A stretch of 64,000 nucleotides of DNA from positions 248,001 through 312,000 of the forward strand of contig JAOSJP010000034.1 of assembly GCA_027494015.1 (NCBI GenBank), written 5' to 3'. Below are positions 1 through 64,000 of this stretch, in pieces. The position numbers and the translations under genes are program-made. Source of the stretch: Anaerolineae bacterium (GTDB lineage: Bacteria > Chloroflexota > Anaerolineae > Aggregatilineales > Aggregatilineaceae). The notes below the pieces were generated by a model. That model worked only from the letters and a program-made list of their open reading frames with translations. It was not told the origin of the DNA and made no database searches. The first letter of the stretch is position 1, and every line of letters starts with the position of its first letter.

Positions 1-1368
1 CGTCGCGCTCGGTGTGAGCGATGGCCCTTCTGTCACCGTGACCGTTGCGGAGGGCGCAGGCACGGTGTCAGGGGCCGTCGGCGCAGGTGTGAGCGTCTCG
101 GTGAGCGTGGCTGTGGGCACATCGGTCGCTGTCTCTGTCAGCGTGGCGGTAGATGTCTCAGTCGGCGTCGCAGTCGGTATCTCGGTCGGCGTTCCAGTCG
201 GCGTCTCAGTCGGCCTTTCTGTCGGCGGATCGGTGGGCGTCTCGGTCGGTATCCCGGTCGGCGCGACCAGGGCAACCGCTGCCGCTGTCTCAGTAGGCGG
301 GGCGGTCGCTGGCGGCGGCTGCGCGCTGGTCGCCGTGAGACTCGCGGTGAGGGTCGGCGCGGGCGTGTCAGTTGGAGCCGTCGTGGGCGAAGCCGTCTCG
401 GTCGCTGAAGGAGTCACCGAGGGGGTGTTTGAAGGCGTCGCCGTCGGCGCGGGCGTGTCCGACGGGACATCCGTAGGCGTAACTGTGAGCGACGGAGTAG
501 CGGTAGGCAGCGGCGTGTCGGTCGGCGAAGGAGTTGCCGTGCGTGTGGCCGTCGCCGTCGGGCTGGCCGTGTCGGTCAGCGTAGCCGATGGCGCGGGCGT
601 CGCTGAGGCGGTGAGCGTCGCCGTGAAAGTGGGGGTGACTGTTGGGGTGAGCGTGATCGTCGGGCGGGGCGTGCGCGTGGCCGTCGGCACAACCGGCACC
701 GGCGTGAACGAGGGCGTCAACTGCGGCTCGTCCACCACCGGCAGGGACTCGATGGCCGTCACCCAGGCCACCAGATCGTAGCGAATCCAGCCATAGCCCT
801 CGCCGAAACGGATCAGCACCCAGTCCTCATCGGCATCATGCGCCACCGGGTCCAGCACATCGCCGGTGAAGACCGTGCCGATCACCGAGTAGCCCTGTCC
901 CGGCCCGGAGCGCACAAACGCCCCGTCCACGCCCACGTCTACCCAGTTGGCGTTCGGCGTATAGGTGGGGCCGCCCGGCGTGTTGTAGTAGAGGAGAGGC
1001 GGGATGGGCGTTGGCGACAGGACGGTGATCACCGGCAGCGCCGCCGTGTTCAAGCGCCAGCTCACCCCGTCAATCTGTACCCAGCCCTGGGTGGTCAGAT
1101 AGGTGATCAGAATCCAGTCGCCATCGTAGTTGCGCGCCAGAGGCTGCACCCACGCGCCGATGGGCAGCGCCCCGACCGCGTTATAGCGCAGCCCCGGCCC
1201 GGCCCGCACATTGACGCCCAGCGGCACATGCACCCAGTTGACGTTGGGCGTCAGCGAAGGCTCGCCCTGCGCCCACAGAACGCCCGGCAGATCGCTCGCG
1301 GCCACCGTCAGCCCGATGACGACCGTCGCCAGCAGCGCAGCCCAACGGCAGCAGACAATGCGCCTCAT
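1..1368 (-). CDS. Secreted SH3-domain protein with long Thr/Pro-rich tail (partial, C-terminus beyond window)
   Basis: The frame is open on the minus strand from an ATG at 1368 to the window edge (456 codons, no stop). The N-terminus (MRRIVCCRWAALL) is a signal peptide ending near ALWAQ-type residues (about 33). Two bacterial SH3 repeats follow at about residues 44-100 and 140-205; each carries the hallmark 'VNVRAGPG'/'AFVRSGPG' and an ending of the 'GWVQIDG'/'GWIRYD' kind. From about residue 215 on, the chain is almost only Thr, Pro, Ala and Ser in TPTETPT-like units, a flexible stalk or wall-spanning linker. SH3 domains of this kind usually bind cell wall, so a wall-associated role is inferred. 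The domain after the stalk is not visible. A hairpin separates it from the ACIII operon upstream, so it is probably transcribed on its own. Confidence 0.85.
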   Translation of the reverse strand, partial: MRRIVCCRWAALLATVVIGLTVAASDLPGVLWAQGEPSLTPNVNWVHVPLGVNVRAGPGLRYNAVGALPIGAWVQPLARNYDGDWILITYLTTQGWVQIDGVSWRLNTAALPVITVLSPTPIPPLLYYNTPGGPTYTPNANWVDVGVDGAFVRSGPGQGYSVIGTVFTGDVLDPVAHDADEDWVLIRFGEGYGWIRYDLVAWVTAIESLPVVDEPQLTPSFTPVPVVPTATRTPRPTITLTPTVTPTFTATLTASATPAPSATLTDTASPTATATRTATPSPTDTPLPTATPSLTVTPTDVPSDTPAPTATPSNTPSVTPSATETASPTTAPTDTPAPTLTASLTATSAQPPPATAPPTETAAAVALVAPTGIPTETPTDPPTERPTETPTGTPTEIPTATPTETSTATLTETATDVPTATLTETLTPAPTAPDTVPAPSATVTVTEGPSLTPSAT

Positions 1369-1449
1369 CCAGCCCCTCTCAGCGTGCGCCTCACTGCGCT
1401 TATCCTACCACGAGGCCCGGCCCCGAACCAATAGGCCGCCAGAACCAGA

Positions 1450-1480
1450 AGCGCCGCGTGCCCGGTCGGGACGCGGCGCT
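1450..1480 (-). terminator. Hairpin terminator after the ACIII operon
   Basis: A perfect 10-bp stem (AGCGCCGCGT at 1450-1459 pairing with 1471-1480) with an 11-nt loop lies 48 bp after the stop of the diheme cytochrome gene. There is no clear U-run, so it may stop transcription inefficiently or protect the mRNA 3' end. Confidence 0.5.
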
Positions 1481-1527
1481 ATCTTGGCTGCGCGCTCTGC
1501 CGGGCCGCGCACAGCCCGGCGCGCTGA

Positions 1528-2391
1528 TCACTGGGTCAGGATGTAGGCGATGATGTCGGCAAGCTGCGCCTCGTCGTACTGCTCGCCAAAGTTCTTGGGC
1601 ATGATGTCGCCGAAGCCCGGAACCACATAGGCGCTCGGATCAACAATTGACTGGTGCAGATAGTCCTCCGCCGACAGGCCCGCCACGCGCGTCGCCGCCC
1701 GCTCGCCCATGCCGGTCAGGGCCGGGCCTGCGCCGTCCGCCGCGCCGTGGCAGCCGCTGCACGTCTGATCGAACAGCGTTTTGCCATTGGCCGGGTCGCC
1801 AGCGGCGGGCGCTGCGACCTCTGGCGTGGCTTCCTCAGTAGCCGGCGTACCAGTCTCCGGCGTAGCTCCCTCAGCAGGCGCAGCCCCGCCGCCGGACTCG
1901 GCCAGGATGTAGGCCACCAGCGCCTGCAGCTCGGTCTCGCTGAACTGCTCGCCGTAATTCTTGGGCATGATGTCGCCAAAGCCCGGAACCACATAGGCGC
2001 TCGGCTCCACAATCGCCTCGTGCAGGTAGTCCTCCGCTGACGTGCCCTCCACGCGCGTCGCCGCCCGCTCGCCCATGCCGGGGAAGGCCGGGCCTGCGCC
2101 GTCCGCCGCGCCATGGCAGGCTTCACACTGGACGAAAAGCTCCTTGCCCTGGGCCACAAGCTGCGCCGTGTCAGCTTCCTCTCCGCCTCCCTCTTCTGTG
2201 TTGGTCTCAGTTGCTGCAACTTCGCCCGCCGGAGCAGGCGTCGCCTGCAGCGCGTCAACGAGCGCCGGCTCTTCGCCTTTGGGCAGCGTGGGGATGGGCG
2301 TCAGGTCTTTCGCCAGATCGCCCCCGCCACAAGCCCCCAACACCATCGCCAGCGATAGAAGCGGCACCATCATCCAGGTTCGCTTGAACAC
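1528..2391 (-). CDS. Diheme cytochrome c lipoprotein, last gene of the ACIII operon
   Basis: The 287-residue protein starts at a GTG at 2391, preceded by GGAGG seven bases upstream; an ATG at 2409 is also open but has no such site. A lipoprotein signal ends at 'LGACGGG', so the mature protein is anchored outside the membrane by its N-terminal Cys. Two nearly identical cytochrome c domains follow, each with a CxxCH heme site (CEACH and CSGCH) and a distal Met in 'GFGDIMPKN'. They are joined by a Thr/Pro/Glu linker, so the gene arose by internal duplication. It lies 53 bp after the ActD-cytochrome fusion and probably carries electrons from ACIII to a terminal oxidase. It could be an ActE-like subunit or a free electron carrier. 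Confidence 0.85.
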   Translation of the reverse strand: MFKRTWMMVPLLSLAMVLGACGGGDLAKDLTPIPTLPKGEEPALVDALQATPAPAGEVAATETNTEEGGGEEADTAQLVAQGKELFVQCEACHGAADGAGPAFPGMGERAATRVEGTSAEDYLHEAIVEPSAYVVPGFGDIMPKNYGEQFSETELQALVAYILAESGGGAAPAEGATPETGTPATEEATPEVAAPAAGDPANGKTLFDQTCSGCHGAADGAGPALTGMGERAATRVAGLSAEDYLHQSIVDPSAYVVPGFGDIMPKNFGEQYDEAQLADIIAYILTQ

Positions 2392-2444
2392 AACTGACCT
2401 CCGTTTCATATGCCAGTCTCAGGCCCCCTCGCCCCTGTGCGCGC

Positions 2445-3476
2445 TCACTCGCCCAGGCTGCGCACGTAGTTCACGATGTCCCAGGTTTCGCCAGGACTCA
2501 GGTTCTCGGCCAGGCCGGGCATGCGGTTCCAGCCCAGCCGGATCACGCGGAACAGGTCCTGGTCAGAGAGAATTGCCGCGCGCGCGCCGAGCGACTGTGG
2601 AATCTCCGGGAAGTACTTGCCCACCTCGGCCCCTGCCCGGTCGCCCTGCATCCCGTGACACATGGCGCAGTTCGTGCCATAGAGCATCTGGCCGCGCTGG
2701 AGCGAGACATCGCTCGCGGGCAGCGGCGCGGTGGCCGGCTCGCCGGCGATGAACACCGGCCCCTGCACCGGCACGGCCTCTGCCGGAGCAGCCAGGCGCG
2801 GCCCCTCCTGCGCGCCGACAACCACTGTGTCGTCCATCTTGTTGATCCAGGGAATGCGCACGATGTCATAGCTGAGCAGCAGCGGGACGAGCAGAACCAC
2901 CAGCCCGCCCGTGCCCACCGCGCCCCAGAACAACAAGTGACGGATGCCCTGCGGCCTGAAGGCCGCCGCGTCCTCGCGCTTGATCACGCGAGCATGATGC
3001 GCCTCGAAGACGGTCACCACCTGCTCGGCCACCGCCAGCGGCGCGCGCACTTCCAGGCCGATGTAGCCATCGGTGATGCGCTCGTCGTACATGCGCCGCG
3101 TCAGGATCGGGAAGCGGTTTTGCAGCAGAAAGCCGGTAAACGCCCCCAGCATCGAGAACAGCGAGATCATCTCGAAGTAGATGATCGCCGTTGGCGGGAC
3201 AGGAACGAGTCCCTGCCCACCCACTTCGATAGGGTAGAGGTTGGCCGTGACATAGGTCAGGAAGAAGGCCACCAGCGCGCCCAGCGCCGCGCCGCCCAGC
3301 ACAAACGGTAGAAACCACAGGCGGGCCGGCTTGCGCGCGAAGAACCTGGCCGGATAGGGCACGTTCGACATCATCGTCATCTGATCGTCCTGAACGCCGA
3401 GCGCGCGCACCTCGTCAATGACATCGGCGGTCGTCTCTACATTATCAAACAAGCCTAGCAGCAAGAAGTCGGCCAT
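2445..3476 (-). CDS. actD: ACIII subunit ActD (DUF3341) fused to a C-terminal cytochrome c domain
   Basis: 343 residues. Residues 1 to about 190 match the ActD/DUF3341 family: a cytoplasmic ferredoxin-like start ('FLLGLFDNVETTADVIDEVRALG'), then two membrane helices around 75-140. After a third helix near 190-210 comes an extra domain with one heme site (CAMCH, about residue 272) and a Met ligand in 'WNRMPGL'. In well-studied ACIII operons ActD and the monoheme cytochrome ActE are separate genes; here they form one chain, which would fix the cytochrome to the outer face. ActD is a membrane subunit of the quinol:cytochrome c/oxidase oxidoreductase. A strong AGGAGG-like site precedes the ATG at 3476, which lies 9 bp after actC. 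Confidence 0.88.
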   Translation of the reverse strand: MADFLLLGLFDNVETTADVIDEVRALGVQDDQMTMMSNVPYPARFFARKPARLWFLPFVLGGAALGALVAFFLTYVTANLYPIEVGGQGLVPVPPTAIIYFEMISLFSMLGAFTGFLLQNRFPILTRRMYDERITDGYIGLEVRAPLAVAEQVVTVFEAHHARVIKREDAAAFRPQGIRHLLFWGAVGTGGLVVLLVPLLLSYDIVRIPWINKMDDTVVVGAQEGPRLAAPAEAVPVQGPVFIAGEPATAPLPASDVSLQRGQMLYGTNCAMCHGMQGDRAGAEVGKYFPEIPQSLGARAAILSDQDLFRVIRLGWNRMPGLAENLSPGETWDIVNYVRSLGE

Positions 3477-3485
3477 GCTCCCCTC

Positions 3486-4943
3486 CTAGTGGACTTCCGT
3501 CCGCGTGGACACCACGGCTCGGCCAACGCGGCGGGTTTCCTGCATCGCCTGGCCCTCGTAGACTTCCCACACCGGGATGATCGGCACGAAACGGGTGAAG
3601 ACCATGTACAGCAGGCCCAGGAAGGCCAGCGTGCCCACCGTGACCGTCACTTCCGGCCAGTGCGGCGTGTAGTTGACCCAGTTGAAGGGCAGCTCGTTGC
3701 GCGACAGCGAGCCGGCCACGATCAGCGCGCGCTCGGTGTACATGCCAACCTGGATCAGGATGCCGATGACCAGCATCGCCGGCAGCGACGTGCGCACGCG
3801 GCGCGACCACAGCGTGCCCAGCGGCACCACGATGTTACAGAACAGCATCAGGTAGAACATCGGGGCCAGCGGGCCAGTGAGCATATCCTGGACCGCCTTT
3901 TCCAGCGGCAGGTTGCCGTACCAGTTGGTGATCCACTCGGCGAAGTAGAAGTAGATCCACGTCAGGGTGAGGATGAGCAGAAAGATGCCCATCGCGTTGA
4001 AGTGCTCTTCGCGCATGAAGTAGCCATAGCGCATCGTCTTGCGAATGACGATCATGACCAGGATCACCGCCGCCACGCCCGAATACAGCGCGCCCACCAC
4101 AAAGAACGGGCCGAAGATGGCGCTGTGCCAGCCGGGCTGGATGGCCATCGAGAGATTCCAGGACACGCCCGTGTGCACCGAGAACATCACCGGGATGATC
4201 ACGTAGCTGAGGAGGTTGCTGACCACCTCCAGCCGGTGCCATTCGCCCTCCGTCCCCCGCCAGCCCAATGACAGCGCGCCATACACCTTGCGCCGCCAGC
4301 CGGTCATGTGGTCGCGGGCCATCGCCAGGTCCGGGATGAGCGCCACGTACATGAACAGCGTGCTGCCGATCAGGTAGGTGGTGATGGCCATCATGTCCCA
4401 GAAGAGGGCCGAGCGGAAGTTGGGCCACAGCCCGCGCTGGTTGGGAATGGGCAGCATGTAGAACAGCTTCCAGATGCGCCCGACATGAATGATCGGGAAC
4501 AGCGCCGCGCAGGCCAGGCCGAACAGCGTGACCGTCTCGGCGGCGCGGGCGATGGGCCGGCGGAAGTCCATGCGCATCAGGCGCAGCGCCGCCGAGATGA
4601 ACGTGCCGGCGTGGCCGATGCCGATGAAGTAGATCAGGTTGGCGATGTACGGCCCCCACATCACCGAGCGGTTCAGGCCGGTGATGCCCAGGCCGCTGAA
4701 AATCTGGATAGTCCAGGCGGTGAAGAAGGCCAGCGTCAGCGCGCCCAGCCCGGCCAGCGCGATCCAGAAGCGCGGCCCGGTCTGGCGCATCCTGGCCAGC
4801 GTAAGCTGGTTCAGCTCGGCGGGCGGGCGCGCGTCGAGCATCAGGTGCTCCTCGCGCCCGTGCTCGACCTGCCGGGCCAGATGCTCGTCATCGGGCAGCG
4901 GCTTCTCCCAGTAGGGACCAACGGTGGCTCTACTCTCCAACAT
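3486..4943 (-). CDS. actC: ACIII subunit ActC, NrfD/PsrC-like integral membrane quinol-binding protein
   Basis: About 485 residues with around ten hydrophobic helices, of the NrfD/PsrC family. The N-terminal cytoplasmic segment (about 60 residues) precedes the first helix. Conserved polar residues sit in the membrane, for example 'GIGHAGTFISA' and 'FPIIHVGR', as in quinol-site regions of ActC. It would oxidise quinol at the membrane and pass electrons to the FeS/heme subunits. I chose the ATG at 4943 because a GTG at 4952 would sit directly on the ribosome-binding site; the gene overlaps the end of the ActB iron-sulfur gene by 14 bp, implying translational coupling. A second NrfD-like subunit, ActF, is not found in this operon. 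Confidence 0.9.
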   Translation of the reverse strand: MLESRATVGPYWEKPLPDDEHLARQVEHGREEHLMLDARPPAELNQLTLARMRQTGPRFWIALAGLGALTLAFFTAWTIQIFSGLGITGLNRSVMWGPYIANLIYFIGIGHAGTFISAALRLMRMDFRRPIARAAETVTLFGLACAALFPIIHVGRIWKLFYMLPIPNQRGLWPNFRSALFWDMMAITTYLIGSTLFMYVALIPDLAMARDHMTGWRRKVYGALSLGWRGTEGEWHRLEVVSNLLSYVIIPVMFSVHTGVSWNLSMAIQPGWHSAIFGPFFVVGALYSGVAAVILVMIVIRKTMRYGYFMREEHFNAMGIFLLILTLTWIYFYFAEWITNWYGNLPLEKAVQDMLTGPLAPMFYLMLFCNIVVPLGTLWSRRVRTSLPAMLVIGILIQVGMYTERALIVAGSLSRNELPFNWVNYTPHWPEVTVTVGTLAFLGLLYMVFTRFVPIIPVWEVYEGQAMQETRRVGRAVVSTRTEVH

Positions 4944-5652
4944 GCGTCTCACCGCCTTTCAGATAGTAGACCGCCGGCTCTGTGCCCAGGTTCTCCAGCA
5001 GCTTGAACTGGCGCTCGCTGGGGACCATCTGCGCGACACGGCTGTTCTCGTCCCACTTGTCGCCGAAGATCAGCGCGTCGGTCGGGCACGCCTGCGCGCA
5101 CGCCGGGACGATCTCGCCATCTTCGAGCGGACGGCCCTCGATATTGGCCTGCTCGCGCCCCCGGCGGATGCGCTGGATGCAGAAAGTGCATTTTTCCATG
5201 ACACCAGGACTGCGCACGGTCACATCGGGGTTGAGCTGCTGCTCCAGCGGCGCGTCGAAACGCGGCGCCCAGAAGTTGAAGAGGCGCGCCCGGTACGGAC
5301 AGTTGTTGCCGCAGTAGCGCGTGCCGATGCAGCGGTTGTAGACCTGGATGTTGATGTTCTCTTCAGTGCTGTGGTACGAAGCGTAGACGGGGCAGACCGG
5401 CTCGCACGGGGCGTTGCCGCACTGCTGGCAGAACACCGGCAGGAAGCGCGCCTTCACATTCGGGTATTCGCCCTCCCAGTAGCGTTCGATGCGTATCCAG
5501 TGGTTGGCCCTGCCCCGGATCACTTCGTCCTCGCTCGACACGGGGACGTTGTTCTCCGCGTGGCAGGCGACCACACACGCCTGGCAGCCCGTACACTTGT
5601 CCACATCCACGATCATCGTCCATTTGTGTCCGTTGCTGTGTTCTTCGGCCAT
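4930..5652 (-). CDS. actB2: ACIII ActB iron-sulfur domain as a separate protein (four-cluster ferredoxin-like)
   Basis: 240 residues with the Cys pattern of four-cluster DMSO-reductase-type electron-transfer subunits: 'CTGCQACVVAC', 'CQQCGNAPCEPVC', 'CIGTRYCGNNC' and 'CTFC...CAQAC'. In many ACIII operons this domain is the C-terminal half of ActB; here it is an independent gene starting 52 bp after the molybdopterin-type half. It has no export signal of its own, so it is presumably exported with the Tat-signal partner. It links ActC-derived electrons to the hemes. GAGGAG lies nine bases before the ATG. The symbol is a working label, since ActB is normally a single gene. Confidence 0.88.
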   Translation of the reverse strand: MAEEHSNGHKWTMIVDVDKCTGCQACVVACHAENNVPVSSEDEVIRGRANHWIRIERYWEGEYPNVKARFLPVFCQQCGNAPCEPVCPVYASYHSTEENINIQVYNRCIGTRYCGNNCPYRARLFNFWAPRFDAPLEQQLNPDVTVRSPGVMEKCTFCIQRIRRGREQANIEGRPLEDGEIVPACAQACPTDALIFGDKWDENSRVAQMVPSERQFKLLENLGTEPAVYYLKGGETHVGE

Positions 5653-5704
5653 TCACACCACTCCTCTGACGCTCACAGAGTTCGCCCTCAGCACAGGTTG
5701 CATG

Positions 5705-7897
5705 TTAGAACGGAACATGGATGTCCTCGCCCGGATCAATGGTGCTCTCCAGCCTGGCGAGGGCCTGCTTCTTATCCAGCTTGGTGATGCGCACGCGGGC
5801 CGACGACCAGGCCAGGTTCGCGCCCGCGTCGTCCAGCGCCGCGCCCACCAGGTGCAGCGCATGGCTGCCGCGCTCGCGCGCATAGCGGCCCAGGTCGTTG
5901 TGCCCCTGCCCCAGCGGGATGGCGACTGTATCGGGACGGATGGCCGGGAAGACGTAGACCGGTACTTCCACCGCGCCATGCGGCGACTCGACGCGCACCA
6001 CGTCTCCGTGATCCACGCCGAGCGCCTGGGCCGTCGCCGGATTAATCTCCACCCACGTCTGCCAGGCGACCGTCGTCAGCGGGTCGGGTGCGCCTTGCAG
6101 CCAGGGCAGGCTCGCCGTGCGCCCGTCGCCCAGCAGCACCGAGGGGAACAGGTGCAGGTAGTAAGGATACTGCGCTGCCTCCCCATCGAAGGCCGCCGCA
6201 GCCGCCTCAACAAGTCCCTGGGCGGCGAGTTCCGGCGCGGCGCTCTGTGACGCGGCCTCCGGCCACCAGCCGCCATGCTGCTGGAAGCGCGCCCAGCGCA
6301 CCTCTTCTTCGTCGCCGCCATTCGCACCTTTGGGCAGCGCCGTGATCTGCTCCTTGATGAAGGCGACCTCATCGGTCCAGGGGAGCGCCGAAGCCGCCGC
6401 CGGGATGCCGCGCGCTGCCGTCAGCAGCACGTCACCGGTTGGGCGCACGTCGTGGAACGGACCGACCACCGGCTGCTGGCTGCTGACGACTGGCAGGCCC
6501 CTGAAGGCGGGCTGCACCACTTCATAGCCCCACCCTTCCAGGTACGTCCGGTCGGGCAGGATGTAATCGGCCAGCGCAGAGGTCTCGTCCACCAGCGGGT
6601 TGAACGAGATGATCGTCTCCACCTCCGCCAGCGCGTCAGCGATGCCGGAGCCGGGCGGCAGGTCGTAGACGGGATTGGCGCCGTGCACGAGCAGCAGCTT
6701 GACCCGGCCCGCGTTCATGCGCTCGACTAGCGCCTGCACCTCCGCGTAGGAAGACCAGGCAGGCGCAGCCAGGGCCGCCGGGATAGCGGGCGTGAAGCTC
6801 AGCCCGCTCGCTCCCGCAAGCGCGTTGAGCGCCTGCACCGCTGTCACCGCCGCCACGCCATTGCTGGCCCCGGCCAGCGCGCCGCCCGCAAGAGCGACCG
6901 GGCGCTCGGCCTCGGCGAAGGCGCGCGCCAGAGCGACCAGATCGGCCAGCGCCAGATCGCACGCCGCAGCCGCCGCGTCGAGGTCTGCCTCGCCGGCCAG
7001 CGTCGCCGCCAGTTCAGCCCGCGCCGCGCCGCCGAAGCCTTCATCGGCGATGATGCGCAGCAGCGCCCCGGCCACCAGCGCCTCCGCGCCCGGCTGGACG
7101 GGCACCCAGCGGTCGGCTTTGGCCCCGGTGATGGACATCTTCGGCTCGAACTGGACGAGCAGGCCGCGCTTGCCGAACTTCTGGTTGCGGAACTCGCCGA
7201 ACTCGACGCCGAAGCCGGTCGCCGACAGCCAGGTTCCCACGAAGTCCGCGCCGAAGGAGAAGATGGCATCGGCCTGGGCCAGGGCATAGCCGGGCAGCGC
7301 CGCCTGGCCGAACAGCGCGTTGTTGGCTGCCGCCAGCGCGCCGACGCTGTTCAGGGCGCAGGTCAGGTCGTAGCGCAGGGGAGCCGGCGCGCCGACCGCC
7401 CCGGCGTAGCGGGCGAATAGATCGTAGAGGTGGCCGGAAGTCGTCGAGCCAGTCCAGATGGCGACAGCGCTGCCCGCCGCGTCCAGCTTCTCGTAGAGCG
7501 TATTGATCGCCTCGTTCCAGGCGATGGACTCGAACTTGCGGCTGCCCCGCTCCCCTTGACGGACAGCGCCGGTCACGCGGTCGGGGTTATACAGCAGTTG
7601 CAGGCCGGACTGCCCGCGCGCGCACAGCTTGCCCCGATTGACGGGGTGCTCCGGGTTGCCTTCGATCTTGACGGCCCGCCCGTTCATCACGCGCACGATG
7701 ATGCCACAGCCCGCCGGGCACATGCGGCAGGTGGAGGCGTACCAGTTGGGAATGCCGGCAAGCTGTTCTTCGGGCGCGCGGACATACGGCTCCAGCGCCA
7801 CCCAGCGCTCTGTCTCCTGAGCGCAGCCTGCCAGAATTGCCGTTGCGGTGCCTGCCGCGCTGACTCTCAAGAAGTCGCGACGTGTCAAATGGGTCAT
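5705..7897 (-). CDS. actB1: ACIII ActB molybdopterin-oxidoreductase-like domain (separate gene, Tat lipoprotein)
   Basis: 730 residues. The start MTHLTRRDFLRVSA is a twin-arginine signal, and 'ILAGCAQ' is a lipobox, so it is a Tat-exported lipoprotein. A [4Fe-4S] site follows (CRMCPAGC about residues 56-63 and 'KLCARG' about 90), then the molybdopterin oxidoreductase fold and a C-terminal molydopterin-dinucleotide-binding-like barrel. ActB of characterised ACIII contains no molybdenum cofactor; the fold is structural. The gene starts after AGGAGAG, 9 bp from actA. The FeS half that is usually fused at its C-terminus is the next gene. It could be mistaken for a formate dehydrogenase-type enzyme, but the neighbours fix it as ACIII. 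Confidence 0.88.
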   Translation of the reverse strand: MTHLTRRDFLRVSAAGTATAILAGCAQETERWVALEPYVRAPEEQLAGIPNWYASTCRMCPAGCGIIVRVMNGRAVKIEGNPEHPVNRGKLCARGQSGLQLLYNPDRVTGAVRQGERGSRKFESIAWNEAINTLYEKLDAAGSAVAIWTGSTTSGHLYDLFARYAGAVGAPAPLRYDLTCALNSVGALAAANNALFGQAALPGYALAQADAIFSFGADFVGTWLSATGFGVEFGEFRNQKFGKRGLLVQFEPKMSITGAKADRWVPVQPGAEALVAGALLRIIADEGFGGAARAELAATLAGEADLDAAAAACDLALADLVALARAFAEAERPVALAGGALAGASNGVAAVTAVQALNALAGASGLSFTPAIPAALAAPAWSSYAEVQALVERMNAGRVKLLLVHGANPVYDLPPGSGIADALAEVETIISFNPLVDETSALADYILPDRTYLEGWGYEVVQPAFRGLPVVSSQQPVVGPFHDVRPTGDVLLTAARGIPAAASALPWTDEVAFIKEQITALPKGANGGDEEEVRWARFQQHGGWWPEAASQSAAPELAAQGLVEAAAAAFDGEAAQYPYYLHLFPSVLLGDGRTASLPWLQGAPDPLTTVAWQTWVEINPATAQALGVDHGDVVRVESPHGAVEVPVYVFPAIRPDTVAIPLGQGHNDLGRYARERGSHALHLVGAALDDAGANLAWSSARVRITKLDKKQALARLESTIDPGEDIHVPF

Positions 7898-7906
7898 AAG
7901 TCTCTC

Positions 7907-8443
7907 CTAGCGGTGGCAGACCGCGCAGTCCCACAGCGCGTCTTTGTTCTCTTGTTGAGCGTGGCAGTCCAGGCAGAAGCCCATGTTCATGGTGACCACC
8001 GGCTCGGCGACCGTCATTTCTTCGACCGCGCCATGACACGCGCCGCAGCTCACTGCGGCGGCGATGTGTGAAGCGTGGTTGAAGTAGACGAAGCTCGGCT
8101 GCTCGTTGACGCGCTTCCAGGGGATAGGCTCCTGGCGCTCCCAGTAACCGTGCAGCTTTTGAATCTGGGGGCTGTCCGTAGCGATATACTCGTGGCAGCC
8201 CATGCACTTCTCGACACTGGGAATACTGGCGACCGGGCCTTTCGCCACGCCGGTGTGACAGAACTGGCACTGGATGCCGTTCACGGCGTGTATACTGTGA
8301 TTGAAGGCTATCGGCTGCTCGTCGGCGGCGCTGGTCTGGGCAATGACGATGACCAGCAAGATGACGACAACCGCCGCCCCGCCCAGCGCCGCCCCGCCGA
8401 ACAGCAAGCGCTGCCTTGACGACAAGCCAGCTAATCTACGCAT
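7907..8443 (-). CDS. actA: ACIII pentaheme cytochrome c subunit ActA
   Basis: 178 residues: a short basic N-terminus, one membrane helix (about 14-36), then an exported domain with five CxxCH heme sites at about residues 59, 80, 133, 157 and 173 plus spare His ligands ('FNHSIHA', 'FNHASH'). The last heme site ends only two residues before the stop. This matches the pentaheme ActA of ACIII. The ATG at 8443 is preceded by AGGGAGG; an upstream in-frame start at 8506 has no ribosome-binding site. It is the first gene of the operon actA-actB1-actB2-actC-actD/E-cytochrome, read from the promoter at 8612-8640. Confidence 0.92.
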   Translation of the reverse strand: MRRLAGLSSRQRLLFGGAALGGAAVVVILLVIVIAQTSAADEQPIAFNHSIHAVNGIQCQFCHTGVAKGPVASIPSVEKCMGCHEYIATDSPQIQKLHGYWERQEPIPWKRVNEQPSFVYFNHASHIAAAVSCGACHGAVEEMTVAEPVVTMNMGFCLDCHAQQENKDALWDCAVCHR

Positions 8444-8611
8444 GTGGCCTCCCTTCTGAGGTGCATAATCCCGCACACCACCGGATAGCTCCAACAGCAA
8501 GTGCATATGCCGCGCAGCGATGACGATGCGCCTTGATGTGAGTCCCCCCCCACGAGGATCGAGAGGAACAAGTACGGCCCCAGCCCCATGATGACCGTGT
8601 GCAGTCGCCTA

Positions 8612-8640
8612 ACTATACAATGAATTCCCGCGCCATTCAA
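8612..8640 (-). promoter_or_regulatory. Sigma70-type promoter of the ACIII operon
   Basis: On the minus strand, TTGAAT (8635-8640) and TATAGT (8612-8617) are separated by exactly 17 bases. Transcription would start near 8605 and give a leader of about 160 nt before actA. Confidence 0.55.
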
Positions 8641-8748
8641 AACAATCGCCAGCAATGTCTCAAAATTGGTGGGAGTATCGTGGCGAGTAGAGGGGGCGGC
8701 GAGGCATGTTAGCGCCGGGCGGGGATGAGTCAAACCTAGCCTTGCGGC

Positions 8749-8776
8749 TTGGAGCATCCCGCCGACCTGGTATAAT
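8749..8776 (+). promoter_or_regulatory. Putative promoter for the MurA-like/MurF-like/Ddl cluster
   Basis: TTGGAG (8749-8754) and a perfect TATAAT (8771-8776) are 16 bases apart on the plus strand. The transcript would run through the repeat copy at 8815-9005 and its hairpin before reaching the gene start at 9031, so the element lies in the 5' untranslated region. Confidence 0.5.
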
Positions 8777-8814
8777 CTCGCAGCGGGCGCGCGTGCGGGC
8801 GCGCCAGGCTCGTG

Positions 8815-9005
8815 GGGTGCGTGCAAAGGTTGACAGCGACTCGCTGGACGCGAGGATATTGACCTCACCCCCCGCCTCGCTGCGCTCGGCTTGCCCCCTC
8901 TCCGTAGCGGAAAGGGGGCGGCGAGGCGCGTCAGCGCCGAGCGGGGGTGAGGTCAACCAGGGCGCAGCAGAGCAGCGCCCCTACCTGACAGGTTTTGCAC
9001 GCGCC
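8815..9005 (+). repeat. MITE-like element, full copy 1
   Basis: The 191-bp copy runs from GGGTGCGTGCAAAGG to TTTTGCACGCGCC with imperfect inverted ends. The interior contains CCTCACCCCC ... GGGGGTGAGG arms and a strong hairpin around CCCCCTCTCC/GGAAAGGGGG, followed by a second small hairpin GGGCGCAGCAGAGCAGCGCCC. A partial right arm of a further copy lies just upstream at about 8690-8735. Confidence 0.85.
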
Positions 9006-9030
9006 ATGCTCGTGCAGGAGAACACAGTCC

Positions 9031-10296
9031 ATGCGCATCGTTGTGCACGGCGGTCACCCTTTGCGAGGGACCACCCGTCCCTCCGGCAACAGCAACGCGG
9101 CGCTGGCGCTCATCGCGGCAGCCCTGCTTACTGATCAACCGGTGCGGCTCAGCAATATGCCGGATACGCTTAGCACGGCGTCCATGCTCGGCGCGGCGCG
9201 GGCGCTCGGCGCCAGCGTGACGCGGCAGGGCGGTGACGTGCTGCTGGAGACGCCCGCGCTGCTCACCCGCGCGCTGGAGCAGCAGTTGACGGAGAGCCAG
9301 GTGGGGGCAGTGCTCTTCCTCGCGCCGATCCTGGCCCGGCGGCGACATGCCCGGATGGAAGTCCCCTACCCGCTCAGCCGCTTGCACTCCCACCTGACCG
9401 CCCTGCGCGACCTGGGCGTGACCGTCCGCGCCACCAGCGGCGTGATCGAGTTCGAGGCCGCGCCCTGGGAACAGCGCGCCATCACCCTGGTGCAGCCCAG
9501 CGTGACGGCGACCGCGCTGGCGGCCATGCTGGCCGCCGCCCTCGGTCAGCGCACGACGATCAGCAACGCTGCGTCCGAGCCGCACGCACAAGACCTGCTG
9601 CACTTCCTGGTCGCGCAGGGCGCGCGCATCGAGGGCATCGGCTCGAACGTGCTGCACATTCAGGGCACTCCGACCCCTGGCGGAGGTGAGTACACCGTGT
9701 CGCCGGATCACATCGAAGTGGCCAGCCTGGCCGCGCTCGGCGCGATCACGCATGGCACGCTGACCATCGAGGGCATTGTCCCCTCCCATCTGGCCGTCAT
9801 CGCGCGCGTCTACGCCCGGCTGGGCGTGCGCATGTTCATCAACGGCGACACGCTCATCCTGCCCGCCCACGACACACTGATCGCCTCTGAGAGCGAGGAA
9901 GAACTGGACGTGCCCATCGAGACAGCGCCCTGGCCTGGCTTCCCGTCCGACCTGATCGCCATGACTGCCGTCATCGCCACGCAGACGCGCGGCACCACGC
10001 TCCTTCACGAGAAGCTCTTCGACAACCGGCTGCTCTTCGTGGACAAGCTGACTTCAATGGGCGCGCAGATCGTGCTGTGCGACCCGCACCGCGCGCTCAT
10101 CGTCGGGCCGTCCGAGCTGCGCGGCGAATACCTGGACACGCCCGACGTTCGCACGGGGCTGGCGCTGCTCGGCGCGGCGCTGGCTTCCTCGCGCAGCGTG
10201 ACCATTGACAACGCCCAATTGATCGAGCGGACGTTCGAGAACGTGGTGAGCAAGCTCGTTGGACTCGGCGCGCAGATCGAGGTTGTACAGGCGTGA
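9031..10296 (+). CDS. MurA/EPSP-synthase-family protein lacking MurA catalytic Lys and Cys
   Basis: 421 residues over the full two-domain length of MurA (UDP-GlcNAc enolpyruvyl transferase). The start 'GGHPLRGTTRPSGNSNAALALIAAALL' aligns with MurA, but the catalytic Lys22 of 'GxKNAA' is Ser here. The mobile loop that carries the catalytic Cys115 (PGGCxIG) is shortened to 'EVPYPLSRLHSHL', without Cys. The Asp of 'FPSDLIA' (Asp305 equivalent) and the Arg in 'DVRTGLAL' (Arg397 equivalent) remain. It may therefore bind UDP-sugar without making enolpyruvate, or act on another substrate. AGGAG lies ten bases before the ATG at 9031. It is the first of four coupled cell-wall-type genes. Confidence 0.75.
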   Translation: MRIVVHGGHPLRGTTRPSGNSNAALALIAAALLTDQPVRLSNMPDTLSTASMLGAARALGASVTRQGGDVLLETPALLTRALEQQLTESQVGAVLFLAPILARRRHARMEVPYPLSRLHSHLTALRDLGVTVRATSGVIEFEAAPWEQRAITLVQPSVTATALAAMLAAALGQRTTISNAASEPHAQDLLHFLVAQGARIEGIGSNVLHIQGTPTPGGGEYTVSPDHIEVASLAALGAITHGTLTIEGIVPSHLAVIARVYARLGVRMFINGDTLILPAHDTLIASESEEELDVPIETAPWPGFPSDLIAMTAVIATQTRGTTLLHEKLFDNRLLFVDKLTSMGAQIVLCDPHRALIVGPSELRGEYLDTPDVRTGLALLGAALASSRSVTIDNAQLIERTFENVVSKLVGLGAQIEVVQA

Positions 10297-11096
10297 GCAG
10301 CGAACCACCCATCGTCCTGCGAACAGTGGCCGGGCTGCGCACAGGCACGTGCGTGGCCGGCAGCGGGATTCCGGTTGTGGCGCTGCATGGCTGGGGCGGC
10401 AGCGTGCACAGCTTCTGGCCGGTCGCCGAGCGGCTGGCCGCAGAGGGCTTCGCGGTGCACCTGCTCGATCTTCCTGGCTTCGGCCACAGCGATCCGCCTC
10501 CCATCCCCTGGGGCGTGGCCGACTACATGCACTTCGTCCTGGCCTACCTGGACGCCAGCGATCTGCCCCGCGTCGCCTTGCTCGGTCACTCGTTCGGAGG
10601 GCGCATCGGCCTGGTGCTGGCCGCCCAGCACCCGCAGCGCATCAGCAAGATGGTGCTGGCCAACAGCGCCGGGCTGCGCACCCCGCTCTCCCTGGCTCAG
10701 CGGACGCGCAGCGTTCTGGCGCGGGCCGCACGCGAGATGCTCGACCGGGCGCGCCTGACTTCGGCGCGCGAGCGCCTGCAAGCGTACTACAACCGCCGCT
10801 ACGCCTCGGAGGACTATCTCAGCGCCGGGCCGCTGCGCGAGACTTTCCTGCGCGTCATCGCCGAGGACCTGACGCCCTATGCCAGCCAGGTACAGGCCCC
10901 CACAGTGCTGATCTGGGGCGACCGCGACGCAGATACCCCGCTGTGGCAGGGCCGCAAGCTGGAGCAACTGATCCCCGACGCCGGACTGATCGTCTTCCAG
11001 GGCGCAGGTCATTTCTCGTATCTGGAGCGGCTCAACGAGTATCTGCGCATCGTCACGCACTTTCTCGCCGACAGGAGCAGGTCAGCACATGGTTGA
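10293..11096 (+). CDS. Alpha/beta hydrolase
   Basis: 267 residues of the alpha/beta-hydrolase fold: oxyanion motif 'HGWGG' (about 32-36), nucleophile elbow 'GHSFGG' with Ser at about 101, acid Asp in 'IWGDRDADTP', and catalytic His in 'GAGHFSYLE'. All triad residues are present. The GTG start overlaps the preceding stop (GTGA), and the end overlaps the next gene by 8 bp, so it is translated together with the MurA-like and MurF-like proteins. Substrate unknown; the context suggests an ester or amide in envelope metabolism, but this is inference. Confidence 0.85.
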   Translation: MSSEPPIVLRTVAGLRTGTCVAGSGIPVVALHGWGGSVHSFWPVAERLAAEGFAVHLLDLPGFGHSDPPPIPWGVADYMHFVLAYLDASDLPRVALLGHSFGGRIGLVLAAQHPQRISKMVLANSAGLRTPLSLAQRTRSVLARAAREMLDRARLTSARERLQAYYNRRYASEDYLSAGPLRETFLRVIAEDLTPYASQVQAPTVLIWGDRDADTPLWQGRKLEQLIPDAGLIVFQGAGHFSYLERLNEYLRIVTHFLADRSRSAHG

Positions 11097-12720
11097 GCTG
11101 CTCATCTTCGTGTGGCTGGCCGGAATCCTGCTGCGCATCTGGCGGCTGGCCCGCCTCTTCCAGATTGAGAGCTACGACAGTCGCCGCTTCCTGCACTGGC
11201 TGCTGGGACGGCCCAGCCGCTACCTCATGTGGCGCGCGCTGGTCTTTGTCGGCGTGGCCGCGCTGACCTCGTTCGCGCTGAACTGGTTCGGCCAGGACAC
11301 CGACTCGCTGTATCTGGCGATCTGGGGCGTGACCGCTGTCCTGGCCACGTGGCCAGAGCCGCCCAAAGAGGTCAAGCAGAAGTTCAGGCTGACGCAGCGC
11401 GCGGCGCGCCTGCTGATCACCGCCTTCACTCTGGCCGTCATCGTCGCCGTGGGCACCGCAGCCACGCTCAACACGGCGGTCTCAGCCAGCGAGCGCACGA
11501 AGTTTCTCGTCATCACGGGCGTGGGGCTGGTCGTCTATCACCTCAGCCCGCTGGCGCTGCCGCTCGCCAACCTGCTCATGCTCCCCGTCGAGGCGTGCTT
11601 CCGGCGCATGTTCGTCCACCGGGCGCGGCGAACGCTGCGCCGGGTCCATCCGGTGGTCATCGGCATCACCGGCAGCTATGGCAAGACGAGCACCAAAGAG
11701 TATCTGGCCCATCTTCTGCGCGGGCGCTATGAGGTGCTGGCCACGCCCCGGAGTTACAATACGCTGATGGGCGTCTGCCTGACCATCAACAACGATCTCA
11801 AGCGCAGCGGCCCGCTCGACTACTTCATTGTCGAGATGGGCGCTTACATCGAGGGGGAGATTCGCGCCATCTGCAAGCTGACCAGGCCGCAGATCGGCAT
11901 CGTGACCGCCGTCGGGCCGCAGCACCTGGAACGGTTCGGCAGCATTGAAGCGACCGCCCGCGCCAAGTACGAGATCATTGAGGCGCTGCCGCGCGACGGC
12001 GTGGGCATCTTCAACTGGGACGACCACGAGGTGCGCACCATGTACGAGCACGGCTACCCGGACACGCGCATCGCCGTGACCTGGGAGAACGCCGAGCACG
12101 CCACGCAGCTTCGCTTTCTGGCACGCGGCGTCCGCCAGACGGTTGATGGCCTGACCTTCGAAGTCGTGGACACGCTGCAGCACGAGCGAGAGCAGTTCAG
12201 CGCGCCGCTGGTCGGCAAGCACAACGTGACCAACATCCTGCTGGCGACGGCGGTCGCGCGGCACCTGGGGATGCCCCTGCGCGAGATCGCCGTGCGCGCT
12301 GCCACGCTGCAATCGGCGGAGCATCGCTTGCAGCGCAAGACGCTGCCGGGCGGCATCACGGTCATTGACGACGCCTACAGCGCCAACCCCGTCGGCGCGC
12401 GCAACGCGCTTGACGTGCTGGCGCTCTACCGCGAGGGGCGGCGCGTGCTGATCACGCCCGGCATTGTCGAGCTTGGGCCGCTGCACGCCCAGGAGAACCA
12501 GACGCTGGGCCGGCTGGCCGCCAGAGTGTGCACCGACATTGTGCTGGTGGGAGCCGGGCAGACGCGCCCGATCCAGCAAGGCATCCGCGAGGCGAGCTTC
12601 GCGGAGGAGCATCTCTTCGTCTTCGACACGCGCGAAGAGGCCATCGCCTGGTTCCGACGTGAGCTGCGCGACGGCGATACAGTGTTGTTCTTGAACGATC
12701 TGCCGGACACGTACCTCTAG
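11089..12720 (+). CDS. Membrane-anchored MurF-like Mur ligase
   Basis: 543 residues. The first about 175 hold four to five hydrophobic helices, in place of the usual MurF N-terminal substrate domain. The rest is a Mur ligase: P-loop 'GITGSYGKTSTKEY' (about 190-203), 'NTLMG', 'VEMGAY', 'VTAVGPQHLERFGS' and the C-terminal 'DAYSANPVGARNAL' typical of MurF. MurF adds D-Ala-D-Ala to UDP-MurNAc-tripeptide in the cytoplasm. Here the ligase would be held at the membrane. CapB/PgsB ligases also have N-terminal helices, but the motifs are closer to MurF. With Ddl downstream, supply and use of D-Ala-D-Ala are encoded together. Confidence 0.82.
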   Translation: MVELLIFVWLAGILLRIWRLARLFQIESYDSRRFLHWLLGRPSRYLMWRALVFVGVAALTSFALNWFGQDTDSLYLAIWGVTAVLATWPEPPKEVKQKFRLTQRAARLLITAFTLAVIVAVGTAATLNTAVSASERTKFLVITGVGLVVYHLSPLALPLANLLMLPVEACFRRMFVHRARRTLRRVHPVVIGITGSYGKTSTKEYLAHLLRGRYEVLATPRSYNTLMGVCLTINNDLKRSGPLDYFIVEMGAYIEGEIRAICKLTRPQIGIVTAVGPQHLERFGSIEATARAKYEIIEALPRDGVGIFNWDDHEVRTMYEHGYPDTRIAVTWENAEHATQLRFLARGVRQTVDGLTFEVVDTLQHEREQFSAPLVGKHNVTNILLATAVARHLGMPLREIAVRAATLQSAEHRLQRKTLPGGITVIDDAYSANPVGARNALDVLALYREGRRVLITPGIVELGPLHAQENQTLGRLAARVCTDIVLVGAGQTRPIQQGIREASFAEEHLFVFDTREEAIAWFRRELRDGDTVLFLNDLPDTYL

Positions 12721-12765
12721 CAGCCGCCCGGCAGGTGGTCTCCGCGACAAAGGAATGCGTTCAGC

Positions 12766-13959
12766 ATGGGCAACGAAACGACCAGGAAAACAGTGGGGGT
12801 CATTTTCGGCAGCCGCTCGGTTGAGCACGATGTCTCAATCGTCACGGCGCAGCAGGTGATACAGGCGCTCGACCCGCGCAAATATGAAGTCGTGCCGATC
12901 TACATCACCCGCGATGGCCGCTGGGTCTCCGGCCCCGGCCTGCGCGATCTCAACACCTTCCGCTCCGACGACATCTCCGAGAGAATGGGCATCAAGGAGA
13001 TCGTCCTCTCGCCCAGCACCGCCCATCACGGGCTGATCGTCTCGCCGGTCAGCGGCCTGCTCGCGCGCAGCCAGGTCCGCGCGCTGGATGTCGCCTTCCC
13101 GGTCGTGCACGGCTCGCACGGCGAGGATGGGACGCTGCAGGGCCTCTTCGAGCTGGCGGACATCCCTTATGTGGGGGCGGGCGTGCTGGCCTCTGCCGTC
13201 ACCCGCGACAAGATCATGCTCAAGACCGTGCTGAGCGGCCTGGGCATCCCGGTCGTCCGCTACGTGGCCTTCACCCGCCAGGAATGGGTCTCCGCAGCGG
13301 ACGCGCTCCTCGCGCGCATCGAGTCTGAAGTTGGCTTCCCGGCGTTCGTCAAGCCGGCCTCGCTCGGTTCCAGCATTGGCGTGGCGCGGGCCAACGACGC
13401 CAGAGAGGCGCGCACCTATGTTAATGTGGCCGCCAACTTCGACCAGCGCATCCTGGTCGAGGCGGCGGTCGAGGGCGTGATGGAGATCAACTGCGCGGTG
13501 ATGGGCAACGCCGACCCGCGCCCGTCGGTGCTTGAGCAGCCGATAAGCTGGCAGGAATTCCTGACCTACGAAGAAAAGTACATGCGCAGCGCGGGCGCCG
13601 CCGGCATGAAGGGCGCTGAGCGCCGCATCCCCGCCCCCATCAGCGACGACCTGACCGCGCGCATCCGCGAGATGGCCCTGCGCGCCTTCCGGGCGGTGGA
13701 TGGGCGCGGCATTGCCCGCGTGGACTTCCTGGTGCGCGAAGAGACCGGCGAGGTCTACCTCAACGAGATCAACACCATGCCCGGCTCGCTCGCTTTCTAC
13801 CTGTGGCTGGAAGAGGGCATGACTCCCGCGCAAGTCGTGGACGAGCTGATCCGGCTGGCGCTGGAAGCGCACGCCGAGAAGCGCAAGACCGTCTACAACT
13901 ACAAGACCGGGTTGATCGCGCACGCAGCCGCGCGCGGGCTGAAGGGCATCAAGAAGTAG
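12766..13959 (+). CDS. ddl: D-alanine--D-alanine ligase
   Basis: 397 residues, ATP-grasp fold. Start motif 'GSRSVEHDVSIVTA', N-terminal signature 'HGSHGEDGTLQGLFEL', 'PAFVKPASLGSSIGV' for ATP/phosphate binding, and the C-terminal 'EINTMPGS' with metal-binding Glu/Asn. The order of motifs is that of Ddl, which joins two D-Ala molecules for peptidoglycan precursor synthesis. It follows the MurF-like gene by 45 bp with AAAGGA before the ATG. A terminator hairpin ends the cluster. Confidence 0.93.
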   Translation: MGNETTRKTVGVIFGSRSVEHDVSIVTAQQVIQALDPRKYEVVPIYITRDGRWVSGPGLRDLNTFRSDDISERMGIKEIVLSPSTAHHGLIVSPVSGLLARSQVRALDVAFPVVHGSHGEDGTLQGLFELADIPYVGAGVLASAVTRDKIMLKTVLSGLGIPVVRYVAFTRQEWVSAADALLARIESEVGFPAFVKPASLGSSIGVARANDAREARTYVNVAANFDQRILVEAAVEGVMEINCAVMGNADPRPSVLEQPISWQEFLTYEEKYMRSAGAAGMKGAERRIPAPISDDLTARIREMALRAFRAVDGRGIARVDFLVREETGEVYLNEINTMPGSLAFYLWLEEGMTPAQVVDELIRLALEAHAEKRKTVYNYKTGLIAHAAARGLKGIKK

Positions 13960-13978
13960 CCGTTCGCCGAAGACAAAA

Positions 13979-14002
13979 CCAGGCTGCCTGCGGGCAGCCT
14001 GG
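13979..14002. terminator. Bidirectional terminator between ddl and the response regulator
   Basis: Perfect 10-bp stem CCAGGCTGCC/GGCAGCCTGG with a TGCG loop. On the minus strand it is followed by GGTTTTG, a modest U-run serving the regulator gene; on the plus strand it closes the ddl cluster. Confidence 0.7.
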
Positions 14003-14031
14003 GCGCTCATCTCCTGGCAGAGCCAGCGCGT

Positions 14032-14727
14032 TCACGGGCCGACGAAGCGGTAGCCCACCCCGTATTCATTCTGAATATACACAGGCGACTTGGGATCGCG
14101 CTCGATCTTGCGGCGCAGGTGCGACACGTAGATGCGCGGGTAGTGATGCTCGGTGCTGTACTCGTGTCCCCACACCTGCTCCAGAAGCTGCTGGAAGGTG
14201 AGCACCTGTCCCTGGTGGCGCACAAACGTGGACAGCAGGCGAAACTCGGTCGGCGTCAGGCGGATCTCCTGCCCGTCCACGCTGACGCGGCGCGCCTTGA
14301 CATCCACCACGAGATAGTCGTCCGAATAGCCCACAGCGTCAACCGCCTGATCCTCGTTGAGGCGCGCCCGCCGCAACAGCGCGTTGATCCGCGCGTGGAA
14401 TTCCAGGTTGCGCAGGGGTTTGATCAGGTACTCGTCCGCGCCCAGGTTGAGGCCCTCGGCCATCTCCTCTTCGGTCACTGCGTGCGCGGTGATGATCAGG
14501 ATGGGCACATTGGACAGCTCGCGGATGCGCTGGCAAACGGTCATGCCGTCCATGCCCGGCAGCGCCACATCCAACACCACCAGGTGCGGGCGCACTTCGT
14601 GGAACTTGCGCAGCCCGTCCAGCCCATTCGTGCACGTGTGCACCTCGTACCCGTGCCGCTTGAGGTCAATTTCCAGCAGACGATTCATCTCCACATCGTC
14701 TTCTACGATCAGCACCTTAGTGGCCAT
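14032..14727 (-). CDS. OmpR/PhoB-type response regulator
   Basis: 231 residues. Receiver domain 1 to about 120 with acidic pocket 'EDD', phospho-acceptor Asp in 'VLDVALPG' (about residue 53), Thr in 'IITAH' and Lys in 'LIKPL'. A winged-helix DNA-binding domain follows (about 135-231: 'LTPTEFRLLSTFVRHQG', 'YVSHLRRKI', 'GVGYRF'). No kinase is adjacent, so it is an orphan; the nearest kinase is at 50-51 kb. It is separated from the truncated binding-protein gene by only about 30 bp. Confidence 0.93.
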   Translation of the reverse strand: MATKVLIVEDDVEMNRLLEIDLKRHGYEVHTCTNGLDGLRKFHEVRPHLVVLDVALPGMDGMTVCQRIRELSNVPILIITAHAVTEEEMAEGLNLGADEYLIKPLRNLEFHARINALLRRARLNEDQAVDAVGYSDDYLVVDVKARRVSVDGQEIRLTPTEFRLLSTFVRHQGQVLTFQQLLEQVWGHEYSTEHHYPRIYVSHLRRKIERDPKSPVYIQNEYGVGYRFVGP

Positions 14728-14756
14728 GAGCGATCTACCTGTGTGGGTGTTTTCGA

Positions 14757-15626
14757 GTCGATACCTTCCCGCTCAACAATGCGCCGATACTGCTGATGAA
14801 CTTCCAGGATCCAACCGATCCCAAGCCCGCCTATGACGAGAACGGCAACTTGAACGAGCTGGTCCCCAACAAGTTCTTTGCCGATACTCGCGTGCGGCAG
14901 GCTGTGGCGATGGGCTACGACAAGGCTGCCCTGGCGATTGTTGCCGGCGAGGGCAGCGAGCCGCTGACCGGCCCCATCACGCCGATGTTCTACGAAACCT
15001 TTGACTTGTCCGGGATCGAGCCGTGGCCGTATGACCCCGAGGGAGCCAAGCAGCTCCTGGAGGAGGCGGGCTGGGTGGATTCCGACGGCGATGGCGTGCG
15101 CGAGAAAGACGGCGTGAAGTTCGAGGTCGAGCTGACCTACAGCCCGCTGGTGGGCATCTGGGGCAACATCGCTGCTGTGGCCCAGGATCAGCTTGGGCAG
15201 ATTGGCATCAAGGTCAACGTCACCTCGATGGAATGGAGCGCGTACCTGTCGGAAGTGCTGCTGCCTGAGAAATACGACATGACCGTGGTCGGTTTTGGCG
15301 GCGGCACCCAGGTTGACGGAATCGCTTACTCTCTGCTCCACAGCAAGAACGCGACCCCCAACGGCGGCTTCAACCTGGTCAGCTATGTGAACCCGGAGAT
15401 CGATCGCCTGCTGGATGAGGCTCGCACGATGCCCGGCTGTGCGGTCGAGGACCTGGAGCCGCTGTATCAGCAGATTCAGCAGATCGCCCGCGACGATGTG
15501 CCCTACGACTGGACGGTGAGCAACACGCAGGTGAACCTGATCAACAAGCGCGTCATCGGCCAGACCTATGGCATGTTTGATGGCGGCGGCGTTCCCTTCA
15601 GCATCTACACCTGGGAACTGCCATAA
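14757..15626 (+). pseudogene. C-terminal fragment of a peptide/nickel ABC-transporter binding protein (DppA/OppA family)
   Basis: Family sequence begins abruptly at about 14757 ('FPLNNAPILLMNFQDPT...') and runs to a normal C-terminus at 15626; a stop lies in frame at 14727-14729. Only about 290 of the usual 550-600 residues remain: lobe II parts such as 'FADTRVRQAVAMGYDK', 'PYDPEGAKQLLEEAGW' and the lobe I return. No signal peptide or N-lobe is present, and the upstream DNA is the start of the opposing regulator gene, so a frameshift cannot explain it. A rearrangement joined the regulator to this remnant. Its own terminator is kept. The two permeases that would partner it face it on the other strand. 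Confidence 0.82.
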
Positions 15627-15653
15627 GCGCGAGCCGCGCCAGCCAGCGATCTT

Positions 15654-15685
15654 GGGGCGTCCCGCGTGGACGCCCCATTCTTTTC
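15654..15685 (+). terminator. Rho-independent terminator after the binding-protein fragment
   Basis: Nine-bp stem GGGGCGTCC/GGACGCCCC with a 5-nt loop followed by ATTCTTTT. It probably ended the original intact gene and may also stop the opposing permease transcript. Confidence 0.8.
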
Positions 15686-15696
15686 CAGCCCCGCGC

Positions 15697-16656
15697 CTAT
15701 TTGCGACCGCGCCCGCGCGCGCGCGGATCGAGCGCATCGCGCAGCCCATCCCCCGCGATGAAGAAGCACAGCACCGTCACTGCGATCAGGATGCCCGGCC
15801 AGAGCACCAGGTGCGGCCCCGTGTTGAAGTACATGCGCGCAGAAGTGAGCATGTTGCCCCACGAGGATTTGGGCGGGCGCACCCCCAGCCCCAGGTAGCT
15901 GAGTCCCGCTTCCACCAGGATCAGCGAGCCGGCATCAATGGTCAGCGAGACAATCATCAGCGAGACCAGATTCGGGAAGAGGTGGGCTGTCAGCACGCGC
16001 GGCGATGAAGCCCCGATGGCCTGTGCTGCGGTGATGAATTCCCGCTGCTTGAGCGCCAGCACCTCCCCGCGCACCAGGCGACACGTGCCGATCCAGCCGA
16101 GCAGCCCCAGCAGCACGATCAGCACCGTCGGGGACGGCGTGAACGCGACTGAGACCAGGATCAGCAGGAAGATGCTGGGGATTGACGAGATGGTGGTGAT
16201 GAACCACGTTACCAGCGCGTCAATCATGCCGCCGAAATAGCCGGCCAGCATACCGATCACCAGCCCCAGACTGATTGACATCAGGCTCGCACCATAGGCG
16301 ACGCCCAGCGAGACGCGCCCGCCATAGAGCAGCCGCACAAGCTGATCGCGGCCCAGGTGATCCGTGCCCAGCACGTTGTGCTCCCAGTCCGGCGGCTTGT
16401 AGCGGTTGATGATATCAGTGTGTTCCGCGCTGACGCCCAGCTCCCTCTCGACAATCGGGGGAGCGAAGATGCACGCCAGCGTCATCACCAGCAAAAGCAG
16501 CAGCGCCACCAGCGTCAGCCGGTCGCGCAGGATGCGCTGCAATGCTTCTGCCCACAGCGAGCGCGAGATGTATTTCTCCTCAGTGCGCGGTAATTGCAGC
16601 ACGCCGTTCGCCCCGTAGGAACCGCCTGAACCTGCTGACGCATTCATGTGGGTCAT
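15697..16656 (-). CDS. ABC-transporter permease, DppC/OppC family
   Basis: 319 residues with six predicted helices and a cytoplasmic N-terminus of about 40 residues, including the OppC N-terminal region. The EAA loop reads 'ITAAQAIGASSPRVLTAHLFPN', the site where the ATPase docks. It forms the channel with the DppB-like partner encoded 6 bp upstream. Family substrates are di- and oligopeptides or nickel; none can be chosen from sequence. No ATPase gene is beside it, and the only nearby binding protein is truncated, so the transporter must use components encoded elsewhere or is no longer functional. Confidence 0.92.
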   Translation of the reverse strand: MTHMNASAGSGGSYGANGVLQLPRTEEKYISRSLWAEALQRILRDRLTLVALLLLLVMTLACIFAPPIVERELGVSAEHTDIINRYKPPDWEHNVLGTDHLGRDQLVRLLYGGRVSLGVAYGASLMSISLGLVIGMLAGYFGGMIDALVTWFITTISSIPSIFLLILVSVAFTPSPTVLIVLLGLLGWIGTCRLVRGEVLALKQREFITAAQAIGASSPRVLTAHLFPNLVSLMIVSLTIDAGSLILVEAGLSYLGLGVRPPKSSWGNMLTSARMYFNTGPHLVLWPGILIAVTVLCFFIAGDGLRDALDPRARGRGRK

Positions 16657-16662
16657 CGTTGG

Positions 16663-17691
16663 TCACTCCAGGCGGATGCGCGGGTCTACAACCCCGTAGA
16701 GGATGTCCGAGAACAGCAGTCCGATGATATACATCACCCCGCTTATGATCACCGTGCCCATGATCACCGGGTAATCGCGCTGCGAGACCGCATCAATCGC
16801 TGTGCGCCCCAGGCCGGGCCAACTGAAGACCTGCTCGATGATCACCGCCCCGCTGAGCAGGAAGCCAATCGAGCCGCCCAGCAGTGTCACGATCGGGATC
16901 AGGGCGTTGCGCGCAATATGATGCAGATAGATGCCGCGCACCTTCAGCCCTTTCGCATACGCGGTGCGCACGTAGTCCTGCCCCATCACCTCCAGCGCCT
17001 GCGTGCGCGTGAAGCGCGAGATGGACGCGACAATGATCAGCGCAAATACCGAGACCGGCATCACCATGTAGGGGATCGAGTCCCATACCTGGTACTCGCT
17101 GGACGGCTTGGTGATGTCGCGCATCCCGCTCATCGGCAGCCAGTCGAGCCGGACGCTGAAGAAGATGATCATGATCAGTCCCAGCCAGAACGATGGGATG
17201 GCGTTGCCGATGACCGACAGCAACCGCGCCAACTGATCGAGCCAGCTACCGTGATAGATCGCCGCCAACAGGCCGATGATGATGCCCACGAGATACCCGA
17301 TCAACAGCGAGGGGACGGTGAGCAGCAATGTCGCCGTGATGCGCTCGCCGATCACGTCAATCACCGGGCGCTTCTGTTGGATCGACTGGCCGAGATCGCC
17401 GCGCAGAATCCCTTTGCGCGTGCCGGGCGTGTCTCCTTCTCCGTCGCCATCCACATCAATGGTGACCCAGTCGTTGCCAACGAGCCAGTACAGGTACTGG
17501 ATATGGGCGGGCTGGTCAAGCCCTAGCTGACGCTTCATGATCGCCGTTGTCTCTGGTGTATTGTTTGGCCGGAAGGTGATCAACGTCACTGGATCGCCCG
17601 GCGTCTTGAGCATCAGCAGAAACGAAATCATTGTGATGCCGAACATCGTGGGAATAGCTTGCAGGAGTCTGCGGAAAACGAAACGGTTCAT
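16663..17691 (-). CDS. ABC-transporter permease, DppB/OppB family
   Basis: 342 residues, starting 'MNRFVFRRLLQAIPTMFGITMISFLLM', the typical first helix of DppB. A periplasmic loop (about 30-140, including 'LGLDQP' and 'DLGQSIQQKRPV') is followed by five more helices and the EAA loop 'YVRTAYAKGLKVRGIYLHHIARN'. It pairs with DppC directly downstream. It carries an Asp/Gly-rich insertion in the first loop ('DVDGDGEGDTPG') that resembles a calcium-binding loop and is not general in the family. Confidence 0.92.
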   Translation of the reverse strand: MNRFVFRRLLQAIPTMFGITMISFLLMLKTPGDPVTLITFRPNNTPETTAIMKRQLGLDQPAHIQYLYWLVGNDWVTIDVDGDGEGDTPGTRKGILRGDLGQSIQQKRPVIDVIGERITATLLLTVPSLLIGYLVGIIIGLLAAIYHGSWLDQLARLLSVIGNAIPSFWLGLIMIIFFSVRLDWLPMSGMRDITKPSSEYQVWDSIPYMVMPVSVFALIIVASISRFTRTQALEVMGQDYVRTAYAKGLKVRGIYLHHIARNALIPIVTLLGGSIGFLLSGAVIIEQVFSWPGLGRTAIDAVSQRDYPVIMGTVIISGVMYIIGLLFSDILYGVVDPRIRLE

Positions 17692-17765
17692 AGCTCTTTG
17701 CGTGCCTCATAACCAGTGTTATTGGTAGCCCTTAACCAGACGATCTTGTACAGAGAACTGCGTCC

Positions 17766-19517
17766 TCATGGCCCCGGAATCCGGTGGGCCTTGAAGACCT
17801 GGCTCGGCTGCTTCAGGGTGGCCATCGGGTAGGTGCCTTCCTCATCCCGCACGAATTCCAGGCGGGCGTCCACAGCGCCCTTGACCTGGAACTCAACGCC
17901 AGCCTCCGCCACGCGGCGTGGCAGCAGCTCCTCTTCGGTCTGCCCGGTGATGACCATGAAGAGTCGGTCTCCTTTGAGGACTACCGCCAGCTCCATGCCC
18001 TCAATAGGCAGCGCGAAGCGGCCCACCAGGGCAGCCAGCGTGCTGGCGCCGACGGCCAGCGGCCTGCGCCTGAACACGACCGGCTCCACCTGCGACTCCA
18101 GCGCCACCGACAGCGTGTCAATCTCACCTTGGACGCTCATGAGGAAGCGCACCGGCACGCGCAGCTCGAAGCGCGCCAGGTCCAGGTTGAAGATGTCGTA
18201 GTGGTAGTGCTCCAGCGGGTACCAGGCCCCAGCGATCCAGGCTTGCAGCCCATCTTCTTCGAGCCGGACGATGAAGTCAGCGTAGCCGTCCGCGGCGTAT
18301 TCGCCGGCATAATCCTGCAGGGAGTGCGTGGGCGGCGCGTCGCGCGCTTGCTCCTGCCCGGCAATCTCGCGATCCAGGTCGGTCGCGGCGAAGAACTCGT
18401 CATAGAGCGCGTGCCAGCGCGGATTCCAGTTGTTGTCGGACAGGCCCAGCAACCGGTCGCTCACTTCGTAGGTCAGCACGTCGCGCAGGGGCCTGCTGTC
18501 CAGATTGGTCAGCACGGCAATGCCGATCTTCTCCTGGGGGACAAAGGCCACCATTGTACTGAAGCCATCAATGTTCCCGCCGTGATGGATGAGGGTGTAG
18601 CCTCGATAGGGCTGGACGAACCACCCCAGGCCATAGGTCGCAATCGTGGTGTTGTGCAGCCGGGCGGTAAAGCCATCCACCGGCATCACCATCTGGGGTT
18701 GGTGCATTTGGGCGAGATTGCCCGGCGAGACGAACTGCTCCCCAGCGAAGCGCCCCTCATTCACATGGACTCTCAGCCAGTTGGCCAGGTCGGTCGCGCA
18801 GGCATGGATCGAGCCTGCTGGTCCCATGATCTGGTCGAGATAGAAGGGCACAGTCTCGAGCTGGTCTTCTTCGCCGGCGGCCCGGCCCCGCTTGATGCGA
18901 TGGGGCGTGGCGAAATCCCCGCGCGTCTGCATGACCTCCGCCGAAAAACAACTGCGCCGCATGGCCAGCGGGTCGAAGAGGCGCTGCTGGGTGAAGTCTT
19001 CCCAGGTGGTGCCGGCCAGCCTACCCGCCAGATAGCCCGCTGTGACGTACATGAGATTCTGGTACTGCCACACCTCGCGGAAGCCGTGACTGAAAGATAG
19101 GTGGGCGAGATTCCTGATCACTTTCTCCCGGTCGTAAGACGTGCCGTACCACGCCAGATCGTGGCGAGGCAGGCCAGAACGGTGGCACAGCAGATCGCGC
19201 ATTGTCATCTTGTCGGAGACATAGCTGTCGCTGAGCTTGAAGTCTGGCAGATAGTCGCGGACGGGCTTGTCCCATTCCAGCAGGCCGTCGTCCACCAACA
19301 GGGCAGCGCCCATGGCGGTGAACGCTTTGGACACAGAGGCGATGGCAAAGAGAGTCTGCGGAGTGATCGGTTCCTGGCTGGTCATGTCGCGCACGCCGTA
19401 GCCCTGCATGTGCAGGACTTCGTCGCCCTTGATGACGGCCAGCGCCAGACCGGGGACACGCCAGGACGCCATCGCTTCTTCGATATAGTCGCCGATTGTG
19501 CTGAGCGCGTTGGTCAT
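17766..19517 (-). CDS. Class C beta-lactamase-fold serine hydrolase
   Basis: 583 residues. The N-terminal about 370 form the penicillin-binding/beta-lactamase fold: SxxK as 'ASVSKAF' (Ser about 62), YxN as 'YQN', and 'HHGG' in the place of KTG. No signal peptide is visible. The C-terminal about 200 residues resemble the beta-barrel extension (DUF3471-like) of many class C relatives. Such enzymes are often D-amino-acid peptidases or esterases rather than antibiotic hydrolases. The M14 peptidase gene is 40 bp upstream on the same strand, and peptide permeases follow, so a role in peptide scavenging is plausible. Confidence 0.88.
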   Translation of the reverse strand: MTNALSTIGDYIEEAMASWRVPGLALAVIKGDEVLHMQGYGVRDMTSQEPITPQTLFAIASVSKAFTAMGAALLVDDGLLEWDKPVRDYLPDFKLSDSYVSDKMTMRDLLCHRSGLPRHDLAWYGTSYDREKVIRNLAHLSFSHGFREVWQYQNLMYVTAGYLAGRLAGTTWEDFTQQRLFDPLAMRRSCFSAEVMQTRGDFATPHRIKRGRAAGEEDQLETVPFYLDQIMGPAGSIHACATDLANWLRVHVNEGRFAGEQFVSPGNLAQMHQPQMVMPVDGFTARLHNTTIATYGLGWFVQPYRGYTLIHHGGNIDGFSTMVAFVPQEKIGIAVLTNLDSRPLRDVLTYEVSDRLLGLSDNNWNPRWHALYDEFFAATDLDREIAGQEQARDAPPTHSLQDYAGEYAADGYADFIVRLEEDGLQAWIAGAWYPLEHYHYDIFNLDLARFELRVPVRFLMSVQGEIDTLSVALESQVEPVVFRRRPLAVGASTLAALVGRFALPIEGMELAVVLKGDRLFMVITGQTEEELLPRRVAEAGVEFQVKGAVDARLEFVRDEEGTYPMATLKQPSQVFKAHRIPGP

Positions 19518-19557
19518 CGTGTGCTCTCCAGAAGAGGGGCGGATAGGGGGCAGCGCC

Positions 19558-20928
19558 TCATGGTCTGCCCTGTGTTTCGGCCAGGTAGCGGGCCGTGGCC
19601 AGCCCGGCGCAGACTTGCACGCCTACAAGACTGCGGATGGGCAGCGCCCGGTAGTGAAGCTCGTGTTCCAGGGCGGCTCCGCGCTCGTCCAGACGGGCGC
19701 GGGCGGCGTCGCGCGCCGTGCGGATGGCTGGGCCGGGGTTGCCGCTCGCCAGCTCAGCGTCCATCATCCGCGCGAACATGCCCAGGACGAGCATCGAGTA
19801 GAAGCGCGATTCCAGCAGGTTGCTGAACACTTCAGCCTGGGTGGCGGGGCGAGCGGTCTCTTCGGCAGTCTGCGCCCACTGCCGGTCGGCCTCGCGCCAC
19901 TGCTTGCCCATGCTCAGGAAGGCCTCTACCGCCCGGCGGATAGGCGTCTCCAGGCGGAGGTCTGCACGGACCGCTTCCAGGTGCGCGACGATCCAGGCGT
20001 CGAACTCGTCGGCAGCCTCCAGCTTTTGCAGGATGATCTCGCGGCGGATGGCGTCGGTGACTGTCAGATCGTTGACGCGCGGATCGTCGAAGTAGGGCAT
20101 CTCCACCACCAGCGTGAACGCATTGTAGCGCCGGGCGTAGCCATCGCTTGATCCGCCGGACTGCATGACGGCTCCTGGATCGGCGACGCCGTTCTCCGCC
20201 AGATGATCGTAGCTCTCTTCGGCGCTCAACATGCGAAAGATGGCGGGGGCGAACACGGTCGCGCTGGTGGTCTCTGGCTCTCCCAGGTGCAGCGGCAGGC
20301 CATACCAGCCCGGAATCTCGTGGAAGAGATCGTAGAGCGGGGCGCATTCGCGCGAGACGTAGTAGTACACGCCGCCGAAACCGGCGTTGTGCAGCGAGAA
20401 GAGAAGCTGCGGCTGTACCTCGTCAATGACGCGCATCAGCGTCTCGGTCTCTGGCAGCGGGCTGTCAAAGTGGAGCGTCTTGTACTCGATGGGGAACGTC
20501 CATTCGACCTGATCAAAGGGCGCGGGGCGGAAGAAGTGACGGGCGTAGTTGGTCACTGTGAAGGGGCCTTTGAACCAACCTTCGTTGAGGCGCATGCCGT
20601 CAGCATCAATCGCCTTGATGAAATGCCAGGTATAGCCAAGCTCCTGGCGCAGCGCCTCGTCCTCGCACAGGCGGCGCGTCAGGTACTCAATGGTCATCGT
20701 GCCAATCGGCTCGTTGGGGTGGGGTGCGCCGAAGACGAATGCCTGCCGGGGGCCGCCGGCGATTGTCAGCAGCTCGAGGGGGTCGCCCCTGCGGGTCTGC
20801 CCAATGACCCGCAGGGTGGTCAGTTCAGGAAACTCTTGTACAAGTCGGTGCGTGGAAGCGCTAAGCTCATCAACGGTCAGAAAGGTTTCATAGTCTGGGA
20901 TATCTGCGGCGATCTGTCGGAGATCCAC
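19558..20928 (-). CDS. M14-family zinc carboxypeptidase-like protein
   Basis: 456 residues. Zinc-binding HxxE appears as 'APHPNEPIGTM' (about residue 74); the third zinc His is probably in 'LFSLHNAGFGG', and the catalytic Glu in 'LVVEMPYF'. The chain is longer than simple M14 enzymes, with a helical C-terminal region. No export signal is visible, so it is likely cytoplasmic. The GTG start has GGAGGA before it. It is the first gene of a probable operon with the serine hydrolase and peptide permeases, which together look like peptide uptake and breakdown. Confidence 0.82.
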   Translation of the reverse strand: MDLRQIAADIPDYETFLTVDELSASTHRLVQEFPELTTLRVIGQTRRGDPLELLTIAGGPRQAFVFGAPHPNEPIGTMTIEYLTRRLCEDEALRQELGYTWHFIKAIDADGMRLNEGWFKGPFTVTNYARHFFRPAPFDQVEWTFPIEYKTLHFDSPLPETETLMRVIDEVQPQLLFSLHNAGFGGVYYYVSRECAPLYDLFHEIPGWYGLPLHLGEPETTSATVFAPAIFRMLSAEESYDHLAENGVADPGAVMQSGGSSDGYARRYNAFTLVVEMPYFDDPRVNDLTVTDAIRREIILQKLEAADEFDAWIVAHLEAVRADLRLETPIRRAVEAFLSMGKQWREADRQWAQTAEETARPATQAEVFSNLLESRFYSMLVLGMFARMMDAELASGNPGPAIRTARDAARARLDERGAALEHELHYRALPIRSLVGVQVCAGLATARYLAETQGRP

Positions 20929-21010
20929 GGTGGTGTCCTCCAGCGAGGAAGAGAGATAATGAGTTAATCATATCCAAAAGGGGGGCGCAATGCTCAAAGA
21001 CCATGCCTAC

Positions 21011-21200
21011 GGGTGCGCGCAAAGGTTGTCAGTGACTTGCTGGACGCAGGCCATTGACCCTCACCCCCCAGCCTCGCTGCGTTCGGCCCCGGAATAGACT
21101 TCGGAAGTCTGGTGTCTGAGCGCGTCAGCGCCGAGCAGGGGTGAGGTAAAGCAGGGCGCAGCAGAGCAGCGCCCCTACCTGACAAACTTTGCTCACACCC
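21011..21200 (+). repeat. MITE-like element, copy 2 (hybrid centre)
   Basis: Starts GGGTGCGCGCAAAGG and ends CTTTGCTCACACCC. The central CCCCCTCTCC hairpin is replaced by a single arm of the AGACTTCGGAAGTCT palindrome (about 21098-21112). The remaining gap 20929-21419 holds nothing else coding that I can support. Confidence 0.8.
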
Positions 21201-21231
21201 CTGAGGCGAGAGGCTCTTCGAACCTGGTTCC

Positions 21232-21343
21232 GGGTTGTTGGTTGTTGGTGATTAGCTTTGAGTCACTGACATGGGGGGCTGGCACCCTTGCTGCGGGCGC
21301 GCTCTATCAGGAACTAACAACCAACCACCAACAACCAGCAACC
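21232..21343. repeat. TTGTTGG/CCAACAA inverted repeat
   Basis: A GGGTTGTTGGTTGTTGG run at about 21232-21250 and its complement in CCAACCACCAACAACC at about 21320-21340 flank a short GC-rich segment. The same motif pair flanks the short element at 44.8-45.06 kb. Confidence 0.6.
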
Positions 21344-21419
21344 TTTTGCTGCGCGCGCTGCTGTTCGCTATGCTCCTCACCGCACCGCGACGCGCATCGC
21401 CACCGGCTGCCACACGACC

Positions 21420-23003
21420 ATGCTGACCCAGCCCGACGCCCCCCAGAGACCGGCTACGCCTGCGCTGCAGAAGACGCGGTCGGCGCGCGCCCTGCAACGC
21501 GCAGGCGAGGCATTGCCGGGCGCGCTGGCCTGGCTGGTCGTGCCCGGCGCGCTGTTGGCCGCCTGGCGCGCGCGCGAGGCGCTGCTCTGGATCACCGCAC
21601 TGCTGGCTGTCTACGTTGCCGCGCGTTTCGTGCTGGCGGTGCTGGCCCAGGCGCGCGGGCTGCGCCTCATCCATCAGTGGGAAGGCGCTGATTGGCGCGC
21701 AGAATACGTGCGGCGGGCCGGGTCGGGCAGCCTGCCGCGCGAAGAAGTGCATCACCTGGTGCTGCTGCCCAGCGTGAACGAGAGCGAGACCCTGCTGCGC
21801 CGCGCCCTCGACCGGTTGGCCGCCTGGAGCGACGCCCGGCAGTCCATGAGCGTGGTGCTGGCCGTCGAAGCGGCAGCGCCTGGCGCGCCGGCTCGTGCCT
21901 GCCGCCTGCGCAGCGCCTACGCTGATCGCTTCCGGCGCGTGCTGGTGGCGGTTCACCCCGCCGATCTCCCCGGCGAGATTGCGGGCAAATCGGCCAACCT
22001 CGCCTGGGCGCTGAGCCATGCCCGGCACGCTGTGTTGAGCGAGGCTGGGGGGGAAACCAAGCCAGGGCGCAACAAAACAGCGACCGGTTTCTCGCCCGAC
22101 CGGACCATCGTCACCGTGATGGACGCCGACACGCTGTGGCATCCGGCGTACTTCGACTGCCTGACGACACTCTTCGCCACCGACCCGGCGCGCTACGAGA
22201 CTTACTGGCAGGCGCCGATCCGCTATCACGGCAACGTCTGGGCGGCGCACCCGCTGATGCGCCCGCTGCACGCGCAGGCGTCCGCCTGGGAGTTGGCGTA
22301 TCTGGCCGCGCCCTGGTGGATGGCCCTGCCCATGTCGTCGTATTCGCTCAGCCTGCGCTTGCTGGACGAAGCGGGCGGCTGGGACGCCGACGTGATCGCC
22401 GACGAGTGGCACATGGCCATCAAGTCTTTCTTCGCCCGGCGCGGGCAGCAGCGGCTCCAACCGGTCTTCCTGCCCTTCCTGGCCCACGCAACGACCGGGC
22501 GTACCGTCCGGGCGACACTGACCGCCCGTTACCGCCAGACACTACGCCATGCCTGGGGGGCCAAAGAGATCGGCTACGCCCTGACCTGCGCCCGGCAAAG
22601 CCCCGCGACGCCGCGCCGCGCCGCGCTGCGCCTGGCGGGGCGCGCCGCCCACGACAACTTGCTCGCCGGGGCGGGCGCACTGCTGCTGGTCGCCGGGACG
22701 CAGCTTCCGTTGCTGGTCGCGCCGGGCTGGACGCGGGCGCACCTGTTCAGCGCCCCGTTTGTGATCATCAACCTGGCGCTGCTGATCGCAGCAGGAGTAT
22801 CGGTGCTGCTGTGGGCATGGGACGTGCGCCTGCGCCCGCCGCGTTCCACTCCCTGGACGGCGCGCGCGCGGCTGGCCGAAGGGATCGCCCTGCTCCTGCT
22901 GCCGACTCTGACCGCCCTGTGTGTGACGCTGCCCGTTCTGCACGCCCAGACGCGGCTGCTGCTGGGGCGCGCGCTGCGCTTCACCGTCACGGCGAAAGAA
23001 TGA
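21420..23003 (+). CDS. Membrane glycosyltransferase, GT2-like
   Basis: 527 residues. Helices at about 30-80 precede a GT-A domain: 'HLVLLPSVNESETLLRRALDRL' (nucleotide-sugar binding), a DxD-like 'VTVMDADTLWHPAYF' (about 235), and 'ADEWHMAIKSFFARRGQQ' in the position of the catalytic/acceptor (ED..QxxRW-like) region. Three to four helices form the C-terminus. The layout fits a processive or lipid-linked transferase at the inner membrane, substrate unknown. There is no clear ribosome-binding site before the ATG, so the start is less sure. Confidence 0.8.
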   Translation: MLTQPDAPQRPATPALQKTRSARALQRAGEALPGALAWLVVPGALLAAWRAREALLWITALLAVYVAARFVLAVLAQARGLRLIHQWEGADWRAEYVRRAGSGSLPREEVHHLVLLPSVNESETLLRRALDRLAAWSDARQSMSVVLAVEAAAPGAPARACRLRSAYADRFRRVLVAVHPADLPGEIAGKSANLAWALSHARHAVLSEAGGETKPGRNKTATGFSPDRTIVTVMDADTLWHPAYFDCLTTLFATDPARYETYWQAPIRYHGNVWAAHPLMRPLHAQASAWELAYLAAPWWMALPMSSYSLSLRLLDEAGGWDADVIADEWHMAIKSFFARRGQQRLQPVFLPFLAHATTGRTVRATLTARYRQTLRHAWGAKEIGYALTCARQSPATPRRAALRLAGRAAHDNLLAGAGALLLVAGTQLPLLVAPGWTRAHLFSAPFVIINLALLIAAGVSVLLWAWDVRLRPPRSTPWTARARLAEGIALLLLPTLTALCVTLPVLHAQTRLLLGRALRFTVTAKE

Positions 23004-23468
23004 TCTCCGCCGGGCCGCCCAGCGCCGCCCACGCCGCCGCCATCCCGCCGGCGGGCAGCGCCAGCAGGTGCGCGTCGCAGGAGCAGTCGGACGCGCCGAA
23101 CCCGGCGCTGGGCACGGTCACGCCCGGCAGCGCGCGCAGCGCCCCCGCCCAAAGACATTCCCGCCGCTCAGCAGACTCGACATACCAGACTCGCACAATC
23201 GGCACCAGCGCCGCCAGCGCGTCAATGTGCCAGTGCAGCTTCTTGTCCGCGCGCAGGTGACGGCTCACCCGCCCGCGCAGCCCGCCGGGGCCGCGCGCGC
23301 TGCCTGCGTAGACGAACAGGCCAGGAGACAACGCTGCGGGGCCAGGCGTCCGGCGACCAGCACCAGCGGGCGGTCAAGGCGCAGGATGAGCGCGTAGGTG
23401 CCGGGCAGGGCGGGCAGCAGACGGCGGTCAAACTGGAATGGGTCGGGCACAGCCTCCTCCAAAAACAT
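22987..23468 (-). pseudogene. DUF123 (GIY-YIG-like) protein gene with a single-base frameshift
   Basis: Frame one (from 23468) gives 'PGTYALILRLDRPLVLVAGRLAP'; frame two (to 22987) gives 'LSPGLFVYAGSARGPGGLRGRVSRHLRADKKLHWHIDAL', together one DUF123 protein of about 160 residues. Adding one C to the CCCC run (GGGG at 23338-23341 on the plus strand) joins them as 'GRLAPAALSPGLFVYAGSA'. The family resembles GIY-YIG nucleases and is of uncertain function. The rest of the gene looks intact, so sequence error is as likely as decay. The 3' end overlaps the end of the glycosyltransferase gene by 17 bp. Confidence 0.8.
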
Positions 23469-23520
23469 TACACTACCGTAACTCAGAAATGCCGCTTTGT
23501 CTCGTGGCGCTTGTGTGCCC

Positions 23521-23560
23521 TGCTTTATCTCACCCCTAGCCTCGCTGCGCCTCTACCCGG
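23521..23560 (+). repeat. Remnant of the MITE-like element
   Basis: A short piece matching the left arm (CTCACCCCTAGCCTCGCTGCG) lies in the gap 23469-23726; nothing else is seen in that gap. Confidence 0.5.
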
Positions 23561-23726
23561 CAGGACCGCCCACACCCGCGTTTGGACGCTTCTCGCACGT
23601 GCTGCTAGAATACCGTGCGGGCGCAGCACCGTCTGTGGCATCGAGCCACTCAGAGCAGGTACCCGTTTTGTTGCCGAAATAGCGAAATAGTGTTCTGTTA
23701 TCTCACGCATGAGGAGCAAGCCCGTC

Positions 23727-24503
23727 ATGGAGTACCAGCATATTCTTGTCGAGCGGCCCGCCGACGGCGTTGGCCTCGTCCGGCTGAACGAGCCGCGCGC
23801 CTTCAACGTCCTGACCGGCCCGCTGATGGACGAGCTGATGAGCGCGCTCGCTGAACTCGACCGCGACGAGTCCGTGCGCTGCCTGGTGATCACCGGCACG
23901 GCGAAGGTCTTCGCCGCCGGCGCGGACATCCACGAGATGGCCCAGGCCACGCCCGTTGAGATGATGGAGAAGGCGTTCATTGCGCGCTGGGAGCGGCTGC
24001 GCGCGCTGCGCAAGCCGGTCATCGCTGCCGTGAGCGGTTATGCGCTCGGCGGGGGCTGCGAGCTGGCCCTGGCCTGCGACATGATTGTGGCGTCGGAGAC
24101 AGCCGTCTTCGGCCAGCCGGAGATCAACCTGGGCGTGATGCCGGGCGCGGGCGGGACGCAACGCCTCACCCGCGCGGTTGGCAAGGCGCTGGCTATGGAA
24201 ATGTGCCTCAACGATCGCCGCCTGACCGCTGCCGAAGCCGAGCGTTTCGGCCTGGTCAACCGCGTCGCGCCCGTCGAGACGTATCTGGAGGAGGCCATTG
24301 CTCTGGCCGCACAGATTGCCGCACGCGCGCCGGTGGCCATCCGCCTGGTCAAGGATGCCGTGAACATGGCCCTGGAGACGCCGCTCTCTGGCGGGCTGGC
24401 CTACGAGCGCAACCTGTTCTACGCGCTGTTCGCCACCCGCGACCAGAAGGAAGGCATGGCCGCTTTTCTGGAGAAGCGCGCGCCCACCTGGTCGGGCGAG
24501 TGA
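23727..24503 (+). CDS. Enoyl-CoA hydratase/isomerase family protein
   Basis: 258 residues of the crotonase fold. Oxyanion-hole segments are 'AAGADIHEM' and 'GYALGGGCELALACDM'. Both hydratase glutamates are present, in 'GQPEINLGVMPGAGGTQRL' and in 'GKALAMEMCL', so it should hydrate trans-2-enoyl-CoA in beta-oxidation. I chose the ATG at 23727 (GAGGAGC ten bases upstream) over 23709. It stands apart from other fatty-acid degradation genes. Confidence 0.92.
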   Translation: MEYQHILVERPADGVGLVRLNEPRAFNVLTGPLMDELMSALAELDRDESVRCLVITGTAKVFAAGADIHEMAQATPVEMMEKAFIARWERLRALRKPVIAAVSGYALGGGCELALACDMIVASETAVFGQPEINLGVMPGAGGTQRLTRAVGKALAMEMCLNDRRLTAAEAERFGLVNRVAPVETYLEEAIALAAQIAARAPVAIRLVKDAVNMALETPLSGGLAYERNLFYALFATRDQKEGMAAFLEKRAPTWSGE

Positions 24504-24530
24504 GCGCCCGGCGGCGCGAGACTTCGACCG

Positions 24531-25226
24531 ATGGGCGCGCTTCCGCACGATGAAGGCGGCGGGCCGGGCGAGCCTGGGAGCGCCCCGGAGACGGTCACCT
24601 TCCTGGCGACGGCTCACCTGTCCGGGGAGTTGGGGCTGCTCCCCCGCCTGTTCACGCTCATTCACCGGGAGCGGCGCTCGGCTCAGGGGCCGGTCGTCCT
24701 GCTCGACCTGGGCGATACCTGCGCCGTGCAGTCCTGGGCTTGCCGGGCGACGCTGGGGCGCGCGCCCTTCCTGGTGCTGGACAGCATGGGCTACGATGGC
24801 GCAGTGATTGGCGGCCCGGAACAAGCGCCGATCCCGCCATCGTCGCTGCGCCTGCTGGCCGGGCAGATGATCATGCCGGTGATCATCTGGAACCGGCCCC
24901 GGACGCTGACCAGGCGCGGCGTGACCTTCACCGTCGCCCCTGGGGATGCGGTTGCCCCGCCAGTCCTGCCGGCGCTGCTGATTGACCGTTCGACTGCGGC
25001 GCTGCCGCTGCCGGGCAGCAGCCCGCCCATCCTGGGCGACGTGGCCCAGGGGTGCCTGCTGCGCGTGGACGTGGCCTGGCCCGCCTGGACGGTGCGCGAG
25101 ACGCGGCTGCTCGCCCTGAGCGACGAGACGCCGCCTGATCCAACGATCGCTGCCATTGTGACCCTGGTCGAAGACGAAGCGCGGCAGTTGGCCCAGCCAC
25201 AAGGGGGAAGTGATGATACAGAGTGA
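24531..25226 (+). CDS. Unknown protein, possibly a degenerate metallophosphatase-like domain
   Basis: 231 residues, not recognised with confidence. The start 'VTFLATAHLSGELGLLPRLFTLIHRER' and 'VVLLDLGDTCAV' recall the first strands of UshA/5'-nucleotidase metallophosphatases, but the DxH and the GNH metal motifs are missing, so activity is doubtful. No signal peptide or membrane helix. Its last 14 bases overlap the Nif3-like gene, so the two are translated together, 28 bp after the hydratase gene. Orthology search would decide whether it is a conserved Nif3 partner. Confidence 0.6.
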   Translation: MGALPHDEGGGPGEPGSAPETVTFLATAHLSGELGLLPRLFTLIHRERRSAQGPVVLLDLGDTCAVQSWACRATLGRAPFLVLDSMGYDGAVIGGPEQAPIPPSSLRLLAGQMIMPVIIWNRPRTLTRRGVTFTVAPGDAVAPPVLPALLIDRSTAALPLPGSSPPILGDVAQGCLLRVDVAWPAWTVRETRLLALSDETPPDPTIAAIVTLVEDEARQLAQPQGGSDDTE

Positions 25227-26115
25227 GCTAGTGCACAGGCTGGACGAGTTCTTCAGCGTCCGCGCCTACGACGAAAGCGCCCTCTGGTCGGAGATTCTCA
25301 CACCGGGTGAGCGAGCCGTCTACCAGCGCGAAGCCCGGCCCGACTTTCTGGAGGGTGGCTGGAACGGCCTGCTGCTGGACTCAACGCCCGAAATTGACCG
25401 GGTGTACCTGATCGTCTTCCCAGACCAGGCCGTGCTCGACACAATCCTGGCCCTGGAAGTCGAGCGCGAAGCGCCGGGCGCGCTGATCTTCGCCCACCAC
25501 CCGGCGGACTTCGAGGAGTGCGGGCGCGGCTTCATCGGCATCCGCGAGGGCCAGATCGAAGACCTGCGCGAGCACCACATCAGTTACTACTGCTGCCACG
25601 CCCCGCTCGACTGCCACCCAGAGATGAGCACGGTTGTCGCGCTGGCGAAGGCGCTCAAGCTGCGCGAGTGGGCGCCCTTTTCGCCGCACTTCACCGGCAG
25701 CGAGGGTGTGCACGGGCGCGTGCCGGACACCAGTTTCGGAGAATTCGCCGAGCGCCTGGCTGAAGTCACCGAGCTGCCCCACATCCGCTACAACCAGATT
25801 CGCTTCAACGGTCAGCCGGTCGAGCACATCGCCATCGTGCCCGGCGGCGGCGACAACCCGGCGCATCTGCAGGAAGCGCGCGACCTGGGCTGCGACACCT
25901 ATGTGACCGGGCAGTGGTGGCTGCAAGGGGATTACGAGTATGCGGCGCGGCAGCGCGAGGCCATGCGCGCCCTGGTGCCCACGCTGCCCATGAACCTGAT
26001 CGGCACCTCGCACTACGCCAGCGAGATGGTCGTCCTGCGCGATCAGATGCCCGCCTGGTTCCGCAACGCCGGCATCGAGGCGCGCTTCATCAAGCAGCCC
26101 GATCCCTGGCGCTGA
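25213..26115 (+). CDS. Nif3/DUF34-like dinuclear metal protein
   Basis: 300 residues. 'ALIFAHHPADFEE' and 'CCHAPLDCHPEMSTVVALAKAL' carry the paired metal ligands of the NIF3/YbgI family, and 'VPGGGDNPAHLQEARDLGCDTYVTGQ' with 'GTSHYASE' form the C-terminal half-site. Family members bind two metal ions; the reaction is unsettled. GGGGGAAG precedes the ATG at 25213. The protein is more divergent and somewhat longer than the typical 250-residue form. Confidence 0.82.
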   Translation: MIQSELVHRLDEFFSVRAYDESALWSEILTPGERAVYQREARPDFLEGGWNGLLLDSTPEIDRVYLIVFPDQAVLDTILALEVEREAPGALIFAHHPADFEECGRGFIGIREGQIEDLREHHISYYCCHAPLDCHPEMSTVVALAKALKLREWAPFSPHFTGSEGVHGRVPDTSFGEFAERLAEVTELPHIRYNQIRFNGQPVEHIAIVPGGGDNPAHLQEARDLGCDTYVTGQWWLQGDYEYAARQREAMRALVPTLPMNLIGTSHYASEMVVLRDQMPAWFRNAGIEARFIKQPDPWR

Positions 26116-26121
26116 TGCGCA

Positions 26122-27729
26122 TTACGGGGCAGGCGCGAAGGCAGACGCGAACAGCGCCGCCCCGTCCAGCCCGGCCACGGTCAGGAAGCCGCTGCCGAAG
26201 CCGACAGACTCGTCGGCCCCCACTGCCAGCCAGCGCGCCGCCGATGTCCCCTGGACTCCACCATCGTACAGGCTGAGTTGGGCGATCAGCCGCCCGTCCT
26301 CCGTGTCGAAGGCCAGAAGCTGCCCGTCGGTGCTCAGCGCGTAGAGCAGCGCCCCGCCCCCAATGCCCAACAGCGGCGGGCGGAGGTGGCTGCCCGGCAT
26401 GAAGGCGATCCAGCGGGCGGTCCCGTCCGGCCCCCAGGCGTACAGGGCGCGACCTTCGCCATTGTAGGCGTAGAGCGTCCCGTCCGGGCCGGTCACCAGC
26501 TCCGCCCCGGCGCCGAAGACACGCTCCGTCTCAAGCGCCGTGCTCCAGGCCAGGGCTGCGTCGAGCCGCTCGACGGCTTTCCCTGCCAGCACCCAGAACG
26601 CGCCCCCCGCCGCCGCAATCGGCACGGGCAGCGCCTCGAACGCGCGCCGGACGAGCACCGCGCCCGCGCTGTTCACGACACTCAGCGCGTTGTCCGGCGT
26701 GGCGACTGCCAGCCGGTCGCCGCTGACCGCCCAGCGAACAGCCCGTTCGCCCAGCGGCCCGGTCTCCCAGAGGGGCGCGCCGTCCGGCGTGAAGGCGACC
26801 AGCCGCCCCGCATCCGTCATGAAGACAACCGCCCCACCCAACAGAACCGGCGGCGCCAGACTCTTGGGCGGCGCCCACAGCGCGCTCAGCCGCCCACCAG
26901 CCAGCACGATAGCCTGGTCGGCTGAGGTAGCCACCAGCACGCGACCGTCGGGCAAGGCCAGCAGGCCCGTCACGCTGCCCAACGTGTCAAACTGCCAGAT
27001 CGCCGCCCCACTCGCCGTGACGGCCTGCACATGGGCGCTGCTGACTACCACATAGGTTCCGTCCTCCAGCGGCAGCGGGGGGAGCGTCATCCGGTCAGCC
27101 AACGTGAAATGCCAGCGATAGGCGGGGTGCACCCACAGGTTCGCCAGGAAGGTGAAGTCCAGCGGGTGCAGCCAGCCCAGTTCCAGCGGGTTCTGCGCCG
27201 TATAGCCCGGCCCGCCCTCATGACGGTAGCGCGTGCGCACCTCGTAATGCAGGTGAGGCCGCCCGCGCGACGGAAAGCCGATAGCCCCCACAACGTCGCC
27301 GCGCTCTACGCACTGGCCCATCTGCGGGAAGACATGCCCGTTCAGCTCCTCCATGTGCCCATAGAGCGTGTTGACCAGCGTGCCGTCCGGCAGCGTGTGC
27401 TGGACAACGACCACGCCCTTTTCGGTGTCCCAGCCCTCTGGGTCGCTGAAGGTCACCTGGCCGCGCGCCGCCGCGTGCACCGGCTCGCCAAGCTGCTCGA
27501 AGGCAATATCCATGCCGGTGTGCAGCCCGCCGAACCGCGCGCGGTAGATGGCGAAATCGGTGCGCTCACCGTCCACATCGGGCACCGGCAGGTCGAAGCC
27601 ATCCACGTAGCCGCACGGAGCAACGTCCGGCTGGGCCAGCGCAGCGGATGGGGCAGCGCGATCAAGGGAGTTGGCGGGCCAGGCCAGCCCGGCGAGGAAG
27701 AGAAGGGTCGTTATGCTTCGCCAGATCAT
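26122..27729 (-). CDS. Secreted M23 peptidase fused to a PQQ-type beta-propeller
   Basis: 535 residues with an N-terminal signal peptide. An M23 domain (about 50-190) has zinc ligands HxxxD in 'GLHTGMDIAF' and HxH in 'RPHLHYEVR'. It is followed from about residue 215 by repeated blades ('VQAVTASGAAIWQFDTLGS', 'LVAFTPDGAPLWETG', 'LYAWGPDGTARWIAF') typical of PQQ-like propellers. M23 enzymes cut peptidoglycan cross-bridges; the propeller may bind a partner or substrate. The pairing of the two domains is unusual. It converges on the Nif3-like gene with 6 bp between. Confidence 0.85.
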   Translation of the reverse strand: MIWRSITTLLFLAGLAWPANSLDRAAPSAALAQPDVAPCGYVDGFDLPVPDVDGERTDFAIYRARFGGLHTGMDIAFEQLGEPVHAAARGQVTFSDPEGWDTEKGVVVVQHTLPDGTLVNTLYGHMEELNGHVFPQMGQCVERGDVVGAIGFPSRGRPHLHYEVRTRYRHEGGPGYTAQNPLELGWLHPLDFTFLANLWVHPAYRWHFTLADRMTLPPLPLEDGTYVVVSSAHVQAVTASGAAIWQFDTLGSVTGLLALPDGRVLVATSADQAIVLAGGRLSALWAPPKSLAPPVLLGGAVVFMTDAGRLVAFTPDGAPLWETGPLGERAVRWAVSGDRLAVATPDNALSVVNSAGAVLVRRAFEALPVPIAAAGGAFWVLAGKAVERLDAALAWSTALETERVFGAGAELVTGPDGTLYAYNGEGRALYAWGPDGTARWIAFMPGSHLRPPLLGIGGGALLYALSTDGQLLAFDTEDGRLIAQLSLYDGGVQGTSAARWLAVGADESVGFGSGFLTVAGLDGAALFASAFAPAP

Positions 27730-27815
27730 GTCACGAACGAAGGATCACACTCCTGACTGCGACGGATGGCACCCGACAGATTGTACTGACGGGCGGTGCA
27801 TCTGGCGAAAAGCGA

Positions 27816-28026
27816 GGGTGCAAGCAAAGGTTGACAGTGACTTGCTGGGCGCAGAACATTTACCTCACCCCCAGCCTCGCTACGCTCGGCTTGCCCCCTC
27901 TCCATGCATGGAGAGGGGGTGGCGAGGCACGTTAGCGCCGAGTGGGGGTGAGGTAAACCAGGGCGCTGCTCTGCTAACCCTGGGCGCGCGAGAAGACTTC
28001 CGAAGTTTTGAAAACTTCGGAAGTCT
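27816..28026 (+). repeat. MITE-like element, copy 3, with an ACTTCCGAAGT palindrome at its right end
   Basis: GGGTGCAAGCAAAGG start, CCTCACCCCC...GTGGGGGTGAGG arms, and a CCCCCTCTCC-ATGCAT-GGAGAGGGGG hairpin. The right end after GGGCGCTGCTCTGC is replaced by a 33-bp palindrome (27994-28026) of AGACTTCCGAAGT type. This fills nearly all of the gap 27730-28037. Confidence 0.85.
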
Positions 28027-28037
28027 ATCGCGGCCCG

Positions 28038-29360
28038 TCAGCCCTTCAGCCCCGTCGTGGCGATGCCTTCGGTGAACTGGCGCTGGGCGATCAGGTAGAT
28101 GATCAGCACCGGCACCAGCGTGATCACCGAGGCGGCCATCAGCAGGTTGATGTCCGAGCCAGCCTCAGTAGTGAAGGCGTACAGCCCATAGGAGATGGGC
28201 CGCCACTTGTCGCTGAACGTCACCAGCAGCGGCCATTCGAGGGCGTTCCACGTGCCGATGAAAGTGAAGATGATCGTGGTCACGATGGCCGCTTTGGAGA
28301 TGGGCACCACCACCGTGAACAGATAGCGCAGATGCCCGGCCCCGTCAATGCGGGCGGCGTCCCACAGGTCTTCGGGAATCTGCCGGAAGAACTGGCGCAG
28401 CAGGAAGATGCTGAACGTGCTCGCCAGGAAGGGCACCACCAGCGCCGGCCAACTATCCATCCAGCGCCAGGTGATCGGCCCGTCCACCGTGAAAAAGCTC
28501 CCCAGGCCGAGGAAGTTCTCTAATCCCACTTTGTCGAGCACCTCGTAGATCGGCTCGGCAATCGCCTGGCGCGCCTCGGTGATGCCCCAGGCGTCCTGCT
28601 TGGCAGGGAAGTCCTTGCTGAAGAACACGTCAATGTTCTTCACCATGTTGCGGTTGGGGATGAGCACGACCATCGTGGGGATGAAGATCGTCGCCAGGAA
28701 GATGCTGAACAGCAGGTTGCTGCCCGGAAACTCGATGCGCGCGAAGGCGTAGGCGGCCAGAATGGAGGTCACCGTCTGGCCGACGATGGTCAGGATGGCC
28801 ACTTTGATGCTGTTGAAGAAATAGCGCGAGAAATTGGACTCGTTCCACGCCTCAATGTAGTGCGCTGCGCCGCCCACCACCACGTAGTCCTGGTGCACCT
28901 CAAAGAGCTTGTTGAGCAGCGGCAGGTCAATGTCCAGGCGCAGCGACGCATAGCCGATGCGCTGCGTGCGCAGGTACCCGTCGAGCGTCAGATCGCGCTT
29001 GAGCTTGCTGTCCTCGATTTGCGTGCGCACATCGGCCAGGTAGGGCGGCACCTTGCCGGAGTCCAGCACATCCTGCATGGTGCGCCCCAGGTCCGCCTCT
29101 TCGATGGTCGTGACCGAGATGAACTGCTGCGAGGGAATCAGCTTCCCGCGCACGATGTCTCCCTGCTTCTGCAGCGACGTGCTGACCATCCACAGGAAGG
29201 GCATGACGAAGAGGATCGCGCCCAGCGTCAGCATGATATAGACGAAGAGGCGAAAGAAGTTGATGCGCAGCCCCAGCCGCCGCAGCGGAGCCATCGCCGC
29301 TGCCTCGACTGGCGGCGGAACCTTGAGTGATCGCGCGCCGGTTCTGGTGGTGCTAGCCAT
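28038..29360 (-). CDS. Sugar ABC-transporter permease, MalG-like with a large insert
   Basis: 440 residues against about 280 for normal members. The first helix (about 33-55) and the motif 'FMWMVSTSLQ' are followed by an extra hydrophilic segment of about 100 residues before the second helix; another insert of about 60 residues ('NIDVFFSKDFPAKQDAW...') sits before the EAA loop 'LWDAARIDGAGHLRYLFTVVVPISKAA'. Both inserts should lie outside the membrane. It overlaps the MalF-like gene by 8 bp. No sugar-binding protein or ATPase gene is adjacent. A palindrome just downstream may act as a terminator. Confidence 0.88.
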   Translation of the reverse strand: MASTTRTGARSLKVPPPVEAAAMAPLRRLGLRINFFRLFVYIMLTLGAILFVMPFLWMVSTSLQKQGDIVRGKLIPSQQFISVTTIEEADLGRTMQDVLDSGKVPPYLADVRTQIEDSKLKRDLTLDGYLRTQRIGYASLRLDIDLPLLNKLFEVHQDYVVVGGAAHYIEAWNESNFSRYFFNSIKVAILTIVGQTVTSILAAYAFARIEFPGSNLLFSIFLATIFIPTMVVLIPNRNMVKNIDVFFSKDFPAKQDAWGITEARQAIAEPIYEVLDKVGLENFLGLGSFFTVDGPITWRWMDSWPALVVPFLASTFSIFLLRQFFRQIPEDLWDAARIDGAGHLRYLFTVVVPISKAAIVTTIIFTFIGTWNALEWPLLVTFSDKWRPISYGLYAFTTEAGSDINLLMAASVITLVPVLIIYLIAQRQFTEGIATTGLKG

Positions 29361-31860
29361 AGAATACCTGCTCCCTTGCCAGCCGGTTTTGCACCAGAGT
29401 GAGGATCAGAATCACGCCGAACAGGCTGAAAGCCAGCGCCGCCGCATAACCGGGATCGTTGGCGGCATAGAGCGCCTGAAAGATATGCACGCTCATCGTG
29501 TCAATCTCTTTGCCGGTCGCCTGTCCGCGCAGCACGTAGATGTGCGAGAAAGCCTTGAACGTGCCGATGATCGAGAGCATGGATAGGAAGAAGGTCGTCG
29601 GCGAGAGCAGCGGCAGGGTGATGTTGCGGAAGCGCGACCAGCGCCCGGCCCCATCCACTTCGGCGGCCTCGTAAAGCTCGCCGGGGATCGCCCCCAGCCC
29701 GGCCAGGAAGACGACCGAGTTGTAGCCGGCGAACACCCAGATGTTGTAGAGAATCACTGTCGTCAGGGCCAGGCTCGGCCCGGCCAGGCTCTCCGGGATG
29801 TGCAAGGGGTCGCCGCCCAACACCTGCTCGTAGAAGATGCGCACAATGCCCGCCGGCTCCTTGAGCCAGGTCAGCGGCCCCAGCCCAAAGATGCCGACCA
29901 CGCGGTTGGCCAGGGCTGTGGCATCCAGGCGGAAAATGACCAGAAAGACCGTCGAAGTGGCGACGCTGGGCGCAATGTAGGGCATGAAGTAGATCACACG
30001 GTAGAGCGATTTGCCTATCGAAATCTCGGAGAACAGCAGATAGGCCAGGAACAGCCCCAGCCCCAACTGCACCGGCACCGTGCCAATGGCGTACATGGCC
30101 GTGCGGTTCAGCGCGTCCATCGCTTCTTGCACCTCGCGCCCGCCCAGCGAGAGCGTGCGCGGCAGCTCGCCGATCAGCAGCCATCCGCCGACCATCATCA
30201 GCACAGCCAGCAGGATGGTCAGGCCGAAACCGAGCGGCGTCTCGCGGCGCTGCGCGCTCTGCCAGACCAGGTACGCCGCCCCGATCAGCAGCGCCCCGAT
30301 CGCGATGGAAAACACCTGGGGCCAGTACAGAAGCTGCGCTTTAATCACTTCGGGCCGGACTGTCGGGTGCGGCGTGCTGCCTGTGGCGAACTCATAGGCG
30401 CGCACGAACTGCTCTTGCGTCAGCGACCCCATACCCGCCGCCGTCTGCTGGCTCAGTTGCAGCGCGCTGACCAGGTAGAAGAACAGCGCGAAAATGGCCA
30501 CGCCCAGGAGCACGCGGCCCACGTGCAGCCAGCGATACAGACGCGGCTGTTCCTCATCATCCACACGGCGGCGGGTGTAGGTCATGGTGAGTATGGCAGC
30601 CAGCCCCCCCAGAATACCCAGCGCCGCCGTCATCTGCCTGCTGAGTGACTCGGTATAGCCCTCGGTGCGCACGACGGCCTCGCCCACATCCAGCGCCGAG
30701 TAGATGCTCACCTGGCGCACGGCCCGCGCCCCCTCAGTGACGAAGGGCACGAACAGCTTCTCGCCCTGGGCAATGCCGGTGAGCTGCCCCTCACCCACCG
30801 TGCCATCCGGCAGAATGACGCGCACCTTCTGGTTGTTGATGAAGGCCGCCTCCAGACGGGCGATGCGGTCTACGGATAGCTCGCCATAGGCGTCCGGTGC
30901 GAGCGGTGCCTGAATGGTCTGCCCCTTCACCGTGACCTCGACCATCACCGCGCCGGACTCGAACTCCAGGCCGCTGATGGCTGTGCTATCATCGGGCACT
31001 GCCACCACGCCCTGCGACACGCGCTGGTTGAAGACAAGCGCAGCGATCCGTTGCGCCTCGGCCACGTTCCCCTGAAGCTGGTCGGTCGTGTAGAGCGCCA
31101 GCAGCAGCGCCAGCAGGATATACAGCCCCATCAGCAGCGAGACGGTGACATAGCGCGCCATGCGGATTCGTGCCAGCCGCGTCAGCAGGCGATAGAACAA
31201 CGCGCCGAACGCCGCGACGAGCAGCAGCCAGCCCAGCGTGCCCAGCCCCAGTGCATCGTTCAGGCGCGGTCCGCCCACCCAGATCAGGCCCAGCCCCGCC
31301 AGGATCAGCCATAATACGGCTACCTGGCGTCCATCGCGGGCGGCGCGCCCTGGTTGGAAGGCGTCGGCGGTGTAGAAGCCTCCCACCGCGGTCAGCAGCA
31401 GCAGCGTGGGGAACCATCCATATCCGTCCAGGCCCGTCACCAGAATAAAAGCCAGCGCGATCAGCCCGGCCCCGGCCAGCAGGCCCGGCACCACAAAGGA
31501 CACCAGGCGGCCCCCATGCTCCCGCTGATAGCGGCGACCGTCGCACCAGGCGCGGTAGCCCATCCACAGAAAGATCAGGCTGAGCGCGAACAGCAGCACG
31601 TAGGTCAGGCTGCCGAGCGAGCGCACGTAGTTGGCCAGACCAACGTACTTGTTGGTGATCGGCGAGCCGGACTTGATGCTTTCATAGAAACCGGCCACGA
31701 CCGGCCACAGCCCAAACAGCACTGTGGCAAGCGTGGCTGGCAGGACAAAAAAATAGCCGGTCAGCGCCTCGCGGAATTTGCGACGGCGCTTCCCGGCAGC
31801 CAGTTCGTGCGTCACGGCGCTGGGTGACCTATCCTTGCTTCTCAACGACAGCGTGGTCAT
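29353..31860 (-). CDS. Giant MalF-like sugar ABC-transporter permease
   Basis: 835 residues; E. coli MalF has about 514 and most relatives about 300. A first helix at about 33-55 is MalF-like ('TGYFFVLPATLATVLFGLWPVVAGFYES'). Then an insertion of some 480 residues contains several extra helices and an outside domain rich in beta strands ('VMVEVTVKGQTIQAPLAPDAYG'). The permease core resumes at about residue 590 and ends with the EAA loop 'LYEAAEVDGAGRWSRFRNITLPLLSP'. It is the partner of the enlarged MalG. The insert might replace or dock a binding protein; this is inference. Confidence 0.85.
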   Translation of the reverse strand: MTTLSLRSKDRSPSAVTHELAAGKRRRKFREALTGYFFVLPATLATVLFGLWPVVAGFYESIKSGSPITNKYVGLANYVRSLGSLTYVLLFALSLIFLWMGYRAWCDGRRYQREHGGRLVSFVVPGLLAGAGLIALAFILVTGLDGYGWFPTLLLLTAVGGFYTADAFQPGRAARDGRQVAVLWLILAGLGLIWVGGPRLNDALGLGTLGWLLLVAAFGALFYRLLTRLARIRMARYVTVSLLMGLYILLALLLALYTTDQLQGNVAEAQRIAALVFNQRVSQGVVAVPDDSTAISGLEFESGAVMVEVTVKGQTIQAPLAPDAYGELSVDRIARLEAAFINNQKVRVILPDGTVGEGQLTGIAQGEKLFVPFVTEGARAVRQVSIYSALDVGEAVVRTEGYTESLSRQMTAALGILGGLAAILTMTYTRRRVDDEEQPRLYRWLHVGRVLLGVAIFALFFYLVSALQLSQQTAAGMGSLTQEQFVRAYEFATGSTPHPTVRPEVIKAQLLYWPQVFSIAIGALLIGAAYLVWQSAQRRETPLGFGLTILLAVLMMVGGWLLIGELPRTLSLGGREVQEAMDALNRTAMYAIGTVPVQLGLGLFLAYLLFSEISIGKSLYRVIYFMPYIAPSVATSTVFLVIFRLDATALANRVVGIFGLGPLTWLKEPAGIVRIFYEQVLGGDPLHIPESLAGPSLALTTVILYNIWVFAGYNSVVFLAGLGAIPGELYEAAEVDGAGRWSRFRNITLPLLSPTTFFLSMLSIIGTFKAFSHIYVLRGQATGKEIDTMSVHIFQALYAANDPGYAAALAFSLFGVILILTLVQNRLAREQVFYG

Positions 31861-31997
31861 GGCTGCTCCCTTGCCAGGTCGCCCGACAACACCGACCGGC
31901 GCTCAGGCACAGACCAGCGTGTGCCCTGGTGCCTGGTGACCCGTCCCTTCAGCATTTTACAGGAAGTGAAGCCAGGTGCAAAATCGCCGCGCGAGAT

Positions 31998-32132
31998 GGG
32001 TGCGTGCAATAGTTGACAGCGACTCGCTGGACGCGGGGATATGGACCTCACCCCCAGCCTCGCCGAGCGGGGGTGAGATCAACCAGGGCGCAGCAGAGCA
32101 GCGCCCCTACCTGACAGGATTTGCACGCACCC
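31998..32132 (+). repeat. MITE-like element, short copy 4 without the central hairpin
   Basis: 135 bp with GGGTGCGTGCAAT and TTGCACGCACCC ends intact. CCTCACCCCCAGCCTCG passes directly into CCGAGCGGGGGTGAG, so the middle hairpin is deleted. The gap 31861-32164 contains nothing else. Confidence 0.85.
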
Positions 32133-32164
32133 AATTGCCGGGCGAAATGAGCGCCCTGCACGTA

Positions 32165-33782
32165 TCACGGGCCGCAGCAGGGCTTCGAGATCAGATCGCG
32201 CCGCTGGTACAGAATCATTCCCGTTCCGTAGTAGTCAGTGGGGAAGACGCGCGCCTGGGCATAGAGCCGCTTGAAGGCCGGGTCGCGGGCCAGACCGTTG
32301 CGCACAAAGCTCTCCATCAGCACGATGTAGTCCGGCTCGTAGTCCAGGATGATCGCCGGAGGCACGGCGTAGTTCGCTCCCTCGGCCAGCAGACTCGCGT
32401 CCAGCGGGTAATAGGCCGACATCTCCGGCGTGACCAGGCCAACTGTGTCGAGAATGTGCGCCCGGCTGTAGTAACCTACCGCGCCAATATCGCCCGCCGC
32501 GACAACCGTCGTCTCGCTGACACCATAGTCGCTGCGCAGGATGTCGCCCATGCGGCGGTAATTCAGCTCGATCTTGTGCCAGGCCATCTCTGGCGCGGGC
32601 CGGTCGGTGCCGTGATCGGGGTGCAGCACCCAGGCGTTGAGCGACAGCGCGACGAACAGCGCCCCCAGAGGCGCGGTCGCGGTCAGCGCCAGACGCGGGC
32701 GCCGCACTGCTTCGGCCAGCGCGCCAGCCAGCGCCCACACTCCCAGGACAATCGCCACAAAGTAGGGCGGCAGCAGGGGAGCCAGATACCAGCGGAAGAT
32801 GAGCGGGTTCATGGCGCTGAAGACGGCGACGTACAGCCAGGGGTAGAGCAGGAAGGGCAGCGCGCGCGGCTGGCGCTTGACGACGTACAACGTCCCGACG
32901 GCAGCCAGCGCCGGATAGAGCACAATCCCAACGGCGATGCCCGGCACGCCGAACGCCTTGTTCTCGAAGAACGGCGTGGCCATCTGCTGGAAGAGACGCA
33001 CAAGCGCCTGAAAGTCGTCCACGATGTAGGCGACGCGCTTGGCGCTCAGCGAGCGCGAGAGCAGCGTGCCGAAGTAGGCCGCGCTGAACAGGTACCAGGG
33101 AGCCAGCGTCGCCAGAAAAACCGACCCAACTCCGCCAGGGCACCCGCGCCCATCCGCGCCCCGCCCGCCACGCAACAAGCAGTTGGTGGGCAAGGAGCGG
33201 CCCGACCCATAGGAGCGTGTCCACGCGCGTCAGCACACCCAGCGCGGCCAGGAAGGCCATCCAGCGCTCGCGGCCCGCGACGTAGGCAAACGCCGCCGCC
33301 ACCATCCACAGAATCGCCACGCTGGTCTCCATGCCCCCGACGGCGAACGTCACGCTGACCGGGTTGATCGCCCACAACGCGCCGACGATCACGCCCGGCA
33401 CCGCATGGCCTGCCAGTCGCCGCACCAGCAGCGCCAGCAGCACGGCGCTCAGCGCGTCGGCGGCGGCGCTGGCGATCAGGGCGAACCAGGGGTAGTCGTC
33501 GCTGCCAGTGAGCCAGCCGGCGCCGGCCATCAGCAGCGTGAACAAGGGGGTTGTGGTGCCCAGCGTGCGCGTGCCAGGGTTATAGACAAAGCCGTGCCCT
33601 TCGACGATATTGCGGCTGTAGCGGAAGGTGATGAAGGCATCGTCCACTGTGCGCGGGCCGGGCAGCAGCCGTGCCCCGGCGGTCAGCAGGACGATCAGGA
33701 TCAGCGCAGCGGAGAAAGCTCGTGCGGGCACAATCGAGCGCGAGGAGATCTGCCCGGCGGATGGAATGGACTGAGTGGTCAC
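32165..33782 (-). pseudogene. GT-C integral-membrane glycosyltransferase gene with a single-base frameshift
   Basis: Starts at a GTG at 33782 with AGGAAGG upstream. The first frame gives a signal-like helix, then 'TVDDAFITFRYSRNIVEGHGFVYNPG', the DD motif and loop of GT-C transferases related to ArnT/AftB. At the T5 run (A5 at 33116-33120 on the plus strand) the frame breaks; adding one T continues as 'WVGFFLATLAPWYLFSAAYFGTLL' to a normal end at 32165, about 540 residues with ten or more helices. Such enzymes move sugars from polyprenyl-phosphate to outside acceptors. Acceptor unknown. Sequence error is likely because both halves are well kept. Confidence 0.8.
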
Positions 33783-33931
33783 AGGCCGGCCTTCCTGGTG
33801 CAAGAATGGAACACGCCGCATGGGGCGCAGCGGAGCAGCGCCTCCGTAGGGGCGCATGGCAATACGCCCCTCCTTCCCCCTCACCAGATGCGTGGCTGAT
33901 CGCCCCGGCGCGCATCCCTCGCGCCAGCGGC

Positions 33932-34645
33932 TCAGTAGCCCGCCGTGCCGCCCGGCTGCGCGGCGCTGCCCTGCGCCTCGGCGACGATGCGCGCGCCGCT
34001 GCTCGTCCCAATGCGCGTCGCGCCCGCCTGGACCAGCGCCAGAGCGTCGGCATAGGAGCGCACGCCGCCCGACGCCTTGACGCCCATCGCCGGCCCGACA
34101 GTGCGGCGCATCAGGGCGATGTCGTGCGCGGTCGCACCGCCCGGCCCGAACCCCGTCGAGGTCTTGACGAAGTCGGCCCCGGCCTCCTGCGCGATGCGGC
34201 AGGCGGCGATCTTCTCGTCGTCGGTGAGCAGCCCCGTCTCCAGGATCACTTTGCAGATGCCACCATGCGCGCGCACGGCGGCGACGACCGCCGCGATGTC
34301 GCGGTGCACCAGGTCGAAATCGCCGGATTTCAGCGCGCCGACATTCAGCACCATATCAATATCATGCGCACCGTTGATCAGCGCCCGCTCCGCCTCAAAA
34401 GCCTTGACTTCAGGCATTGTCGCGCCCAGCGGGAAGCCAGCCACCGTGCAGACCACCACGCCCTCGGCGTCGGCCAGCAGTTGCGCCGCCAGCGCCACCC
34501 AGGACGGGTTCACCGCTGCCGAGGCGAAGCGATGCGCCCGCGCTTCCTGGCACAGCGCGACAATCTGATCGTGCGTGACTTCCGGCTTGAGCAGCGTGGA
34601 ATCGATCATGCGCGCAAGCTCGGCTGCGCTGAGTGAGTGAGACAC
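33932..34645 (-). CDS. deoC: Deoxyribose-phosphate aldolase
   Basis: 237 residues, TIM barrel. The Schiff-base Lys is in '[11 protein letters not shown]', the second active Lys in 'GVKASGGVR', and the Asp in '[12 protein letters not shown]'. It cleaves 2-deoxyribose-5-phosphate to acetaldehyde and glyceraldehyde-3-phosphate in nucleoside salvage. A GTG start at 34645 with AAGGAG seven bases upstream fits better than the ATG at 34675. It is a single gene after the GT-C gene; deoxynucleoside kinases for the salvage pathway are at 58.8-60.5 kb. Confidence 0.94.
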
Positions 34646-34715
34646 CGGCAAGCTCCTTCTCGTGGCAGGCACCAATCGGGCACAGCGCGATTATACCACG
34701 CGGTTCCCCCGCAAC

Positions 34716-34775
34716 GGGCGCGCGCAAAACCCGTCAGGTAGGGGCGCTGCTCTGCTGCGCCCATGTGCACCAACT
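34716..34775 (-). repeat. MITE-like element, partial end (copy 5)
   Basis: Only the GGGCGCGCGCAAAACCCGTCAGG end and the GGGCGCTGCTCTGCTGCGCCC hairpin remain. It lies just upstream of deoC. The next 150 bp hold a separate GC-rich segment with AATCCCCCTCTC/GAGAGGGGGA arms and no gene. Confidence 0.6.
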
Positions 34776-34922
34776 TAAGCCTGGCTGCACACGCCTCTCC
34801 CCTCAATCCCCCTCTCCAGCCGAGCTAGAGAGGGGGACTTTGATCGCCAGAGGGGGGGTTTTCCCAATCCCCCTGACTTGGCCGGGGAGTGGGGCCAACC
34901 GTTGCGCGCACCCCGCCCCAAA

Positions 34923-35117
34923 GGGTGCGCCCAAAACCTGTCAGGTGACATGGGGCGCTGCTCTGCTGCGCCCCGCTTTACCTCACCCCCGCTCGGCGCT
35001 GACGCGCCTCGCCGCCCCCTCTCCGTCAACGGAGAGGGGGCAAGCCGAGCGTAGCGAGGCTGGGGGTGAGGTCAATCCCCCGCGTCAGGCAAGTCGCTGA
35101 CAACCTTTGCACGCCCC
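34923..35117 (-). repeat. MITE-like element, copy 6 of the 35-kb cluster
   Basis: 195 bp, from GGGTGCGCCCAAAACCTGTCAGG to CTGACAACCTTTGCACGCCC, with full central hairpin CCCCCTCTCC-GTCAAC-GGAGAGGGGG. First of four head-to-tail copies. Confidence 0.88.
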
Positions 35118-35127
35118 CGCCCCCAAC

Positions 35128-35507
35128 GGGCGCGCGCAAAACCCGTCAGGTAGGGGCGCTGCTCTGCTGCGCCCCGCTGTAGGGTTACACCACCAAGACA
35201 CGTCGCAGGGTTATACCAACCCAACACGGGACAGCAACCGTCCAGCGTGCCCTGCGGGCACTCGCGAAGCCAGCGCCAGCGACTGACGCGGCGAGCACCC
35301 GCTGACGATTCCGTCCCGGTGGACGGTAGCCCTGCGGCGTCCGACCCTACAGCGGGTAACACTCTGCTGCGCCCCTTCTACCCTCGGCGCTGACGCGCCT
35401 CGCCGCCCCTCTCCGTCAACGGAGAGGGGGCAAGCCAGCGTAGCGAGGCTGGGGGTGAGGTCAATCCCCGCGTCAAGCAAGTCGCTGACAACCTTTGCGC
35501 GCAACCC
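35128..35507 (-). repeat. MITE-like element, copy 7, interrupted by a nested element
   Basis: Ends GGGCGCGCGCAAAACCCG and CTGACAACCTTTGCGCGC. A 178-bp sequence is inserted in its GCTGCGCCCC hairpin at 35176-35353. Part of the CCTCACCCCC arm is lost next to the insert. Confidence 0.82.
35176..35353. repeat. Nested small element with 10-bp inverted ends
   Basis: Bounded by GCTGTAGGGT and its exact complement ACCCTACAGC. The interior is not related to the host repeat and codes for nothing evident. It carries AGGGTTATACC near the left end, a motif also used as an end by the insert at 41502-41578. Confidence 0.6.
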
Positions 35508-35516
35508 GCCCCCAAT

Positions 35517-35703
35517 GGGTGCATGCAAAACCCGTCAGGTAGGGGCGCTGCTCTGCTGCACCCCCTTTACCTCCCCCCGCTCGGCGCTGACGCGCCTCGC
35601 CGCCCTCTCCGTCAACGGAGAGGGGCAAGCCGAGCGTAGCGAGGCTGGGGGTGAGGTCAATCCCCCGCGTCAAGCAAGTCGCTGTCAACCTTTGCGCGCA
35701 CTC
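35517..35703 (-). repeat. MITE-like element, copy 8
   Basis: 187 bp, GGGTGCATGCAAAACCCG to CTGTCAACCTTTGCGCGC, complete central hairpin. About 10 bp of CCGCCCCCAAT-type spacer separates it from its neighbours. Confidence 0.88.
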
Positions 35704-35713
35704 CGCCCCCAAT

Positions 35714-35901
35714 GGGTGTGCAAAACCTGTCAGGCAGAGGCGCTGCTCTGCTGCACCCCCCTTTACCTCACCCCCGCTCGGCGCTGACGCGCCTCGCCGC
35801 CCCCTCTCCGTCAACGGAGAGGGGGCAAGCCGAGCGTAGCGAGGCTGGGGGTGAGGTCAATCCCCCGCGTCCAGCAAGTCGCTGACAACCTTTGCACGCC
35901 C
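35714..35901 (-). repeat. MITE-like element, copy 9
   Basis: 188 bp, GGGTGTGCAAAACCTGTCAGG to CTGACAACCTTTGCACGCC. Last of the cluster. The following 230 bp to the FHA gene hold no recognisable feature. Confidence 0.88.
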
Positions 35902-36131
35902 CCGCCCCCAATTCACCACTGGCGGGCAACGCCAATGTGCCTTAAGATTGTAGGCACTTCGTCGAACTGCACAAGGCTCAGGGGACAGCGGGAGTTCCCA
36001 CGGGCCGGTTGCCGGGGTATTGTGGCGCGGCATGTGCGCTGGCTGGCATCCGCTGGCTTGCCGGCGACCTCTGTGCAGACCTGATTAGCTCGACGATAGT
36101 CGCGCAGAGCGTGGCGCGTCAGGGGGTCTTC

Positions 36132-37322
36132 ATGCAACAATGTGGGAACTGCGGACATACGAATCGCTCCGGCGTCGTCTTCTGTGAGAACTGCGGTGCC
36201 AGCCTGATCGGCAAGATTCCGCTCAGCACCAAGGCGCTGGAATCCGCGTCGGGGGCCAAGCCGGGCGAGATCGAGGGCGATACGCTCTCCAGCCAGGACA
36301 TCACCAAAGGCATGGCCACGTTCGTGCCGGGCGACAACCTCAAGCTGGACATCGAAGGGGCCGCCGAGCCACTGGTGCTGGAGCCAAAAGCCGAGACAAT
36401 CCTGGGTCGCCGCGATCCGGCCACCGGCGCCACGCCGGACATTGACCTGACGCCCTTCGCGGGCTATCGCATGGGGGTCAGCCGTCGCCACGCCGCCATC
36501 CGGCACGGCGACGACAATACGCTCAATATCTGGGACCTGGGCAGCAGCAACGGCACCTTTCTCAACGGGCAGCGGCTGAACGCTCACCGCCCGTACCGTC
36601 TGCACGACGGTGACGAGTTGCGCCTGGGGCAGATGGTGATGCGCTTGTACTTCAAGCCCACGCCCGCGCCCGCCCAGACTAAAGCCGCCCCGCCTGCTCC
36701 GGCCCGCGAGATGACGCCGAAGCCGGCAGCCAGCGAGAAGCCCAAGCCGCAGCCCAGCCCGCCTCGGCCCGCGCTCACGCCGCCGCTCACGGTGACAGCA
36801 CCCCAGATACTGTCGCAGAAGGCCGCGCAGAAACCGCCAGCGACCTCTGCGCCTCCTCAGCCGCCCAAACCCGCCGAGGAAGCACCCGCCGTCCCGGCCA
36901 CTCCTGCCGCTTCACAGCCGTCCAAAGCCGCTGAAACGCTCCCCGTCCCTCCGGCTGCTCTACGGCCCGAAGCCGAAGCTGCGCCCGCCACGCCCGCCGC
37001 TCCCAAAGCCGAAACTGCTCCCGCCGCGTCCGAAGCCGGGGCGGTGTCGGAAGCCGAGACTGCACCCTCTCCGCCAGAGGAAACGCCCCCGGCGGAAGTC
37101 CCCCCGCCGCCGCCCGCGCCACAGCCGCCCGCAGCCGAAGCAGCCCCCGTTCCCTCTGCCGGGAAGGCCGCCGAGCCGCCGCCAGCGCCTAAGACGCCGC
37201 CGCCCGCAGCCGGGGCGACTGTGCCGACCGCGAAGAACGGGAAGCCTGTCGGCGACGTGCCCTCCCCTTCTGAACAGCAGGCGGACAGGTCCAAGCCGGG
37301 CGAGGATGACGCCTCTTCCTGA
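36132..37322 (+). CDS. Zinc-ribbon and FHA-domain protein with a Pro/Ala-rich tail
   Basis: 396 residues. The N-terminus is a zinc ribbon (CGNCG at about 4-8 and CENCG at about 19-23). An FHA domain follows at about 75-180, with the phosphothreonine-binding pattern 'ILGRRDP', 'MGVSRRHAAI' and 'LGSSNGTFLNGQRL'. From about residue 180 the chain is Pro, Ala, Lys and Glu, probably disordered. FHA domains read Thr phosphorylation by Ser/Thr kinases, so it is a likely signalling adaptor; no kinase is nearby. AGGGGG lies just before the ATG. Confidence 0.88.
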   Translation: MQQCGNCGHTNRSGVVFCENCGASLIGKIPLSTKALESASGAKPGEIEGDTLSSQDITKGMATFVPGDNLKLDIEGAAEPLVLEPKAETILGRRDPATGATPDIDLTPFAGYRMGVSRRHAAIRHGDDNTLNIWDLGSSNGTFLNGQRLNAHRPYRLHDGDELRLGQMVMRLYFKPTPAPAQTKAAPPAPAREMTPKPAASEKPKPQPSPPRPALTPPLTVTAPQILSQKAAQKPPATSAPPQPPKPAEEAPAVPATPAASQPSKAAETLPVPPAALRPEAEAAPATPAAPKAETAPAASEAGAVSEAETAPSPPEETPPAEVPPPPPAPQPPAAEAAPVPSAGKAAEPPPAPKTPPPAAGATVPTAKNGKPVGDVPSPSEQQADRSKPGEDDASS

Positions 37323-37329
37323 CGCAAAT

Positions 37330-37355
37330 GCGCCGGTCGTGCCCGTGACCGGCGC
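37330..37355. terminator. Hairpin between the FHA gene and hutU
   Basis: Nine-bp stem GCGCCGGTC/GACCGGCGC with an 8-nt loop, between two genes that converge. No U-run. Confidence 0.5.
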
Positions 37356-37432
37356 GGTGATTCCCTGAATAACCCCAGCTCGCTCTTTCTTGGCTGTCCT
37401 GTGCGCTCTCTGCGTCTCTGCGGCGACGTTTC

Positions 37433-39085
<1,653 letters not shown>

Positions 39086-39236
39086 GAGTCTAGTCTCCGG
39101 GAACATGCCAAGAACCAATCTTGGTGCGTATTCTAACACAAGTTCCCTGCGCGCAATGGTGGCCTCCCCTGCCGAACGATGCCATAATGGGGGCAGAAGC
39201 ATGAGTGGCCAGGGCACTGAGAAGGAGCAGAGCCAG

Positions 39237-40208
39237 ATGAACTACACAAGCCTGGGACGCACGGGTCTGCAGGTCAGTCGCCTGTGCCTGGGCACGATGA
39301 ACTTCGGCCCGTACACCAGCGAGCCGGGCAGCTTCGCCATCATGGATAGGGCGCTGGAGCTGGGCATCAACTTCTTTGACACGGCCAATGTCTACGGGCG
39401 CAAACTGGGCGAGGGAATCACCGAGCACATCATCGGGCGCTGGTTCGCCCAGGGCGGCGGGCGGCGCGAGAAGGTCGTGCTGGCAACCAAAGTCTACGGC
39501 AAGGTGGGCGACTGGCCGAACGAATCCAGGCTGTCGGCCTACCACATCAGGCGCGCCTGCGAAGAGAGCCTGCGCCGCCTGCAAACCGATCACATTGACC
39601 TCTACCAGATGCACCACATTGACCGCAATACCCCCTGGGAGGAAGTCTGGCAGGCGATGGAGCAACTTGTCCGCGAGGGCAAGGTGATCTACGTCGGCAG
39701 CAGCAACTTCGCCGGCTGGCACATTGCCCAGGCGCAGGGTATCGCCGCCTCGCGGCACTTCATGGGTCTGGTTTCGGAGCAGAGTCTCTACAACCTGTCG
39801 GCGCGCATGATCGAGCTTGAGGTGATCCCCGCCTGCCAGGCGTTTGGCCTGGGGCTGATTCCCTGGAGTCCGCTGGGAGGGGGCTTACTGGCCGGGGCGT
39901 TGCAGGGGGAGGGCGAAGGCCGCCGCACCGAGGAACGAATTCATCAGCGCGCCGAGGACGCCCGCGCGCAGCTGGAGCAGTACGAGCAGTTCTGCGCCGG
40001 GCGCGGCGAGCATCCCGCCGATGTCGCCCTGGCCTGGCTGCTGCACCAGCCCGCCGTCACCGCGCCGATCATCGGCCCACGCACAATGGAGCAGCTCACC
40101 GGCAGCCTGCGCGCGCTGGAGATCGCGCTATCTGAGGACGATCTGAAGGCCCTCGACGCCATCTGGCCGGGGCCGGGCGGCCCCGCGCCCGAAGCCTACG
40201 CCTGGTAG
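39237..40208 (+). CDS. Aldo/keto reductase
   Basis: 323 residues, TIM barrel. The catalytic tetrad is complete: Asp and Tyr in '[10 protein letters not shown]', Lys in '[11 protein letters not shown]', His in 'YQMHHID'. '[12 protein letters not shown]' and '[14 protein letters not shown]' form the NADPH site. It belongs to the YhdN/IolS-like group; substrate unknown. The ATG at 39237 has AAGGAG ten bases upstream; a longer frame from 38964 runs antisense through hutU and is not used. Confidence 0.92.
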
Positions 40209-40231
40209 GCCTGGGCGTTCGGGACAACAAC

Positions 40232-40262
40232 GGGCAGGCGTCCGCACGCGGATGACCTGCCC
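40232..40262. terminator. Hairpin between the aldo/keto reductase gene and lspA
   Basis: GGGCAGG at 40232-40238 pairs with CCTGCCC at 40256-40262, with an inner TCCGC/GCGGA pairing. It sits between converging genes and may serve both. Confidence 0.6.
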
Positions 40263-40298
40263 GCTACCCTCACAACTCTGGCCCTGTTCAGCCGACGA

Positions 40299-40895
40299 TC
40301 ATTGACACGACACCTGCTCGCCCCGCTGATCGAGGGCGTTGTCCTCGCCGGTCTTGTCGCGGGCGGCGAGGCGCTGCCGCTCGCGGCGCTCCTCGCGCAG
40401 CATGAGCAGCATCAGCAGCCCCACACCGATCACGACGCAGCTATCGGCCACGTTGAAGACCGGCCAGCGCCATGCATCCACGAAGTCCACCACATAGCCG
40501 AGCCGCAGGCGGTCAATGACGTTGCCCAGCGCGCCGCCCAGTTGCAGGCCGAGCGCCAGGCGGATCAGCCAGCCATCTGACGAGACCTGCCGGTAGTAGT
40601 AAAGGATGACCGCCGACACAATCACGGCGATGATCAGGAACACCACGCCGCCCTGCGGGAACAGCCCGAAGGCCGCGCCCGTATTGTGCACATGCGTGAA
40701 GCGGAAGACCTGTTCCAGGGCGCTCAGCGGTGCCCAGGACTCATGCAGCCCCAGATGCCTCACGACATAGGCTTTGCTCGCCTGGTCGGCCAGGATAGCC
40801 AGCGCCGCCACGCAGAAAAGCAGCAGCCAGCGGCCCGCCGCCCGGCGCGGCGTCGCGGCTGTCGCAGAGCGAGTCTCGTGGGTCACGCTTGTCAC
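40299..40895 (-). CDS. lspA: Signal peptidase II (prolipoprotein)
   Basis: 198 residues with four helices. The two catalytic Asp are in 'GNVIDRLRLGYVVDF' and 'FNVADS'; the conserved 'DQASKAYVVRHL' and 'HVHNTGAAFGLF' are present. It cuts lipoprotein signal peptides, matching the several lipoproteins in this window. The GTG at 40895 overlaps the stop of the DksA-like gene (GTGA), so the two are coupled. The C-terminal tail of about 30 charged residues is longer than usual. Confidence 0.93.
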   Translation of the reverse strand: MTSVTHETRSATAATPRRAAGRWLLLFCVAALAILADQASKAYVVRHLGLHESWAPLSALEQVFRFTHVHNTGAAFGLFPQGGVVFLIIAVIVSAVILYYYRQVSSDGWLIRLALGLQLGGALGNVIDRLRLGYVVDFVDAWRWPVFNVADSCVVIGVGLLMLLMLREERRERQRLAARDKTGEDNALDQRGEQVSCQ

Positions 40896-41251
40896 ACCCC
40901 GGCCTGAAAATCGCGCGTCTCTGCACAGCGCAGGCACAGCGTCGTGTACGGGATCGCTTCCAGGCGGGCGATGTCAATCTCCTGCCCGCAGTTCTCGCAC
41001 ACCCCGTAGGTGCCGTCTGCATACTTCGCCAGCGCCTCGTCAATCTGGCGCAGCCGTATTTGCGCGGCCCGCAGCGACGAAGCGCCGACCGTCTGCTCAT
41101 ACACGGCGGTCGCATCCTCGGCCTGGTGATTGGTGTAGCCCGTGCCGGTGATGTCGAGCACCTGCGCGCTCTCCATCTGCACCACTTTGTCCCGGTACGT
41201 CTCGCGCAGATCCAGCAGCACACCGTATAGCTCTTGCTTCGTCGTGGTCAT
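40892..41251 (-). CDS. DksA/TraR-family C4 zinc-finger protein
   Basis: 119 residues: an N-terminal coiled-coil region and a C-terminal zinc finger (CENCG ... CLRCA). The family binds RNA polymerase through its secondary channel (DksA) or acts as small relatives of it. The acidic 'AEDATAVYEQ' lies at the coiled-coil tip region. Located immediately before lspA and translationally coupled to it. Confidence 0.88.
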   Translation of the reverse strand: MTTTKQELYGVLLDLRETYRDKVVQMESAQVLDITGTGYTNHQAEDATAVYEQTVGASSLRAAQIRLRQIDEALAKYADGTYGVCENCGQEIDIARLEAIPYTTLCLRCAETRDFQAGV

Positions 41252-41412
41252 TCTAATGATAGCCTCAACTGGGTGTCTATCCGTGAAGCAGCCCGCCTAG
41301 GGGCGCTGCTCTGCCGCGCCCGGCAGCTCACGGATAGGCTTCAAAGGCAATCCTCCGGCCTTCATTGTAGCCCCGCCCGCGCGGGCGGGCAAACTCATAC
41401 CCACTACGCTCT

Positions 41413-41636
41413 GCGGCTGCGAGTAAAGGTCGTCAGCGACTCGCCGGACACGGGGCATTGACCTCACCCCCAGCCTCGCGGCGCGTCGGCCGCGTCAGCT
41501 GAGGGTTATGCCGGCAGGGAGGAAGTGGGGGGTAGTTGGGGGGAGGGAGGAGGGGGGGGGGGGGAGTGGTATAACCCTGGGCGCAGCGCGCAACACAGAG
41601 CAGCGCCCCCTGCCTGGCAAGTTTTGCTCACACCCC
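41413..41636 (+). repeat. MITE-like element, copy 10, interrupted, overlapping the ileS stop
   Basis: Left arm from about 41413 (GTCGTCAGCGACTCGCCGG, CCTCACCCCCAGCCTCG), right end GGCAAGTTTTGCTCACACCC. A 77-bp insert (41502-41578) replaces the centre. The inverted end crosses the ileS stop codon at 41628-41630. An isolated GGGGCGCTGCTCTGC remnant lies at about 41299. Rest of the gap 41252-41412: a short CCCGCCCGCGCGGGCGGG palindrome only. Confidence 0.75.
41502..41578 (+). repeat. 77-bp insert with inverted ends and a long G-rich tract
   Basis: Bounded by AGGGTTATGCC and GGTATAACCCT (one mismatch). Between them, on the plus strand, nearly every base is G, with at least five runs of four or more G, including a run of 13 G. 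Such a strand can form a G-quadruplex. Confidence 0.65.
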
Positions 41637-44600
41637 CCGCCGCACGCCGATGGTCACCGTCTCGTCGTCGAAGCTGAACGCGGCGCTGTGCGCGCCCGCC
41701 TCCGGCCCGGACTCGACCAGGGCATCGGCCAGCGTCTCGCGCTGAATGATCTCCGCGAAGACCCGCAGCGCGTCGCGCAGCCGGTTGCTGGCCTGGTAGG
41801 TGACGGTGATGCGGTCGTTGATGGCGAAATCGGCGTCCTTGCGCAAGGACTGCACGCGGCGCACGAACTCGCGGGCCAGCCCTTCCTGGATCAGGTCTTC
41901 GGTCAGCGTGGTCGCCAGCGCCGCCACATAGCCGTATTCCTCGGCCACGGCGTAACCCGCCGCCGCCGACTGCACCACCTCGCACTGCTCCGGCGTGATG
42001 GCGTAGGTCTGGCCGTCCACCTCCACCGAGATCGTCTCCCCGGCCAGCAGCGCCTTCGCCCAGCGCTGCACGTCGGCAGGCGCGCCTTCGCGCAGCGCGC
42101 GCTGCACCTTCGGGAAGTCGCCCCGCAGGGCGCGGGCCAGGACTTGCGGCAGTGGGTTCAGGCTGTAGGAGACCATCGCCTCCGCTGATTCAGCCACCTG
42201 CACCGCCTTGACGTTCAACTCCTCGGCGATGGTCGGCGCCAGGTCGCGCACCACCTCGCGCTCAGCGCTGTAGCGCACGACGAAGACCGCCTCGGCCAGC
42301 GGCTGGCGCACCTTGATTCCGGCGCTGTTGCGCGCCGCATGACCCAGGCTCACCAGCTTCTGCGCCAGGCGCATGTCGGCCATCAGCTTCTCGTCAATCA
42401 GCGCCTCATCAGTCGCCGGCCAGAAAGCCAGGTGTACGCTCTCTGGCGCGCCGGGGTCGGCGGTTGTCACCAGGTTGCGATACAGCGCTTCTGCAAGGAA
42501 GGGCATGGTCGGGGCGAGCAGCCTGGCCAGCGTCACCAGGCACTCGTACAGCGTCTGGTAGGCGGCCAGCTTGTCGGCGTCGCTCTCCGACTTCCAGAAG
42601 CGGCGGCGCGAGCGGCGCAGGTACCAGTTGCTCAGTCCGTCCACGAACGCCTCAATCGGGCGCGTCGTGCGTGGCACGTCATACGTCTCGTAGCCCTGCG
42701 TCACCTCGCGCACCAGCACGCGCAGCTCGCTCAGAATCCAGCGGTCGAGCGGGTCGCGCTCACTGACAGGCACCGGCGCGCTGCGCGGGTCGAAGCCGTC
42801 CAGGCTGGCGTAAGTGACGAAGAAGCTGTAGACGTTCCACAGCGTCAGGTAGAAAGTGCGCACCACTTCGCCGACCAGCTCCACCGAGAAGCGGCGCGGC
42901 TCGCCGGGCGGCCCGGCAGTGTACATATACCAGCGGAAGGCGTCCGCGCCGTACTTCTCCAGCACACTCCAGGGTTCGACGATGTTGCCCAGGCTCTTGG
43001 ACATCTTGCGGCCCTGGTCGTCCAGGATGTGACCCAGGGAGATGCAGTTCTTGAAGTTGACGCTCTCGAAGGTCATGACGGCGATGGCGTGCTGGCTGAA
43101 GAACCAGCCGCGCGTCTGGTCTACGGCCTCGCAGATGTAGTCTGCCGGAAACTGCTGAGCGAACATCTCCTGATTCTTGTACGGGTAGCCCCACTGGGCG
43201 GCGGCCATCGCCCCGCTGTCGAACCACACGTCAATCAGCTCCGGCACGCGGCGCATCGTCCCGCCGCACTGCGCGCAAGGGAAGGTGACTTCGTCCACGT
43301 AGGGCCGGTGCAGATCAAGCTGAGACTGGTCTTGCCCGCTCAGTTCCTCCAGCTCGGCCACGCCGCCGACGCAGTGTTTATGGCCGCAGCCCGGATTCTC
43401 GCACACCCACACGGGCAGCGGCGTGCCCCAGTACCGCTCGCGGCCCAGCGCCCAGTCGCGCAGCTCCTCCAGCCAGTTGCCGAAGCGCCCGTCCTTGATG
43501 TGCGCCGGCACCCAGTTGATCGTCTGGTTGAGCGCGATCATTTTGTCGCGGTAGCGCGTGGACTCGATGTACCACGTCTCGCGGGCGTAATAGAGCAGCG
43601 GCGTGTGGCAGCGCCAGCAGAAGGGGTAGTTGTGCACGTAGCTCTCGGCCTTATAAAGCAGGCCGCGCGCCTTCAGGTCCTTCTTGATCAGCGGATCGGC
43701 ATCCTTGACCCACATGCCCGCCCAGGGGGTCACGGCGTCAATGAACGCGCCGTCTGGCTTGACCGTCTGGATGACCGGCAGTCCGTGCTCACGGCCCACG
43801 TCCATGTCGTCCGCGCCGAAGGCGGGCGCGATGTGCACGATGCCGGAGCCGTCCTCCATGCTGACGAAATCGCCGTGCAGCACGTAGGCGTGATCTTCCT
43901 CCAGCGGCAGGAAGGCGTAGAGCGGCTCGTAGCGCATCCCCAGCAGGTCTTCGCCCTTCATCTCGCGCACGACCGTGTAGGCGTGCGGATCGTTGAGCGC
44001 CTTGTCCAGCAGGGCTTGCGCCAGGATTAACCGCTCCGTGCCCTGCCCGCCGGCGGCAGGCCCCTCGACCATGACATACGTCGCGCGGCGGTTGACGGCC
44101 AGCGCCGCGTTGCCGGGCAGCGTCCAGGGCGTGGTCGTCCAGACGAGGAAGTACGTGCCCGGCTCGCCCTTGACGGCGAAGCGCACGAAGACACTCGGAT
44201 CGGCCACTTCCTCGTAGCCGAGCGAGACTTCATGGCTGCTCAGCGGCGTCCCGCAGCGGGCGCAGTAGGGCACAACCTTGTAGCCCTGGTAGAGCATCCC
44301 CTTGTCCCAAAGCTGGCGCAGAATCCACCACACGCTCTGGATGTAGTCGTTCTCGTAGGTGATGTAGGCGTTCTCCAGGTCTACCCAGAAGGCGATGCGC
44401 TCGGTGAGCCGCTCCCATTCCTTGATGTAGCGGAAGACGCTCTCGCGGCACTTGCGGTTGAACTCGGCGATGCCATAGGCTTCGATCTCGTGCTTGTGGG
44501 TCAGGCCCAGCTCTTTCTCGACCTCGATCTCAACCGGCAGGCCATGCGTGTCCCAGCCGCCTTTGCGCAGCACGTAAGCGCCGTTCATGGTGTGGTAGCG

Positions 44601-44807
44601 CGGGAACATATCTTTGAAGGCGCGCGCCAGCACGTGATGGGTGCCGGGCCGCCCGTTGGCGGTCGGCGGCCCTTCGTAGAACACGTAGACGCGGCCCCCC
44701 TCGCGTTCCTTCATCGAGCGGCGGAAGATGTCGCGCTCGCGCCAGAAAGCGAGTTGTTCCTCTTCCAGGGCTTCGATGTCTACCTTCGGTGTGACTGGCT
44801 TGAACAT
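41628..44807 (-). CDS. ileS: Isoleucyl-tRNA synthetase (IleRS2-like, eukaryote-type)
   Basis: 1059 residues. The HIGH-type motif is 'GRPGTHHVLARAFKDMF' (about 56), and KMSKS is 'GRKMSKSLGNIVEP'. An editing domain (about 190-400) and a C-terminal anticodon domain without a typical bacterial zinc finger are present. The motif form 'PPTANGRPGTHH' marks the type 2, eukaryote-like group, known for tolerance to mupirocin. It charges tRNA-Ile. AGGAGGAG precedes the ATG at 44807. The gene lies last behind the T-box-led genes at 45-47.8 kb on the same strand. The stop codon is within a MITE-like end. Confidence 0.95.
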   Translation of the reverse strand: MFKPVTPKVDIEALEEEQLAFWRERDIFRRSMKEREGGRVYVFYEGPPTANGRPGTHHVLARAFKDMFPRYHTMNGAYVLRKGGWDTHGLPVEIEVEKELGLTHKHEIEAYGIAEFNRKCRESVFRYIKEWERLTERIAFWVDLENAYITYENDYIQSVWWILRQLWDKGMLYQGYKVVPYCARCGTPLSSHEVSLGYEEVADPSVFVRFAVKGEPGTYFLVWTTTPWTLPGNAALAVNRRATYVMVEGPAAGGQGTERLILAQALLDKALNDPHAYTVVREMKGEDLLGMRYEPLYAFLPLEEDHAYVLHGDFVSMEDGSGIVHIAPAFGADDMDVGREHGLPVIQTVKPDGAFIDAVTPWAGMWVKDADPLIKKDLKARGLLYKAESYVHNYPFCWRCHTPLLYYARETWYIESTRYRDKMIALNQTINWVPAHIKDGRFGNWLEELRDWALGRERYWGTPLPVWVCENPGCGHKHCVGGVAELEELSGQDQSQLDLHRPYVDEVTFPCAQCGGTMRRVPELIDVWFDSGAMAAAQWGYPYKNQEMFAQQFPADYICEAVDQTRGWFFSQHAIAVMTFESVNFKNCISLGHILDDQGRKMSKSLGNIVEPWSVLEKYGADAFRWYMYTAGPPGEPRRFSVELVGEVVRTFYLTLWNVYSFFVTYASLDGFDPRSAPVPVSERDPLDRWILSELRVLVREVTQGYETYDVPRTTRPIEAFVDGLSNWYLRRSRRRFWKSESDADKLAAYQTLYECLVTLARLLAPTMPFLAEALYRNLVTTADPGAPESVHLAFWPATDEALIDEKLMADMRLAQKLVSLGHAARNSAGIKVRQPLAEAVFVVRYSAEREVVRDLAPTIAEELNVKAVQVAESAEAMVSYSLNPLPQVLARALRGDFPKVQRALREGAPADVQRWAKALLAGETISVEVDGQTYAITPEQCEVVQSAAAGYAVAEEYGYVAALATTLTEDLIQEGLAREFVRRVQSLRKDADFAINDRITVTYQASNRLRDALRVFAEIIQRETLADALVESGPEAGAHSAAFSFDDETVTIGVRRGV

Positions 44808-44938
44808 GACTCCTCCTGAAAGCAGCCGGGTTGTTGGTTGTTGGTTATTGGTTGTTGGTAGCAGGACGCTCAACACCTGGCGGCGAATCGTCAGGGGACA
44901 GATGCCAATAACCCGGAACGACTCACCCTCTGGCAAGA

Positions 44939-45021
44939 GGGTGCGCGCGCAGGTTGTCAGCGACATGCTTGCTGTGGGTGAGGCACACCAGGGCGCAGCA
45001 GAACAGCGCCCGCACGCACCC
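44939..45021 (+). repeat. MITE-like element, minimal copy 11
   Basis: 83 bp: GGGTGCGCGCGCAGG and CCGCACGCACCCC ends, the GGGCGCAGCAGAACAGCGCCC hairpin, and only a stub of the centre. TTGTTGG repeats (about 44827-44862) and CCAACAACC repeats (about 45035-45058) flank it. It lies in the ileS upstream gap. Confidence 0.75.
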
Positions 45022-45066
45022 CGGCAAGGAACCAATCACCAACAACCAACAACCAATTACCCCTTC

Positions 45067-45561
45067 TCACCGGTACACGTACAGCCGGAACATCGTCGGG
45101 CCAGCGTCGTCCGGGTAGCCCGTGTGGATATAGACCTGCCACGAGACGCCCAGCCCAGCCGCCTCCTCTTTCCCCGTACAGGTCGCCACTGCATAGGATC
45201 CGCCCCAGGGCAGCGACCGATCCACCACGTAGCCGGGCACCGGCGCGTACCGGCAGCTTCCCCCCTGGCGCTCGTAGAAGGCGGCGATCTCGTTTCCGGT
45301 CTGCGCCGTGCGATACAGCCAGGACTCCGCGCCGCGCTCCGGCTTCTCGTGGCGCTCCTCGCTCGCGCCCGGCGGGACGGGCGCTTCGAGCGGAAAGAGC
45401 AGCCCGTACAGCGGCCCGGCCACCCGCCAGAGGATCAGCCCGGCGGCCACCAGCGCCGCCGTCATCGCCAGCAGCGCCGCCCACAGCGGCACGCGCAAGC
45501 GCGGCTGGTGGTCGTCAGGGGCGCGCCGCCCCGCGTCCGCTCCAGGTTCCAGCGCGGACAC
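45067..45561 (-). CDS. Unknown single-helix membrane protein
   Basis: 164 residues. One helix (about 25-50, 'VPLWAALLAMTAALVAAGLILW'), then an outside domain with 'NEIAAFYERQGGSCRYAP' and a final 'PTMFRLYVYR'. Two Cys in the domain could form a disulfide. The domain resembles that of the next gene upstream ('FAAVEAFYFERDDMDCVRQY'), which suggests duplicated relatives. GGGGGGAG precedes the GTG at 45561. Function unknown; it is part of the T-box-led transcript. Confidence 0.7.
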   Translation of the reverse strand: MSALEPGADAGRRAPDDHQPRLRVPLWAALLAMTAALVAAGLILWRVAGPLYGLLFPLEAPVPPGASEERHEKPERGAESWLYRTAQTGNEIAAFYERQGGSCRYAPVPGYVVDRSLPWGGSYAVATCTGKEEAAGLGVSWQVYIHTGYPDDAGPTMFRLYVYR

Positions 45562-45565
45562 AGGA

Positions 45566-46084
45566 TCACTCCCCCCAGTAACGCTGAATGTCAATCACGA
45601 CCTGGCCGGTCGGCTGCTCGGTCGCGTCATAGACCGGCTGGATCAATACGGTCGCCACCTGGGTGACGCCATAGCCGGAGCGATCCGCCTGGCAGCGTGT
45701 GGACAGGTGCCCCTCGCGCAGCGGTTCCTGGCCAGGGCGCTCCTCGACCGTGCGATACTGGCGCACGCAGTCCATATCGTCGCGCTCGAAGTAGAACGCC
45801 TCCACAGCGGCGAATGGGTCCTCGCTGTAGTATTGCAGGTGATCGAATCCGTCGTAGAGCGTCTCGTGATTCACCAGCCGCGCGCCGGGGTAAATGGCGA
45901 CTTCGAGTGGCTTGTCGCGGCTGGCGCGCAGAGCCAGCACCACTGCGACGGCTATCGCCGCCAGCACCACCACGACCACAACTGCGACCAGCACGACGCG
46001 CACAAGTCGGCTGGACAGGCAGCCGCCCGGCGTTTCTACCTGCGCAGCCACGCGCTCTTCGGGTTGCCTTCCCTGTTCAGTCAT
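45566..46084 (-). CDS. Unknown single-helix membrane protein
   Basis: 172 residues. A cytoplasmic start of about 28 residues, one Val-rich helix (about 29-52), and an outside domain with 'LEVAIYPGARLVNHETLYDG', 'AVEAFYFERDDMDC' and the C-terminal 'GQVVIDIQRYWGE'. Domains that begin 'YPGA' followed by a FY-containing helix occur in many secreted Chloroflexota proteins of unknown function. GGAGGGGG lies directly before the ATG. Confidence 0.7.
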   Translation of the reverse strand: MTEQGRQPEERVAAQVETPGGCLSSRLVRVVLVAVVVVVVLAAIAVAVVLALRASRDKPLEVAIYPGARLVNHETLYDGFDHLQYYSEDPFAAVEAFYFERDDMDCVRQYRTVEERPGQEPLREGHLSTRCQADRSGYGVTQVATVLIQPVYDATEQPTGQVVIDIQRYWGE

Positions 46085-46132
46085 TACCCCCTCCGCTCTT
46101 GCGACAACGCGCCCTCAGCGTCCGTCGCAACA

Positions 46133-46945
46133 CTACTCAGCGAGCACTTCCTGCGGGGCCGCGCCCTCGCGCAGCGCCCGCGCAACCTGCACATCCGCTT
46201 CCAGCATCGCACGAATCTGCCCGGCCTGCTCGCTGGCCAGAATCGCGTCCCACTCGGCGAAGGCGCGCGCGTCCGCCCGCACCTGGCTCACGGCGGCGCG
46301 CGCCTCATCCCACTGGCCGAGCCGGGCATGGCCGCGCGCCAACCACAAATGCACCAGCAGCCGAAAGCGCCGGTCAGGGATGCCCGCGTCCAGGGCGGCC
46401 TGGGCGTGGACAATGGCCTCTCGCGCTTCGCCCAGGCGGTCCGCGATCAGCGCCAGCGTGTAGGCGGGCGTCCAGCCGCGCGGGTCGCGCGCCGCGCCCT
46501 GCTGCGCGCAGTCCCGCGCCCGCCTGTAGTCACCGCGCTGCACCCAGAGTTCGGCCAGCCCAATATACCCGTCGGCGGACTCCGGCAGCAGCGCAATCAG
46601 CCGCTGGTAATCGTGCGCGGCCTGTTCCAGGTGACCGGCCAGCCGGTACAGCTCCGCCCGAAAGCGCCGGTGCTCCGGGTCATCCGGCCCGGCGCGGATC
46701 AGGTCGTCCATCACGGCCAGCGCCTGGCCAAGCTCGCCCGCGCGCAGATGGCGGATCGCTGCCCGGTACTTTGGGCCTGTGCGCCCGCGCCGGATGAACT
46801 GCGCGGCGAGTAGCCAGCCGAGCGCCCCCCCGATGAAGAACTCCCGCCAGTCGGCGACCAGGACAGCCAACGCCAGCAGAATCAGGATCGGCCCGGCTAC
46901 CAGCAGCCATCCTCTCAGGGCACGATCTCGGCGGAGGCTGCGCAC
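46133..46945 (-). CDS. Membrane-anchored TPR protein
   Basis: 270 residues. Two helices near the N-terminus (about 13-50), then five or more tetratricopeptide units such as 'LGQALAVMDDLIRAGPDDPEHR' and 'LAGHLEQAAHDYQRLIALLPESADGYIGLAELWVQRGDYRRA', ending in a helical tail. TPR arrays bind other proteins. It starts at a GTG 12 bp after the acetyltransferase gene. No specific function can be named. Confidence 0.82.
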   Translation of the reverse strand: MRSLRRDRALRGWLLVAGPILILLALAVLVADWREFFIGGALGWLLAAQFIRRGRTGPKYRAAIRHLRAGELGQALAVMDDLIRAGPDDPEHRRFRAELYRLAGHLEQAAHDYQRLIALLPESADGYIGLAELWVQRGDYRRARDCAQQGAARDPRGWTPAYTLALIADRLGEAREAIVHAQAALDAGIPDRRFRLLVHLWLARGHARLGQWDEARAAVSQVRADARAFAEWDAILASEQAGQIRAMLEADVQVARALREGAAPQEVLAE

Positions 46946-46957
46946 AGCCGCTTCCCT

Positions 46958-47449
46958 CTACTCCGGGCGCGACAGGCGCATCCGCACAGTCAGCGCGCGC
47001 CCGCCGACCGCCTCCCAGAAGCGGCGCGCATCGCTGTTGGCGACGGCCACCTGCCACTCAATCTGGCGCACGTCCTGCGCGGCGAACCAGCCGCAGATTG
47101 CCTGGAACAACTGCCGGGCAATCCCCCGCCGCCGGTGCTCTGGCTCCACGTAGATGTCGGCGATGAAGCCCACATCTTCGTGCTCGAACAGGTCGGGCGT
47201 CAGATCAACAACCGCGCCCAGCACGTAGCCGACGACCGCGCCCTCAATCTCGGCGACGAAGGCGTGCGTCTGCACGTCGTCGCGCACTTCAACCAGGCGC
47301 GACGCGTAGGCGGCAGGCGCTCCCACCGCCATCTGCGGCATCCGCGAGTCCAACTGCGTGTGGTAGACGCTCAGCGCCTCCCACAGGCGCGCGATGATTT
47401 CCTGGTCGCGCGGCTCGACCATGCGAATCGTCACATCCTCCGGCCCCAT
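46958..47449 (-). CDS. GNAT-family N-acetyltransferase
   Basis: 163 residues. The GNAT fold is clear: 'TIRMVEPRDQEIIARLWEALSVYH' start, 'VVGYVLGAVVDL' strand, 'IADIYVEPEHRRRGIARQLFQAICGWF' acetyl-CoA-binding motif A (R-R-G-I-A), and 'WQVAVANSDARRFWEAVG'. The acceptor is unknown. It is the first gene after the T-box leader; an upstream in-frame GTG at 47515 lies inside the terminator, so I use the ATG at 47449. T-box control of a GNAT gene is unusual. Confidence 0.82.
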   Translation of the reverse strand: MGPEDVTIRMVEPRDQEIIARLWEALSVYHTQLDSRMPQMAVGAPAAYASRLVEVRDDVQTHAFVAEIEGAVVGYVLGAVVDLTPDLFEHEDVGFIADIYVEPEHRRRGIARQLFQAICGWFAAQDVRQIEWQVAVANSDARRFWEAVGGRALTVRMRLSRPE

Positions 47450-47491
47450 CTCAATCACCCACTTCCCCGTAGGCTGCACAATCGCCCACAG

Positions 47492-47761
47492 AAAAAACAC
47501 CCGTCCCTCAACCAAAGGGACGGGAGCCTGGCTCGCGCGGTACCACCCTTGTTCCCCCTCAGATGCCGGGGGCGCTCTGCTGCCACCATCATGGCATGGT
47601 CGTGATAACGGAGACCAGACCGGCCCGGCTTAGTAGCTCGCGCGTTCAGCCTGGCGCTCAGGAAGGATTTTCCGCCCCGCTCCCGCACCTGGCTCGCACC
47701 GTCCCAGGCTCGCTGACCGGCATGCAGGGGCGTACTCGTTTCCGTCAACGCTTTTCTGCTT
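47492..47761 (-). ncRNA. T-box riboswitch leader (transcription-attenuation type)
   Basis: On the minus strand the conserved T-box AAGGGTGGTACCGCG lies at 47536-47550, followed by a terminator stem CCCGTCCCT/AGGGACGGG (47500-47524) and six U (47492-47497). Upstream, Stem I shows an AGTA bulge, a GCGTT/AACGC base and a CGCCCC/GGGGCG upper stem. The loop that should hold the specifier reads GGAAAATCC (47665-47673): ATC (Ile) or AAT (Asn) are the possible codons. The same-strand ileS 2.7 kb downstream makes Ile attractive. Uncharged tRNA would block termination and allow expression of the downstream genes. Confidence 0.93.
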
Positions 47762-47767
47762 GCCGAG

Positions 47768-47796
47768 AGCATACCATACAGCCGGGGGCCGGTCAA
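47768..47796 (-). promoter_or_regulatory. Promoter of the T-box transcript
   Basis: TTGACC (47791-47796) and TATGCT (47768-47773) on the minus strand, spacing exactly 17, place the start near 47761, the correct distance for a 270-nt T-box leader. Confidence 0.75.
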
Positions 47797-47830
47797 GGCT
47801 GCGCAACACGGAAAAAGGGCGAGGGCGCGG

Positions 47831-47864
47831 GATTGCGAATTGCGGATTGCGGATTGCGAATTGA
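47831..47864. repeat. Short direct repeats of GATTGCGA/GATTGCGG
   Basis: Four 8-bp units (GATTGCGAATTGCGG pattern) in tandem, just upstream of the T-box promoter. Confidence 0.6.
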
Positions 47865-47918
47865 AGAACCTTCTCTTTACACGCGATGCTGTTGGCGAAC
47901 CAGGCACGCGCCGGCTTC

Positions 47919-48060
47919 GTAGGGCGCTGCTCTGCTGCGGCCCGGTTGACCTCACCCCTGCTCGGTGCTCACGCGCCTCGCCAAGCCGAGCGTAGCGAGG
48001 CTGGGGGTGAGGTCCATATCCCCGCGTCCAGCGAGTCGCTGTCAACTTTTGCACGCACCC
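47919..48060 (-). repeat. MITE-like element, copy 12, truncated
   Basis: The GGGCGCTGCTCTGCTGCGGCCC end, both GTGAGG arms and the CTGTCAACTTTTGCACGCACCC end are present; the central hairpin and the outermost left end are missing. It lies after sucD, between sucD and the T-box promoter. Confidence 0.75.
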
Positions 48061-48085
48061 CATTCGTGCACCCTGTGAACATGCC

Positions 48086-48940
48086 CTACAGCAAGTCCGC
48101 GATCTGCTCCGGGTGCTCCGCCACCTTGACCCCGACGGCGTGCAGCGCCGCGATCTTGTCGGCGGCGGTGCCGCTGCCCCCTTCGACAATGGCCCCCGCG
48201 TGTCCCATGCGCTTGCCGGGAGGGGCCGTCTGCCCGGCGATGAAAGCCACAACCGGCTTGGTCATGTGGGTGGCGATGAAGTGCGCCGCCTTCTCTTCAT
48301 CGGTGCCGCCGATCTCGCCGATGAGCACCACTTTCTCGGTCTGAGGATCGTCTTCGAACATCTGCAACACATCAATGAAGCTCGTGCCGTTGATCGGATC
48401 GCCGCCGATGCCCACGCACGTGCTCTGCCCGATGCCGCGCTGCGTGAGCGCATAGACGACCTCGTAGGTCAGCGTGCCACTGCGCGACACCACGCCCACG
48501 TTGCCCGGCATGGCGATGTGGCCCGGCATGATGCCTATCTTCGCCTGGCCGGGCGTCAGCAGGCCGGGGCAGTTGGGGCCAACCAGCCGGCTGTCGCTCT
48601 GATCCAGCCGGGCGCGCACCTGCATCATGTCGCGCACGGGGATGCCCTCGGTGATGCAGACGATCAGCTTAATCTCGGCGTCAACCGCCTCGTAGATCGC
48701 GTCGGCAGAAAAGGCCGCCGGGACGTAGATCACAGTCGCATTCGCGCCGGTGGCCTCGCGCGCCGACTTCACCGTGTCGAACACAGGCTTGCCCAGCACC
48801 CACTCGCCGCCCTTGCCGGGCGTCACCCCGCCAACCACGCAGGTGCCGTACTCGATCATCTGCTCGGTGTGGAACAGCCCCTCGCGCCCGGTGATGCCCT
48901 GCACCAGCAATTTCGTGTTGCTGTCTGCCAGAATAGCCAT
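48086..48940 (-). CDS. sucD: Succinyl-CoA synthetase alpha subunit
   Basis: 284 residues. CoA-binding Rossmann start '[17 protein letters not shown]', then '[22 protein letters not shown]', and the phospho-histidine in '[19 protein letters not shown]'. With SucC it makes ATP or GTP from succinyl-CoA in the TCA cycle. AGGGACG precedes the ATG, 11 bp after sucC. It is expressed with sucC; the ferredoxin-linked KorAB encoded 3 kb away can feed it succinyl-CoA. Confidence 0.95.
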
Positions 48941-48951
48941 GAGTCGTCCCT

Positions 48952-50098
48952 CTACGCTTTCTGCGCCGCTTCGACGGCTTTGCGCGCCGCCTCGGCCAGG
49001 GTGCGGGCGGTCTCCATGTGGGGAATCTTCGCCGCGTCCAGCAGGGCGCGCCCTTCCTCTTCGTTGGTGCCCACCAGGCGCACGACCAGCGGCAGGTCCA
49101 CCTGTACTTCGCCAAGCGCAGCCAGGATGCCGCGCGCCACCTCGTCGCAGCGCGTGATGCCGCCGAAGATGTTGAACAGCACCGCCTTCACGTTGGGGTC
49201 GGAGAGGATGATGCGCAGCGCCACGGCCACCGTCTCGGCTTTGGCCCCGCCGCCGATGTCCAGGAAGTTGGCCGGCGCGCCGCCGAAGAGCTTGGTCATG
49301 TCCATCGTGGTCATGGCCAGTCCGGCCCCGTTGACCATGCAGCCTATCGTGCCGTCCAGCTTGATGTAGCTCAGGCCGGCGGCGCGGGCGTGCGTCTCGG
49401 CCTCCGGCTCGGCGCTGGTATCGCGCAGCTCGGCCAGGTCTGGGGTGGCGGAACAGGGCATTGTCATCTATGGACATCTTGCCGTCCACCGCCAGAAGCT
49501 GCCCCTCGCCGTCAATGATCAGCGGGTTGATCTCGGCCAGCGTCGCGTCGCTCTCGGCATAGCAGCGGTAGAGCGCCTGGGCGATCTTCATGAAGGGCCT
49601 CCACATCTCGCGCGGCAGCTCGATGCCATAGGCCAGGTTGCGAATCTGGTAGTCGCGCAGCCCCAGGAAGGGGTCAATGTGCTCGCGGATGATCTTCCCC
49701 GGCGACTCACGGTTGACCTCCTCGATGTCCATGCCGCCCTCGGCGCTGGCCATGATCAGCGGCCTGCGCGCGGCGCGGTCGTTGGTCACGCCGAGGTAAA
49801 TCTCCTTCTGGATGGTGGACGCCGTGTCCACCAGCACCCGGAGCACCTTGTGATCGCGGATGTCCATGCCCAGGATCGCGTCGGCGTGGCGCTCGGCCTC
49901 TTCGGGCGTCGCGGCCAGCTTGACGCCGCCCGCCTTGCCGCGCCCGCCGGTGAGCACCTGCGCCTTGATGACGACCGGCGCGCCCAGTTCTTTGGCGATC
50001 TCGTAAGCCTGTTGGGGAGAATGGGCGACTTTGCCCCTGGGGGTGGGGATTCCGTACTCGGCAAATCGTGCTTTCGATTGGTATTCGTGCAGGTTCAC
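48952..50098 (-). pseudogene. sucC: Succinyl-CoA synthetase beta subunit gene with a single-base frameshift
   Basis: The N-terminal frame from the GTG at 50098 ('[21 protein letters not shown]', '[19 protein letters not shown]', '[32 protein letters not shown]') and the C-terminal frame ('[12 protein letters not shown]', '[19 protein letters not shown]', '[13 protein letters not shown]') together make a complete SucC of about 380 residues. Removing one C from the CCCC run (GGGG at 49442-49445, plus strand) joins them. The enzyme is central to the TCA cycle and its partner is intact, so sequence error is the best explanation; the gene is probably functional in the organism. Confidence 0.9.
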
Positions 50099-50219
50099 TC
50101 GCACGCCTCCATGAAGTGTCTACCAACTCATGAACTGCTCGCGGACGGCTGAGCGCGCCGCCGCACATGCCCTGCGGTTGGATGCGCGCAGACGCAGCCT
50201 GGTGAGGCAGCACAGGCGA

Positions 50220-51090
50220 TCAGGCCGCGCCCGGCACCACGAAGCCGAACGTGCTGCCCTGCCCTGCCGTGCTGCTGAAGAAGAACTCGCCGCCCATCAG
50301 CTCGATCAATCCCTTTGGCGATGGGCAGTCCCAGCCCGTGCCCCTTGAACGAGCGCACGTGCTCGCTCTCGCCGCGCCAGAAAAGCTCCCCGACGTGCCC
50401 TTGCTCCTCTTCGCTGAGGCCGATGCCTGTGTCAATCACGCTGACGCGCAGCCTGCCCTCCACGCCCTCCGCGCGCACGGTGATCGTGCCGCCCTCCGGC
50501 GTGTAGCGCAGCGCGTTGGCGACCAGCTTGCCCAACGCCTGGGCCAGGCGCTCGCCGTCCAGGTTGAGCAGCGGCAGGCTGGGCGGCGTCTCGAAGACGA
50601 GGGTGTGCCCGTGCTCGGCGGCCAGCGGCGCCGCGACTTTCTCTACCTGCGCGGCGATGTTCTTGTAGAGGTCCATCTTCGATTCCAGGCGCAGCCGGCC
50701 GGAACGCAGCTTGCTCATGTCGCTGATGTCGCTGACAAGCTGCTCCATGCGGCTGACGTTGGCGCGGACGGTCTCCACGAACTGGGTCTGCATCTCGTTC
50801 AGCTCGCCGGCGATGTGCTTGGCGAGCATGTCGGAGTAGCCCTTGACGCTGGTCATCGGGATGCGAATCTCGTGCACCATCAGCGAGGCGAAGCGGGCGT
50901 TCTCCTGGATCAGCGCGTCCATGCGCTGGCGCAGCGCCTCGGCCTCCTCGCCTGCGCCGCGCCGGGCCGCCGCGTCCAGCAGCCGGCCCAGGTCATCCAG
51001 CGCCGTCTGCTGCTCGACAGGCGCAGCCGCCCGCAGCGCCTTCACCGCCTCGCGCGCCTCTGCCAGCGGGTTCGGTTGCTCGTCGCTCAT
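50220..51090 (-). pseudogene. Soluble histidine kinase gene with a single-base frameshift
   Basis: HisKA with phospho-acceptor His in 'FASLMVHEIRIPMTSVKGYSDML', then the HATPase boxes N ('LGKLVANALRYTPEGG'), G1 ('VIDTGIGLS') and 'GHGLGLPIAKG'. At AAAGGG (plus strand TTT at 50314-50316) the frame breaks; losing one A restores 'GLIELMGGEFFFSSTAGQGSTFGFVVPGAA' and the stop at 50220. About 290 residues. There is no membrane helix or known sensor domain, only about 75 residues before HisKA, so input is unknown. The ATG at 51090 has AGAGGG six bases upstream. Confidence 0.85.
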
Positions 51091-51222
51091 CGTCATCCCT
51101 CTCGTCAGCGGGACGGCAGGCCGACCCGTGCTCCATTGCAGCGTACCACTGCGGTAAGGATACTCACCGCCACGCAAAACCGCCAGCAGGGGCGCATTCC
51201 AACAGAGGGGCGAAATTCCCGA

Positions 51223-51304
51223 ACCGCAGAGGTGCGAAGGGCGCAGAGAAGAGCAAGAGGAGTCTTCTCTTGTCTTTCCTTCGCGCTCTCTGCGCCTCTG
51301 CGGT
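51223..51304. repeat. Inverted repeat of the CCGCAGAGG/CCTCTGCGG type
   Basis: ACCGCAGAGG (51223-51232) and CCTCTGCGGT (51295-51304) with long partly paired interior (GCGCAGAGAAGAG versus CTTCTCTT and CGCTCTCTGCG). It occupies the middle of the gap 51091-51432. A partial relative (CGCTCTCTGCGTCTCTGCGG) lies at about 37400. Confidence 0.65.
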
Positions 51305-51338
51305 GCTCTTTTGCCCCGGAATCTGGATACACATGGCA

Positions 51339-51394
51339 TTGGCAATGCCAGGCAAGTAGCATATAATCGTGATCAGAGACACTGAATTGATCAC
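51339..51394 (+). promoter_or_regulatory. Promoter with overlapping palindromic operator for the GntR/FCD gene
   Basis: TTGGCA (51339-51344) and a perfect TATAAT (51362-51367) are 17 bases apart. Immediately downstream, GTGATCA (51369-51375) and TGATCAC (51388-51394) form an inverted repeat covering the start point; a third TGATC is at 51405. A dimeric GntR-type regulator would block its own promoter from this site. Confidence 0.75.
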
Positions 51395-51432
51395 ATTAAT
51401 CTGATTGATCGGATGAATAGTCGCAACAAGTG

Positions 51433-52167
51433 ATGGCCATGCCCTACGCCAGTCTGAACTCCGCCATTCTGGATTACATTGTCCAGCACCAGCTTCAGCC
51501 GGGCGATTACCTGCCGACGATCCCCCAGTTGAGCCAGGAACTGGGCGTGAGCGTCAGCAAGATACGCGAGGAGCTGGCGACCGCGCGCGCGCTCGGTCTG
51601 GTGGACACCAGGCCGCACGCCGGGACGCAAGTTCAGCCGTTTTGTTTCGCGCCTGCGGCCAGCCTCAGCGCCCTCTATGCCCTGAGTCTCAACCGCCAGC
51701 ACTTCTACGAGTTCTCGCAGTTGCGCGCCAGCCTCGAGCTGAGCTTCTGGCACGAGGCTGTCACCCAACTGACGGCGAGCGACATCCAGGCGCTGCGCGA
51801 CATGCTCGCAGCGGCCCGCCTGAAGCTGACACACGTGCCGGTCGAGGTGCCTTTCGAGGAACACCGCAGCCTGCACCTGACCTTCTACAGGCATCTGGAC
51901 AACCCGTTCGTTCAGGGCATTCTGGAGGCGTATTGGGAGGCGTACAAAGCCTTCGGCGTGGGGTTGTACGCCGAGCTTTCCTACCATCACGAGGTATGGG
52001 ACTACCACGAGCGCATGGTCGAGTGCGTGGCGCGCGGCGACTTCGACGGCGGGCACCAGGCACTGCGCGACCACATGACGTTGCTGCGCCATCGGCCTGA
52101 AGAGCCGGAGGTCATCGGGCAGGCGGTCACAGAAAGGTATGGGGCATCGCATCATTTACCAGAGTAG
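51433..52167 (+). CDS. GntR-family transcription regulator, FCD (FadR) subgroup
   Basis: 244 residues. Winged helix-turn-helix at about 5-70 ('QLQPGDYLPTIPQLSQELGVSVSKIREELATARALGLVDTRPHAG'), then an all-helical FCD domain (about 85-225). Likely metal ligands are in 'EEHRSLHLTFYRHLDN', 'YHHEVWDYHERMVECV' and 'ALRDHM'. Ligands are small organic acids, often of central metabolism. It sits directly upstream of korAB (104 bp) and has its own promoter with a palindromic operator, so control of itself and perhaps korAB is inferred. Confidence 0.88.
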   Translation: MAMPYASLNSAILDYIVQHQLQPGDYLPTIPQLSQELGVSVSKIREELATARALGLVDTRPHAGTQVQPFCFAPAASLSALYALSLNRQHFYEFSQLRASLELSFWHEAVTQLTASDIQALRDMLAAARLKLTHVPVEVPFEEHRSLHLTFYRHLDNPFVQGILEAYWEAYKAFGVGLYAELSYHHEVWDYHERMVECVARGDFDGGHQALRDHMTLLRHRPEEPEVIGQAVTERYGASHHLPE

Positions 52168-52270
52168 AGTGCTTTTGTAGACAGGTTCTTTGACTTTCCG
52201 ACATTGAGCAGGAGGCGCGCCAGCGCCGCAGACTACCGCATAGGGATAGGTGGCAGGAGCACAGGATACC

Positions 52271-54100
52271 ATGAGTGACGTTGAAGCCTCAGCCCTGGAA
52301 TCGCTGCTGGTCGAGCGCGAGCCGATCATCAACGACTTCCAGATCATGATCGCCACAGTGAACGGGTCGGGCAGCCAGACGGCCAACACCGCCCTGCTGC
52401 GCTCGATCTTTCGCATGGGCGTGCCGGTCAGCGGCAAGAACATCTTCCCATCCAACATCCAGGGGCTGCCCACCTGGTTCACGGTGCGCGTCAGCAAGGA
52501 TGGCTACATCGCCCGCCGCGAGGACTATCACATCCTGGTGGCGATGAACCGGGACACAGCCCTCAGTGACATCAGCAAGCTGCCGCCCGGCGGAGTCTGC
52601 CTGTACCCGCAGGAATGGAAGGTCCGCGAAGAGCGCCCCGACATCACCTATTACCCGATGCCGGTTGAAGAGCTACTCGAAGCCTCCAACGTGCCGGCCA
52701 ATCTCAAACCGTATGTCGCCAACATGATCTACCTGGGCGTGCTGGCCACGCTGCTGGAGATTGACCTGGACGAGATCGCCTTTTCGCTGGACTTTCACTT
52801 TGGCGGCAAGGCGAAGGCGATCAACATGAACATGGGGCTGGTCAAGGCCGCCGCTGAGTGGGCGCTGGACAACCTGGCCAAGCGCGACCCGTACAAAGTG
52901 GCGCACATGGACAAGACCCAGGGGATGCTGCTGCTCGATGGCAACTCTGCCGGGGCGCTCGGCGCGGTATTCGGCGGAGTCACCGTCGTCGCCTGGTACC
53001 CGATCACGCCTTCGACCAGCATGATTGACGCGCTGAACGAGTATCTGCGCGATCTGCGCACCGATCCCGTCACCGGCAAGGCGACCTATGCCGTGATCCA
53101 GATGGAGGACGAGATCGGGGCGATTGGCACGGTCATCGGGGCCGGGTGGGCCGGCGCGCGCGCCATGACCGCTACCTCCGGGCCGGGCATGTCGCTCATG
53201 TCCGAATTCGCGGGATTGTCCTATTTCACGGAAGTCCCGGCGGTCATCTGGAGCGTGCAGCGCGTGGGGCCGAGCACTGGCCTGCCGACGCGCACCTCGC
53301 AGGGGGACGTGCTCAAGGCGTACTTCCTGGGGCACGGCGATACCAAACACCCGGTGTTGCTGCCATCCAACATTGAGGAAGCGTTCGAGTTCGGCTGGCG
53401 CGCCCTTGACCTGGCTGAGCGCCTGCAGACGCTCATTTTCGTCCTCAGCGACCTCGACCTGGGCATGAACCTGTGGATGAGCAAGCCCTTCACCTACCCC
53501 GACCAGCCGATGGATCGCGGCAAGGTGCTCAGCGCCGAAGACCTGGAGCGACTGGGCGGCTTCGCCCGCTACCGTGACGTGGACGGCGACGGCATCACCT
53601 ATCGCACGCTGCCGGGAACCGATCACCCGCGTGCCGCCTACTTCGCGCGCGGCACGGGGCACGACGAAAACGCCTACTACAGCGAGCGCCCCGAAGACTG
53701 GGAGGCCAACATGGCCCGCCTGACGCGCAAGTTCGACACGGCGCGCCAGTTGGTGCCAGGGCCGGTTGTGGATCAGGCCGACGGCACCCAGGTGGGCATC
53801 ATCGCCTATGGCACAACCGACGCCTGCGTGGTGGAGAGCCGCGACCGCCTGCGTGCGCGCGGCCTGGAAACGAGCTACCTGCGGCTGCGCGCGCTGCCGC
53901 TCAATGAGACCGCGCGCGAATTTCTGGCGGCGCACGAGCGCGTCTATGTGGTGGAGAACAACACCGACGGGCAGATGGCCAATCTGCTGCGCATGGAGTT
54001 CCCTGAACTGGCAGACCGCCTGATCTCGCTGGCTCACGCTGACGGGCTGCCTCTCACGCCGCGCTGGTTGACCGCTGCTATCTCGGAACAGGAGCTGTAA
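52271..54100 (+). CDS. korA: 2-oxoacid:ferredoxin oxidoreductase, fused gamma-alpha subunit
   Basis: 609 residues. The gamma (pyruvate/ketoisovalerate-binding) domain is N-terminal (about 20-200: 'ATVNGSGSQTANTALLRSIFRMGVPVSGKNIFPSNIQGLPTW'), followed by the alpha TPP-pyrimidine domain ('LLLDGNSAGALGAVFGGVTVVAWYPITPSTSMIDAL') and domain II near 'VGIIAYGTTDACVVES'. It decarboxylates a 2-oxoacid, probably 2-oxoglutarate, to the acyl-CoA and reduces ferredoxin. KorB follows after 2 bp. The ATG at 52271 has AGGAG upstream. With sucCD close by, 2-oxoglutarate is the likely substrate. Confidence 0.93.
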   Translation: MSDVEASALESLLVEREPIINDFQIMIATVNGSGSQTANTALLRSIFRMGVPVSGKNIFPSNIQGLPTWFTVRVSKDGYIARREDYHILVAMNRDTALSDISKLPPGGVCLYPQEWKVREERPDITYYPMPVEELLEASNVPANLKPYVANMIYLGVLATLLEIDLDEIAFSLDFHFGGKAKAINMNMGLVKAAAEWALDNLAKRDPYKVAHMDKTQGMLLLDGNSAGALGAVFGGVTVVAWYPITPSTSMIDALNEYLRDLRTDPVTGKATYAVIQMEDEIGAIGTVIGAGWAGARAMTATSGPGMSLMSEFAGLSYFTEVPAVIWSVQRVGPSTGLPTRTSQGDVLKAYFLGHGDTKHPVLLPSNIEEAFEFGWRALDLAERLQTLIFVLSDLDLGMNLWMSKPFTYPDQPMDRGKVLSAEDLERLGGFARYRDVDGDGITYRTLPGTDHPRAAYFARGTGHDENAYYSERPEDWEANMARLTRKFDTARQLVPGPVVDQADGTQVGIIAYGTTDACVVESRDRLRARGLETSYLRLRALPLNETAREFLAAHERVYVVENNTDGQMANLLRMEFPELADRLISLAHADGLPLTPRWLTAAISEQEL

Positions 54101-54102
54101 AC

Positions 54103-55140
54103 ATGGGCAACCGTCTGAACCTCATCGGCCTCGACCGCAACGACTACAAGGGCCGCCCGTCTACCCTGTGCCTGGGCTGCGGTCACAACTCGATCTCGAA
54201 CCAGATCGTCCAGGTCGCCTACGAGCTATCGCTCGACCCGCACCGCGTGATCAAGCTGAGCGGGATCGGCTGTTCGAGCAAGTCTCCGGCCTACTTCCTG
54301 AACCGCTCGCACGGCTTCAACGGGCTGCACGGGCGTATGCCCGCACTGGCGACCGGCGCGACAACGGCCAACCGCGACCTGATCGCCATCGGCGTCAGCG
54401 GCGACGGCGACACGGGCAGCATCGGCCTGGGCCAGTTCAGCCACATGATCCGGCGCAACGTGCCCATCGTCTACATCGTCGAGAACAACGGCGTCTACGG
54501 CCTGACCAAAGGCCAGTTCTCGGCGACCGCCGACCTGGGCCAGGAGCTCAAGTACGCCGGCGTCAACGAGCTGCCGCCGATTGACATCTGCATGGAGGCG
54601 CTCGTTGACAACGCCTCGTTCGTCGCGCGCTCGTTCGCCGGCGACGCCAAGCAGGTGCGCGAGCTGCTCAAGGCGGCGTTCAGCCACAAAGGGACGGCGG
54701 TGCTGGACATCATCAGCCCGTGCGTCACCTTCAACAACCATGAGTCGTCCACCAAGAGCTATCCCTATGGCAAGGCGCACGAGGAGCCGCTGCAGGATAT
54801 CACCTATATCCCGGAATACGAAGAGATCAGCATCGAGGAGCACGAGCCGGGCGTGGTACAGGCGGTGGAAATGCACGATGGCTCGCGCGTCATGCTCAAG
54901 AAGCTCGACCCAACCAAGCACGATCCGACGAATCGGCTCGCTGCGATTACACTACTGGAAGAGGCGCGCCGCGATAATCTGTTCATCACGGGGCTGATCT
55001 ACATTGAAGGCAACCGCCGCACACTGACCGAGATCAGCCGTGTGGTGGACGAGCCGCTGATGTCTTTGCCAGAGGAGCGCGTCCGGCCCCCGCGCGAGGC
55101 GCTTCAGGCTGTGATGAACAAGCTCATCTGCTGCGACTGA
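54103..55140 (+). CDS. korB: 2-oxoacid:ferredoxin oxidoreductase, TPP-binding beta subunit
   Basis: 345 residues. 'STLCLGCGHNSISNQIVQVA' starts the TPP domain; the diphosphate-Mg motif is 'GVSGDGDTGSIGLGQFSHMIRRNVPIVYIVENNGVYGLTKGQ' (GDG...N). The single early Cys pair and lack of an iron-sulfur insertion suggest that ferredoxin is reduced directly, as in two-subunit KorAB. The C-terminal extension (about 255-345) is typical of this subgroup. A strong hairpin ends the operon. Confidence 0.94.
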   Translation: MGNRLNLIGLDRNDYKGRPSTLCLGCGHNSISNQIVQVAYELSLDPHRVIKLSGIGCSSKSPAYFLNRSHGFNGLHGRMPALATGATTANRDLIAIGVSGDGDTGSIGLGQFSHMIRRNVPIVYIVENNGVYGLTKGQFSATADLGQELKYAGVNELPPIDICMEALVDNASFVARSFAGDAKQVRELLKAAFSHKGTAVLDIISPCVTFNNHESSTKSYPYGKAHEEPLQDITYIPEYEEISIEEHEPGVVQAVEMHDGSRVMLKKLDPTKHDPTNRLAAITLLEEARRDNLFITGLIYIEGNRRTLTEISRVVDEPLMSLPEERVRPPREALQAVMNKLICCD

Positions 55141-55192
55141 GGCTGTTCGCCGCACGCAAAAACAGGGCGTTTCTCGCCAGGCAGATCGAAAC

Positions 55193-55222
55193 GGCGCACA
55201 CCCTCCAGTGAGAGTGTGCGCC
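55193..55222. terminator. Terminator hairpin between korB and the DUF2344 gene
   Basis: A 13-bp stem with one mismatch (GGCGCACACCCTC/GAGAGTGTGCGCC) and a CAGT loop, between converging genes. No strong U-run on either side. Confidence 0.7.
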
Positions 55223-55245
55223 GCTTCCGTTCGCAGACAGCCGGG

Positions 55246-55899
55246 TCACTCTTCGCTCAGGAACAACCGCCGCCGGTGCGCATTGACCTGGTGCAGGGCC
55301 AGGCCGAGCGCGGCGATCAGCTCGTCGGCGCGGGCATTGGCGCGCTCTCCGGTGCTCAGGCGGGCGACGAGCACGCCATCGCCGTCCAGGCGCAGGTCTT
55401 GAACCAGCGGGCGCAGGTCGTAGACTTTGCCGCGCAGCACTCGTTCGACGTGCGTCTGGGCCAGCAGAGCCTGCGCGCGCGCCCCCAGGTCGTCCGCGCT
55501 GAGGTCGGGGTCGTTGGGGGTGATGGCGTATTCAGCGCTGATCACCTGCGGGGGCAATGCCGGCGCTTTGATCGGCACCTCCGCCGCTTGAAGCGCGCGC
55601 AGCCCGGCGGGGCTGGTGGTGTTCAGCCGCTCGATCAGCGCGTCGGCGAGTTCGAGGGGCACGCACTCGGTCAGCCACACGTCGAGCAGTTCCGCTTCGC
55701 TGGTCAGGCCGACGGGCAGCGCGGCGGCGAATTGCAGGCGCGGGCGCGGGTTGAAGCCGCGCGTATATTCCAGCGGCAGCGCAGCGCGCCGCAGCACGCG
55801 CTCCCACGTCGTCGCCAGGTCGAGATGGCCGACGTAGCGCAGCGCGCCCTGCTTGGCGAACCGGATGCGCAGCCGTTGTTGGGTGAGTGCCTGGCTCAT
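55246..55899 (-). CDS. DUF2344 (TIGR03936-type) protein
   Basis: 217 residues. 'RLRIRFAKQGALRYVGHLDLATTWERVLRRAALPLEYTRGFNPRPRLQFAAALPVGLTS' is the family signature. Members are often fused to, or next to, radical-SAM proteins (TIGR03960); no radical-SAM gene is in the window. The role is unknown, possibly RNA modification, judged from its usual neighbours. Single gene, converging on korAB. Confidence 0.85.
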   Translation of the reverse strand: MSQALTQQRLRIRFAKQGALRYVGHLDLATTWERVLRRAALPLEYTRGFNPRPRLQFAAALPVGLTSEAELLDVWLTECVPLELADALIERLNTTSPAGLRALQAAEVPIKAPALPPQVISAEYAITPNDPDLSADDLGARAQALLAQTHVERVLRGKVYDLRPLVQDLRLDGDGVLVARLSTGERANARADELIAALGLALHQVNAHRRRLFLSEE

Positions 55900-55993
55900 G
55901 GCGGGCCATTATACCAAGTGGGCGGGGGTCGTTCTATACCCGACTCCGGGTGGCAGTGCGCCCTTGCCGGTTGAAACTCGTCACACAGGAATG

Positions 55994-56101
55994 GCCCCCC
56001 ATCCCCGGCCCTTCTCCCACGAGGGGGGAAGGGAGAAAAGTGGCGGGCCTGCTCCCCTTCCCTCCGCGCAGCGTGGGGGAAGGGGCTGGGGGGATGGGGG
56101 C
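55994..56101. repeat. Long GC-rich inverted repeat
   Basis: GCCCCCCATCCCCGGCCC (55994-56011) pairs with GGGGCTGGGGGGATGGGGGC (56082-56101); two inner hairpins (CTTCTCCC/GGGAGAA and CTCCCCTTCC/GGAAGGGG). It is not a copy of the MITE-like element. The rest of the gap 55900-56263 is featureless apart from a TATACT box at about 56181. Confidence 0.7.
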
Positions 56102-56263
56102 ACACGGCAGCGAGGTGCCCGCTCCATTTCACCCGAATTCGATACACTACCCTCCGGGTCTAGTGAGCACGCCGGTTGCCTGGTATACTCCGCGCACCTT
56201 CGTTTGTTCCCTGCTGTCTCGGCTGAGACTCGTAACGCTTGCCAGCGCGAGGTGTTAGTACGC

Positions 56264-56881
56264 ATGACTGAGCCGGATGGTCGTGACGGGCGCGACTACG
56301 CAGCCTCCGACGATCTGCAACTGGTGGCCTGGGCCAAAGACGACCGGGCGGCGTTCGGCGAGCTGTACTCGCGCTACGTCGCCAGGATTTACAACTACGT
56401 CTACTACCGCACAGGCAATCACCAGGACGCCGAAGACCTGACATCGCGGGTGTTCTTCAGGGCGCTGGCCCACATCGGCAACTACACTGATCGCGGCGTG
56501 CCCTTCTCGGCCTGGCTGTACCGCATCGCGCACAACCAGGTCGCCAACTGGCACCGCGACCGGGGGCGGCAGCGCGTCGTCCCGCTCGACGATTTCGCGG
56601 TCAACAGCGTCGCGGCAGACGCGCCCGAAGCCGCCGCCGAGTCCAGCGACGAAGAGGCGCGGCTGTTGCAGTCCGTCCGCGAGCTGCCGCCCGAACGGCA
56701 GCAGTTGCTCATTCTCAAGTTCGTCGAGCGCCTGTCGAACGCGGAGATCGGCGCGATCATGAATCGCACCGAAGGCGCGGTGAAGTCGCTCTATCACCGC
56801 ACGCTGCTCGCGCTGCGCGGAAGCCTCGAAGAGCAAGAGGCGTCGGGGCGCAACGCACCAGGCGGGCGGCCCGGCTTTTGA
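56264..56881 (+). CDS. ECF-type RNA polymerase sigma factor
   Basis: 205 residues. Region 2 at about 22-90 ('DDRAAFGELYSRYVARIYNYVYYRTGNHQDAEDLTSRVFFRAL', 'PFSAWLYRIAHNQVANWHRDR') and region 4 at about 135-190 ('LPPERQQLLILKFVERLSNAEIGAIMNRTEGAVKSLYHRTLLALR'). It directs RNA polymerase to its own regulon. A 124-residue one-helix protein follows after 50 bp; no classical zinc anti-sigma is seen. The start at 56264 is preferred; a long upstream open frame runs through the repeat region. Confidence 0.9.
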   Translation: MTEPDGRDGRDYAASDDLQLVAWAKDDRAAFGELYSRYVARIYNYVYYRTGNHQDAEDLTSRVFFRALAHIGNYTDRGVPFSAWLYRIAHNQVANWHRDRGRQRVVPLDDFAVNSVAADAPEAAAESSDEEARLLQSVRELPPERQQLLILKFVERLSNAEIGAIMNRTEGAVKSLYHRTLLALRGSLEEQEASGRNAPGGRPGF

Positions 56882-56931
56882 GCAATGGCGGCGCATGGCG
56901 CCCTGCCGTGCGCCTTACAGGAGAGATGGGT

Positions 56932-57306
56932 ATGCCGAGGCGGTCACTGTCATCAAGAGCCTGGTCGCAGAACAGACGCTGGCAAGAGGATGTGTTGCTG
57001 GCCCGCGCCGATACCGCTGAGGGCGACCTGGGGGCGCTGCTGCGGCTGGCCGAGCGCCTCGAGCGGGCGATGCCCGCCGTTACCCCTTCAGAGCAGTATG
57101 TCGCGCAGCTTCGCCAGCGCCTGCTGGCAAGCGATCCTCAGGAAATGCCGTCTCTGTGGAGGCGTATCCGCCAGCTTCCGCCGCGCACCCAGTTGGCCGC
57201 CGGCATCGGCGGCGCGACTCTGACCGCCGGTGTGGTCATCCTGGCCACGCGCTCGGTGTACGACGTGCTGGGCAGCCGGCGCAGTCGTCGGACGGTCACC
57301 GCTTAG
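56932..57306 (+). CDS. Small single-helix membrane protein downstream of the ECF sigma factor
   Basis: 124 residues. A helical cytoplasmic region (about 20-90, 'GDLGALLRLAERLERAMPAVTPSEQYVAQLRQRLLA') precedes one helix (about 95-115) and a basic tail. The layout resembles an anti-sigma factor's cytoplasmic region joined to a membrane anchor, but no ZAS motif (HxxxCxxC) is present. AGGAGAG precedes the ATG at 56932. Candidate regulator of the sigma factor, by position only. Confidence 0.65.
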   Translation: MPRRSLSSRAWSQNRRWQEDVLLARADTAEGDLGALLRLAERLERAMPAVTPSEQYVAQLRQRLLASDPQEMPSLWRRIRQLPPRTQLAAGIGGATLTAGVVILATRSVYDVLGSRRSRRTVTA

Positions 57307-57336
57307 TTCTGCGTGCAGGGGAAGGACGAACGGCTG

Positions 57337-58471
57337 ATGAGCGAGCGTTACGCCAGGATCACCGGCTGGGGCAAGTACGTCCCGGCGCGCGTGCTGACCA
57401 ATCACGATCTCGCGCAGATGGTGGACACCAGCGACGAGTGGATCACTCACCCGAACGGGCATCAAGGAACGGCGCATCCGCACCGAGAACGACACAACCT
57501 CCAGCATGGCCGTGGCCGCTGCGCACGAGGCGCTGAAGGTGGCCGGGCTGTCGCCCAAAGACCTCGACCTGATCATCGTGGCCACCTCGTCGCCCGACTA
57601 TCTGCTGCCGTCCGTCGCCAGCCAGGTGCAGGACATGCTGGGCGCGGAGTGCGGCGCTTTCACTCTGGTCGCCGGCTGCTCCGGCTGGGTCTACGCGCTG
57701 ACGACAGCCAGCCAGTTCATCACGGCTGGCGTGTACAGCCGCGTGCTGGTCATCGGCGTGGAGATCATCTCCTTTGCGATGGACTTCACCGACCGCACCA
57801 CCTGCGTCCTGTTCGGCGACGCGGCAGCGGCGACCGTCGTCGAGGCGAGCGACGAGCCGGGCGGCCTGCTGGCCTTTGAGCTGGGGTCGGACGGCTCCGG
57901 GGCGCTGGCCCTGTACGTGCCCGACGGCGGCACAGTCTCGCCCATCACGCAGCGCACGATTGACGAGCGGCGGCAGTACATGCGCATGAACGGGCAGGAA
58001 GTCTTCAAGTTCGCCGTGCGGACGCTCGGCAGCTCGCTCAAGCGCACCATCTATCAGGCGGGCCTGACGCCGGATGATATTGACCTGTTCATCCCCCACC
58101 AGGCCAACGCGCGCATCATCGAGGCGGCAGCGCGGCAGATGCGCGTGCCGTTCGACAAGTTCTACCTCAACCTCGACCGCTACGGGAACACCTCGGCGGC
58201 GTCGGTGCCGCTGGCGCTGGTCGAGGCGATTGAGGAGGGACGCCTGAAAGATGGCGACCTGGTGGCCATGTGCGCGTTTGGCGCGGGACTCACCTGGGCG
58301 ACAGCCGTCATGCAGATCGGCACAGGCGAGATCAGCCCGGCGCACAGCCTGTTCTCCGTCGGGCGGGCGCGCTACCTGGCCCGCCGCACCTCCGACGCCG
58401 TGCTGGACACAACGCAGTCGGCGCTGCTGCCGCTCTATTCGTTCCTCTACCAGCGCCGCAAGAAACGCTAG
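57337..58471 (+). pseudogene. FabH-like 3-oxoacyl-ACP synthase III gene with a single-base frameshift
   Basis: Start '[36 protein letters not shown]', then at 57443-57448 the frame shifts by one base; the other frame continues '[35 protein letters not shown]' to the normal end. The catalytic triad is present: Cys in '[11 protein letters not shown]', His in 'FIPHQANARI', Asn in 'YGNTSAAS'. About 378 residues after repair; a C-terminal tail of 40 residues is extra. KAS III starts fatty-acid chains from acyl-CoA. The shift is not in a homopolymer, but the rest is intact, so error is still likely. Confidence 0.87.
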
Positions 58472-58480
58472 CAGCCCCCA

Positions 58481-58642
58481 GCCTCACCCCCTGGCCTCGC
58501 TGCGCTCGGTCCCAGAATAGACTTCCGAAGTCTTGGAGACTTCGGAAGTCTGGTGTCTGAGCGCCTCAGCGCCGAGCGGGGGTGAGGCCAACCAGGGCGC
58601 AGCAGAGCAGCGCCCCTACCTGGTAGGCTCTGCACACGCCCG
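58481..58642 (+). repeat. MITE-like element, copy 13 (hybrid centre)
   Basis: The centre holds a 33-bp palindrome AGACTTCCGAAGTCTTGGAG... (58519-58551) in place of the CCCCCTCTCC hairpin, at the same position as in copy 2. Right end GGGCGCAGCAGAGCAGCGCCCC and CTCTGCACACGCCC. Left end is lost next to the fabH stop. The rest of the gap to 58769 is featureless. Confidence 0.8.
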
Positions 58643-58768
58643 TGCGCTCCCGCTGTTGGACAGTCTGCGGGCTGGGGCGTATACTGAAACACGGCGCGCG
58701 CGACCCGCGCGGCCCTGCAGCCAGCCGCCAGGTACCCTGGTGCCGGTTCCACGCACGGACAAGTGACC

Positions 58769-59797
58769 ATGACCACTCCGCAAGCGTATGTTGCCATCGA
58801 GGGCGTCATCGGTGTCGGCAAGACGACGCTGGCGCGCATGTTCCACAAGGAAATGGGCGGCCAGCTTGTGCTGGAGGTCTTCGAGGAAAACCCCTTCCTG
58901 AGCGACTTCTACACCGACCGCGCGCGCTACGCCTTCCAGACGCAGATTTTCTTCCTGCTCAGCCGCTACCACCAGCAGCGCCAGCTTGCCCGCATGGCCC
59001 GCCCGCTGATCAGCGACTACATGTTCGACAAAGACCGGCTCTTCGCCCAGGCCAATCTGTCCGGTGACGAGCTGCAAACCTACTACAGCGTCCAGGAGGC
59101 GCTCGCCGAGAACATCCCCCTGCCCGACCTGGTGGTCTTCCTCAAGGCGGACACCGCGACGCTGATGAACCGCATCACGGCGCGCGACCGGCCCTACGAG
59201 CGCAATATGGAGGCGGCCTACATTGACAGCCTGCGCGCCGCCTACGAGCAGTTCTTCTCCGCTTACGAGTCCGCGCCGGTGCTCACCATAGACACCAACA
59301 GCCTGGACTTCGTGACGAACCCCGAAGACCGCGCCGCCGTCTTCGACCGCATTCGCGGGGCGCTGGGCGCTGGGCCGCGCCAGCCCGCCCTGCCGGGGTG
59401 GGAGGCGGGCGAGGCGGCGCTGCCAGCCCTGCCAGCAGCCGAAGCCGCCCCCCTGGAACAGACCACACTGCGCCTGGGCGACTTCCAGCAGTTCCACCGG
59501 CGGCTGGATCAGGACAAGCAGTTCCTCACCGATCCGTACCTGAACTTCATGCTGCTGCAGGAAGAAGTCGGCGAATTGGCGCGCGCCTTCGCCCGCCGCT
59601 GGATCGCCAAAGCGACGGGCGGCCCGGACGACGCACAGCCCGCCATCCGCGAGGAGATGGCCGACGTGCTGGCCTACCTGCTCAAGCTGGCGAACTACGC
59701 CGACGTAAACCTTGAAGCGGCCTACCTGGAGAAGATGCGCCGCAACCAGGGGCGCGAGTGGCCCAGGCCGCCCAAGACAGAAAGCGAGGAGGCATGA
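58769..59797 (+). CDS. Deoxynucleoside kinase fused to a MazG-like pyrophosphohydrolase domain
   Basis: 342 residues. Residues 1 to about 200 are a deoxynucleoside kinase: P-loop 'GVIGVGKTTL' (10-19), 'EENPFLSDFY', 'DYMFDKDRLFA' and the lid 'RITARDRPYERNM'. After an Ala/Pro linker (about 210-245), residues 255-335 form a MazG-like helical domain with 'LNFMLLQEEVGELARAF' and 'REEMADVLAYLLKLANY', which give the EExxE and ExxD metal sites. The fusion would phosphorylate a deoxynucleoside and hydrolyse a (d)NTP in one chain. The next gene, a second kinase, overlaps by ATGA. Confidence 0.88.
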   Translation: MTTPQAYVAIEGVIGVGKTTLARMFHKEMGGQLVLEVFEENPFLSDFYTDRARYAFQTQIFFLLSRYHQQRQLARMARPLISDYMFDKDRLFAQANLSGDELQTYYSVQEALAENIPLPDLVVFLKADTATLMNRITARDRPYERNMEAAYIDSLRAAYEQFFSAYESAPVLTIDTNSLDFVTNPEDRAAVFDRIRGALGAGPRQPALPGWEAGEAALPALPAAEAAPLEQTTLRLGDFQQFHRRLDQDKQFLTDPYLNFMLLQEEVGELARAFARRWIAKATGGPDDAQPAIREEMADVLAYLLKLANYADVNLEAAYLEKMRRNQGREWPRPPKTESEEA

Positions 59798-60468
59798 TCC
59801 AGCCAGCGAACTCCGACAAGTATTTCGTGGCAATTGGCGGCAACATCGGCGTCGGCAAGTCCACCCTGACCGGCATCCTGGCTGAGGCGCTGGGCTGGAA
59901 GCCGTTCTACGAGGCGGTGGACGAGAACCCTTACCTGGCCGACTTCTACGCCGACATGCAGCGCTGGAGCTTTCATTCGCAGGTGTTCTTTCTATCGCGG
60001 CGGCTACAGCACCACCGTAAGCTTGTGGATCATCCTGGCTCGGTCGTGCAGGATCGCAGCGTCTATGAAGACGCCGAGATTTTCGCCCACAACCTGTACA
60101 TGCGCGGCCAGATGTCCGAGCGCGATTACGGCGCGTATCATGATCTCTACGAGGGCATTCGCGCCTTCCTGCCGCCGCCCGACCTGCTGATCTACCTCAG
60201 GGCCAGCGTCGAGACGCTGCAAACGCGCATCCGCCAGCGCGGGCGCGACTTCGAGCGCGACATTTCCGCCGACTACCTGCACCAGCTCAACGTCCTCTAC
60301 GACGAGTGGATCGCGCGGTGGGATAGCTGCGCCGTGCTGGTCGTGCCCGCCGACGATATGGATTTCCAGCACGACGATGCCGCGCGCCAGGCCATCACAG
60401 GTGCCGTCCGCGAGTCGCTCAAGCCCGCGCCGGTGCGCTACCTGCGCTATCCCGTGCGCACGCCCTGA
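59794..60468 (+). CDS. Deoxynucleoside kinase (deoxyguanosine/deoxyadenosine kinase type)
   Basis: 224 residues, same family as the kinase half of the gene before it. P-loop 'GGNIGVGKSTLTGIL' (11-25), 'AVDENPYLADFYADM', the ERS-like 'SVVQDRSVYEDAEIF', and lid 'RIRQRGRDFERDI'. It makes deoxynucleoside monophosphates for salvage, matching Bacillus-type dGK/dAK pairs in which two related kinases divide the substrates or act as a heterodimer. ATG overlaps the upstream stop; GAGGAGG is its ribosome-binding site. Confidence 0.92.
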   Translation: MIQPANSDKYFVAIGGNIGVGKSTLTGILAEALGWKPFYEAVDENPYLADFYADMQRWSFHSQVFFLSRRLQHHRKLVDHPGSVVQDRSVYEDAEIFAHNLYMRGQMSERDYGAYHDLYEGIRAFLPPPDLLIYLRASVETLQTRIRQRGRDFERDISADYLHQLNVLYDEWIARWDSCAVLVVPADDMDFQHDDAARQAITGAVRESLKPAPVRYLRYPVRTP

Positions 60469-60488
60469 GGGGGAGCAGATAGACCGCC

Positions 60489-60521
60489 AGACTTCCGAAG
60501 TTTTGGAAACTTCGGAAGTCT
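60489..60521. repeat. ACTTCCGAAGT palindrome
   Basis: 33 bp of AGACTTCCGAAGTTTTGG-type with exact inverted arms, 20 bp after the kinase stop. It may also act as a terminator. Confidence 0.75.
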
Positions 60522-60603
60522 ATTCCGGGGCTGGGCGCAGCAGAGTAGCACCTGGAGCGTGTTGCGAGCCTGACACCTTCGACCAGGGAATGAGGCGTTT
60601 TGT

Positions 60604-60702
60604 TTACCTCACCCCCTGGCCTCGCCACGCTCGGCCTTTCCCCCTCTCCATGCATGGAGAGGGGGAGTCGAGGTGCGCCAGCGCCGAGACGGGGGTGAGG
60701 TA
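60604..60702 (+). repeat. MITE-like element, copy 14, central part
   Basis: TTTACCTCACCCCCTGG to GGGGGTGAGGTAA with the CCCCCTCTCC-ATGCAT-GGAGAGGGGG hairpin; the outer ends are missing. Confidence 0.8.
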
Positions 60703-60761
60703 AGGGGGGCGTATGGCAATACGCCCCTAATGAGATTTGACGGTCATGATCGGCAGCCGCT

Positions 60762-60793
60762 TGTAGGGGCGGGTTTGCAAACCCGCCCCTACA
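60762..60793. repeat. Perfect 32-bp palindrome
   Basis: TGTAGGGGCGGGTTTG followed by its exact complement. Next to it, GGGGCGTATGGCAATACGCCCC forms another hairpin (about 60706-60728); a near copy of that hairpin lies at about 33849-33873, just upstream of the GT-C gene. Confidence 0.8.
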
Positions 60794-60980
60794 TAACATT
60801 TGCGCGTATTACCCATCTTGAATGTCAAGTCTCATCAGGCAGGCTGACACGCGGCGGGTTTTGATGCGATTGCCCTGTATACCCACCCCAGCTCACTGCG
60901 CGACGCCCCCGGTCGTGTTAGAATAGGCATCAGGCGGCTTCTGCAAGAGGCGGGCAGCATTCAGAGTGAACAGGAGCACC

Positions 60981-62054
60981 ATGCGCCAGCGAAGAGAGCG
61001 ACAGGCATCGAGCGGGGCAGCGCGTCTGCGCTGTGGGCTGGTGCTCCTGGCGCTGGCGTTGCTGCTCGTCGCGTGTGGCGGCAACGCCCAGCCGGGCATT
61101 GTGACGATAGCCCCCAGCCCAACGCGCACGCCCTCCCCCAGCCCGACGGAGATGCCGGCTGGCGCCGTCCCCAGCCCGCCGCCGAGCGCCACGCCCACAG
61201 CGCAGACGCCGACCACGCCAACGCCCGGCCCTTCGCCGACCAACCCGCTCGCGCCGACCCTTTCTCCGGCTCCGGCCACGCTCACCGCGACCAGCGCCCC
61301 CACACGGGCCGGCCTGTCGGTCGAGTATTTCACGACGGACACAGCCTCTGTGCGGCCCGGCGACACGGTGACTCTCTTCTGGAGCACGCGCGGCGCGACG
61401 AGCGCGCGCATCTATCGTCTGGATGCCGAAGGTGAGCGAGTCTGGCGCTGGGATGTGAACGTGAGCGGCAAGCTGGTGGTGGCGACAGGGGGAGGTGACC
61501 GCGAGGTTGCCCGCTTCGCGCTCGAAGCGGCGAACGCGAGCACCTCCGTCGAGCAGCCGCTGCTGATCCCCCTGTCCTGCCCGGAGACGTGGTACTTCGA
61601 TCCGCCGCCGGAGTCGTGTCCGGCAGCGCCCGCCCAACTGACGACGCAAGCAGAACAGACCTTCGAGCGCGGGCGCATGATCTGGGTGGACGTGCAGGAT
61701 CGCATCTATGTGCTGTTTGAAGACGGCGGCTCGCCAGCCTGGGCGCAGTATCCTGATGACTTCCAGGAGGGTGCCCCTGACCGCGACGAGTCGCTCGTCG
61801 CGCCGCCCGGCTTGCAGCAGCCGATTCGAGGGTTCGGCCTGGTGTGGCGCAGCAACCCGCGCGTCCGCGACCGGCTTGGCTGGGCCACAACGCCGGAAGT
61901 CGCCTTCGAGGGCATGATCCAGGCCGATTCGCCGGAGCCGAGCGTGGCAACGACATATCTGCGCACCCGCGACGGGGCCATCCTGGCGCTGGCTGCGCTT
62001 GCCGGGGAGTGGGAGATGCTGCCTCCGGTTGTGGCTGGTGATGGTGAGCAGTAA
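60981..62054 (+). CDS. Lipoprotein with Thr/Pro stalk
   Basis: 357 residues. Basic start, hydrophobic segment and lipobox 'LLLVACGGN' (Cys about 36), so a membrane-anchored lipoprotein. A Thr/Pro-rich stalk (about 45-110) resembles that of the protein at 1-1368. The outer domain starts 'LSVEYFTTDTASVRPGDTVTLFWSTRGATSARIYRLD', an Ig-like fold, followed by a region with 'CPETWYFDPPPESCP' and 'RIYVLFEDGG'. Function unknown; possibly wall or surface binding. AGGAG precedes the ATG. Confidence 0.82.
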   Translation: MRQRRERQASSGAARLRCGLVLLALALLLVACGGNAQPGIVTIAPSPTRTPSPSPTEMPAGAVPSPPPSATPTAQTPTTPTPGPSPTNPLAPTLSPAPATLTATSAPTRAGLSVEYFTTDTASVRPGDTVTLFWSTRGATSARIYRLDAEGERVWRWDVNVSGKLVVATGGGDREVARFALEAANASTSVEQPLLIPLSCPETWYFDPPPESCPAAPAQLTTQAEQTFERGRMIWVDVQDRIYVLFEDGGSPAWAQYPDDFQEGAPDRDESLVAPPGLQQPIRGFGLVWRSNPRVRDRLGWATTPEVAFEGMIQADSPEPSVATTYLRTRDGAILALAALAGEWEMLPPVVAGDGEQ

Positions 62055-62072
62055 CTGGAAGGCAGCAAGCCG

Positions 62073-63243
62073 ATGATTAACGAACCGTCCGCGTTCGATT
62101 CGAGCCGGGGGCCGGCTGGCCCCTTGCCCCCCAAAGAGACTCCTGCCCTCCTTGACCCGATTCGCGCCCAGATTCAAGAGGCCGTCTCCGCCGTGATGCA
62201 GATCAGCAGCGCCGACCTGCACACGCCGCCGCCGATGAGCGGGCGCTTCAGCGGGCGGCTGCGCGTGGGCAGCGAAATGGCCTACGCGCACCTGGACTCC
62301 ATCTTCGCGCCACTGGATCATCACGTCGTGCTGACGACCGACGAGGCAGATGAGCACATCGTTCTGGCCATCAAGGGGCGCATCCGGCCTAAGCCGCGCC
62401 CGGTCTGGCCGAATATCGTCCTGCTGATCCTGACCGTGCTCAGCCTGCTTTTCGTGGGCGCCTCGCAGGATGCTATCCTGCAGGAGGGCGAGAGTCTGCC
62501 GCTCTCGTCCATCTGGCGCGGCTGGCCCTACGCGCTGAGCGTGCTGCTGATCCTGGGCGGGCACGAGCTGGGCCACTACTTCGCGGCGCGCTTTCACGGC
62601 GTGCGCGTCACCCTGCCCTATTTCATCCCGCTGCCCCTGGGATTCTTCGGGACGCTGGGCGCGTTCATCCAACTGCGCGAGCCGGTGCGCAATCGCAAGA
62701 TTCTGTTCGATGTCGGCATCGCCGGGCCGCTGGCCGGGTTCGTGCTCGCCGTGCCGATTCTCTTCATCGGGCTGGCGACCTCGGACATCACGCCGCTGCC
62801 CGCCGACGGGTATCTCCTGGAGGGCGATTCGCTGCTCTATGGCCTGGCGAAATTCGTCGTCTTCGGCGAGCTGCTGCCCAATGGACACGAGGACGTGCTC
62901 ATCAACCAGGTGGCCAAAGCGGGCTGGATGGGTCTGTTCATCACCGGCCTGAACCTCATCCCGGTCGGTCAGCTTGATGGCGGCCATGTGGTTTCCACGC
63001 TGCTGGGCCGTCGCGCGCAGCGTCTGTATCTGCCGGTGCTCGGCGTCTTCCTCATTCTCTCGCTGTTCAACTCGATGTGGCTGCTGTGGACGATGCTGCT
63101 GTTCCTTGTTGGGCCGGCTCTATGCCACGCCGCTCGACGCCATCACCCCGCTCGATGCGCGGCGACGGCGGCTGGGCTATGCGGCGCTGCTCATCTTCGT
63201 GCTGGTCTTCGTGCCCAATCCGCTGCAGATCGTCCGGCCCTGA
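62073..63243 (+). pseudogene. Site-2 protease (M50) gene with a single-base frameshift near the 3' end
   Basis: Zinc site HExxH in 'GGHELGHYFAARFHG' (about 165) and the distal 'NLIPVGQLDGGHV' (about 290) of M50 intramembrane proteases, with around six helices and no PDZ domain. At GGG 63111-63113 an extra G shifts the frame; removing it gives 'VGRLYATPLDAITPLDARRRRLGYAALLIFVLVF' and a stop at 63243, about 389 residues. The core sites lie before the shift. Family members cut membrane-bound regulators or signal-peptide remnants. It follows the lipoprotein gene by 18 bp. Confidence 0.87.
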
Positions 63244-63270
63244 GCGCGGCGCAGCGCCCGCCGAGCGCCC

Positions 63271-63951
63271 ATGACCGCTAACGCCCCTCGCCCTCAGCCG
63301 CACCAGCGCCCGCCGCGCTGGCGGGAGCTTGCTCTGCGCGCGACCCTGGTTGCGTTGGCTGTGCTCGTGCTGCTGGAAGTGCTGGGGGCGGTTGCGTTGC
63401 AAGACTTGCTGCCGGGCGGAGACAGCGCGCGACGGTCGCACTTCATCACCGACGCCAGCGCGCCGCTCGCCGCCTTCTACACGCCGGAAGTCCTCCACTG
63501 GCGGGACGAAATCCGCGAGTGGGCCAGGGCATACCAGGTGAACCCGAACGTGCTGGCGATTGTCATCCAGATCGAGTCCTGTGGCGACGCGACCGCCATC
63601 TCGTCGGCGGGCGCGCTGGGCCTGATGCAGGTGATGCCCTTTCACTTCGAGTACGGCGAGAACATGATCAACCCGCAGACGAACGTGCAGCGCGGAATGG
63701 AAGTCTTCCAGGAGTGCCTGACCGTGTTCGCGGGGTACGATCTGGGGCTGGCCCTGGCCTGCTACAACGGCGGCCCCAGCGTGACGCAGCGCCGCTACCA
63801 GGACTGGTACCCGGAGACGCGCTACTACTACGACTGGGCGACCGGGCTATGGCAGGATGTGCAGGCGGGCGCGGCGAAGAGCGAGACGCTGGCGGACTGG
63901 CTGGCGGCGGGCGGTCAGCGGCTGTGCGACCAGGCGGCGCGCTCCCAATAG
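63271..63951 (+). CDS. Membrane-anchored lytic transglycosylase (SLT domain)
   Basis: 226 residues. One N-terminal helix (about 20-42), then an SLT lysozyme-like domain: catalytic Glu in 'VIQIESCGDATAISSAGALGLMQVMPFHF', then 'NPQTNVQRGMEVFQECL' and 'LALACYNGGP', the usual three motifs. It cleaves peptidoglycan glycan strands to 1,6-anhydro ends. It is the last gene of the lipoprotein-protease-transglycosylase group. Nothing is seen in the last 49 bp of the window. Confidence 0.92.
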   Translation: MTANAPRPQPHQRPPRWRELALRATLVALAVLVLLEVLGAVALQDLLPGGDSARRSHFITDASAPLAAFYTPEVLHWRDEIREWARAYQVNPNVLAIVIQIESCGDATAISSAGALGLMQVMPFHFEYGENMINPQTNVQRGMEVFQECLTVFAGYDLGLALACYNGGPSVTQRRYQDWYPETRYYYDWATGLWQDVQAGAAKSETLADWLAAGGQRLCDQAARSQ

Positions 63952-64000
63952 TGCAGCACGGCGGAAATGAGTGCGCGGTTTGGCCTGGTTTACCCCTATC

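Follow-up and report, generated by a model that had tools for sequence, protein, structure and literature searches.

Putative ISKra4-type MITEs at a set distance from promoter-like sites in Anaerolineae

The repeat and its tandem array

The window, i.e. the whole 64,000-nucleotide stretch of DNA that was analysed, carries a short repeat at many places between its genes (Table 1). A BLAST search of the window with the copy at 34923 matched all 14 places listed by an earlier sequence-only reading, which had described a repeat of ~190 bp. The repeat is real, as is also evident from the counts of its terminal inverted repeats (TIRs), far above those of a reversed control. In a TIR scan of the window with up to four mismatches, 12 of the 14 places showed the terminal repeat, on one side or on both; an extra match at 55475 (four mismatches) was taken as chance. 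The sites at 58481 and 60604 are not full copies, the former being degraded and devoid of TIRs and the latter consisting of the inner palindrome alone.

The TIRs are 22 bp long and of two slightly different types, with the consensus GGGTGCGTGCAAAACCTGTCAG (L) and GGGTGCGTGCAAAGGTTGACAG (R); the ends of the family are of the GGGTGCGTGCAAA type. We assembled 90 paired copies (43 from G002, 25 from G003, 11 from G018, nine from the window and two from G017), which measured 37–453 bp, had TIRs at both ends and showed no coding capacity. The contigs behind these copies were picked largely for holding matches, so per-genome copy densities are not to be taken as estimates. As the sequence-only reading had it, the window copies are intergenic according to the list of open reading frames, with genes picked by length (nine of ten neighbours checked in Pfam belonged to a family), but the stop of an open frame falls inside or at the end of the element in at least two places (8953, 41628, 58616). 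Its statement that the window holds no transposase agrees with a tblastn search (E ≤ 1) with two ISKra4 transposases, which returned no match in the window or in part of the clade DNA. A T-box leader was also observed in the window, on the minus strand at 47513–47757 (Rfam RF00230, 101.3 bits).

The array extends from 34716 to 35903 and consists of five units in a single orientation, and not of four as read earlier. Its spacers resemble CGCCCCCAA and range from 8 to 10 bp; the previously given value of about 10 bp occurs within this range. Similar target-like stretches of 8–10 bp lie between the units at 34914–34922, 35119–35127, 35507–35516 and 35704–35713. Units 2–5 are 94–97% alike among themselves and 87–93% alike to two dispersed window copies (gaps ignored), and unit 1 is 80–88% alike to units 2–5. 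The nested insert of unit 3 (35176–35361, ~186 bp; AGGGTTA(T/C)ACC...) is located between 14-bp direct repeats CTCTGCTGCGCCCC. An insert of this kind was also observed in the 41413–41635 copy, in both cases behind the first hairpin.

Table 1. Copies of the repeat and associated sequence features, in window coordinates unless a locus or contig is named.
Feature	Position	Strand	Basis and remarks
Complete MITE, 192 bp; its R-type end is the one at 8815	8815..9006	-	TIRs at both ends; 7/8 target duplication cacgagca/cacgagcc; no promoter-like site found outside either end
Promoter-like (sigma70-like) TTGAGC-19-TATGAT, 13 bp beyond R end of 21011 copy	20967..20997	-	faces Peptidase_M14 gene 19558-20928(-)
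Full MITE copy, 190 bp; loop holds nested second palindrome AGACTTCCGAAGTCT	21011..21200	-	TIRs; sequence; 8-bp target duplication absent (2/8)
MITE copy, R-type TIR intact, left end lost	27816..27969	-	BLAST, TIR scan
Promoter-like TTTGCA-17-TAAAAT, 15 bp beyond R end of 31998 copy	31954..31982	-	upstream of ABC permease gene 29353-31860
Complete MITE, 135 bp, missing from the corresponding (empty) sites of L001 and L002	31998..32132	-	TIRs, alignment of relatives
Array unit 1, interior different, R TIR degraded	34716..34913	+	TIR scan, alignment
Array unit 2, reference copy	34923..35118	+	BLAST query, TIRs
Array unit 3, nested 186-bp insert (35176-35361)	35128..35506	+	TIRs, sequence
Array unit 4	35517..35703	+	TIRs, sequence
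Array unit 5, L TIR short by 2-3 bases	35714..35903	+	TIRs, alignment
Target-like copy GCCCCCAA after array	35904..35911	+	sequence
Weak promoter-like CTGGCG-18-TAAGAT (7/12), 15 bp beyond array R end	35919..35948	+	conserved in L001 and L002
Promoter-like TTGCCC-17-TACAAT, 15-16 bp from hand-inferred 41413 insertion point	41364..41392	-	similar sequence in L001 and L002
MITE copy, interior divergent; site empty in L001 and L002	41413..41635	-	TIR scan, relatives
Short MITE derivative, one clear TIR	44939..45020	-	TIR scan, sequence
MITE copy, R TIR intact, left TIR lost	47919..48060	+	TIR scan, sequence
Degraded copy without TIRs, central nested palindrome	58481..58616	-	BLAST, sequence
Solo inner palindrome; surrounding block missing from G001	60604..60703	-	comparison with relatives
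Ends of second TIR family GGGTCCACGAACGAGTTGTCAG	L202:7538-7559, L273:4490-4511, G002 C7:1895-1916, L276:5286-5307, others		TIR pattern

Insertion sites, spread and distance to promoters

The 835-aa protein encoded at 29353–31860 shares 91–93% identity with proteins of L001, L002 and L004 (over a partial length in L004), three MAGs under the names Anaerolineae bacterium or Thermoflexus sp. L001 and L002 are also collinear with the window at the DNA level (77–92%), and these relatives probably place the window in their lineage. Both L001 and L002 have empty orthologous sites for the copies at 31998–32132 and 41413–41635. The array is absent from L001, where its site has a similar target-like sequence, TGCCCCCAAC. 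At the 27816 site, an element is present in L004 and other sequence occupies the position in L001 and L002. The copies have common boundaries, and empty sites exist in close relatives, the two points on which the sequence-only reading had let its proposal of a mobile element depend.

Among the 18 genomes of the family to which G002 belongs, TIR matches with at most one mismatch numbered 241, 142, 85, 79, 60, 3 and 1 in seven genomes and 0 in eleven, with 0 matches of the reversed pattern in all 18. The counts of 60, 142 and 241 are those of G001–G003, which are close Anaerolineae MAGs, and 85 and 79 those of G017 and G018. With at most two mismatches, the pattern matched G002 228 times and its reversed control once. 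In a class-wide scan of 396 genomes, eight had matches, G002 among them, and in four of the eight there was a single match; since the reversed pattern also matched once in two of the 396, these single matches may be chance. No match was obtained in the TIR scan of viral contigs.

An 8-bp target duplication with at least six of eight identical bases flanked 36 of the 90 paired copies (16 of them perfectly), where mismatched flanks would lead one to expect 0.84; 54 copies had none at this threshold. Duplication lengths of 4–7 and 9–12 bp were near background in the same 90 copies, and none of them stood out. Two of the nine paired window copies passed the threshold, one of which is an array unit. 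The 31998 copy, whose site is empty in relatives, has an imperfect 16-bp duplication and matches at 0/8 positions at 8 bp, and for the 41413 copy the target copies CCCACTAC/CCCGCCGC were assigned by hand (6/8). Inverted repeats of 22 bp and an 8-bp duplication fall within the 18–39-bp repeats and 8–9-bp duplications that passages of PMC3942029 give for the superfamily, including ISKra4 (p-MULT4).

A promoter-like site was defined as at least nine of 12 matches to TTGACA + TATAAT, the sigma70-like consensus, with a spacer of 16–19. Measured from either end, such sites were found in 20 of the 90 copies at an offset of 15 bp and in eight at 16 bp, while none of the remaining offsets between 0 and 32 occurred more than twice. 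Under a slightly different rule, which counted offsets of 14–17, there were 16 sites in 83 R flanks and ten in 84 L flanks, the five copies of the 90 that were unorientable being excluded and near-duplicate or short flanks removed. Rotated flanks gave means of 1.39 (R) and 0.88 (L), and 0 of 1000 rotations reached either observed count. At offsets of 14–16, 27 of the 90 copies were positive (12/43 in G002, 10/25 in G003, 3/11 in G018, 1/2 in G017 and 1/9 in the window) and 63 were negative by the scoring used. Positives were similarly frequent among copies with (10/36) and without (17/54) a target duplication.

The clear case within the window is the 31998 copy, whose promoter region is largely conserved in the element-less L001 and L002. 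The promoter-like sites near the 41413 copy, the 21011 copy and the array are weaker, two bases off or hand-placed (by hand for 41413 and the array), and none was seen at such a distance from the copy ends at 8815, 27816, 44939 or 48060. Passages of Guerillot et al. (2014, PMC3942029) describe insertion of the ISKra4 group upstream of sigmaA promoters, and passages of PMC9208149 place ISKra4 and ISLre2 preferentially 50–250 bp from genes.

Candidate parent, interior and alternative origins

The transposase families searched for were IS6, ISL3, ISKra4 and Y1, and the route to an ISKra4 parent was the class-wide TIR scan together with broken IS ends in G181. Contig ends of G181 carry IS ends with a TIR identical at 21/22 positions to the L consensus of the MITE; the interior was not seen in this genome. 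Used as a query, the G181 end matched ten of the 154 genomes of its order, G415 and G424 among them, and its first 113 bp share 78% identity with the IS ends of G415. In G415, a TIR with 21/22 identity to the R consensus lies at one end of an open ISKra4 frame, which runs to the contig end. In G424, elements of 1.4 kb are bounded by a pair of TIRs (18–20/22 to the MITE family), between which the transposase frames are disrupted, their pieces matching the ISKra4 transposase model (2.4e-20, 2.7e-50). The G392 IS combines an open ISKra4 frame with TIRs at both ends that are 15–16/22 identical to those of the window family. The open frames of G392 and G415 scored 317.8 and 247.9 bits with NF033572, for which the curated cut-off is 205. 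G392 also harbours 101-bp MITEs, whose right TIR agrees with the right TIR of its IS at 21/22; the three complete ones have duplications of 9, 9 and 8 bp, so the length is not strictly 8 there. Three of the six ISs examined have duplications of at least 7/8, and the G392 IS has none. In a small set, the G392 MITEs and some G392 and G424 ISs also appear to face promoter-like sites. At four G424 loci (L157, L167, L168, L170), ISKra4 copies retain both TIRs around broken frames and are a possible source of non-autonomous copies.

The homology between MITE and IS comprises the TIR and a few bases (the best G002 match to the G181 end spans 22 bp), with the exception of G014, where it reaches 73 bp at 81%. 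Searches for an ISKra4 transposase came out negative in G002, G003, G014, G017, G018, G181 and G358, and the transposase match of G001 is an IS256-type protein. As G181 has IS ends and yielded no ISKra4 transposase, such MAGs can lose repeat interiors. A C-terminal fragment from G181 gave no Pfam match, no plasmid match and one weak, unrelated NCBIfam match. When 0.85 Mb, made up of the window and about 0.78 Mb of G002, was compared with itself, no IS-like repeat family emerged in G002; the comparison returned seven rows above 300 bp, the longest being 1058 bp at 70%. The dependence on a transposase elsewhere, which the sequence-only reading had anticipated, finds its candidate in the ISKra4 elements of related genomes, though not in the clade's own MAGs, and the search it had proposed for matching ends led to ISKra4 ISs with 21/22 identity in G181 and G415.

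Many copies contain a GGGGCGCTGCTCTGCTGCGCCCC hairpin and a CCTCACCCC...GGGGTGAGG inner palindrome, which elsewhere are replaced or interrupted by other palindromes. A pattern search of 1.09 Mb found 58 inner palindromes, 44 beside a TIR and 14 with no TIR nearby; seven of these 14 retain remnants of MITE sequence as judged by eye, and target duplication was not evident. The inner palindrome may move on its own. The interior appears to be mostly a mosaic of passengers, with palindromes that are also found elsewhere. Another palindrome, AGACTTCCGAAGT...ACTTCGGAAGTCT, was observed in the window at 27994–28026, at 58519–58551 (inside the degraded 58481 copy) and at 60489–60521, with a related one in the 21011 copy (21098–21110) and others in L002 and L004. 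In G003, C245 has seven tandem matches with a ~153-bp period at about 1919–2938, with the inner palindrome within. A Y1_Tnp (IS200-like) domain was seen near the end of a long open frame in L303 and L306, with matches in G001, G003 and G018 and presence in 5/5 clade genomes; two such frames that were examined (about 600 aa) matched no other Pfam families.

Two other origins have to be weighed against an ISKra4-derived MITE. The repeat could be an RNA or DNA hairpin kept for its structure, as a transcript stabiliser, a terminator or a REP-type element mobilised by Y1, and not a DDE transposon at all. The RNA is predicted to fold strongly (z −6.6), part of PMC3733652 reports GTAG-tagged REPs from Chloroflexi, and both the Y1_Tnp matches in all five clade genomes and the inner palindromes lacking a nearby TIR (14/58, seven with MITE remnants by eye) would fit such an element. 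Yet an alignment of 12 hand-chosen copies of the ~187–196-bp class showed both-sided changes that kept the pair in 3 of 66 pairs, with an unfavourable covariation term (+0.86), and the fixed 22-bp ends, 8-bp duplications and empty sites also speak for a DNA transposon. Transposition of the IS200/RAYT type is not known to make a target duplication, whereas the repeat has one. We therefore regard the hairpin origin as extremely improbable, and the RNA-hairpin alternative raised earlier gives way as the primary nature of the repeat. Alternatively, the MITE might descend from another family that makes 8-bp duplications, with ends that only resemble those of ISKra4. IS6 and ISL3 make 8-bp duplications too, and GCAAA is possible in their ends; both were early guesses made from the look of the TIRs and the 8-bp duplication, and were set aside when PF13610 (IS6) and PF01610 (ISL3) were each found in 0/3 genomes (G001–G003). 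ISKra4 is absent from these genomes as well, but such ends adjoin or enclose ISKra4 frames, insertion upstream of promoters agrees with the ISKra4 group, and we saw no element of the IS6 or ISL3 family whose ends agree at 21/22 positions. An origin from IS6 or ISL3 is, in our judgement, very unlikely.

Interpretation and related systems

We conclude, with a probability of roughly 0.86, that we are dealing with a MITE of the ISKra4/p-MULT4 family, a non-autonomous DNA transposon that inserts preferentially 15–16 bp upstream of sigma70-like −35 boxes. The MITE assignment already made by the sequence-only reading is upheld by the fixed 22-bp ends, dispersed copies, empty sites, lack of coding capacity and 8-bp duplications, which it had suggested looking for; what goes beyond it is the fifth unit of the array, the targeting of promoters and the occurrence of the inner palindrome on its own. 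In the mechanism that we propose, an ISKra4-type DDE transposase, now lost or missing in the clade MAGs, would have bound the ends and inserted the element at a point set by promoter distance, 15–16 bp upstream of the −35 box. With a target defined by the distance to the promoter, re-insertion is expected at the promoter-proximal end with an 8-bp spacer. The next insertion at the same promoter would fall in the promoter-proximal target copy of the old element and would leave neighbours with one 8-bp target copy between them; local tandem duplication would then add array units. The internal hairpins would be mostly passengers. Landing ~15 bases upstream of promoters offers a simple reason for the intergenic position and helps explain part of the head-to-tail pile-up.

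Whether the array needs re-insertion at all is about an even question. Slippage or unequal exchange could have multiplied one element with its target copy, and the high mutual likeness of window units 2–5 is what pure tandem duplication would leave. So are two arrays in G003, one on C530, whose units have a near-identical 18-bp spacer in common (one difference), and one on C413, whose units carry host flank, and there duplication is needed. On the other hand, unit 1 is divergent from the rest of the window array, and C18 of G002 has a 108-bp and a 194-bp element next to each other, 8 bp apart and with 89% identity over 104 aligned columns. Moreover, a scan of about 2.0 Mb for a second TIR family, GGGTCCACGAACGAGTTGTCAG, gave 20 ends (0 with the reversed control), six of which lie −1 to 10 bp from ends of the first family, three at exactly 8 bp. 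Same-site re-insertion and tandem duplication are probably both at work. A different role for the elements would be that of a portable upstream regulatory module, co-opted by the adjoining promoters. The core promoter is left intact, and 27 of the 90 copies have a promoter-like site immediately downstream; nevertheless, L001 and L002 retain the promoter regions without the element. Judged from the sequence, such co-option is unlikely. A broader scheme is only slightly less doubtful: promoter-seeking MITEs might have brought a common, structured module of ~100–200 bp to dozens of promoters per genome, each time to a point 15 bp before the −35 box, with two MITE families competing for and stacking into arrays at the same promoter, and some of the modules now serving as shared upstream regulatory DNA.

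Promoter-distance targeting is known for full-length ISKra4 and ISLre2 elements, and here it is met in high-copy non-autonomous ones. The ends and the transposase seem to be enough for positioning passenger DNA at one set distance from many of a genome's promoters. The copies form a natural set of promoter insertions, in an uncultured lineage, for asking how upstream DNA tunes expression. In the open-licence PMC literature, we found no description of ISKra4-derived MITEs or of promoter-distance targeting by MITEs. Passages of PMC9208149, a paper in which ISKra4 and MITE both occur, make no such link, and the word ISKra4 is absent from a 2024 review of prokaryotic MITEs (PMC10969869).

The closest known system is the ISKra4 family itself (p-MULT4; NF033572), which shares with the repeat its TIRs (up to 21/22), the 8-bp duplication and insertion upstream of sigma70/sigmaA promoters. 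Unlike these ISs, the MITE lacks a gene for a transposase and measures 37–453 bp in the 90 copies; the search for an ISKra4 transposase in the MAGs with the MITE gave none. TnGBS and ISLre2 (p-MULT3) insert 15–17 bp upstream of the −35 box according to passages of PMC3942029. TnGBS are streptococcal conjugative elements and ISLre2 are ISs, whereas the MITE has promoters beyond either end, more often the R end; promoters beyond either end are also on record for those ISKra4-group elements whose repeats are near-perfect. The Nezha, NEMIS, RUP and ERIC MITEs, which PMC3733652 names, are likewise short, multi-copy, TIR-bounded, intergenic and hairpin-forming; the parent family and the promoter-distance targeting appear to distinguish the present family from them. 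In Streptococcus pneumoniae, the BOX, RUP and SPRITE elements are short, bunched and nested in one another, as a section of PMC10969869 describes, but the neighbours observed here share one promoter-set target, in several cases with an 8-bp spacer. Finally, the GTAGGGGCG...CGCCCC hairpin of many copies resembles the class of GTAG-tagged REPs and their RAYTs, to which the nested hairpins may belong. REPs are palindromes of 20–40 bp tied to tyrosine transposases, whereas the outer element described here has TIRs and a target duplication.
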